Source: Nitrosopumilus sp. H13 (GTDB lineage Archaea > Thermoproteota > Nitrososphaeria > Nitrososphaerales > Nitrosopumilaceae). From it: DNA of 32,401 bases. Shown here in pieces: positions 1-32,401 of this stretch (positions within the stretch are counted from its first letter, which is position 1; each line of letters opens with the position of its first letter). The notes beneath the pieces are model-generated. The model did no database searches and was not told where the DNA came from. It saw only the letters and a program-made list of their open reading frames with translations. The stretch spans positions 1-32,401 of the forward strand of contig RHFB01000042.1 in assembly GCA_003724285.1 (NCBI GenBank), given 5' to 3'. Position numbers and translations under genes: made by a program.

Positions 1-1
1 C

Positions 2-76
2 TACAAGAGAGTCGTTTCTGATCACGTCATGCTGCAAATAGCCGGCGTTACAGCAGACGGTCAAATTTCAGGATAA
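2..76 (+). CDS. Possible 3' end of a gene entering from the left
   Basis: The frame starting at base 2 is open from the window edge to a TAA and reads like a protein C-terminus (YKRVVSDHVMLQIAGVTADG...). Only 24 codons are visible, so no family can be named. It would overlap the convergent small secreted ORF on the minus strand by 16 bases. The other frames of this stretch carry stops. It could be chance; the upstream sequence is needed. Confidence 0.35.
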   Translation, partial: YKRVVSDHVMLQIAGVTADGQISG

Positions 77-249
77 GGATAAATAGTGGATCGTGAAAAT
101 GCACCTCTATGGTAGCTGCTTCCCGTCAGATCCGGGGCCTTTACCGGCTCTTCATATGCGCTAGTCAGAGGGACAAGCATAACCGCCAGTGACACGGACA
201 AAAGAACCAGCGCGGCAGATACTGCCAGATTCGACGTCTTTTGATCCAT
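61..249 (-). CDS. Small secreted or membrane-anchored protein, unknown function
   Basis: A 62-residue protein. Its N-terminus is a clear signal peptide or anchor: basic MDQKTSN, then a hydrophobic stretch (AVSAALVLLSVSLAVMLVPL) ending near TSAYEEP, which looks like a cleavage region. The remaining ~30 residues are polar and Tyr/Pro-rich with no recognisable domain. An AT-rich TATA-like box (TTATTAATC on the minus strand, around 270-279) lies about 26 nt before the ATG, which fits a leaderless transcript and supports a real gene despite its size. I do not recognise the family. An exported small protein is inference from the signal sequence. Confidence 0.55.
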   Translation of the reverse strand: MDQKTSNLAVSAALVLLSVSLAVMLVPLTSAYEEPVKAPDLTGSSYHRGAFSRSTIYPYPEI

Positions 250-268
250 TGCAAGCGTTACGTGAGGA

Positions 269-280
269 TGATTAATAAGA
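269..280 (-). promoter_or_regulatory. TATA-like box for the small secreted ORF
   Basis: The minus-strand TCTTATTAATC element is centred ~26 nt upstream of the ATG at 249, the spacing expected for archaeal TBP/TFB initiation on a leaderless mRNA. Confidence 0.4.
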
Positions 281-356
281 CTACCGTCCTCCAGTGATCA
301 GTTTCTGAATTTCTGGAAATACAGCCCATATTTGCTCCTAGGGAGCAGAAAACAGG

Positions 357-367
357 AGTTTATATTA
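357..367 (+). promoter_or_regulatory. TATA box deciding the start of the TM2-like gene
   Basis: AGTTTATATTA is centred about 24 nt before the ATG at 386. The longer ORF-track start (332) would put this promoter inside the coding region, so 386 is preferred. Confidence 0.5.
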
Positions 368-385
368 TTATTCCAGCGATATAGA

Positions 386-799
386 ATGAAAGAAACTATT
401 AAAAGCCAGCGTCGCCCACATGCAGGCACAAGGAGAACCAATGTGACGGCGCCCGGCACCCCCAAATACAAGAGCGAGTGGATCGTGCTGGTCTGCTCTA
501 TTGTTCCAGGCCTGTTCGGGTTCCAAGGTATCGCCCACATATATGTAGGCAGAGTCAGACGCGGGCTCTTGTTGCTGTTTGGGAACATGGGCATCTACTT
601 TTTGGGCATGTTCTTTATCATCTTCAACGCTTTTGGTGGTGATTCGCTTTTTCCAGGAACAATAACGGATGGGTTGTGGACGGGCATCTTTTTTGGCTCG
701 ATTTACCTGGGGCTGCTGATCATTCAGATCTGGGACTCGAGGAGGCTGTGCAGAACCTACAACAAGCACGTACGCAAGAATAACACCGCTCCTTGGTGA
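386..799 (+). CDS. TM2-domain-like small membrane protein
   Basis: A 137-residue protein from the promoter-supported ATG. The first ~28 residues are basic and hydrophilic. Three hydrophobic segments follow: IVLVCSIVPGLFGFQG, a run from GLLLLFGNMGIYFLG through FFIIFNAF, and GIFFGSIYLGLLIIQIW. The segment GIAHIYVGRVRRGLLLL resembles the TM2-domain pattern, in which a G-x-H/F-x-FY-x-G-R motif sits between two membrane helices. TM2 proteins are small membrane proteins of mostly unknown role. The C-terminus is basic (RRLCRTYNKHVRKNN) and probably cytosolic. The ORF-track start 18 codons upstream is less likely because the TATA box lies within it. The neighbours are other envelope proteins; no operon partner is evident. 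Confidence 0.65.
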   Translation: MKETIKSQRRPHAGTRRTNVTAPGTPKYKSEWIVLVCSIVPGLFGFQGIAHIYVGRVRRGLLLLFGNMGIYFLGMFFIIFNAFGGDSLFPGTITDGLWTGIFFGSIYLGLLIIQIWDSRRLCRTYNKHVRKNNTAPW

Positions 800-973
800 T
801 GATGTGCCCCAATTCCCCATTTGGTAGTCCCCTGTAGACCTGCCTATGGTCCTCCACTTTCGACAAAACGGGTTTTGATTTCTAGTAATTCCTGACGGGT
901 TTGACTCTTGCGCTGGTTACTCTTGCGCTGATTCTTTTGGATATTGGTTTCATACATGGAGATCTAGAAGAGA
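800..973. other. Intergenic stretch between convergent genes, with a short tandem repeat
   Basis: No convincing gene. The notable item is a 15-bp imperfect tandem repeat (ACTCTTGCGCTGGTT / ACTCTTGCGCTGATT) at about 904-933. ORF 901..1092 over it starts with TTG and runs antisense into the secreted protein gene, so I treat it as a shadow. Confidence 0.4.
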
Positions 974-2050
974 TCATATCATCTTGGCAATGTCATACTG
1001 CCTATCAAACCTGCTCGCATCAAACGCGTCTGTGGTTTCAATCAATACCTCTGGATATGTGCACGGTATGGGTACGCGTGTATATGCCTTAAAGTTGGCA
1101 AATACGAGTACCTCTACATGCTCGCCTCCATATTCCCTCATTTCGGATCCTCGATAGCTGTAGATGTTCAGCCACGTCACGTCCTTCCATTCCATACAGT
1201 GAACTAGAAACGTCTGGCCTGAGACATAGGTGTGCACATGGTCGGTTCCCGGCACATGGCCATATTCCTGCAGATCCTGATAGGTGATAGTGACCGAGTC
1301 ATTCGTATTATGTGTGATATCTGTAATCCATCCCTCTGTAGAATCTTCATCCAGCCAGCTTGGAGGATACGGATCCACATACAGTGGGGTGATCGGCACC
1401 GCATATCTGACCGGTTCTACATATGTAGTGTAATGGTCGTCTGCTCCCTCTGGAGGTCCCACATAATAGTCCAAGTCATAGATCTGATCAAAATCCCGAG
1501 CGTCATAGACGTCCACAGTATGTATGAGATAGTCCGGGAACGTGCACGGCACGCGCTCTGGGACTTTCATCTCAAAATGGACAAATACAAAGCTGCGCGC
1601 CCCCTGGAGCAGGCTGGTTCCTTTGTACTGATAGAGATACACCTTTGTATGGTCGTCAAAATCCCGGCAGGCATATGCAAATGTCTGGTTGACATGGTAT
1701 GTCTGCGTGTGGATAAGCCCTGTAGCAGAGGGATTTGGGCTAAAAAATGGCCATATGCATCTGCCAGCCTGTTGGTCGGACGTACGGTCAAAATACGTGA
1801 TGGTGATGGAATCATCCTCTGGATTGTGCTCTGCACTGTTGTATCCGAACGTGTTATGACACCCATATGGGAATACTGGCGGATCCACCAGTGGTTCGAC
1901 TACGCGCGGCTCAAAGACGGGATCTGTATATGACAGAGGAGCATAAAATGCGCCCACTGCATCATATCTGGCATCATGCATGGCAAGGGCGGACACGGCC
2001 ATGAATATTCCTGCAGCGGCAATTACAAATGCGGTTCTCTGGCGGATCAT
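974..2050 (-). CDS. Secreted protein with an internal tandem duplication, unknown function
   Basis: A 358-residue protein. Residues 1-23 form a signal peptide (MIRQRTAFVIAAAGIFMAVSALA). After a Pro-rich linker the mature part contains two related modules, roughly residues 74-197 and 246-358. Both share [D/N]DS[I/V]TITY, then HT.TY...QTF...C, then Y.Y.G....G....V.VF..F.....VPC T[F/Y]P..LI.T.D..DA..FD..YD. Each module keeps two cysteines (C128/C169 and C285/C330), suggesting one disulphide per module outside the cell. There is no C-terminal membrane anchor. I do not recognise the family; a beta-rich extracellular module is a guess from the alternating hydrophobic pattern. The gene diverges from the 2418 gene, which also encodes an exported duplicated protein, but the two sequences are not obviously related. 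Confidence 0.75.
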   Translation of the reverse strand: MIRQRTAFVIAAAGIFMAVSALAMHDARYDAVGAFYAPLSYTDPVFEPRVVEPLVDPPVFPYGCHNTFGYNSAEHNPEDDSITITYFDRTSDQQAGRCIWPFFSPNPSATGLIHTQTYHVNQTFAYACRDFDDHTKVYLYQYKGTSLLQGARSFVFVHFEMKVPERVPCTFPDYLIHTVDVYDARDFDQIYDLDYYVGPPEGADDHYTTYVEPVRYAVPITPLYVDPYPPSWLDEDSTEGWITDITHNTNDSVTITYQDLQEYGHVPGTDHVHTYVSGQTFLVHCMEWKDVTWLNIYSYRGSEMREYGGEHVEVLVFANFKAYTRVPIPCTYPEVLIETTDAFDASRFDRQYDIAKMI

Positions 2051-2417
2051 CTTATCGCACCCCCCTCAGATACTCGTCCCTCGTCAGTGCCTTGTCAGCA
2101 CCGGTAGAAACCCGGAATGGCAGACACGGTGAGCCTCTAAGAGACGTTGCAGGAACGATCATTTTCATTCCTGTATATGGGTCGCGTTGGTTTATAACCA
2201 TTACTTTTATTCCAAATAGCTGGAATGACTATAAATGCGTCCATCTATCTGCAGGCATCGCCGGGATTCGGGGCGGCAAAAAAATACCGCAGCAGTACGT
2301 CTTGCTTAATAACCATGCTCACGCAACGTTTGTGATGGCTCAAACGTCGGGTTTGGCAAGGCATGTATTGGTGGCACGATGCCTACTGTGTAGCACTATG
2401 GCTGCCGCCCCATTGAC
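2051..2417. other. Divergent intergenic region with TATA-like elements and a small palindrome
   Basis: This 367-bp gap separates two divergent exported-protein genes. It holds AT-rich TATA-like elements (near 2190-2199, 2228-2236 and 2304-2313). It also has a perfect 6-bp inverted repeat with a 6-bp spacer (ATTCCA-AATAGC-TGGAAT, 2209-2226), which could be an operator. The 130-aa plus-strand ORF across it (2029..2421) does not look like protein and overlaps the divergent start, so it is not called. Confidence 0.4.
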
Positions 2418-2421
2418 ATGA
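2335..2421 (+). CDS. Possible 28-aa upstream ORF coupled to the next gene
   Basis: A short ORF (MAQTSGLARHVLV...) begins 27 nt after a TATA-like CTTAATAACC. Its TGA overlaps the ATG of the next gene as ATGA. That arrangement allows translational coupling or a leader peptide. It may instead simply be the 5' leader of the 2418 mRNA. Codon content alone is not persuasive. Confidence 0.25.
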   Translation: MAQTSGLARHVLVARCLLCSTMAAAPLT

Positions 2422-3125
2422 CGCGAATCCGGCTGACTTTGTATCTGGGTGCAGCGGCCACAGCATGCGTGATACTTGCCATATACAGTACACCCTACTA
2501 TCTGGAGGGCTGGGAGATCTACGCCGAGCACTTTAGATCCCTGCCAGAGGTGGAGCGATTCTACTCGGTGTTTCCAGATGCCCATCCCAAACGCACAAGC
2601 GCGTACATAGATTCGGTGGAATACGCGACAAATTACGGGCCCGATAAGAATACGGTGGGATACGGGGTAAATGACGGGGACGCCTGGATTGAGATGATCA
2701 TATTTCATGACCGCTTTAGCTTTGAGCCCAATGACATCATAGTCAGGTGCATCGGAACGGGCTACGTCATATCCGACGAGATAATGGATCACATGAAGAC
2801 GATGTATTGTGGGAAAGGGTACCCTGACGGGTTTGAGCCGTACACTGACGTGTTTGCAGAGCTAGACGACGTACGCGCATTTTTAGAGTCGTACCCTGAT
2901 GCGCAGCCCGGATTCGTGTATGTATTCCCGCATGGATACGCCCCGGGATTCGCCGCCACGGACGGTGACAACAGTGTGGAGCTTGCCGTACTCCACGAGC
3001 CTGGCAGCTTTGAGCCGGTCAGGCTCCAGGTGACATGTGGCAACGACCAGTCAGGGTACAATACAAAGTACTCTACAGAGTACTCTACAATAGAGCCGTT
3101 CCTGACCAAGCCGTACTGCGAATAG
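2418..3125 (+). CDS. Membrane-anchored or secreted protein with two related halves
   Basis: A 235-residue protein with an N-terminal hydrophobic segment (LTLYLGAAATACVILAIYS) acting as signal or anchor. The rest splits into two similar modules, about 40-131 and 147-234. Each begins L[P/D][E/D]V..F....PDA.P and continues to a Y.....[V/A]..G.N/D-DGD...E....H...SFEP....V.C pattern, ending in a second cysteine (C111/C131 and C207/C234). The repeated Cys pairs suggest extracellular disulphide-bonded modules. No known family is recognised. It is divergent from the 974-2050 gene and upstream of the convergent methyltransferase. ATG 2418 is preferred because the signal segment follows directly. Confidence 0.7.
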   Translation: MTRIRLTLYLGAAATACVILAIYSTPYYLEGWEIYAEHFRSLPEVERFYSVFPDAHPKRTSAYIDSVEYATNYGPDKNTVGYGVNDGDAWIEMIIFHDRFSFEPNDIIVRCIGTGYVISDEIMDHMKTMYCGKGYPDGFEPYTDVFAELDDVRAFLESYPDAQPGFVYVFPHGYAPGFAATDGDNSVELAVLHEPGSFEPVRLQVTCGNDQSGYNTKYSTEYSTIEPFLTKPYCE

Positions 3126-3163
3126 CCGCCATATCAAGTGGGTCCAAGTCGCGAGCCGTATCC

Positions 3164-4024
3164 CTAATAGTTCCTTATCAGCAGCTCGTGGTGCCCCGTC
3201 CTCTTTTTAGAGTTGGAGTTGATCGAGCGGTTGGCCCGTATGCGCCTAGTCTTCCAGCGCCTGCCTGAAAACATTCCTGCGACCTCTGGCGAGTCCGAGT
3301 TTGAGAGCAGCACCTTGCAGCCTTTTGAGTCAAGCCTGCAGCACAGCTCGGCAAGCCGGGCCAGATCCCCGGTGGTAAAGTTCCTGCTCGTATAGCTGGT
3401 AAAGCTGGCCGTGTCGCTGACCGGCTGGTACGGCGGATCAAAGTATACGAGATCCCCCCTTTTTGCATCAGACAAGACGGCCTCAAAGTCGCGGCACTTT
3501 ATCGACACCTGCCCGGCCCGGAGCACGCCGCTTACCGCCCGGAGGTTCTCCTCGCTTACAATGTTGGGATTCGTATACCTGCCAAGCGGCACGTTGAACT
3601 GCCCCCTGCTATTCACCCGGTACAGTCCGTTAAAGCAGGTCCTGTTCAAAAACAGCAGCCGGGATGTCTTTTCAATCCCGCTTCTGGGGCGGCCGTCCCG
3701 GACATGGTAATAGTATGACTTTGGACTGGCGTGGTATCTCTTTTCGTGCGATTTCAGCGAGCGTATCAGATCGTCGATCCTGTCGCGTATCGTGGTGTAT
3801 GCCAGCACCAGATCCGAGTTGAGATCAGAAATGCCGCACTTCTGACCAGGCCTCTCCTCCAGCATGTGAAACAACAGGGCCCCGCCTCCAAGAAACGGCT
3901 CGTAATACGCCCCAAATGATGCAGGCAGGTTCTCATGTAGCACAGTCAGGAGCTGCCGCTTGCCTCCGGCCCACTTTACAAAGGGCCTGGGCACTCCAAG
4001 CATCTGACCGTACTGCTGGCTCAT
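3164..4024 (-). CDS. dam: Dam-type (D12 class) DNA adenine N6-methyltransferase, no adjacent nuclease
   Basis: A 286-residue protein with the full D12/Dam motif set: FVKWAGGKRQ near the N-terminus (AdoMet-binding region), EPFLGGGALLF (motif I-like), and catalytic DPPY in DLVYFDPPYQPVSDTASFTSY. The C-terminal half is the usual helical region. Members transfer a methyl group from AdoMet to adenine N6, often in GATC, but specificity cannot be read from the sequence. No restriction gene is adjacent: upstream lies amoA and downstream a convergent envelope gene. It may therefore be an orphan methylase for regulation or protection. The first residues before MLGVPRPFVKW may be dispensable, so the start could be 7 codons later. 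TATA-like AATATG lies ~26 nt upstream. Confidence 0.9.
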   Translation of the reverse strand: MSQQYGQMLGVPRPFVKWAGGKRQLLTVLHENLPASFGAYYEPFLGGGALLFHMLEERPGQKCGISDLNSDLVLAYTTIRDRIDDLIRSLKSHEKRYHASPKSYYYHVRDGRPRSGIEKTSRLLFLNRTCFNGLYRVNSRGQFNVPLGRYTNPNIVSEENLRAVSGVLRAGQVSIKCRDFEAVLSDAKRGDLVYFDPPYQPVSDTASFTSYTSRNFTTGDLARLAELCCRLDSKGCKVLLSNSDSPEVAGMFSGRRWKTRRIRANRSINSNSKKRTGHHELLIRNY

Positions 4025-4121
4025 GGGACATAGTCACATAATCACATATTGTCAAAATAGGCAACAAAAGATCACAACCCATGTAGTATTTTTTAATCTA
4101 GAGGAGCCCCTAGGCGTGGAT

Positions 4122-4140
4122 AATAAAATGAAAAAAAGAG
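4122..4140 (-). terminator. T-rich terminator after amoA
   Basis: On the minus strand amoA is followed within about 12 nt by CTCTTTTTTTCATTTTATTA, a double T-run typical of archaeal intrinsic termination. No hairpin is needed. Confidence 0.55.
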
Positions 4141-4150
4141 TGTTCGCGTG

Positions 4151-4801
4151 CTAGTCCCACTTTGACCATGCGGCCATCCATCGGTATGTCCAAGTGTTGA
4201 GCTTTACGCCCAATGCCGCCATTGTTACTGACAGCACCGCGCCTGCGCCTGCACCCAGAGCAACCGGACTGTTGTAGAACTTGCCTACTTGCGGTTCAAT
4301 GGGTGTCATGTATGGCGGCAGCGTGGGTCTTGGATACTTGAATGCCGTTTCAAGTGGGTCTGCTACGGTTATCAGGTTTACCATGTTGAACAATGGCAAA
4401 GACATCCCTACCAGTACTCCCCCAAACAGGATCAACGAGTGCTTGTTCTTCTTCGTCGCCCAGTAGACCAGATCCAACAGCATTGCTGATGGCAGCCAAA
4501 CTGGCGTGACGATAAAGTCGTACGGATATCCGAGTGCAAACCATGCACCCTTTGCTATCCATGTGTACACCGTCATGATCAGGGCATAGTACGTAGCTGT
4601 TCCTGGAACGCCCGTAAAGGTGAGATAGTATGTAGCACCTACAACAAGCATCAAAGTTTGCGATATTGAAAATACCGTAAACGATGTCCAAGCCCAGTCA
4701 GTATAGAAGATGTAATCTCCTGCGTTAATAGTCAGCAGCGTAGAGTTTACTGCTACCACTACGATGAAGAGGTAGTGGGTACACCGTCTTAACCAGACCA
4801 T
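4151..4801 (-). CDS. amoA: Ammonia monooxygenase subunit A (archaeal AmoA)
   Basis: A 216-residue polytopic membrane protein, the usual length for archaeal AmoA, starting MVWLRRCTHYLFIVVVAVNS. Recognisable family stretches are NAGDYIFYTDWAWTSF, GVPGTATYYALIMTVYTW, YPYDFIVTPVWLPSAM and the C-terminal WTYRWMAAWSKWD. About six hydrophobic helices are visible. With AmoB and AmoC it forms the copper enzyme in the membrane that oxidises ammonia to hydroxylamine, the energy source of these archaea. It is first on the minus-strand side of the cluster, followed upstream by amoX and amoC on the same strand. It has its own TATA box and terminator. Its G+C content looks lower than the housekeeping genes to the right. 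Confidence 0.97.
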   Translation of the reverse strand: MVWLRRCTHYLFIVVVAVNSTLLTINAGDYIFYTDWAWTSFTVFSISQTLMLVVGATYYLTFTGVPGTATYYALIMTVYTWIAKGAWFALGYPYDFIVTPVWLPSAMLLDLVYWATKKNKHSLILFGGVLVGMSLPLFNMVNLITVADPLETAFKYPRPTLPPYMTPIEPQVGKFYNSPVALGAGAGAVLSVTMAALGVKLNTWTYRWMAAWSKWD

Positions 4802-4822
4802 ACGTTGTGGAGGAAAGGGTCA

Positions 4823-4833
4823 GTATATAAAAT
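4823..4833 (-). promoter_or_regulatory. amoA TATA box
   Basis: Minus-strand TTTTATATAC is centred ~27 nt before the amoA ATG at 4801, which fits a strong leaderless promoter independent of amoX. Confidence 0.6.
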
Positions 4834-4906
4834 TTTAGAGTGTGCCGAGATCGGCGTTTTTGTGCCTAGATTTAAAAATAAATGTGGCTGAAGGGGAATA
4901 ATCCTT

Positions 4907-5269
4907 CTAGTTTCCAACAAATAGTGATATCAGAACCGTGCCTACCGCGACTGCTGCTATGCTGACTGCCACGATGCCGTTGCTGTTCTTGTTGGAGCCC
5001 TCTTCCATGACCTTTACACAGAAGATGTAGCCTATCGCCTCTATGATCGTTAGTACGATGAATGCATAGTGACCGCTTGGTGTCGGGTATGCCCACGGGT
5101 AGTAAAAGTACCCTGCGGCCGTACCACCAAAGGTTGCCAACCATGCCGCCCAGAAAGAGACGGTGATTATACCGGTCATGTTTTCAACGCGTCGACCAAT
5201 CATTCGTTCCACGTCAGCGCTAGATGAACCTCCAGCACCACCGGATCCGAATCCCTTAGGTAGAGTCAT
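4907..5269 (-). CDS. amoX: AmoX, small membrane protein of the archaeal AMO cluster (orf38)
   Basis: A 120-residue protein between amoA and amoC on the same strand, the standard position of archaeal amoX. The N-terminus is Gly/Ser-rich (LPKGFGSGGAGGSSSAD). About three hydrophobic helices follow: GIITVSFWAAWLATFGGTAAGYF, HYAFIVLTIIEAIGYIFCVKV, and GIVAVSIAAVAVGTVLISLFVGN. AmoX is known only from archaeal ammonia oxidisers and is regarded as a structural subunit of the AMO complex with no known catalytic role. A weaker TATA-like box (ACTTAAAAGG) lies ~29 nt upstream, so it may be transcribed separately. Confidence 0.9.
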   Translation of the reverse strand: MTLPKGFGSGGAGGSSSADVERMIGRRVENMTGIITVSFWAAWLATFGGTAAGYFYYPWAYPTPSGHYAFIVLTIIEAIGYIFCVKVMEEGSNKNSNGIVAVSIAAVAVGTVLISLFVGN

Positions 5270-5293
5270 TATGGTACTATTCTGATATGGAAT

Positions 5294-5303
5294 CCTTTTA
5301 AGT
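5294..5303 (-). promoter_or_regulatory. Possible amoX TATA box
   Basis: Minus-strand ACTTAAAAGG is ~29 nt before the amoX ATG. It is weaker than the amoA and amoC boxes. Confidence 0.35.
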
Positions 5304-5349
5304 CTTTCTTAGACGAGCCCGACAGCTGCGATCTACGTCACTATCTGAC

Positions 5350-5367
5350 GAATAAAAGGAAAAAAGG
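5350..5367 (-). terminator. T-rich terminator after amoC
   Basis: On the minus strand CCTTTTTTCCTTTTATTCG follows the amoC stop by under 20 nt. It suggests amoC can be transcribed as its own unit. Confidence 0.5.
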
Positions 5368-5383
5368 TGTGCGTGAACACTAC

Positions 5384-5947
5384 CTACGGGATTGATCTGC
5401 TGTACAATTTGCCTTCTAGGGCCATCTTGTACATTTCTGCAACATACGGGTTCTCACCTGGAGTCTCTGCACCAAGTTCCACGAGTCTGGCATATACCCT
5501 GACTACGTAGGCTAGTGCACCCATGAATGCTACTACTACACCCATGTTGAACATCCAGTGGTTTGGAACCGCGAATATCTCCTCTACAAACCAAAAGTGC
5601 CACATCTCATTGACTCCGATCGTGAACATGGTTGCCAGATAACCAAGGATGGTCATCTTTAGGCCGGTGTTCATCGAGTTGTTCGGACCCCTGAGGATTG
5701 GTACCTTTCTATCATAGATTGCAGCAGCACCCCATCCTAGTGGCAGAGCCACAAAGTGGGAGTACAGCCACCAGTGTGCTGGTGTAAATGCACTATCTCT
5801 GATAGAGGTCTGATGTAGAGAACCATCAACGAAGTTGTCTACCTCGACTGATGCTGCAGTTGAACCCATAGCGATGACGATGAGCCAGATCTTTTTGAGT
5901 CTCTGGATCTCGACTTCCTTTGGGATTAATGCGGGCATCTGTGCCAT
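5384..5947 (-). CDS. amoC: Ammonia monooxygenase subunit C (archaeal AmoC)
   Basis: A 187-residue membrane protein starting MAQMPALIPKEVEIQRLKK, the conserved archaeal AmoC N-terminus. Family stretches include STAASVEVDNFVDGSLHQTSIRD, AFTPAHWWLYSHF (Asp/His residues corresponding to the copper-site region of PmoC/AmoC), PILRGPNNSMNTGLKM and NEMWHFWFVEEIFAVPNHWMFN. Several transmembrane helices are visible. The ORF track begins 17 codons earlier (5998), but that extension covers the TATA box and lacks family similarity, so 5947 is chosen. It is divergent from amoB across a ~250-bp AT-rich region. Confidence 0.96.
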   Translation of the reverse strand: MAQMPALIPKEVEIQRLKKIWLIVIAMGSTAASVEVDNFVDGSLHQTSIRDSAFTPAHWWLYSHFVALPLGWGAAAIYDRKVPILRGPNNSMNTGLKMTILGYLATMFTIGVNEMWHFWFVEEIFAVPNHWMFNMGVVVAFMGALAYVVRVYARLVELGAETPGENPYVAEMYKMALEGKLYSRSIP

Positions 5948-5968
5948 GCCAACTATGACGATTGTTTT

Positions 5969-5980
5969 CAATATAAAGTA
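5969..5980 (-). promoter_or_regulatory. amoC TATA box deciding the amoC start
   Basis: Minus-strand TACTTTATATTG is centred ~28 nt upstream of the ATG at 5947. It falls inside the ORF-track extension and argues against the start at 5998. Confidence 0.6.
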
Positions 5981-5999
5981 AGAGTGCATATGGGACAAG

Positions 6000-6160
6000 A
6001 TTTAGTTGAAAAACCACACCAAATACGGATAAAATAGTAAAAATAATGGATTTTTTTATCATGAAAAATGTAATAATTATAACACATATCCTGTCACATT
6101 CAATGCTTATCATCAATGCTAACCATACTATTAAATGTCGATCTTCGCTGGTAAGGTAAA
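6000..6160. promoter_or_regulatory. Divergent amoC/amoB intergenic region with a direct repeat
   Basis: This very AT-rich spacer separates amoC (minus) and amoB (plus). It contains a direct repeat CAATGCT-TATCAT-CAATGCT (6101-6120), whose copies are 13 nt apart, and a second TATA-like ACTATTAAATG near 6127-6137. No ORF is plausible. The direct repeat could be a regulator site, but no factor can be named. Confidence 0.4.
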
Positions 6161-6169
6161 ACATATAAC
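6161..6169 (+). promoter_or_regulatory. amoB TATA box
   Basis: ACATATAAC is centred ~34 nt before the amoB ATG, implying a short leader of several nucleotides rather than a strictly leaderless mRNA. Confidence 0.5.
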
Positions 6170-6198
6170 GACGTCTATTATCTAGCAGACTTAGGAAT

Positions 6199-6768
6199 AT
6201 GACTGAAAAAAAGATGTTAGCAGTCGGACTAGCCGTCGTTCTGGCGCTAGGCACTCTGGGTTTCAACTGGGTTGAGACACTGGTTCCAAGCGCAGAGGCA
6301 CACGGTGTCCAAGCACAACTTCAGAGTCGTTTCATCAAAATCGAGGACGAGACATTTAACAGACAGTCTCTGCAGACCGGCGAGACCTTGACAGTCACTG
6401 GAACGCTGACCAGCCTTGTAGAGAGAGACTTGAGGGGATGGCTATCCATCTTTTCAGAGTCAACCAATGCAGGCAACAGATGGGAGATGCTGGCAAGGGA
6501 ACCGCCAGGAAATGTCTTTGACATTTCAGGGAACACTGTAAGAGAGTACTCGTTGTCTGCAAAGGCACTAGAGGCAGGAGTGTACCACGTACACACCCAG
6601 CTCAATGTAGCCTCTGTCGGTCCAGGACTCGGTCCGGGTCAGACAGTAGTAGTCGATGGCGAGCCAATCATAAAGCCAATCCCATACACCAACATTGCAT
6701 ACCAGTCAATCATAATCGGCGTTGGTTATGTGATCACTTTTGCGACACGACCCTGGCAGGTAATTTAA
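6199..6768 (+). CDS. amoB: Ammonia monooxygenase subunit B (archaeal AmoB)
   Basis: A 189-residue protein. A signal/anchor helix (MLAVGLAVVLALGTLGFNW) ends near SAEAH. His35, just after the likely cleavage region, and the pair His130/His132 (VYHVHTQLNV) match the three histidines that bind copper in the particulate methane/ammonia monooxygenase B subunit. A C-terminal hydrophobic helix (YQSIIIGVGYVITFATRPW) anchors the extracellular cupredoxin-like domain. The length is typical for archaeal AmoB, which lacks the second cupredoxin domain of bacterial AmoB. It is transcribed away from amoA-X-C. Confidence 0.96.
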   Translation: MTEKKMLAVGLAVVLALGTLGFNWVETLVPSAEAHGVQAQLQSRFIKIEDETFNRQSLQTGETLTVTGTLTSLVERDLRGWLSIFSESTNAGNRWEMLAREPPGNVFDISGNTVREYSLSAKALEAGVYHVHTQLNVASVGPGLGPGQTVVVDGEPIIKPIPYTNIAYQSIIIGVGYVITFATRPWQVI

Positions 6769-6778
6769 CCGCCTCCAA

Positions 6779-6797
6779 TCTTTTTCATTTTATTTGT
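6779..6797 (+). terminator. T-rich terminator after amoB
   Basis: TCTTTTTCATTTTATTTGT begins about 10 nt after the amoB stop, the same split T-run (CTTTTTCATTTTATT) seen after amoA. Confidence 0.5.
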
Positions 6798-6858
6798 ATC
6801 CGGTATAGGCACGCCTTAATCAAAAAGACTTTAATGAATACAGGCCTGAAAAACCATC

Positions 6859-7383
6859 ATGATATGGCCTGGAATGGGTGATCCGACAAAGCGGAAAAAG
6901 ACTCTGCGATTTCTGGCCATAACTGCAGTCATTGCAATCTCCGTGGGCCTGGCAAGCACCTTTATCCAGAGCTATCTGAGTACGGACAACCCCCTCAAGG
7001 CGTGCATAAATGACAGGCACACGCCGTACAGGATAACTGCCATCCTGGAGATAGAAGTAGACGGCCAGAGGGCAGACATTCCTGCAGGCATTGGCATGGA
7101 GGCGCCCAGCTGCCACAGGAGCATGTATACACTTACCAACGACGGAACCATCCATGCAGAATGGATTGAAGAGTACCCCTTTGAGATAGGCCACTTTTTG
7201 TGGATATGGGACTTTCCGCTCAGGGACATGGAGCAGTCAAAGTCGGCAATCTATGTGGACGGCACAGAGTCCCCGGACTTTATCAACCACCCATTCCAGG
7301 ACGGGCTCCACTACAAGGCAGTGTTTACATCAAAGGCGCATGACGAATCAAAGGACAGCGACTTTCTGCCTCCAGAGAACTAG
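6859..7383 (+). CDS. Membrane-anchored extracellular protein downstream of amoB, unknown function
   Basis: A 174-residue protein. A basic N-terminus (DPTKRKKTLRF) precedes a single hydrophobic helix (LAITAVIAISVGLASTFI), followed by an extracytoplasmic domain of ~130 residues. That domain has two cysteines (C49 in KACINDRHTPYRI; C84 in APSCHRSMYTL) and acidic/aromatic motifs (HFLWIWDFPLRDMEQS). I do not recognise a named family. A TTAATCAAAAAGACTTTAATG stretch before it provides possible TATA elements. It follows amoB in the same direction after a T-rich terminator and is convergent with the small membrane gene at 7448. Location next to amo suggests, but does not show, a role linked to AMO. 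Confidence 0.75.
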   Translation: MIWPGMGDPTKRKKTLRFLAITAVIAISVGLASTFIQSYLSTDNPLKACINDRHTPYRITAILEIEVDGQRADIPAGIGMEAPSCHRSMYTLTNDGTIHAEWIEEYPFEIGHFLWIWDFPLRDMEQSKSAIYVDGTESPDFINHPFQDGLHYKAVFTSKAHDESKDSDFLPPEN

Positions 7384-7418
7384 GCATCCAAAGGCAAACC
7401 ACACACAGTTGGAGTATT

Positions 7419-7439
7419 CAAAATAATGAAAAAAACCAG
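7419..7439 (-). terminator. T-rich terminator between convergent genes
   Basis: Minus-strand CTGGTTTTTTTCATTATTTTG directly follows the 7448 gene, and the plus strand gene at 7383 ends just before it. It again uses the TTTTTCATT...TTT pattern. Confidence 0.5.
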
Positions 7440-7447
7440 TATTGGTA

Positions 7448-7717
7448 TTACCAGTACTTTCCGTTGTCTGGAATCAGACCAATGCCTTCGCGCTCAAAGT
7501 GTCTGTCCAGCTCGTCGACCCATCTTTCACGATTATCCTTGTAGGCCCATCCGTGCACTCGTAGCCAGAACGAGATGAGTCCCAGCAGGAATACGGTGAA
7601 CATGATGGTTCCAAAGATGTAGATCATTACATCGTAGAATAGTGGATCATAGTTTGGTCCCAGTTGCCCTGTCAGTAAGGACAGGATACTAAGGAAGATT
7701 TCCGCGATAGGAGCCAT
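7448..7717 (-). CDS. Small membrane protein near amo, candidate accessory AMO subunit
   Basis: An 89-residue protein: a hydrophobic N-terminal stretch (MAPIAEIFLSILSLLTG), one strong membrane helix (VMIYIFGTIMFTVFLLGLISFWL), then a charged C-terminal tail (YKDNRERWVDELDRHFEREGIGLIPDNGKYW). It has a near-ideal promoter (GGGAAATGTATATAT on the minus strand) ~29 nt upstream, pointing to strong leaderless expression like the amo genes. From memory, archaeal AMO purifications revealed two extra small membrane subunits, AmoY and AmoZ; size, topology and location make this a candidate. I cannot verify the assignment, so no symbol is given. Confidence 0.75.
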   Translation of the reverse strand: MAPIAEIFLSILSLLTGQLGPNYDPLFYDVMIYIFGTIMFTVFLLGLISFWLRVHGWAYKDNRERWVDELDRHFEREGIGLIPDNGKYW

Positions 7718-7739
7718 GATTCCTTGGCACTATCTGTGC

Positions 7740-7757
7740 GATATATACATTTCCCTT
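7740..7757 (-). promoter_or_regulatory. Strong BRE/TATA promoter of the 89-aa membrane protein
   Basis: Minus-strand AAAGGGAAATGTATATAT combines a purine-rich BRE-like segment with a TATA box centred ~29 nt before the ATG at 7717. Confidence 0.6.
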
Positions 7758-7797
7758 TCAGGTCAAAATGTGCGAGATCAGTAACCACTAGAGATGC

Positions 7798-7815
7798 CTA
7801 ATAAAAGAAGAAGTG
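7798..7815 (-). terminator. T-rich terminator after the 113-aa protein
   Basis: Minus-strand CCACTTCTTCTTTTATTAGG lies just past the stop of the 7823 gene. The T-run is weaker than those after amoA and amoC. Confidence 0.35.
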
Positions 7816-7822
7816 GATGGTA

Positions 7823-8164
7823 TTATCCCCTGCCCATTGCAGCATACTTGCCAGATTTGCCCCTCAGAAACAGGGCTCCGGCAATGCCGCCAAAGACAGC
7901 AGCAGATATGACTGCCGCACCGAGTACGCCTTCAGCGCCTAGAATTGGCGTTCCAGAGCCGGCTCCCGGGTTGTCAGTTACTGCATCTATCCTACGCTGT
8001 TGAAGTTCTAATGCCTCTTCTAGTGTCAGCTTTCCGGTCTCGCCATCCTGACCCACATTTCCCAGATATTGGGCAAATGCGACGGAGGTAGAACCGGCCG
8101 CTCCTAGAAACACTACAGACAGCACCAGAGTTGCCAAGAGTATTTTTGTCTTCATACCGATCAT
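7823..8164 (-). CDS. Small exported protein with C-terminal membrane helix, candidate accessory AMO subunit
   Basis: A 113-residue protein. A signal peptide (MKTKILLATLVLSVVFLGAAGSTSVAFAQ) is followed by a short extracellular segment with a helical KLTLEEALELQQRRIDAVTDN stretch, a Gly/Pro linker, then a C-terminal helix (GVLGAAVISAAVFGGIAGALFL) and a basic tail (RGKSGKYAAMGRG). This type I layout fits a small subunit exposed beside AmoB. It lies tandem with the 89-aa gene, 105 bp upstream of it, each with its own promoter. ATG 8164 and ATG 8155 (MKTK) are both possible; the TATA box (GGTTAAATAAC) is 24 or 33 nt away. The AmoY/AmoZ idea is inference. Confidence 0.75.
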   Translation of the reverse strand: MIGMKTKILLATLVLSVVFLGAAGSTSVAFAQYLGNVGQDGETGKLTLEEALELQQRRIDAVTDNPGAGSGTPILGAEGVLGAAVISAAVFGGIAGALFLRGKSGKYAAMGRG

Positions 8165-8182
8165 ACCCCGTACGCCACGAGA

Positions 8183-8195
8183 GTTATTTAACCTT
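8183..8195 (-). promoter_or_regulatory. TATA box of the 113-aa membrane protein
   Basis: Minus-strand AAAGGTTAAATAAC lies ~24 nt before the ATG at 8164. It is back-to-back with the rpsO promoter. Confidence 0.45.
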
Positions 8196-8241
8196 TATTC
8201 CTGCCTGCGAATTTCAGCGCATATGCGGGCCTTATCAGGGC

Positions 8242-8251
8242 AACGTTTAAT
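8242..8251 (+). promoter_or_regulatory. TATA box of the rpsO operon
   Basis: ACGTTTAATT is centred ~29 nt before ATG 8276. It supports MGRMHTH as the N-terminus rather than the upstream ATG at 8267. Confidence 0.45.
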
Positions 8252-8275
8252 TCTGTTCCCAAAGCAGTGCCGGGC

Positions 8276-8725
8276 ATGGGACGAATGCACACCCACAGGC
8301 ACGGAAAATCGCACTCGATCAGGCCAGCCACGCTTCAGGCACCCGCCTGGGCAAAGATTGACGCAAAAGAGATAGAGGAACTGGTGGCAAAGTATGCAAA
8401 AGAGGGTATGACTCCCAGCCAGATCGGAATAAAGCTCCGGGATCAGCACGCCATCCCGCTTGCAAAGGTGGTAACCGGCAAGAGCATTGGCGAGATACTG
8501 GTACAAAACAAGCTCGTCACGGAGATGCCAGAGGACCTGGACAACATGGTAAAAAAGGCAGTCGGCCTGCAGAGGCACCTCAAGGAGAACAGGGGGGACA
8601 AGAGAAACGTCAGATCCCTCGAGCTCATAGAGGCAAAGGTGCACCGGCTCTCGGTATACTACAAGAAGATAGGGCGCATCCCCAAGACTTGGAAATATAA
8701 ATCAGTAGTGGCCCAGTTAGAGTAA
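8276..8725 (+). CDS. rpsO: 30S ribosomal protein uS15
   Basis: A 149-residue protein starting MGRMHTHRHGKSHSIRP, the typical archaeal/eukaryotic S15 N-terminus, longer than bacterial S15. The S15 core follows: DLDNMVKKAVGLQRHLKENRGDKRNVRSLELIEAKVHRLSVYYKK. It binds 16S rRNA in the small-subunit platform. It heads a tight operon with the next three genes: its TAA overlaps the recJ-like ATG (TAATG). The ORF track begins three codons earlier; 8276 is chosen from family start and promoter spacing. Confidence 0.96.
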   Translation: MGRMHTHRHGKSHSIRPATLQAPAWAKIDAKEIEELVAKYAKEGMTPSQIGIKLRDQHAIPLAKVVTGKSIGEILVQNKLVTEMPEDLDNMVKKAVGLQRHLKENRGDKRNVRSLELIEAKVHRLSVYYKKIGRIPKTWKYKSVVAQLE

Positions 8726-10140
8726 TGCCGTCACTTGACGAATCCCTCTCGTATCTAAAAGACAGGATATCAGACTGCATCAGATCCAACAAGTCAATTC
8801 TTGTCACAACCCACATCGACTGCGACGGGCTCGTATCAGGCAGCATTATCACAAAGGCACTCATCCGGGAGGAGGCAAGATGCACGGTCAGGACGTCAAA
8901 GGAGTTTAGCAGCTCCGTGGTCAAAGCCCTCAAGTCAGACCCGCGCGACTTTCACATAGTGACTGATCTGGGCGGCGGCTTTGCAAAAGACATGGACGCG
9001 GAGCTTGGAGACAACTGGGTAATGCTGGACCACCACCAGATCCCCGAGTCAGAGAAGGACAACGAGCGGGTCATCAACGCGTGGAAGTACGGAATCGACG
9101 GCGGCACCGAGGTGTGCGCAGGCGGGATGGCATACCTGGCCGCATCTGCAATCAACGAGGGCAACGCGGATCTTTCTGCAATGGCAATAGTCTCTGCCCT
9201 CGGCGACAGGCAGGACCAGGGGGAGAGAAAGTCCTTTACCGGGAGAAACTTTGAGATTGCAAACGTGGCAAAGGAGCGCGGCCTCGTGGAGATAGACCTT
9301 GACTTGCTGCTTGTGGGAAGGGAGACGCGGCCGCTTGCCGACGCGCTCGCGTTTACATCGCAGCCGTTCATCGAGGGGCTCACATGGAACAGGGCCGCAT
9401 GCCTTGCCATGCTGGACTCTGCGGGAATCCGCCTAAAGGACGGCGGCAGGTGGAGGGTTCCAGCCGAGCTAGACGAGGAGGAGAAAAAGCAGGTGATAGA
9501 GGCCATTGCAAAGTTTGCATCAGGCAAGAACACCACGGAGATAATGGCAGAGATGATAGGGTACACGTATACGTTTCCAAAGGAGGACGGCAGGAGCTTT
9601 TTGCGCGACGGAAGGGAGTTCTCTACAATGCTCAACTCCTGCGGCCGGATAAGCCGCTCCAGCGTCGGAATGGCAGTATGCATGGGAGACAGGAACAAGA
9701 TACTCCGCGAGGGCGAGGGAATACTAGTAAATTATAGGACGATGATCAGGGAATACATGAACATACTTGGCAGCCAGAGATGGAGGACGTCTGAGAGCGA
9801 GACATGTGTGATGGTGAATGGCGAGGACGTGGTACCGGAAATGATGACTGGCACCATCTCGTCGCTGATTGCCGGATCCCCAAAGAACGCCGGCAAGATA
9901 GTGATACTTCGCACAAAGGCAGAGGAGAACACTGTAAAGTTCTCGTCCAGAAAGTCCTTTGGCTGCAAGTCTGGAATCAACCTAAGCGAGCTGATGAGGG
10001 CAGGTGCAGAGAAATTTGACGGAATGGGGGGCGGCCATGACGCGGCGGCAGGCGCCAAGATAACTAAAGACAAATTGGACGACTTTTTGAGGTATCTAGA
10101 TGCAAACGTCGTTAACGTGCAAGGTACAGCTGCTTCTTGA
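8725..10140 (+). CDS. recJ: DHH-family phosphoesterase/nuclease, archaeal RecJ-like (GAN type)
   Basis: A 471-residue protein. DHH-domain motifs are present: THIDCDGL (Asp32, Asp34), a motif with VTDLGGG, and MLDHHQIP (Asp102-His103-His104). A later GDRQDQGE could supply a further metal ligand. The C-terminal DHHA1 signature is GMGGGHDAAAGA (about 434-444). Metal-dependent DHH enzymes of this group are single-strand exonucleases or GINS-associated nuclease/Cdc45 relatives; which role applies here cannot be decided. The intact catalytic Asp/His set argues for an active nuclease. Linkage to rpsO, pcc1 and serS is a conserved archaeal-style neighbourhood. Confidence 0.88.
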   Translation: MPSLDESLSYLKDRISDCIRSNKSILVTTHIDCDGLVSGSIITKALIREEARCTVRTSKEFSSSVVKALKSDPRDFHIVTDLGGGFAKDMDAELGDNWVMLDHHQIPESEKDNERVINAWKYGIDGGTEVCAGGMAYLAASAINEGNADLSAMAIVSALGDRQDQGERKSFTGRNFEIANVAKERGLVEIDLDLLLVGRETRPLADALAFTSQPFIEGLTWNRAACLAMLDSAGIRLKDGGRWRVPAELDEEEKKQVIEAIAKFASGKNTTEIMAEMIGYTYTFPKEDGRSFLRDGREFSTMLNSCGRISRSSVGMAVCMGDRNKILREGEGILVNYRTMIREYMNILGSQRWRTSESETCVMVNGEDVVPEMMTGTISSLIAGSPKNAGKIVILRTKAEENTVKFSSRKSFGCKSGINLSELMRAGAEKFDGMGGGHDAAAGAKITKDKLDDFLRYLDANVVNVQGTAAS

Positions 10141-10342
10141 GATACCGGGAAAAGAGGCCCAGGCAGTAAGGAGGGCGCTCGAGCCTGACAACGTGGACTT
10201 TCCAGAGGGGCTGAGCTTGCACATAGCAGAGTCAGAGCCGGGGCTGCTGCTGTGCTTTGAGGGGGACAAGATGCTCCAGCTTGCATCCACGGTGGACGAG
10301 GTGATGGGCCACATCCAGGCCGCGCTGGGGGCGATAAGATAG
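10100..10342 (+). CDS. pcc1: KEOPS complex subunit Pcc1 (CTAG/Pcc1 family)
   Basis: An 80-residue protein. It has the Pcc1 pattern: an N-terminal strand, A.AV..ALEPDNVDFPEGL near the middle, then a strand (GLLLCFEGD) and a C-terminal helix (TVDEVMGHIQAAL). Pcc1 dimerises and supports Kae1 in making tRNA t6A. The start overlaps the 3' end of the recJ-like gene by 41 bases, and no later in-frame ATG/GTG precedes the conserved part, so the overlap appears real. Its TAG overlaps the GTG of serS (TAGTG). Confidence 0.75.
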   Translation: MQTSLTCKVQLLLEIPGKEAQAVRRALEPDNVDFPEGLSLHIAESEPGLLLCFEGDKMLQLASTVDEVMGHIQAALGAIR

Positions 10343-11604
10343 TGCTTGATCCAAAGATGATCCGGGACAGGCCAGAGGAGATCCGCCTGATGCTAAAAAA
10401 GAGGGGCTCTGACTTTGACCTTGACGCATTCCTAGAGACAAACCGCAGGAGGCTTGAGATGATACCAGTAGCAGACAGGCTGCGCAACAAAAAGAACCAG
10501 ACCGGCGTGGCCATAGCCGGGAGAAAAAAGGAGGGCGGCGACGCATCAGACCTGCTTGCAGAGATGGGCCGCATTACAGACGAGGCGCAAAAGCTAGAGT
10601 CAGAGCAGGCGGAGCTTGAGGGCAGGTATCTGGGAATGGCGCTCTCCATACCAAACATGCTTGACAAGTCGGTTCCTGTTGGCCCGGATCACGCATCCAA
10701 TGCAGAGATCAAAAAATGGGGCAAGATACCGGACATTGCATCCCCGAGGGATCACGTGGACATATCTGCAGACCTCGAGCTCGTGGATCTTGAGAGGGCA
10801 GCAAAGATTGCAGGCGCCCGCTTTTACATACTGCGCGGGGATCTGGTGCGTCTCAACTATGCCCTGATCCGCTGCGCACTGGACCACGTGGCGCAGGCAG
10901 GCTATACGCTGATTCAGCCCCCCTACATGATAAACCGCGGCTCGATGGAGGGCGCGGTGATTGCAGAGGACTTTGAGGACGTGATATACAAGGTGCAAGA
11001 CGAGGACCTCTATCTGGTCGGCACCTCCGAGCACGCCATGGCCGCGATGCACTCAGGGGAGATAATCGACGGCGAGTCGCTTCCTGCAAGGTATGCAGGA
11101 ATCAGCCCGTGCTTTAGAAAGGAGGCGGGCTCCCACGGCAAGGAGCAAAAGGGGATATTCCGGGTGCACCAGTTTGAAAAGATAGAGCAGTTTGTGTTTG
11201 CAAGGCCCGAGGACTCTGATGCCGAGCACGAGAGGATGCTGCGCGTGGCCGAAGAGTTCTACCAAAAGCTAGAGATCCCCTACAGGGTGATGCTGCTCTC
11301 CTCCGGGGACATGGGCAAGGTGTCTGCAAAGACGTACGACATCGAGGCATGGATGGCAGGGCAGGGCGCATACAGGGAGATAGTCTCGTGCTCTAACTGC
11401 CTTGACTACCAGGCAAGAAGGCTCAAGACGAGGTTCCGCGACAGCACCGATGCGCAGACACAGTACCTGCACACCCTAAACAGCACGCTCGTGGCCACAA
11501 GCAGGACGCTTGTATCCATAATGGAGAACATGCAGACGGCAGACGGCCACGTCCGCATACCGCGAATCCTGCAGGAATACATGGGCGGCCAAAAGGTGAT
11601 CTAG
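10342..11604 (+). CDS. serS: Seryl-tRNA synthetase
   Basis: A 420-residue class II synthetase of the common (bacterial/most-archaeal) SerRS type. The N-terminal coiled-coil arm covers about residues 25-100 (RRLEMIPVADRLRNKKNQ ... EAQKLESEQAELEGRY). The TSEHAM motif, motif 2 (CFRKEAGSHGKEQKG, Arg259) and motif 3 (LNSTLVATSRTLVSIMEN, Arg388) are present. It charges tRNA-Ser in the cytosol. It starts with GTG in the TAGTG overlap with pcc1, the last gene of the operon. Confidence 0.96.
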   Translation: MLDPKMIRDRPEEIRLMLKKRGSDFDLDAFLETNRRRLEMIPVADRLRNKKNQTGVAIAGRKKEGGDASDLLAEMGRITDEAQKLESEQAELEGRYLGMALSIPNMLDKSVPVGPDHASNAEIKKWGKIPDIASPRDHVDISADLELVDLERAAKIAGARFYILRGDLVRLNYALIRCALDHVAQAGYTLIQPPYMINRGSMEGAVIAEDFEDVIYKVQDEDLYLVGTSEHAMAAMHSGEIIDGESLPARYAGISPCFRKEAGSHGKEQKGIFRVHQFEKIEQFVFARPEDSDAEHERMLRVAEEFYQKLEIPYRVMLLSSGDMGKVSAKTYDIEAWMAGQGAYREIVSCSNCLDYQARRLKTRFRDSTDAQTQYLHTLNSTLVATSRTLVSIMENMQTADGHVRIPRILQEYMGGQKVI

Positions 11605-11802
11605 GCGAAATGTCTGGCATCTAGTCGAGCTCCGGCTCTGCGGCGGGCCGCAAGGGGCCTGATTCTGGACATTTACAAAAAGTTCACAGGCAATGTAAAG
11701 AGACTGCTCGGGCGGAGGCAGATACGGCGCCGCCGGTGCGCGTCCCAGTCTCCGGCGATGCTGTAAATGTAATGGAATCCAGATAGTATGAGAAACATGA
11801 AT
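11605..11802. other. Decayed intergenic stretch after serS
   Basis: No intact gene. One plus-strand frame reads protein-like for a short way (GLILDIYKKFTGNVKRLLGRRQ) before a stop at about 11764, and may be the 5' remnant of the broken ORF further right. A GC palindrome (GCGGCGGGCCGC, near 11640) could be a weak hairpin after serS. Confidence 0.3.
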
Positions 11803-11888
11803 CTTCTCCAGATTCGCTTGATTAAAAAAATCGCCACCTGTCTGAAAAAGATTGACAGTGATTTTTCATCAAGTCGAATCTGGAGAAG
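11803..11888. repeat. Long imperfect inverted repeat (~35-40 bp arms)
   Basis: The left arm starts CTTCTCCAGATTCGCTTGAT and the right arm ends ATCAAGTCGAATCTGGAGAAG. They pair with one inserted base and a few mismatches through AAAAATC and on to the inner CTGTC/GACAG ends, leaving an 11-nt loop (TGAAAAAGATT). The element is AT-richer than its surroundings and sits inside the decayed region. It could be a miniature inverted-repeat element, a strong RNA hairpin or a remnant of a mobile element end. No transposase is present. Confidence 0.7.
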
Positions 11889-11921
11889 AACCATATTATT
11901 CCCATACCTAGACTTCGTTAA

Positions 11922-12194
11922 ATTTACAGTATCGAAGTAGAATACCTGTACCTGCGTGCAGGAAAGTCGCAATACTTTCTTGGAAGAAAGGACGATCTGG
12001 AGAACCTAAACCTTCAGAATTTGCGCCGGACCACTAGGACGATAGACAGAAACTTTAACCGGGCGCTTGCAAAGTATCTCAAGGATATGCGGTAGCATGC
12101 AAGGTACCTACTAGATGGGGAGAGAGCAAAGTATGTTTCTGCCAGGATCTCAGATCTAGACTCGATACTCAAACAGTCCAAAAATACGAGATAG
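11922..12194 (+). pseudogene. Broken ORF with in-frame stop, unknown family
   Basis: From base 11922 one frame reads IYSIEVEYLYLRAGKSQYFLGRKDD... through LAKYLKDMR, hits TAG at 12093, and then continues coherently as HARYLLDGERAKYVSARISDLDSILKQSKNTR to a second stop. The TAG could be a decayed CAG (Gln). Upstream the frame is closed by TAA at 11919, close to the inverted repeat. Composition and the Lys/Arg/Leu-rich helical character on both sides of the stop look like one former gene. Family unknown. Confidence 0.45.
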
Positions 12195-12212
12195 TTTTGA
12201 GGTCGGCATATG

Positions 12213-12374
12213 TCAGGATTCACTGTTGGTTCGGAGGCAGAGTTTTTCGCCGTCCTTTTCAAACACGAGCAGATCACCTTGCCCGAATCCACACGAATTA
12301 CGAACCTCCTTGGGGATTGTAATCTGGTACTTGTATGTGACCTTGGTTGTGCCTAGTATCTTCTTGTTTGTCAT
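12213..12374 (-). CDS. AbrB/SpoVT-type swapped-hairpin DNA-binding protein (53 aa)
   Basis: A 53-residue protein below the ORF-track cutoff. The sequence TTKVTYKYQITIPKEVRNSCGFGQGDLLVFEKDGEKLCL is a clear SpoVT-AbrB domain: V..K.QITIPKEVR...G...GD.L.F. These are small dimeric DNA-binding proteins that act as transcription regulators or as MazE/VapB-type antitoxins. No toxin gene is adjacent, so a regulator role is more likely here. It is transcribed divergently from mod across ~61 bp and shares an AT-rich promoter region, making it a candidate controller of the restriction-modification genes. Confidence 0.75.
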   Translation of the reverse strand: MTNKKILGTTKVTYKYQITIPKEVRNSCGFGQGDLLVFEKDGEKLCLRTNSES

Positions 12375-12400
12375 GCCTTACTTGTATGGAAAGTAGGCAA

Positions 12401-12412
12401 AATTCATAAACT
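12401..12412. promoter_or_regulatory. Shared AT-rich TATA region between abrB-like gene and mod
   Basis: ATTCATAAACT can serve as a TATA-like box on both strands: ~33 nt before the AbrB-like ATG on the minus strand and ~29 nt before the TTG of mod on the plus strand. Binding on one strand could exclude the other. Confidence 0.35.
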
Positions 12413-12435
12413 AATCCAAGGAATGTAAGGATCCC

Positions 12436-14931
12436 TTGAAAAGTAAGGCAAAAAAGAGCAAAAAAGTTGACAGATATACTCACGAAGATTCAAAGAGACC
12501 AAACAACCCTCCCGTAGGGCTAGTTACTCCTAGAACGGATCCAGATTTACCCAACAAAAAATACCGGTATGACCCTAGGCTGGATCCGCAGCTGGAGTGG
12601 TCCGGCAAACAGGAGAATTTCGAATTTGAAGTAGATACGGTTTCTTTGCACGTACATGAAAGAGTTGATCCTCACACCATACTTGAAAAAGTAATGAAAC
12701 CAAAACAATCAGCTCAAGAAACAATGTTCAATTATTTTGAGATGCCTGAGAACAATCCTCCGTTAAGAGATGCCATAGAATTTTACAAACATGATCAGAA
12801 TTGGTCTAATCGTTTGATTGCAGGAGACTCATTGTTGGTAATGAATTCACTTTTGGAAAAAGAAGGCATGGAAGGAAAAATACAGATGATTTACATAGAT
12901 CCACCATATGGCATCAAATACAAATCTAATTTCCAGCCTTTTATAAATAAACAAAATGTAAAAGATGGTAAAGATGAAGATTTGACACAAGAGCCTGAGA
13001 TGATAAAAGCATTCAAAGATACTTGGGAATTAAAAATTCATTCATATCTTACATATTTACGTTCTAGATTATTTTTATCAAAAAAATTATTAACTAAAAG
13101 TGGGAGTATATTTGTACAAATTTCTGATGAAAATTTACATCATGTTAGAGAAATTATGGATGAAATCTTTGGTAGTAAAAATTATGTTCGAATTATACAA
13201 TTTAGAAAAAAAACAATGCCATTAGGTGGTAAAATATTAGAAGAAATGTATGATTATCTTGTCTGGTATGCAAATGATATTTCACATATCAAATATAATC
13301 AATTATACGTACCACAAAAAATATCTGAAAATAGTTATTGGAATGTAGTTAAACTACCAGATGGTAGTATTAGATCATTAACAAATGAAGAAAAAAAAGA
13401 CATAAGTAATATTCCAAAAAATGCAAAACTTGCAACAACCGTGGGATTAAAACCGCCTACACCTCAAGAAATAGATAATTATGATTTTGAACTAGATGGG
13501 AAAATATACAAGCCATCAGGAAGTTGGATGACAAATAAAGAAGGAATGAAAAAGATTGCAAAAGCAGGAAGATTAGTTCCTTCAGGAAGTACATTACGGT
13601 ATTTACTATTGTTTGATGATTTTCCATATTCTAAACTTACTAATAATTGGAGCGATACTAGTGGCGTACAAAAGAAAAAATATGTGGTTCAAACATCTGA
13701 TGAAATTCTACAAAGATGTATTTTAATGACAACAAATCCTTCAGATATAATACTAGATCCAACGTGTGGATCTGGAACTAGTGCCTATGTTGCAGAAAAA
13801 TATGGTCGCAGATGGATCACAATTGACACATCTAGAATTGCCATATTTATTGCTCACACAAGATTGATGACTTCTTATTTTGATTATTATGTGTTAAATA
13901 ATCCTAAAGAAGGTGTAACATCGGGATTTAAATTAAAGAATACGACTAAAATATCATCACGAACTATAATTAATAATGAAGAAGCTAAAACAATTGTTTT
14001 ATACGATAAACCAATTAAAAATAAATCAACAGTTAGGATTTCAGGTCCATTTACTGTAGAAGCAGTTCCGGCGCCAACAGTAAAATCACTTGATGTTTTA
14101 TCACAAAAAGAACCTAATTTTGATCACACAATCATGAGAAATTTAAAAAATTCGCATCAACAAGAATGGCGTGATGAATTGTTAAAAACAGGAATACGTG
14201 GAAAGAAAGGTCAAAAGATTGAATTTAGCAAGGTAGACATACACTCTGCAACAAGATGGCTTCATGCAGATGCTGAGACTAAAGAAAATTCAAAACGAGT
14301 AATGATATCATTTGGTCCAGAATATTTACCGTTAGAACAAAGACAAATTGAATTAGCTATTGAAGAAGCACGTACATTAGTTCCAAAACCTCTAATTATA
14401 ATATTTGCAGCAATGCAGTTTGATCCAGAAGCTGCCAAAGATATTGATGAGTTGAAATGGCCTGGAGTTACAATACTCAAAGTAGAGATGAACAAGGATC
14501 TACTTACAAAAGATCTAAAGAAAAAGCGTTCAAGTAATGAATCATTTTGGCTCATGGGGCAGCCTGACATAGAATTGCAAAAAAATAAAGAAAAAAAATA
14601 CACTATCAAAGTGAACGGATTTGATTATTACAACACAAAAACAGGCGAAATTGAATCCGGAGGTTCATCCAAAATTGCCATGTGGTCATTAGATACAGAT
14701 TATGATGGTAGAAGTGTATATCCACAACAAATATTCTTTCCAATGGAGGGGAGTTCGGGAGGATGGAGCAAGCTTGCAAAAACTCTGCAATCACAGATCG
14801 ATGAAGAATTAATTGTCAAATACCAAGGAATAGAATCGATTCCATTTGAGGCAGGTTCTAACAAAAGAGCTGCTGTAAAGATCGTTGATGACAGAGGAAT
14901 TGAATCCCTAAAAATTGTGAAGCTTGAATAA
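12436..14931 (+). CDS. mod: Type III restriction-modification system, Mod methyltransferase
   Basis: An 831-residue protein of the beta class of N6-adenine/N4-cytosine methyltransferases: catalytic IYIDPPYGIKYKSN (Asp155) comes first and the AdoMet-binding ILDPTCGSGTSAYVAEKYGRRW (Asp441) later, with the variable target-recognition region between. The long C-terminal part is typical of larger type III Mod-like proteins. The Mod subunit reads the site and methylates it, and is needed by Res for cleavage. The start is TTG; the next in-frame ATG is far inside, and a TATA-like box lies ~29 nt upstream. Bases ~13000-14450 are strikingly AT-rich compared with both ends of the gene and with the window, a sign of transfer or domain exchange. 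The stop overlaps the res ATG (TAATG). Confidence 0.92.
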   Translation: MKSKAKKSKKVDRYTHEDSKRPNNPPVGLVTPRTDPDLPNKKYRYDPRLDPQLEWSGKQENFEFEVDTVSLHVHERVDPHTILEKVMKPKQSAQETMFNYFEMPENNPPLRDAIEFYKHDQNWSNRLIAGDSLLVMNSLLEKEGMEGKIQMIYIDPPYGIKYKSNFQPFINKQNVKDGKDEDLTQEPEMIKAFKDTWELKIHSYLTYLRSRLFLSKKLLTKSGSIFVQISDENLHHVREIMDEIFGSKNYVRIIQFRKKTMPLGGKILEEMYDYLVWYANDISHIKYNQLYVPQKISENSYWNVVKLPDGSIRSLTNEEKKDISNIPKNAKLATTVGLKPPTPQEIDNYDFELDGKIYKPSGSWMTNKEGMKKIAKAGRLVPSGSTLRYLLLFDDFPYSKLTNNWSDTSGVQKKKYVVQTSDEILQRCILMTTNPSDIILDPTCGSGTSAYVAEKYGRRWITIDTSRIAIFIAHTRLMTSYFDYYVLNNPKEGVTSGFKLKNTTKISSRTIINNEEAKTIVLYDKPIKNKSTVRISGPFTVEAVPAPTVKSLDVLSQKEPNFDHTIMRNLKNSHQQEWRDELLKTGIRGKKGQKIEFSKVDIHSATRWLHADAETKENSKRVMISFGPEYLPLEQRQIELAIEEARTLVPKPLIIIFAAMQFDPEAAKDIDELKWPGVTILKVEMNKDLLTKDLKKKRSSNESFWLMGQPDIELQKNKEKKYTIKVNGFDYYNTKTGEIESGGSSKIAMWSLDTDYDGRSVYPQQIFFPMEGSSGGWSKLAKTLQSQIDEELIVKYQGIESIPFEAGSNKRAAVKIVDDRGIESLKIVKLE

Positions 14932-17777
14932 TGTCTGAAATCAAAAATCTCATAATCTGTGGCCCTTATGAAAAACCATCCCAGCATTGGAAATATGATC
15001 GCAACAAAAGAAAATTTGATCTAGTTGCTGGAAGAAGATCTGCTGGATTCTTGATTGCATCACAAGACAGCAAATCATTTGATGATCCGGGGGAATTTAG
15101 AGAATTAGAACTGGTTAATAAAATACGTGACAGAGTTGATGATTGGAGAGATAGAAATTATCCAAATGTTACGGGCATTACAAAACAGTTGCTTGAGTTT
15201 TGGAAAGACAAGAGCAAACGGGATAACAGATTTTTCTTTTGTCAGATTGAGGCAATAGAGACACTAATCTGGCTGGTCGAGGGATCTGATGCAGAGAAAC
15301 AGGGGATAAACATACCGTCGGATGGAGGACTGTTCCAAAGACTGTGCTGTAAGATGGCAACTGGTACAGGGAAGACAGTGGTAATGGCGATGGCAGTTGC
15401 TTGGCAAGTAGTCAACAAGGTAACATTTCCACAGGATACCAGATTCTCAAAAAACATCCTGATCATGGCTCCCGGACTGACTGTGAAATCAAGACTACAG
15501 GTCTTGTTTCCAACTGATGGAGATAATTTCTATGATTCATTCAATATAATCCCAGAATCATTTCGTGAAAGATTGTTCCAAGGTAAGTTCAAAATACACA
15601 ACTGGCACACATTAATGCCTGAAACTGATGCTCCAAGAAATGTAGTAAAACTTGGAGAAGAAAGTAATGGTGTATTTTCAAAGAGGATTCTGGACCATGA
15701 TCTCAAAAACATCATTGTCATAAATGATGAGGCACATCATGCATATCGCGCAAATACTGAGCAGATAAAAAACATATCAAAGGCGGATCTTGAGCGTGAC
15801 AAACGCTGGATTGAAGGATTAGACAAGATACACGATGCGAGAAATATCATCCATTGCTTTGATTTTTCTGCAACTCCATTCATCCCATCTGGAAAGAATG
15901 TTTCTGAGGACACATTGTTTGGCTGGATTGTATCCGATTTTTCTCTAAATGATGCCATTGAGTCAGGTTTGACAAAGACACCTAGAATTGCAATCAGAGA
16001 TGACAGTAATAAATTTTCAAAAGAATATCGCTCAAGATTTTACCACCTGTACAAGGATGACGAGGTAAAGCCCGATCTTAATAGAAACGCAGAACCTCAT
16101 GAAAAGCTGCCGGATCTGGTGTCAAACGCGTACTTTCTTTTGGGTCAGGACTGGATTGAGACAAAGAAGTATTGGGACAAGAAGGGATCAAAGATTCCTC
16201 CAGTAATGATAACTGTGTGCAACAAAACCGCGACCGCTGCAAGAGTGATGCATTCATTTGAAAAGAATAGGTTTGAGCTAAAGGAACTCTCAGTTCCAGA
16301 ACATTTACTACACATAGACTCTACCACAATAAACAAAGCTGAAGAAAAGGAGATAGAAGGCAAGACCGATGAAGAGGAGAGTTTGAGAAAAAAGGTAGAC
16401 ACGGTAGGAAAGATGGGTAAGACTGGCGAGCAGATAAGGAACATTGTTGCAGTTCAGATGCTGTCGGAGGGATGGGATGCGCGAAACGTCACCCACATCA
16501 TGGGTCTGAGGGCATTTTCCAGCCAGCTATTATGCGAGCAAGTGGTCGGCAGAGGGCTACGCAGAACATCCTACGAAGTTGATCCAGACACGGGCTTGTT
16601 TTCTCCAGAACATGTCAATGTGTTCGGAGTGCCGTTCACATTTCTGCCCCATGAAGGAGGAGATGGAACTCCTCCGCCTCCGACAATGCCAACCACCACA
16701 ATCGAGCCGGATCCAGACAAGGCAGAACACAGAATCTCTTGGCCAAACATCGAAAGGATTGATGTTGATTTTCTGCCACAGCTTGCAGTAGATTGGGAAA
16801 AAATCAAAACATTGGAATTACGAAGTGACGGGATCAGCACTACCGTGGGAATGGCTCAAGTTCTGGCAGGAAAGCCACATGTGGACAAGATGTCAGAGAT
16901 TGATCTACACGAGTTAAACAAGGAGATCAGACTACAGCGGATAATCTTTCTTGCCGCAAAAGACGTCTATGACAGCCTATCTCCTAGCTGGAAAGGAGGA
17001 AAAGAGATTCTCCTTATACAGATTGTAAGGCTTGTAGAGGAATTCATTCATTCAGACAAGATCAACGTGACAGACGTATCTGATGACGAGCTTCGAAGAA
17101 AGATGACAATTTTGTTCAACATGCAAAAGGTCGTTGCCCATGTCTGCAAGAGCATCACGGATTCCAATGTGGAGAAAAGGCAGATTCATCTCAATTCCAA
17201 CAAGCCCATAAAATCCACATCCGATATGCGCCCATGGTCTACAAAAAAGCCTGCCGAATACACCGTAAAATCCCACATAAATCTGGCAGTCTATGACTCC
17301 AAGTGGGAAATGAGCGCAGGACAGGAACTGGAGAGAAATAAAAACGTGAACTCCTGGGTGAGAAACGATCACATTGGCTTTGTGATAAAATACATGTACA
17401 ATGGGATCCTGCATGATTATTATCCTGATTTTCTTATCAGGCTGGAAAATAACGCAACTCTGGTCCTAGAGATCAAGGGGATAGACAACAACCAAAACAA
17501 GGAAAAGCGCAGGTATCTAGAGGAATGGGCAGGGGTGGTAAACGAGAATGGTGGCTATGGCACCTGGGTGTGGGACGTGGCGTTTCATCCAAGCGAGGTC
17601 CGGGGGATAATTACCAAGCATGCCAGAACCAAGGTCTCGGCAACCGAGTATGCAAAGTGTCCCAAATGCGGCAAGATCGCCCAGTCAAGGCAGGAGGTCG
17701 AAAAGGGCTTTGGATTCCGCAATATAGATGGCATTGCCAGACCCCAGTCATGGTGCAGAAACTGCAGAAAATCCTAA
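14931..17777 (+). CDS. res: Type III restriction enzyme, Res helicase-nuclease subunit
   Basis: A 948-residue SF2 translocase with nuclease domain. Walker A is MATGTGKTVVM (about 142-149), the DEAH-type Walker B is VINDEAHHAYR (Asp266), motif III FDFSATPF is near 312, and motif VI QVVGRGLRR is near 537. The PD-(D/E)xK nuclease motif is YYPDFLI...LVLEIKG (Asp833, Glu847, Lys849). The extreme C-terminus carries a zinc-ribbon-like CPKC...WCRNC (Cys910/913/942/945), an extra not expected in every Res. With Mod it cleaves unmethylated target sites using ATP. The reading frame is intact with all catalytic residues, so the system looks functional. Base composition drifts from AT-rich at the 5' side toward the genomic norm at the 3' end. 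Confidence 0.93.
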   Translation: MSEIKNLIICGPYEKPSQHWKYDRNKRKFDLVAGRRSAGFLIASQDSKSFDDPGEFRELELVNKIRDRVDDWRDRNYPNVTGITKQLLEFWKDKSKRDNRFFFCQIEAIETLIWLVEGSDAEKQGINIPSDGGLFQRLCCKMATGTGKTVVMAMAVAWQVVNKVTFPQDTRFSKNILIMAPGLTVKSRLQVLFPTDGDNFYDSFNIIPESFRERLFQGKFKIHNWHTLMPETDAPRNVVKLGEESNGVFSKRILDHDLKNIIVINDEAHHAYRANTEQIKNISKADLERDKRWIEGLDKIHDARNIIHCFDFSATPFIPSGKNVSEDTLFGWIVSDFSLNDAIESGLTKTPRIAIRDDSNKFSKEYRSRFYHLYKDDEVKPDLNRNAEPHEKLPDLVSNAYFLLGQDWIETKKYWDKKGSKIPPVMITVCNKTATAARVMHSFEKNRFELKELSVPEHLLHIDSTTINKAEEKEIEGKTDEEESLRKKVDTVGKMGKTGEQIRNIVAVQMLSEGWDARNVTHIMGLRAFSSQLLCEQVVGRGLRRTSYEVDPDTGLFSPEHVNVFGVPFTFLPHEGGDGTPPPPTMPTTTIEPDPDKAEHRISWPNIERIDVDFLPQLAVDWEKIKTLELRSDGISTTVGMAQVLAGKPHVDKMSEIDLHELNKEIRLQRIIFLAAKDVYDSLSPSWKGGKEILLIQIVRLVEEFIHSDKINVTDVSDDELRRKMTILFNMQKVVAHVCKSITDSNVEKRQIHLNSNKPIKSTSDMRPWSTKKPAEYTVKSHINLAVYDSKWEMSAGQELERNKNVNSWVRNDHIGFVIKYMYNGILHDYYPDFLIRLENNATLVLEIKGIDNNQNKEKRRYLEEWAGVVNENGGYGTWVWDVAFHPSEVRGIITKHARTKVSATEYAKCPKCGKIAQSRQEVEKGFGFRNIDGIARPQSWCRNCRKS

Positions 17778-17826
17778 AATCCACAGATACCTAACAGTCA
17801 AATATCCCACACATGCACACGGCACC

Positions 17827-17994
17827 ATGATCGGGTCGTGCCCAACCTGCAAAAAATGGACAGAGCTGACAAAGCACCATGACAAGGAGATCAAGGCAAC
17901 CATCACGCTCTGCAGGGACTGCCACAACATCATAGAAGAGTATGTAAAGTTCCAGACCAAGACGCAAGAGATGGACAGGTCAGAAGAGGCATAG
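17827..17994 (+). CDS. HNH-like zinc-binding mini-protein (55 aa)
   Basis: From ATG 17827 the protein is MIGSCPTCKKWTELTKHHDKEIK...ITLCRDCHNIIEEYV. The CxxC, HH and LCxxCH spacing matches the zinc-bound HNH (His-Me finger) fold in miniature. The ORF-track version starts 33 codons upstream inside res and is not supported. A weak TATA-like CAAATATCC lies ~24 nt before this ATG. Small HNH proteins can be nicking nucleases or plain zinc-binding proteins, and the activity is not decidable. It follows res by ~50 bp, so it may belong to the acquired segment or be the first resident gene after it. Confidence 0.6.
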   Translation: MIGSCPTCKKWTELTKHHDKEIKATITLCRDCHNIIEEYVKFQTKTQEMDRSEEA

Positions 17995-18032
17995 CTGGAA
18001 ACGGCATTCAGAGCCGCACTGCCCCCGCATAC

Positions 18033-18042
18033 CCTTATATTT
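18033..18042 (+). promoter_or_regulatory. TATA box of the eS1 gene
   Basis: CCTTATATTT is centred ~27 nt before the TTG at 18065, supporting that unusual start. Confidence 0.45.
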
Positions 18043-18064
18043 TGGATTCAGAGGGTGGTGGTGA

Positions 18065-18676
18065 TTGGCGCGCAGAAAGGGTCGTGTAAAGGACAAGTGG
18101 CGGGAAAAACGTTGGATAAAGGTAATTGCGCCCGACTCGTTTAACAACATTGAGATTGCATACATTCCCATAACTAGCGACGAGGGGACGCCGGGCAGGG
18201 TCATCGAGGTCACACTGTTTGACATACTAAAGGGGGATCCGTCCCAGCACAACTACAAGATCTACTTTCAGATAGACAAGGTGGAGGAGGAAAGAGCCAC
18301 CACGATATTCAAGCGGTTCGAGTATTCAAAAGAGTTTTTGCGCAGCCTCGTCAGGCGCGGCTCCTCGAAGATCAGCATTAGCGTCGATGCAAAGACAAGC
18401 GACGGGTATGTGTTCCGCATAAAGATGATAGTCCTTACGCATAGGCAGCTAAACACGTCCAGGCAGCACGCCTTGCGCCTGCTTGCAAGGGACGTCATCA
18501 ACAAGATCGTGCCAGAGATGACAGTGGAGCAGTTCGTCCAGGCAACGTGCTATAGCAAGATGAACCCGGACATCACCACGGCATTCAGAAAGGTCATCAA
18601 GGCAAGGCACGTAGGCCTTGAAAAGGTAAAGCTCATCAGGACCGCAGAAAAAGAGACCGTGCTGCTAAAAGCATGA
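18065..18676 (+). CDS. rps3ae: 30S ribosomal protein eS1 (S3Ae)
   Basis: A 203-residue protein of the S3Ae family: basic N-terminus (ARRKGRVKDKWREKRWIKVIAP), then GRVIEVTLFDILKGDPSQHNYKIYFQI, LRSLVRRGSSKI and the conserved RHVGLEKVKLI tail. It is found only in archaea and eukaryotes and binds the small subunit near the mRNA exit. It starts with TTG (ttggcgcgcagaaag), supported by the TATA box. The next gene starts one base after its stop, so the two are probably co-transcribed. Confidence 0.95.
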   Translation: MARRKGRVKDKWREKRWIKVIAPDSFNNIEIAYIPITSDEGTPGRVIEVTLFDILKGDPSQHNYKIYFQIDKVEEERATTIFKRFEYSKEFLRSLVRRGSSKISISVDAKTSDGYVFRIKMIVLTHRQLNTSRQHALRLLARDVINKIVPEMTVEQFVQATCYSKMNPDITTAFRKVIKARHVGLEKVKLIRTAEKETVLLKA

Positions 18677-18677
18677 C

Positions 18678-19091
18678 ATGCCAGGCCTCAAGACAGTCAG
18701 AATTGACGTGATAATTCATGCCACGGAAAGCGCGTCCAGGGCGGCAGAATCGTTTGGAATACTGGGACTTGATGCAAAGGTCTTCGAGTCCAGCCAGACG
18801 ACGGGGCACTTTGGCAACCAGATAACCGTGCTGGCAGCAGAGCTTGAAAAGACAGAGGCGCGCGACTTTGTGCGCAATATGGCACGCATGCTCTCCAAAG
18901 AAGAGGCGCTGCAGGCCACGGGGGGCGGCGGCATTGCAGGCTCGACTCTTTACTTGCGCCTGGACAAGCAGCTGCTTGCAAAGGGTGTGGTGGGACTCGC
19001 ATCCCGGGACGCGGTGCGGGTGAGGATCACGGCGCCTGTTCACGGCGGCGGGGCGCGCAGAGTCTTTGAAGAGATGTTCGGGCTAGATTAA
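18678..19091 (+). CDS. RNA-binding protein of the COG1325 / archaeal exosome-associated family
   Basis: A 137-residue protein. The pattern VRIDVIIHATES...A.ESFGILGLD, then GHFGNQITVLAAEL, then LYLRLDKQLLAKGVVGLASRDAVRVRITAPVH fits the small archaeal RNA-binding family annotated as a predicted exosome subunit (COG1325). The GH.GN and LYLRLDKQ blocks are the best markers. A biochemical role is not well defined; RNA processing or decay is the usual suggestion. It lies directly behind eS1. Confidence 0.75.
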   Translation: MPGLKTVRIDVIIHATESASRAAESFGILGLDAKVFESSQTTGHFGNQITVLAAELEKTEARDFVRNMARMLSKEEALQATGGGGIAGSTLYLRLDKQLLAKGVVGLASRDAVRVRITAPVHGGGARRVFEEMFGLD

Positions 19092-19094
19092 ATA
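19085..19094 (+). promoter_or_regulatory. TATA-like box preceding a possible small RNA
   Basis: AGATTAAATA overlaps the end of the COG1325 gene. It would direct initiation around 19117, just before the C-box-like ATGAGGA. Confidence 0.35.
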
Positions 19095-19116
19095 GGAACA
19101 GCAGGCACGGCACTCT

Positions 19117-19184
19117 GGGAATGAGGAGATAATAGCCGCTCCAGTCTGAGCGAAAGCGGTGAGGAACCCGCGACGAACCGACCC
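19117..19184 (+). ncRNA. Candidate C/D-box guide RNA
   Basis: After a TATA-like box the sequence shows C-box-like ATGAGGA (19121), D'-like CTGA (19146), C'-like GTGAGGA (19159) and D-like CCGA (19178), with GGG and CCC at the ends able to pair. The C'-D spacer is exactly 12 nt (ACCCGCGACGAA), usual for archaeal guides; the C-D' spacer is longer (18 nt) and the D box is imperfect. It also holds a GCGAAAGC tetraloop-like hairpin. It may instead be just the leader of the next gene. Confidence 0.3.
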
Positions 19185-19201
19185 GAATTCAAGATGGCAT
19201 T

Positions 19202-19211
19202 ATTTTAAATA
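19202..19211 (+). promoter_or_regulatory. TATA box deciding the start of the GGR-family gene
   Basis: ATTTTAAATA is centred ~28 nt before GTG 19234. It lies inside the N-terminal extension of the ORF-track version. Confidence 0.5.
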
Positions 19212-19233
19212 CGGACAGGCAGACCCGGGTATC

Positions 19234-20688
19234 GTGGTAGACTATGACGTCATAGTGGCAGGGGGCGGGCTTGCAGGAACAGTATCTGCTCAGGCAATAG
19301 CCCACTATTCCAACCAGAACCTGAGAATACTGGTGGTGGACAGGAATCCCGAGACCATCCCGGGAAGAAAGTCGGCGGCCGGATGGGTGTGCGGCGACGC
19401 GTGCTCAAAGGAGGCAGTTGACTATATGGCCGAGCGGATAGGCACGAGATGGGGCAGGCCGGAGATAGAGCACGACGTAAAGGGCGTCATGGCGTTCTCG
19501 CCGGACATGGAGACCTCGATTCCCTTTGATGGTGCAGGATACATGCTGAACCGGCAGAGGCTCCCGGAGATTCAAAACGAGCGCTCAAAAAAGATGGGCA
19601 TTGACTTTGAGTTTGGAATAAGCATAACCGGCCTCATGTATGAGGGCGTTCAGGCAGTCGGAATACAGGGGGCGGATTCAAAAAAACAGCCGTTCAAAAG
19701 GACGGCAAGGGTTGTGGTGGACGCAACCGGAGTCACGTCCGTGCTTCGAAGCGGGCTGAAGAACTCTACAAGGGTGGAGCGGCGCATAGACAGGCGGGAT
19801 CTCGAGTCGACTGGAAGGTACATCATGTATTTTGAGCCGGGCAGTGCAAATCTGGCAGAGTTTGACAAGGACTATTGCATAATACATCTGGACCAGGACA
19901 TTGCGCCAGGGGGGTACGGCTGGGTGTTTCCAAAGGGAAGCAACAAGGTAAACGTCGGGCTTGGCGTCGAAAAGTCGCTGCTAGAAAGGCGCAATGCGCG
20001 GCTTGGAAAAAAGGACAACGTCGAGTCGCTGATGAAAGAGTACCTGCAGAGAAACACGGCGATACGCGGCCCCAAACTCTCAGAGGATCCAGAGGACATC
20101 AACAACAACTCTGGGATATTCCAGGTGTCTGTGCGCAGGCAAAACGACTGCATGGTGTCAGGCGGATACATGATGGTAGGCGACTCTGCGTGGATGCCAA
20201 AGCCCATTGATGCGGGAGGCATCGGGCCCGCGCTGATTGCAGGCACCATCATAGGCAAGAACGTGGCGCACGCAATAGAGGCAGGAGACGTTACAGAGGC
20301 CGGACTCTGGCAGTACAACCTTGACTTTATCAAAGAGTACGGGTACAAGACTGCCGGACTGGAGCTGTTCAGGCGCCTAGTCCAGCAGATGAGCAACGAG
20401 CAGATAAGCTACGGCATGAAGCACTTTCTGGGAAACCTTGACGTAGAGTCCATAAGCAAGGGCGAGCATCCGGACTTTTCAGGGCTCGGCAAGATCGGCA
20501 TGATAATCAGGGGGGCGCTCAACAAGACGGTGGCCAACGGGCTCCGGTACACGTCCTCGGAGAACAGGTGGCTGGTGGACCACTATAACAGCTATCCGGA
20601 AAGCCCCGACGGGTTTGAGCAGTGGAACAAAGAGCTGCACGCGAGGCTTGGTGCGGCGTTTGCAAGGGTCGAGTCGTTTAATAATTAA
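19234..20688 (+). CDS. FAD-dependent oxidoreductase, geranylgeranyl reductase family
   Basis: A 484-residue flavoprotein starting MVDYDVIVAGGGLAGTVSAQ, the FAD-binding GxGxxG fold at the very N-terminus. RKSAAGWVCGDACS corresponds to the Cys-containing loop of geranylgeranyl reductases. ARVVVDATG and GGYMMVGDSAWMPKPIDAGGIGPALIAG form the second FAD motif (GD near the ribityl chain). In archaea such enzymes saturate the isoprenoid chains of membrane lipids, though related members reduce other isoprenoids. The ORF-track start at 19159 adds 25 codons with no family similarity that contain the TATA box, so GTG 19234 is chosen. Confidence 0.87.
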   Translation: MVDYDVIVAGGGLAGTVSAQAIAHYSNQNLRILVVDRNPETIPGRKSAAGWVCGDACSKEAVDYMAERIGTRWGRPEIEHDVKGVMAFSPDMETSIPFDGAGYMLNRQRLPEIQNERSKKMGIDFEFGISITGLMYEGVQAVGIQGADSKKQPFKRTARVVVDATGVTSVLRSGLKNSTRVERRIDRRDLESTGRYIMYFEPGSANLAEFDKDYCIIHLDQDIAPGGYGWVFPKGSNKVNVGLGVEKSLLERRNARLGKKDNVESLMKEYLQRNTAIRGPKLSEDPEDINNNSGIFQVSVRRQNDCMVSGGYMMVGDSAWMPKPIDAGGIGPALIAGTIIGKNVAHAIEAGDVTEAGLWQYNLDFIKEYGYKTAGLELFRRLVQQMSNEQISYGMKHFLGNLDVESISKGEHPDFSGLGKIGMIIRGALNKTVANGLRYTSSENRWLVDHYNSYPESPDGFEQWNKELHARLGAAFARVESFNN

Positions 20689-20692
20689 ATAC
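20681..20692 (+). promoter_or_regulatory. TATA box of the AAA+/VWA pair
   Basis: AATAATTAAATA overlaps the GGR stop and is centred ~29 nt before TTG 20716, supporting that start. Confidence 0.45.
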
Positions 20693-20715
20693 GGCGGCAC
20701 GCCACAGCAACACAC

Positions 20716-21504
20716 TTGGAATCTAGATATCTCGACTGGAACAACTCGATTCGCACGCTTGAGAGGGCGCACGATGCCGGGCTCTTTGTGCTGATCATAG
20801 GCCCAAAGGGGACAGGCAAGACATCACTTGTGCGCGACTTTGCCCAAAAAAAGGGCGCCGAGCTCGAGTCGATCAACTTTAGCCTGAGGACGCGCGAGAG
20901 CCACCTGGTAGGCACAAAGACGATGCGGGACGGGACGGTGAGCTTTGACGAGGGACTGCTGGTGAGATCCATGAAAAACGGCGGCATACTCTACCTGGAC
21001 GAGGTAAACGCGGCAGAGCCAGACGTGCTGCTGCGGCTTGACGAGGCGCTCGACGACAGGAGGCAGCTGGCACTCAAGGAGTCAAGCGGCGAGACAATAA
21101 AGGCCCGGGACGGCTGGTTTGTAATAGCCACGATAAACCCGCTGACCCACAGCGGCACAAAGGAGCTGCCCCCCCAGCTGCTGAGCAGGTTTCCCGTGCG
21201 CATCAAGCTAGAGTACCCGCCAGAGGACATAGAGATGGAGATTGTAAAGAGGCACGTTACAGGACACGAGGAGGAGACAAGGCAGGCAGTAAGGCTTGCA
21301 AACACGCTGAGGCAGGCAGCCGCAGTAGAAGAGCTGTTCTACTCGCCTAGTTTGAGGGAGACGATTGCGTTTGCAAAGCTGCTTGATGGGGGCATGGCGC
21401 CAAGGGAGGCTGCCGACTGCGTGTTTGGGAACGTGTACACACAGTGGGGCAGCATTGAGCATCAAAAGGTTGGAGACATCATCACTTCGATGTTTGGCGG
21501 CTGA
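20716..21504 (+). CDS. MoxR-type AAA+ ATPase (CbbQ/NorQ-like)
   Basis: A 262-residue AAA+ protein. Walker A is GPKGTGKT (residues 29-36), Walker B ILYLDEVNAAEPDVLLRLDEALDD (Asp95-Glu96), sensor 1 is in VIATINPLTHSGTKELPPQLLSRFP, and the LxxRF arginine region follows. MoxR-family ATPases work with VWA partners to mature or reactivate metalloenzymes and complexes. The start is TTG, backed by the TATA box. Its stop overlaps the ATG of the VWA gene (TGATG), so the two are translationally coupled. The substrate is unknown. Confidence 0.88.
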   Translation: MESRYLDWNNSIRTLERAHDAGLFVLIIGPKGTGKTSLVRDFAQKKGAELESINFSLRTRESHLVGTKTMRDGTVSFDEGLLVRSMKNGGILYLDEVNAAEPDVLLRLDEALDDRRQLALKESSGETIKARDGWFVIATINPLTHSGTKELPPQLLSRFPVRIKLEYPPEDIEMEIVKRHVTGHEEETRQAVRLANTLRQAAAVEELFYSPSLRETIAFAKLLDGGMAPREAADCVFGNVYTQWGSIEHQKVGDIITSMFGG

Positions 21505-23054
21505 TGCAGCTTCAAGACGAGTCGCTTGCAGAGATTGCCACGTTTCTTGCAAGAAGGTGGTCTGGGGAAGGCATGATTGCAGTGGAGATCTCAGAGAGGT
21601 CAGAGACCAAGACGAGGCTGGGCGAGAAGATAATCATCGCGCCTCCCGGCAAGAGGATGGGCGGCGGTTTTGAGAGGTACAGGCAGTTCCGGACGTCTCT
21701 CTGGTACGAGTCCATGCGGGCCTCGCTTTGCAAAAAGATCCTCAGCAACGACCACGCGTTTGGGTTCATACTAAACTCGATGGAGACCCGCCGCATCGAG
21801 CGGCTCGGCAGGCAGGTATGGAGGGGGATGGACGCAGAGATCATATTCAACTATGCGTTCATGTTTCTGTCCAGGCCGCAGCTTGGCACGGTATATGGCA
21901 GGGCCAGGATCGTAGAGGCGTTCTACCAGCACTTTATGTTTGGCGCGATAAAAGGCGAGATACAGTCAAGCCACTTTGAGAGGGTGAAAAAGGCGTCTGC
22001 GCTCGCAGAAGAGGCCGTATTCAGGGCGGTAAGGGACGGCTCTGGCACGGAGTGGCTGGAGGAGAGGGCAGCAGAGATTGTAAAAATTCTGGAGATAGAC
22101 TCGCTTCTTACCATACCCGTATCGCTGCCGTTTTCAAGGGCGGGCATGGCAGCAGACCAGAAAGAGCTGCAAAGGACGCTAGGGACGGTGTCAAAAAACA
22201 AAGAGGCCGACTTTGGCAAAGTCAACGCGGACTCTGTCCGGGGCGGAGAGGACGTCTACGGCGAGTACATGGTGCTGCTAGAGGAGGACAAAAAGGCGGA
22301 GAACAAGGGGCTTGCGCCAGAGCCTGTTGGCGTGAGGACGCCGTCTGCAGGGGATGCAAGCGAGGCGGCCATATATGACATGGGCCTGATCAACGGTCTC
22401 AAGCTAAAGTTCAAGGAATGGAAGTCCGGATGGAAGGAGACACACTCTGCGTCAGGCGACGAGTTTGACGGGGAGGGATACATCGAGGGGTACGGGCCGT
22501 TCCTAGTCGACGTCAAAAAGTCGATCAGGACAAAGATAGTGATACTTCTTGACCACTCTTCAAGCATTGCATCAGACGCGCTCGAGTACAAAAAGGCGAC
22601 GCTTGCCCTCTGCGAGGTGCTTGCGTTTCTCAAGGTGCGGTTTGCAGTGTACGCGTTTAGCACGCAGGGCAGGGAGGTGGTCTGCTGGTCGATAAAGCCG
22701 GCCGGTGCAAAGTGGAACAGGACCGCCGCGAGGCGGCTTGCAAGGGTGGTCGCAAACGGCTCGACTCCGCTAGCAGAGGTGTATGACAAGATGTTTCCGA
22801 TACTGCAGTCTGGCAGGCCGGACATATTTCTCACCCTTACTGACGGCGAGCCGTCTGATCCTGACGCGGTGCGGGCCATGGTAAAGTCCCTAAAACGGCT
22901 GGGCATCAGCATGGCGGCGCTCGGGCTGGGGCCAAACACGCTCAGGGCCACTGCCATTGCGGGAAACCTCAGGCATCTTGGATACGAGAGGACAGTCGCG
23001 GCAGGCAGGCTAGGGGACATACCGGGAAGGGTCATGGGAATCCTGCAGGTATGA
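21504..23054 (+). CDS. VWA-domain protein, partner of the MoxR ATPase (CbbO/NorD-like)
   Basis: A 516-residue protein. The C-terminal third is a von Willebrand A domain with an intact MIDAS metal site: ILLDHSSSIASD (Asp350, Ser352, Ser354), a Thr in NGSTPLAE, and LTDGEPSD (Asp447). The N-terminal ~330 residues are helical and charged with no domain I recognise, in the size range of CbbO/NorD partners. These proteins link the AAA+ motor to its target complex. The target could be a metalloenzyme of nitrogen or energy metabolism, but nothing adjacent says which. Confidence 0.85.
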   Translation: MQLQDESLAEIATFLARRWSGEGMIAVEISERSETKTRLGEKIIIAPPGKRMGGGFERYRQFRTSLWYESMRASLCKKILSNDHAFGFILNSMETRRIERLGRQVWRGMDAEIIFNYAFMFLSRPQLGTVYGRARIVEAFYQHFMFGAIKGEIQSSHFERVKKASALAEEAVFRAVRDGSGTEWLEERAAEIVKILEIDSLLTIPVSLPFSRAGMAADQKELQRTLGTVSKNKEADFGKVNADSVRGGEDVYGEYMVLLEEDKKAENKGLAPEPVGVRTPSAGDASEAAIYDMGLINGLKLKFKEWKSGWKETHSASGDEFDGEGYIEGYGPFLVDVKKSIRTKIVILLDHSSSIASDALEYKKATLALCEVLAFLKVRFAVYAFSTQGREVVCWSIKPAGAKWNRTAARRLARVVANGSTPLAEVYDKMFPILQSGRPDIFLTLTDGEPSDPDAVRAMVKSLKRLGISMAALGLGPNTLRATAIAGNLRHLGYERTVAAGRLGDIPGRVMGILQV

Positions 23055-23060
23055 GCAATG

Positions 23061-23070
23061 AGATATAAGA
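23061..23070 (+). promoter_or_regulatory. TATA box of the PLP-rhodanese gene
   Basis: AGATATAAGA is centred ~30 nt before ATG 23096, favouring that start over GTG 23084. Confidence 0.5.
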
Positions 23071-23095
23071 GATTGCCGCAGATGTGGTTTGTAAA

Positions 23096-24589
23096 ATGAA
23101 TGTAGATACTGACCTGCTGGCAAGATTCGAGCAGGAGATATGGTGTAAAATGCCGCACGAGGAGGGGGGAAGCATTGTAAATGCGACGTCGCTCTCTGAC
23201 ATTACCGCAGACATCAAAGAGTGTGCGCGGCTCTACAACATGGAGCTTGGCGGCTCTGCCAGGATATTTGCAAAGTTTGACTCGGAGCTGATGACGGGCT
23301 CGATAAAGGCCAGGCCGGCAGTGCACATACTGCACGAGGCGATAAAGTCAGGCAAGCTCCGCGGAGGACAGGTGGTAATAGAGGCCACCTCTGGCAACTT
23401 TGGGATAGCGCTGGGACGCATCTCAAGGCTGGGACTCGTGGTGGTATCGCTCGTATCAAGAAAGCTGCAAGAGGGGGTGTTTGCCGAGCTGCGAAACGGG
23501 GAGATAAAGGTGATGGACTTGGACATGGACGTGTGCCCCGCGCCGGGCATGAAGGGCGACGCGGATGCAATGGCTGCAAAGGCGGCCGCTGCAAACATAC
23601 GATCACAGATTGCAGGGCTCGGGTTTGACACCGGACCCTTTGACGGGGCGGCGCAGGAGATCGAGTCGCTGCTGGGAAAGCAGGACGTCATAAACCTGGC
23701 AAAGCTGCTTGCAAGGACGTACGGGTTCTTTTGTCCGGAACAGTACGATAACGAGCTTAACATTGATGCCCACAGCGCCGTGACTGCACCGGAGATCGAC
23801 TCGCAGCTCAAAGGGATGGGCACATCACTCGGGAATGCAGACGTCGTGTGCGCCTTTGGTACCGGCGGCACGTCCGGGGGCCTGAGCAGGTATGCGTCTG
23901 CAAAGTACGGCAAAAAAACAGTCCACGTGGTGTTCCCGCCCGCGGGACAGGACGTGGCAGGAATCAGGACAAAGGCTACTGCATCAGGGCTGAGCATGTA
24001 CAGGCCAGAGCTGTATGCGGCAGAGCACGAGGTGGATTTTGGAAAGGCAAGGCAGCTCTTGAGGTTCCTTGTGAAAAGAGGGCACGACATAGGCGAGAGT
24101 TCGGCGCTTGCGCTGTACTGCGCGATGCAGATGGCAGCAGACGGGGGCGAGTTCGTGGTGATTGTGGCAGACGGGATTGCAAAGTACAAAAAGAGCCTGG
24201 AGGAGCAGCCACGGATGCAGGTGTCGCTTCAAGAGGCGGCAGCCGGAGGCTATGACAGGATAATATGGGTGCACGCCCAGTACACGCCGCGCGAGGAGGG
24301 CATAAAGGCCATTGCAAAGTCGCTCGGAGTCGACGAATCAAGGATACACGTTCCAAAGGCAAGCACGATAGCAAAGCTGCTTGCGACACAGCAGGTTCCC
24401 GACGAGCTGCAAGGCGATCTGGAGGGGTCAAAAAAGCCCCTGCTTGTCTGCATGGCAGGCAACACGTCGCTGATGACTGCAAAGGTGCTTGCGGGAAAGG
24501 GGATCATGGCAGAGAGCCTCAACGGGGGCATAATGGAGCTTGCAGGCAGCACGAATCCGGGCGAGCTGATAAGACAGGCAACAGAGTGA
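23096..24589 (+). CDS. PLP-dependent cysteine-synthase-like enzyme fused to a rhodanese-like domain
   Basis: A 497-residue protein starting MNVDTDLLARFEQE. The N-terminal ~380 residues are a fold-type II PLP enzyme: MTGSIKARPA with the Schiff-base Lys71, substrate loop EATSGNFGIAL (Ser99-Asn101), and phosphate-binding GTGGTSGG from Gly255. An insertion of ~60 residues (about 140-210) lies between the usual blocks. The C-terminal ~110 residues look rhodanese-like: LLVCMAGNTSLMTAKVLAGKGI with Cys452 in the active-site loop, then LNGGIMELAGS. A fusion of O-acetylserine/O-phosphoserine sulfhydrylase-type chemistry with a persulphide carrier suggests sulphur transfer into cysteine or a related product; this is inference. 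The stop overlaps the ASCH gene. Confidence 0.82.
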   Translation: MNVDTDLLARFEQEIWCKMPHEEGGSIVNATSLSDITADIKECARLYNMELGGSARIFAKFDSELMTGSIKARPAVHILHEAIKSGKLRGGQVVIEATSGNFGIALGRISRLGLVVVSLVSRKLQEGVFAELRNGEIKVMDLDMDVCPAPGMKGDADAMAAKAAAANIRSQIAGLGFDTGPFDGAAQEIESLLGKQDVINLAKLLARTYGFFCPEQYDNELNIDAHSAVTAPEIDSQLKGMGTSLGNADVVCAFGTGGTSGGLSRYASAKYGKKTVHVVFPPAGQDVAGIRTKATASGLSMYRPELYAAEHEVDFGKARQLLRFLVKRGHDIGESSALALYCAMQMAADGGEFVVIVADGIAKYKKSLEEQPRMQVSLQEAAAGGYDRIIWVHAQYTPREEGIKAIAKSLGVDESRIHVPKASTIAKLLATQQVPDELQGDLEGSKKPLLVCMAGNTSLMTAKVLAGKGIMAESLNGGIMELAGSTNPGELIRQATE

Positions 24590-25044
24590 TGAAGTGCCTT
24601 TCCGTGGCACAGCCGTTTGCAGACCTCATAGTCTCCGGCAGAAAGACCATAGAGCTGCGCAGCTGGAACACGGGCTTTCGCGGGGAGTTTCTAGTGCACG
24701 CGCCGCAGAGGATCAGGACCAGGGACTGCAGGCGGCTGCGGCTCGGGGGCGGGCATGTGACAGGAGCCATAGTGGGCAGGGCGGAGATATGCGATGTAAA
24801 GAAGTACGGGTCTGCAAGAGAGGTGGCAGCAGACAAGGGGCGGCATTTTGCATCAAGGGAGTTTTTTGGCAAGAGGTACGGGTTTGTGCTAAAGAACCAC
24901 AAGGCATTCGAGGTTCCGGTTCCGTGCAAGGGCAGGCTGGGGCTGTTTGATGTGGAGATGCCAAAGACTAGGATCAAGACAAGCAGTCTGGTTGCAGACA
25001 TTATAGATGAAGAGTACAGGTACCAGTGGATCGGGCGCCACTAG
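24589..25044 (+). CDS. ASCH-domain protein
   Basis: A 151-residue protein: MKCLSVAQPFADLIVSGRKTIELRSWNTGFRGEFLVHAP is the ASCH signature (PxA..I..G.KT.E.R). The fold is related to PUA and is linked to RNA or modified-nucleotide binding; some bacterial ASCH proteins are ribonucleases or amidohydrolases. The ORF-track version starts far upstream inside the PLP gene; ATG 24589 overlaps that gene's TGA (TGATG) and is clearly right. Coupling to the PLP-rhodanese gene hints at a role in thiolated RNA or sulphur transfer, but this is speculative. Confidence 0.82.
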   Translation: MKCLSVAQPFADLIVSGRKTIELRSWNTGFRGEFLVHAPQRIRTRDCRRLRLGGGHVTGAIVGRAEICDVKKYGSAREVAADKGRHFASREFFGKRYGFVLKNHKAFEVPVPCKGRLGLFDVEMPKTRIKTSSLVADIIDEEYRYQWIGRH

Positions 25045-25140
25045 CACATGCAATGTCTGCATCCCGGAACGCCGGTACTGGAAACTGGCGCGCAATGTGT
25101 CACGCCTGACTGATTCCAACAAGTGAGAAGAGTGGATCTA

Positions 25141-25151
25141 GTATATATAAA
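25141..25151 (+). promoter_or_regulatory. TATA box of the tbp gene
   Basis: GTATATATAAA is centred ~27 nt before the ATG at 25173; a second TATA-like TATTTAAAGG lies ten bases further on. As the gene encodes TBP, autoregulation is possible. Confidence 0.6.
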
Positions 25152-25172
25152 GGCGTATTTAAAGGGGTCATA

Positions 25173-25736
25173 ATGCCTCAAACAAAGCCCATAGTTAGCG
25201 TTGAAAACGTGGTGGCGTCTGCATCTGTGGAACAAAAGATCGACCTGAACGAGATCACTAGAAAGTTTCCAGACACAGAGTACCATCCAGAGCAGTTTCC
25301 CGGACTCGTCTTTAGGCTAAAGACACCGCGCACGGCGACCCTGATATTTCGTACGGGCAAGATGGTCTGTACAGGGGCAAAGTCAGAGGAGATGGCCATA
25401 AAGGCGGTAAACACCGTGGTTCAAAAGCTCAGAAAGGGCAAGATCAAGATAAAAAACGACGCCGTGATTACGGTCCAGAACATAGTGGCGGCAATCAACC
25501 TTGGCGGAAAAATCCACCTGGAAAAGGCGGCAAGAACGCTTCCAAGAAGCATGTACGAGCCAGAGCAGTTTCCGGGACTCATACACAGGATGCTTGATCC
25601 AAAGACCGTGATACTGTTGTTTGCATCAGGCAAGCTCGTATGCACCGGGGCAAAAAAAGAGTCAGACGTGTACCGCTCCGTGCACAACCTGCACTCCCTG
25701 CTAGAGGAGAAAAGCCTGATGATCTACGACCAGTAG
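25173..25736 (+). CDS. tbp: TATA-box-binding protein (TBP)
   Basis: A 187-residue protein made of the two direct TBP repeats: VENVVASASVEQKIDLNEITRKFPDTEYHPEQFPGLVFRL...TGKMVCTGAK and VQNIVAAINLGGKIHLEKAARTLPRSMYEPEQFPGLIHRM...SGKLVCTGAK. The FPGL[VI] and [GS]K[ML]VCTGAK blocks of both halves are intact. It binds the promoter TATA box and recruits TFB and RNA polymerase. It is a monocistronic gene, convergent with the membrane protein at 25738 (one-base gap between their stops). Confidence 0.97.
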   Translation: MPQTKPIVSVENVVASASVEQKIDLNEITRKFPDTEYHPEQFPGLVFRLKTPRTATLIFRTGKMVCTGAKSEEMAIKAVNTVVQKLRKGKIKIKNDAVITVQNIVAAINLGGKIHLEKAARTLPRSMYEPEQFPGLIHRMLDPKTVILLFASGKLVCTGAKKESDVYRSVHNLHSLLEEKSLMIYDQ

Positions 25737-25737
25737 G

Positions 25738-26388
25738 TCACTGCACAAACGAGAATGTGGCAGATTCCCTTGTGGTTCCGTCATCGGCTGAAACGGTGTA
25801 TGTGCCGGGGCTTGCACGTATCTCGGCAGTCGCCGTCACTGCAGAGTAGCTCCTATCACCCTTTATATCCACGTCATCGCTCCACACGGTCTTTCCATCC
25901 CCGTCTGTAATCGAGACGGCTATCTGGCCGGATCCGCCGGAGATGCCGTCGATCCTGATGAGCTCGTTTGCGCCATACGAGGAAAACTCTGTCTTGACGT
26001 ACGGGCCCGTGGGTGCAGGGGCTACTCCCGGCTCGTAGGATCCAAAAAAGGCGGCGGCCGGAATTATCACGGCAAGCGCCACGATGATTAATAGTATCAT
26101 CTTGGAGTTTGGCTTGCGCCTCTTTGCCCGGGGGCGGTGCGCCTGCGGTCGGAGCGCCTGCGGCCTGGATACGGGGATCACGACGTCCGGTATGTGAGGG
26201 GCCTCTGGGACGGGCTCTGCTTTTCTTTGTCCCATGTGCTTTTCTGTCAGATCCCGGACATAGTTTCTCTCATAGTTGCTGATTATCTCGCCGTTCTTGC
26301 ACGCCCTGTGGATCTGCTTTAGGATGCGGTCATCCCCATAGTCCCCCTCAAGCAGGGTCTTTACGTCGTCTATTATCGAGTCAGCCAT
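25738..26388 (-). CDS. Membrane-anchored protein with extracellular Ig-like domain, unknown function
   Basis: A 216-residue protein from MADSIIDDVK. The N-terminal ~50 residues are charged and helical (LLEGDYGDDRILKQIHRACKNGEIISNYERNYVRDL), followed by a Pro/Arg-rich linker, one membrane helix at about 97-115 (MILLIIVALAVIIPAAAFF) and a ~95-residue C-terminal domain with a beta-sandwich look (GSGQIAVSITDGDGKTVWSDDVDI ... YTVSADDGTTRESATFSFV). The ORF-track start 17 codons earlier is less likely because a TATA-like CATAAATATTC lies ~25 nt before the ATG at 26388. No named family. Confidence 0.7.
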   Translation of the reverse strand: MADSIIDDVKTLLEGDYGDDRILKQIHRACKNGEIISNYERNYVRDLTEKHMGQRKAEPVPEAPHIPDVVIPVSRPQALRPQAHRPRAKRRKPNSKMILLIIVALAVIIPAAAFFGSYEPGVAPAPTGPYVKTEFSSYGANELIRIDGISGGSGQIAVSITDGDGKTVWSDDVDIKGDRSYSAVTATAEIRASPGTYTVSADDGTTRESATFSFVQ

Positions 26389-26407
26389 GTGTCTGTCTAT
26401 CTGCCAT

Positions 26408-26419
26408 GAATATTTATGA
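26408..26419 (-). promoter_or_regulatory. TATA box deciding the start of the Ig-like membrane protein
   Basis: Minus-strand TCATAAATATTC is centred ~25 nt before the ATG at 26388 and inside the longer ORF-track version. Confidence 0.4.
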
Positions 26420-26445
26420 ATAGCTTGACAGCCGGGCACGGAGGC

Positions 26446-26622
26446 CTATCCTGAGCAGATCTTTTGAGCCTGAAGTATCACAGTCCGGATATAGTCGCGT
26501 GCAGTGGAATCAGATACTCCCATCTGCTTTGCACGCAGGTAGAGATCGCCGCGTCTTGGGTTGCTCAGATAGTATTTGAGGAGATAGTTGAGTCTGTGGG
26601 ATCGCCTCTCGTCGTTTTTCAT
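26446..26622 (-). CDS. Small basic helix-turn-helix-like protein (58 aa)
   Basis: A 58-residue ORF below the track cutoff: MKNDERRSHRLNYLLKYYLSNPRRGDLYLRAKQMGVSDSTARDYIRTVILQAQKICSG. The stretch LYLRAKQMGVSDSTARDYIRTV has the spacing of a helix-turn-helix (A..MGVS..TARDYI), suggesting DNA binding. A TATA-like CTTTTTTAA lies ~26 nt upstream on the minus strand. It sits just upstream of, and co-directional with, the membrane protein gene. Family not recognised. Confidence 0.6.
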   Translation of the reverse strand: MKNDERRSHRLNYLLKYYLSNPRRGDLYLRAKQMGVSDSTARDYIRTVILQAQKICSG

Positions 26623-26738
26623 ACGTACCGTGGCATTCCGGGGTTAAAAAAGAGAGAGGTATTATGATATAACCACGTCCTGAAAACGCGGACGAATCCA
26701 TACGATCTTTTTTAAGCGGCCCTGTAAAACCGAGCAGT

Positions 26739-27080
26739 ATGAAGCGAATCGAGGCGACCATACAGGCAGGCAAGATTGGCGCCGTCTCTGCTGCAATCAG
26801 CGACATGGTCAGCGGGTTTACCATAACAGATGGCAATGGAAGGGGCTCGGGACAGAGGCGCAAGATCAGGGCCGGAAGGGGGACAGACACCGTTATTGCC
26901 GAGTACAACAGGGTGGCAGTCATTACCTCCGTAGTAAAGGACTCGGATGTAGACGCGGTGACTGCCGCAATAATAGAGGCGGCATACACGGGCAGAAGCG
27001 GTGATGGGATAATAACCGTGTCAGAGGTAGGCAGCATGCTAAATATTGCATCAGGAAAGAGCGGATCAGAGGCGCTGTAG
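26739..27080 (+). CDS. Divergent P-II nitrogen-regulatory family protein
   Basis: A 113-residue protein with the P-II fold pattern: MKRIEATIQAGKIGAVSAAISD (beta1-alpha1), a T-loop region, and the C-terminal P-II signature AAYTGRSGDGIITVSEV. In place of the usual RQKGHTE.YRGAEY T-loop it has GQRRKIRAGRGTDTVIAEYN, so the standard uridylylation tyrosine context is missing. P-II proteins sense ATP/ADP and 2-oxoglutarate and control ammonium transporters or nitrogen enzymes. A TATA-like TTTTTTAAGC lies ~29 nt upstream. In an ammonia oxidiser a modified P-II is plausible, but its partner is unknown. Confidence 0.82.
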   Translation: MKRIEATIQAGKIGAVSAAISDMVSGFTITDGNGRGSGQRRKIRAGRGTDTVIAEYNRVAVITSVVKDSDVDAVTAAIIEAAYTGRSGDGIITVSEVGSMLNIASGKSGSEAL

Positions 27081-27128
27081 CCAAAGGTGGGATACGATCT
27101 GCCGGGGCGGTCCGGACATTAAAATTGG

Positions 27129-27368
27129 CTAGTGCTGTCCCTCGATACCCATGAGGGTAAGAGTGGACCTTATCTTTGGAATTTTTCTTATCTTCCATGT
27201 GATGATCTCGCGGAGCGTCTCGACCTGGGCTGATTCTACCTTTGCAAGTATGTCATAGGCTCCAAACGTGCCGTGCACCTCGCCTACCCCCTCGATCGAC
27301 TTTAGTTCGGCAATTACCGCCTCTTCAGATCCAAGCTCGCAGTTTATGAGGACGTATGCGGCAGCCAT
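27129..27368 (-). CDS. Stand-alone Lrp/AsnC ligand-binding (RAM) domain protein
   Basis: A 79-residue protein from MAAAYVLINCELGSEEAVIAELKSIEGVGEVHGTFGAYDILAKVES. This is the C-terminal effector-binding/oligomerisation domain of Lrp/AsnC regulators without the HTH. Such proteins form oligomers that bind amino acids and may modulate full-length partners. The ORF track starts 26 codons upstream; ATG 27368 is chosen because the domain starts there. A TTATATAT box lies ~38 nt upstream, implying a short leader. It is separated from the upstream dus gene by 88 bp. Confidence 0.85.
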   Translation of the reverse strand: MAAAYVLINCELGSEEAVIAELKSIEGVGEVHGTFGAYDILAKVESAQVETLREIITWKIRKIPKIRSTLTLMGIEGQH

Positions 27369-27456
27369 TGATCTCCATCCATGCGCTAGACTGGGCCTGC
27401 AGATATATAAGAATGGCCCGGAATGCGCGACGATTTGGCTCGCCATGCCCGCACAA

Positions 27457-28419
27457 TCATGAACATGTGTATGCCTGGCGCATTATCTTTTCGAGCTGCC
27501 CCACATCCTGCGAGGAGCTTATCTGCGCGCGCAGCCTTGGGGCACCCCTAATCCCGCGGATGAACCGGACTGCCTGCGTCTTTATGTTGGCAAATTTGAT
27601 CCTGTACCCGGTCGTAAGATGCAGGTACTCAAAGAACGCATCAAGCCTGTCAGAAAACGAGTACTCGGAGTACGAGCCGGTCTTGAGATAGTCGTTTATC
27701 TGCTCAAAGAGAAACGGGTTTCCCATTGCGCCGCGTCCTATCATGACATAGTCGCATCCTGTTTGCTCGAGCATCCGGGCCGCGTCCTCGGGGGACAGAA
27801 TGTCCCCGTTTCCTACTATGGGGATGCCTGCAACCTCCTTTAGCTCGCGTATCAGATCCCAGTCGGCGCTCCCAGAGTATCCCTGGCTTACCGTCCTTGG
27901 ATGAAGCGTGATCATCTCTATTCCCTCGGACTCTGCAACCTCTGCCACGTCCAAGAACAGGCGCCTCTCAGAGCTGGTGACGCCCGCCCTGATCTTGAGC
28001 GTGACGGGTTTTCTGACAGAGCTTACAAGCGTGGAGAATATCTGCCTGGTAAGATCCACCTCTTGGAGCAGCGCGCCCCCCGCCATCTGGCTGGTGATGT
28101 GCGGCGCCGGGCAGCCCATGTTGTAGTCGATCACGTCAAAGTACGGCTCTACTATCCGGGCCGCCTTTTTGAGCGCGTCAAGATCAGAGCCGAACAGCTG
28201 GACTGACAGCGGCCTTTCCATTTCAGAGAACTCGATGAACTCCTGTATGGTGGCAGAGGCCTCGCAAAGCTGCCGCTCCTTTGCAATGATGCTGTGAATG
28301 CTGGTAAACTCGGTGACTACCAGTCCCGCCCCCTTTTGCCTGCACTGGAGCCTCAGGGCCGGATCACTTACGCCTGCCATAGGGGCAAGAAACGCCCTGC
28401 TTGAAAATTTTGGAAGCAT
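27457..28419 (-). CDS. dus: tRNA-dihydrouridine synthase
   Basis: A 320-residue FMN-binding TIM-barrel protein. Typical Dus blocks are FLAPMAGVSDPALR, VQLFGSD, IDYNMGCPAPHITSQMAGGALL (with the catalytic Cys in GCPAP), LKIRAG, TLHPRT and VGNGDI...GRGAMGNPFLF (FMN phosphate site). It reduces uridine to dihydrouridine in tRNA. Its ATG lies only 3 bp after the stop of the repeat protein gene, with no room for a promoter in the gap. Transcription must come from within or before that gene. Confidence 0.93.
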   Translation of the reverse strand: MLPKFSSRAFLAPMAGVSDPALRLQCRQKGAGLVVTEFTSIHSIIAKERQLCEASATIQEFIEFSEMERPLSVQLFGSDLDALKKAARIVEPYFDVIDYNMGCPAPHITSQMAGGALLQEVDLTRQIFSTLVSSVRKPVTLKIRAGVTSSERRLFLDVAEVAESEGIEMITLHPRTVSQGYSGSADWDLIRELKEVAGIPIVGNGDILSPEDAARMLEQTGCDYVMIGRGAMGNPFLFEQINDYLKTGSYSEYSFSDRLDAFFEYLHLTTGYRIKFANIKTQAVRFIRGIRGAPRLRAQISSSQDVGQLEKIMRQAYTCS

Positions 28420-28422
28420 GTC

Positions 28423-30591
28423 CTAGCTGTCCGGGCAGCCGTCAGTATCTGCATCGCCGTCATAGTCTTCTGGCTCTGCAGGACACAGATCTGCGCTGTC
28501 GAGGATGCCGTCTAGGTCGCTATCATGTATGAATCTGCGCTGCTCTGGAATCGTGTCGGGACAGCCGTCAGTATCCCTGAACTTGTTCCATGTCTCGGGG
28601 CTTGTCGGGCACGAATCCTCGTGGTCGTAGTGGCCGTCGCCGTCGGCATCAAACCTGGTGGGAGCAGTCGGCTCTGCGCCCTTTACATCAGGGCAGCCGT
28701 CCCAGTCAAGATAGCCGTTAAAGTTTTCTGCCTCGTCAATGCATATGTCGCGCCTGTCATCAATTCCGTCATTGTCAGTATCAGGGAACGTAAACTGCCG
28801 CACATCGACTGGCTGCGTGTCGGGGCAGCCGTCAGAGTCCTCAAGCCCGTTGTACACCTCGGATTCAAGCGGGCAGGAGTCAAGATCATCGATTATGCCG
28901 TCAGAGTCAGAGTCAAGTGTGGATTTAAAGCCGTCCGGGCAGCCGTCCTTGTCATCTACTCCGTTGAATGTCTCCGGCTGGCCGGGACACAGATCCACGT
29001 TGTCAGCGATGCCGTCAGAGTCAGAGTCAAACGCAGGCCGGTTGGCTGCCGCATAGTCCGGGCAGCCGTCCTCGTCCTGGATTCTGTTGTATGTCTCCCT
29101 TGCAAAGGGGCACTCGTCTACGTTGTCAATCACGCCGTCAAAATCGGCGTCTCCAAACGAGTCATATACCTGACGGTCCGGGCAGCCGTCCTCGTCATGG
29201 AATCCGTTGTGTACTTCTGCAATTAACGGACATTCGTCATTGTGGTCTGGCACACCGTCAAAATCGGCGTCTGGCGCGGCTGGAGTCGTCACGCCTTTCA
29301 CGTCGGGGCAGCCGTCCCAGTCAAGATACTCGTTATAGTTTTCTGCCTCGTCAATGCACGAGTCGCGCCTGTCCTCTATTCCGTCGCCGTCTGCATCGGG
29401 GAACGCGAACTGGGTCAGCAGGGTCTCTGTGGCATCGGGGCAGCCGTCGCGGTCATGGAGGCCGTTGTATTTTTCAGGCTCTAACGGACACTGGTCGGCA
29501 TTATCGGGGATTCCGTCCTGGTCCACGTCCTTTAGGGTGTATGCGTCATCGGGGCAGCCGTCTTTGTCGTCGATTCCGTTGGGCGTCTCTGGCTGGCCGG
29601 GGCAAGAATCAATGTCGTCTCTGATTCCGTCGCCGTCAGAGTCAAATGCAAGTTTGTTGACAGATATTTGATCCGGACAGCCGTCCTCGTCCTGGAATTT
29701 GTTATAGGTCTCCTTTGAGTTGGGACACACGTCAAGCAGATCCGTGATACCATCAGAGTCAGAGTCAGACACTGTGGAAGGCAGTACACGGGCCACGTCC
29801 GGGCAGCCGTCAGAGTCCTCAAACTTGTTATAGTTCTCGCGCTCTAGAGGGCACTCATCAACAGAGTCAATTATCGAGTCATAGTCGGTGTCTATCTCGC
29901 TGGATTTAACACCTGCCGTGTCGGGGCAGCCGTCCCAGTCAAGATAGCCGTTAAAGTTTTCTGCCTCGTCAATGCACACATCCCACCTGTCATCAATTCC
30001 GTCATTGTCCGTATCAGGGAACGTAAACTGCCGTACATCGACTGGCGGCGTGTCGGGGCAGCCGTCAGAGTCAAGATATCTGTTGTACGTCTCTGATTCA
30101 AGCGGGCATGTATCTGCACCATCAGATATGCCGTCCCGGTCGACGTCCGGAATCGAGTTGATGTCATCGGGGCAGCCGTCCTTGTCATCTACGCCGTTGA
30201 ATGTCTCTGGCTGGCCGGGGCACAAGTCAAGATAGTCCGGGTACCCATCGGCGTCAGAGTCTGCAATGCCCTTGCCGTCTGCGGCAGAAACATCCGGGCA
30301 GCCGTCCTCGTCGTCTACGCGGTTGTAAGTCTCCTTTACGGTGGGGCAGTCATCTATGTGGTCCTGAATCCCGTCAAAGTCAGTGTCATACCACGGGACA
30401 AAGTCGGCGGGACAGCCGTCTATGTTGTTACCGTACTGGGGATCATAATCCTCGAGCAGGTGGGGGCAGCGGTCCATGCCGTTTGGAACCCCGTCGCCGT
30501 CAGAATCAAGCACCTCTGCTGCATGCGCGCCCTGCATCATGCCTACTGTGGCTATCAGGAGCATCATGCCTAGAATGCGGTATCGTCTCAT
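28423..30591 (-). CDS. Secreted Asp-rich thrombospondin type 3-like repeat protein
   Basis: A 722-residue protein starting MRRYRILGMMLLIATVGMMQGAHAAE, a clear signal peptide. The mature part is entirely 17 units of ~38-42 residues of the form D.D.DGI.D..D.CP...E.YN...D.DGCPD. Each has a Ca2+-binding-type DxDxDG loop and a Cys pair, as in thrombospondin type 3 repeats. The units form a five-unit superrepeat: CPGQPE.FNGVDDKDGCPD, CPLE.E.Y, CIDEAEN.N.YLDWDGCPD, and two others. There is no membrane anchor or sortase-like tail. The ORF-track start includes out-of-frame sequence of the upstream gene; ATG 30591 has the signal peptide and a TATA-like box. A calcium-stabilised secreted or surface rod is the likely nature. 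Confidence 0.88.
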   Translation of the reverse strand: MRRYRILGMMLLIATVGMMQGAHAAEVLDSDGDGVPNGMDRCPHLLEDYDPQYGNNIDGCPADFVPWYDTDFDGIQDHIDDCPTVKETYNRVDDEDGCPDVSAADGKGIADSDADGYPDYLDLCPGQPETFNGVDDKDGCPDDINSIPDVDRDGISDGADTCPLESETYNRYLDSDGCPDTPPVDVRQFTFPDTDNDGIDDRWDVCIDEAENFNGYLDWDGCPDTAGVKSSEIDTDYDSIIDSVDECPLERENYNKFEDSDGCPDVARVLPSTVSDSDSDGITDLLDVCPNSKETYNKFQDEDGCPDQISVNKLAFDSDGDGIRDDIDSCPGQPETPNGIDDKDGCPDDAYTLKDVDQDGIPDNADQCPLEPEKYNGLHDRDGCPDATETLLTQFAFPDADGDGIEDRRDSCIDEAENYNEYLDWDGCPDVKGVTTPAAPDADFDGVPDHNDECPLIAEVHNGFHDEDGCPDRQVYDSFGDADFDGVIDNVDECPFARETYNRIQDEDGCPDYAAANRPAFDSDSDGIADNVDLCPGQPETFNGVDDKDGCPDGFKSTLDSDSDGIIDDLDSCPLESEVYNGLEDSDGCPDTQPVDVRQFTFPDTDNDGIDDRRDICIDEAENFNGYLDWDGCPDVKGAEPTAPTRFDADGDGHYDHEDSCPTSPETWNKFRDTDGCPDTIPEQRRFIHDSDLDGILDSADLCPAEPEDYDGDADTDGCPDS

Positions 30592-30614
30592 CTCTGATCC
30601 AGCTGGAGCAAAGT

Positions 30615-30624
30615 ATCTATTAAA
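30615..30624 (-). promoter_or_regulatory. TATA box of the first repeat-protein gene
   Basis: Minus-strand AGTTTAATAG in the 52-bp gap between the paralogues is centred ~28 nt before ATG 30591. Confidence 0.45.
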
Positions 30625-30643
30625 CTTCACGTCATCACCGTCT

Positions 30644-32401
30644 TTATGGATCCGGACAGCCGTCCTCGTCGGCATCCCCGTCAAAGTCCTCCGGCTCTGT
30701 AGGACACAAGTCGTTGTTGTTGAGCAGGCCGTCAAGATCAGAGTCATGCACAAAGCGTTGCTGTTCGGGAGCGATGTCGGGGCAGCCGTCAGAGTCAAAG
30801 TACTTGTTCCATGTCTCGGGGCTTGTCGGGCACGAGTCTTCCGCGTCTGGGTAGCCATCCCTGTCAGAGTCGGCGTATGTGGGAATAGACGGCTCTGCAC
30901 CTCTTGTGTCGGGGCAGCCGTCCCAGTCAAGATAGCCGTTGTGGTTCTCAGGCTTGTCAATGCATACATCCCGCCTGTCCTCTATTCCGTCGCCGTCAGT
31001 ATCGGGAAACGCAAACTGGGGCAGTGCAGTCTGCGTCTTGTCGGGGCAGCCGTCTGAATCATCAAGTCCGTTGTAGACTTCGGGCTGGTTCGGGCACGCA
31101 TCTAGCGGGTCGGAGATTCCGTCTGAATCTGCATCCCTAGAGGTGAGTGTGCTGTCCGGGCAGCCGTCTGAATCATCAAGGCCGTTGTAGACTTCGGGCT
31201 GGCCTGGGCACAGATCGACGCTGTCTGCGATCGCGTCGCCGTCAGAGTCGGCCTCTAGCTTGTTGTCTGCCACCACGTCGGGGCAGCCGTCTGCGTCCTG
31301 GAAAAAGTTGTATGTCTCTTTTAGCGCGGGACATGCATCCACGTTATCAAACAGTCCGTCACCGTCGCTGTCTCTTATTATGCTGTGCTCTACGCTGTCG
31401 GGGCAGCCGTCCTCGTCCTGGAATCCGTTGTGTATTTCTGCAGTGTCAGGGCATTGGTCAAGTGAATCGAGGATGCCGTCATAATCGGCATCAATGTTCA
31501 CATTGGCAGATATGCCTTTTACGTCGGGGCAGCCGTCCCAGTCAAGATAGTCGTTATAGTTTTCTGCCTCGTCAATGCATACATCCCGCCTGTCCTCTAT
31601 TCCGTCATTGTCCGTATCTGGGAACTCGTATTGCTTTGTTACAATCTCTGCCACGTCTGGACACCCGTCTGAATCCTCAAACTTGTTATAGTTTTCAGGC
31701 TCTGCGGGGCACTGATCCACTGCATCTGGGATTCCGTCTGAATCAGAGTCCGGGATCGCCTCAGAGTCTTCCGGGCAGCCGTCGTCGTCCTGGAATCCGT
31801 TGTAGACTTCGGGCTGGCCTGGGCATAGATCAACGCTGTCTGCGATCGCGTCGCCGTCAGAGTCGGCCTCTAGCTTGTTGTCTGCCACCACATCGGGGCA
31901 ACCGTCTGAATCATCAAGGCCGTTGTACGTCTCCGAGCTGTACGGACAGGCGTCGTCTGGATCTGGTATTCCATCTGCATCAATGTCATGTACTATCAAG
32001 AGTCTTAGTGTATCCGGACAGCCGTCTGAATCCTCAAACTTGTTATAGTTTTCGCGCTCTAGCGGGCAAGAGTCTCTGTCGTCTGATATTCCGTCAAAGT
32101 CGGCATCAGGCTTGTCGCCTGCGCTGGTTCCCATTACGTCGGGGCAGCCGTCGCGGTCAAGATAGTCGTTATAGTTTTCTGCCTCGTCAATGCATACATC
32201 CCGCCTGTCCTCTATTCCGTCACCGTCAGTATCGGGAAATGTGAACTGGGACAGTGCAGTCTGTGTCTTGTCGGGACAGCCGTCTGAATCATCAAGTCCG
32301 TTGTAGACTTCGGGCTGGTTCGGGCACTGATCCACTGCATCTGGGATTCCGTCTGAATCAGAGTCCGGGATCGCCTCAGAGTCTTCCGGGCAGCCGTCGT
32401 C
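30644..32401 (-). CDS. Second thrombospondin type 3-like repeat protein, N-terminus outside the window
   Basis: The frame is open from the window edge to TAA at 30644 (585 codons visible), so the ORF-track start at 32335 is only an internal Met. It contains 15 DGCP-ending units (the first partial) with the same five-unit order as the neighbour: CPGQPE, CP[NA][QE]PE, CIDEAENYNDYLD[W/R]DGCPD, two more, then back. The ends of the two proteins are close copies (HDSDLDG.L...DLCP.EPED.DGDAD.DGCPD), so they are tandem paralogues. Some blocks recur almost unchanged inside the gene, for example VVADNKLEADSDGDAIADSVDLC twice. The signal peptide should lie beyond 32401. Confidence 0.88.
   Translation of the reverse strand, partial: DDGCPEDSEAIPDSDSDGIPDAVDQCPNQPEVYNGLDDSDGCPDKTQTALSQFTFPDTDGDGIEDRRDVCIDEAENYNDYLDRDGCPDVMGTSAGDKPDADFDGISDDRDSCPLERENYNKFEDSDGCPDTLRLLIVHDIDADGIPDPDDACPYSSETYNGLDDSDGCPDVVADNKLEADSDGDAIADSVDLCPGQPEVYNGFQDDDGCPEDSEAIPDSDSDGIPDAVDQCPAEPENYNKFEDSDGCPDVAEIVTKQYEFPDTDNDGIEDRRDVCIDEAENYNDYLDWDGCPDVKGISANVNIDADYDGILDSLDQCPDTAEIHNGFQDEDGCPDSVEHSIIRDSDGDGLFDNVDACPALKETYNFFQDADGCPDVVADNKLEADSDGDAIADSVDLCPGQPEVYNGLDDSDGCPDSTLTSRDADSDGISDPLDACPNQPEVYNGLDDSDGCPDKTQTALPQFAFPDTDGDGIEDRRDVCIDKPENHNGYLDWDGCPDTRGAEPSIPTYADSDRDGYPDAEDSCPTSPETWNKYFDSDGCPDIAPEQQRFVHDSDLDGLLNNNDLCPTEPEDFDGDADEDGCPDP

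Follow-up and report, generated by a model that had tools for sequence, protein, structure and literature searches.

The question raised by this locus is whether two small genes lying close to amoB encode additional subunits of the archaeal ammonia monooxygenase (AMO) and, if they do, which gene encodes which subunit. The initial annotation of the window (the whole stretch of 32,401 nucleotides analyzed here) had put forward two tandem minus-strand open reading frames (ORFs) of 89 and 113 amino acids as candidates for AmoY and AmoZ, leaving their assignment undecided. Both proteins have been proposed as AMO subunits by Hodgskiss et al. 2023 (PMC10030591): AmoY (NVIE_004540, 9.6 kDa, Nmar_1506) and AmoZ (NVIE_004550, 12.8 kDa, Nmar_1507), with amoZ directly upstream of amoY and the pair one to two genes from amoABCX in most Nitrosopumilaceae. 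The published evidence for membership in the complex comes from blue-native gels and cross-links and is limited to two species, N. viennensis and N. cavascurensis (PMC10030591).

By sequence, size, gene order, and distribution, the 89-amino-acid protein matches AmoY and the 113-amino-acid protein matches AmoZ, which bears out the proposal and settles the assignment. We consider it very probable that the two genes are orthologues of amoY and amoZ and encode accessory membrane subunits of the archaeal enzyme. The pair is thus already known from Hodgskiss et al. 2023 (PMC10030591), and what the raw sequence confirms is a full six-subunit archaeal AMO set in a high-GC Nitrosopumilus-type genome. 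The assembly that holds the window (1.18 Mb, 92 contigs, 84% complete) falls in the genus to which most of the Nitrosopumilus genomes belong.

Two small membrane proteins beside amoB

Both ORFs are present where the initial annotation had placed them, each with an ATG, and they begin about 680 and 1055 bp past the end of amoB, with a single gene, orf174, in between (Table 1). Their proposed anatomy is also seen in the hydrophobic segments of the two proteins. AmoY has one such segment, a transmembrane (TM) helix at about residues 29-51, followed by a charged tail, and its segment GPxYDPLFYDV is very conserved. AmoZ is composed of a signal peptide, with a hydrophobic N-terminus ending in AFAQY, one extracytoplasmic helix, a GSGTP loop, a C-terminal TM helix (the second hydrophobic segment, at about residues 76-98 in Met4 numbering), and a short basic tail. 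Single-chain structure models, whose confidence is low to moderate, served only to set helix limits: for AmoY the mean pLDDT is 73.7, with a helix at 25-77 whose TM part reaches about 90, in keeping with a small helical protein with one TM segment, and for AmoZ it is 62.1 (low overall confidence), with helices at 2-32, 45-61, and 74-106.

Table 1. Positions of the AMO genes, their neighbors, and other features within the window
Feature	Position	Strand	Remarks
286-aa ORF	3164-4024	-	resembles DNA adenine methyltransferase
amoA	4151..4801	-	PF12942, E 3.8e-118
amoX	4907..5269	-	named by position and conservation at that position
amoC	5384..5998	-	ORF begins at TTG as listed; actual start probably more internal
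amoB	6199..6768	+	context gene
orf174	6859..7383	+	174-aa membrane-anchored extracytoplasmic protein between amoB and amoY
amoY	7448..7717	-	89 aa, ATG start; charged C-terminal tail with end GIGLIPDNGKYW
amoY promoter element	7740..7752	-	AAATGTATATATC; TATATA at 7742-7747, -30 to -25 from ATG
amoZ	7823..8155	-	most likely 110 aa, from conserved Met4; 113 aa (7823-8164) from the ATG further upstream, at 8164
amoZ TATA-like element	8185..8191	-	TTAAATA, -36 to -30 from Met4
rps15	8267..8725	+	30S ribosomal protein S15; most constant neighbor of amoZ/amoY
Low-GC stretch	12436-17777	+	two large ORFs, 831 and 948 aa
Repetitive ORFs	28423-32335	-	848 and 563 aa, overlapping in different frames

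Homology and distribution

Sequence homology to the published family was found for both proteins. In a closed Nitrososphaera-type genome of 2,527,938 bp (G253), which is probably N. viennensis or one of its close relatives, profile searches recovered AmoY (E 4e-36) and AmoZ (E 1e-12) in the published order, amoZ directly upstream of amoY, with computed masses of 9.56 and 12.84 kDa for published values of 9.6 and 12.8. The best named relative of the 89-amino-acid protein is from Nitrosopumilus sp. D6 (97% identity). Compared with the copies in a closed Nitrosopumilus genome of 1,645,259 bp (G046), presumably that of N. maritimus SCM1, AmoY is 92% identical and AmoZ 69%. Against the N. maritimus-like copies, amoY has a dN of 0.04 and a dS of 1.05 (dN/dS about 0.04) and amoZ a dN of 0.24 and a dS of 1.8, the dS values being rough and close to saturation; amoY is under strong purifying selection.

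Within the Nitrosopumilaceae, homologues of the 89- and 113-amino-acid proteins occur in 165 and 179 of 200 genomes, respectively, and both are found in all 22 sampled genera. These counts and the dN and dS of amoY mark the two as real genes and not chance ORFs. Across the class (300 genomes), AmoA was detected in 201 genomes (34 genera), AmoY in 198 (33 genera), and AmoZ in 215 (34 genera), and the occurrence of both small proteins follows that of AmoA. Among the matches listed, AmoY is confined to families f1, f2, and f3, and AmoZ to families f1, f2, f3, and f5, all of them AmoA-bearing, so that in these matches both proteins are conserved in ammonia-oxidizing archaea and absent from non-oxidizers. 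Incomplete assemblies and extra copies could account for the higher AmoZ count. One f5 genome (G248; 97% complete, 130 contigs) has AmoA and AmoZ; no AmoY was detected in this assembly at E <= 0.001, perhaps owing to an assembly gap.

Neither protein has a Pfam or NCBIfam family above cut-off, sequence searches of the PDB with both returned chance matches only, and no relative of either was found on viral contigs. With homologues in the expected ammonia-oxidizing families and no assignment to an unrelated one, the identification stands.

Promoters and start codons

The initial annotation had given each gene a TATA box at leaderless spacing, which holds for amoY and probably not for amoZ; its description of both genes as strongly promoted is a guess from sequence. 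Upstream of amoY, the element AAATGTATATATC is near-invariant across the family, and T[AT]TATA occurs at -38 to -21 in 23 of the 24 sequences compared (mononucleotide shuffles: mean 0.8, maximum 4), a figure that measures conservation and not independent events because the sequences are related. Its spacing would suit a leaderless transcript. For amoZ, homologues align from Met4, and most relatives carry AGGTAAAC or a variant of it immediately ahead of this codon, so translation probably starts at Met4 (position 8155) to give 110 amino acids; a leaderless start at 8164 was rejected on these grounds. The TTAAATA element, located at -38 to -41 from Met4 in relatives, would then leave a short leader of about 6-10 nt.

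Small size is all that could suggest chance ORFs or a misannotation, and this explanation, to which we give practically no credence, is refuted by class-wide conservation of the proteins, the low dN/dS of amoY, and the conserved promoter.

Linkage to amo genes and to rps15

The order amoA-X-C-B-orf174-Y-Z-rps15 is retained in most of the sampled Nitrosopumilaceae, placing AmoY in synteny with amoABCX. Past rps15 lie a DHH-family gene, a small gene, and serS, the last named from sequence and conserved place. Genome G237, of the Nitrosocaldaceae type, has rps15 and the complete set of six amo genes in one place, in agreement with the statement of Hodgskiss et al. 2023 (PMC10030591) that all amo genes are together in Nitrosocaldaceae. 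The two small genes are separated (L062, L083) in the genus to which an uncultured Cenarchaeum belongs, an arrangement that fits the exception stated for Cenarchaeum in the same study (PMC10030591). In Nitrososphaeraceae, the pair keeps rps15 as its neighbor and amoA lies in another place: in the Nitrososphaera-type genome G253, the 12-kb region around amoZ-amoY-rps15 holds no other amo genes, and amoA is located at 2.29 Mb. Linkage of the pair to rps15 is therefore stronger than its linkage to amo.

This persistence of the amoZ-amoY-rps15 neighborhood where amo genes are scattered is what one would expect if the two were small membrane proteins unrelated to AMO that merely travel with rps15. 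We regard that reading as highly improbable, since occurrence of the two follows AmoA across the class, and the published gel and cross-link data on the complex (PMC10030591) have already largely refuted it.

The intervening gene orf174 is beside amoY and amoZ in most of the family and encodes two invariant cysteines (C49 and C85). Its product has no Pfam family, and some lineages that lack AmoA (f4, f12, and f18) have homologues of it as well.

A second AmoZ next to a membrane-bound winged-helix protein in relatives

Searches with the AmoZ profile revealed second, divergent AmoZ genes in several Nitrosopumilaceae. Where this arrangement occurs (within loci L261-L274 and L275-L290; genomes G030, G152, G104, G183, G025, G149, G146, G018, and others), the second AmoZ is divergently transcribed, about 90 bp from the gene for a membrane-bound winged-helix protein of about 260 amino acids. 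Among three copies of this neighbor that were tested, the winged-helix domain passes the PF13412 cut-off in L244 and L246 and stays below it in L248; the protein also has a TM segment and, ending its outer part, an AmoZ-like segment (ESLxxAKTkVxSVxxNPxxGSGTP). All 14 of the strongest full-length matches of the neighbor family (E below 1e-129) have a divergent AmoZ about 90 bp away; because the query profile was built from such neighboring pairs, this association is partly a product of selection, and the weaker group L275-L290 is the fairer test. There, matches with the AmoZ-like tail have an adjacent AmoZ, except for L282 near a contig end, and the tail-less matches (L283, L284, L286, L287, L289, and L290) have none within the flanking stretch examined. 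In Nitrososphaera-type genomes and G248 (L291-L301), the gene for a different HTH membrane protein immediately precedes, on the same strand, that for an AmoZ paralogue; its neighbor in G248 is the sole AmoZ found there.

In the assembly that holds the window (84% complete), the search did not find the module, and the only match was a related HTH protein, to the N-terminal 145 positions. We found no description of it in the open literature, a body of work with most subscription journals outside it. From these sequences, it is conceivable, if unlikely, that the outer segment of AmoZ doubles as a signaling module, and a role in sensing is conjecture. If AmoZ and the winged-helix protein were to bind the same partner, a transcription regulator could directly read the assembly or state of AMO, and the tie between the second AmoZ and an AmoZ-tailed membrane regulator would, if true, offer a testable route to AMO regulation.

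Subunits or co-migrating factors

AmoY and AmoZ might instead co-migrate with AMO without being fixed subunits of it, as factors for its assembly, copper loading, or anchoring. AmoZ showed no correlation with AmoABC in N. viennensis gels, and amoZ transcription is lower in N. maritimus (PMC10030591); the faster divergence of AmoZ than of AmoY from the copies in G046 and the second AmoZ copies of some genomes point the same way. In N. cavascurensis, however, AmoY and AmoZ both correlate with AmoABC, and both are in cross-links (PMC10030591). We think it rather improbable that the two are co-migrating factors and favor accessory subunits, a view of them as physical parts of the enzyme that rests on the published gels and cross-links (PMC10030591).

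As such subunits, AmoY and AmoZ would provide TM helices that are present in the bacterial enzymes and missing from archaeal AmoB and AmoC. AmoY would add one TM helix to the protomer, along with a charged tail, and its GPxYDPLFYDV segment would sit at the membrane boundary. AmoZ, exported by means of its signal peptide and anchored by its C-terminal TM helix, would have a helix on the outer face that covers AmoB on the outside. The published models place this helix against the soluble domain of AmoB, where it stands in for the C-terminal PmoB domain that is missing. We infer these contacts from the models and cross-links of PMC10030591. A sequence search of the PDB copy with the window AmoA found no related structure, which makes it important for structural work that the subunits are assigned correctly; we found no cryo-EM structure of archaeal AMO in the open literature, most subscription journals being outside it.

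Other features of the window

The low-GC stretch at 12436-17777 (down to 28%) was probably acquired, and its two large ORFs, judged by motifs only, resemble the methyltransferase and the helicase-type nuclease of a type III restriction-modification pair. The 286-amino-acid ORF near amoA carries FVKWAGGKRQ and DPPY motifs. The very large repetitive ORFs at 28423-32335 contain calcium-binding (thrombospondin type 3-like) DxDxDG repeats and are probably surface protein.

Comparison with known systems

The window AmoY shares with published AmoY (NVIE_004540, Nmar_1506, NCAV_0488) its sequence family, one TM helix, a mass of about 10 kDa, and a place directly downstream of amoZ, which in Nitrosopumilaceae is beside amoABCX. 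It is larger (10.5 vs. 9.6 kDa), with a longer N-terminal stretch, an altered stretch past the TM helix (HGWAYKDN), and an NGKYW end, differences that are common to other Nitrosopumilaceae.

The window AmoZ resembles published AmoZ (NVIE_004550, Nmar_1507, NCAV_0486) in its signal peptide, extracytoplasmic helix, GSGT loop, C-terminal TM helix with an FGG motif, and position directly upstream of amoY. Like other Nitrosopumilaceae AmoZ, it is without the two-cysteine segment of about 17 residues found in Nitrososphaera and Nitrosocaldus AmoZ, so the disulfide is absent and its outer part has a single helix where theirs has two, and that part of the published N. viennensis model is not transferable to it. 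A disulfide between two outer helices is a lineage-specific and not a defining trait; Hodgskiss et al. 2023 (PMC10030591) had already stated that the cysteines are lineage-specific, and we therefore rejected the missing disulfide as a novelty. With the C-terminal soluble domain of bacterial PmoB/AmoB, AmoZ has no sequence relation, and it is a separate small protein; the likeness between the two lies in the place beside the AmoB soluble domain that the published model proposes for it.
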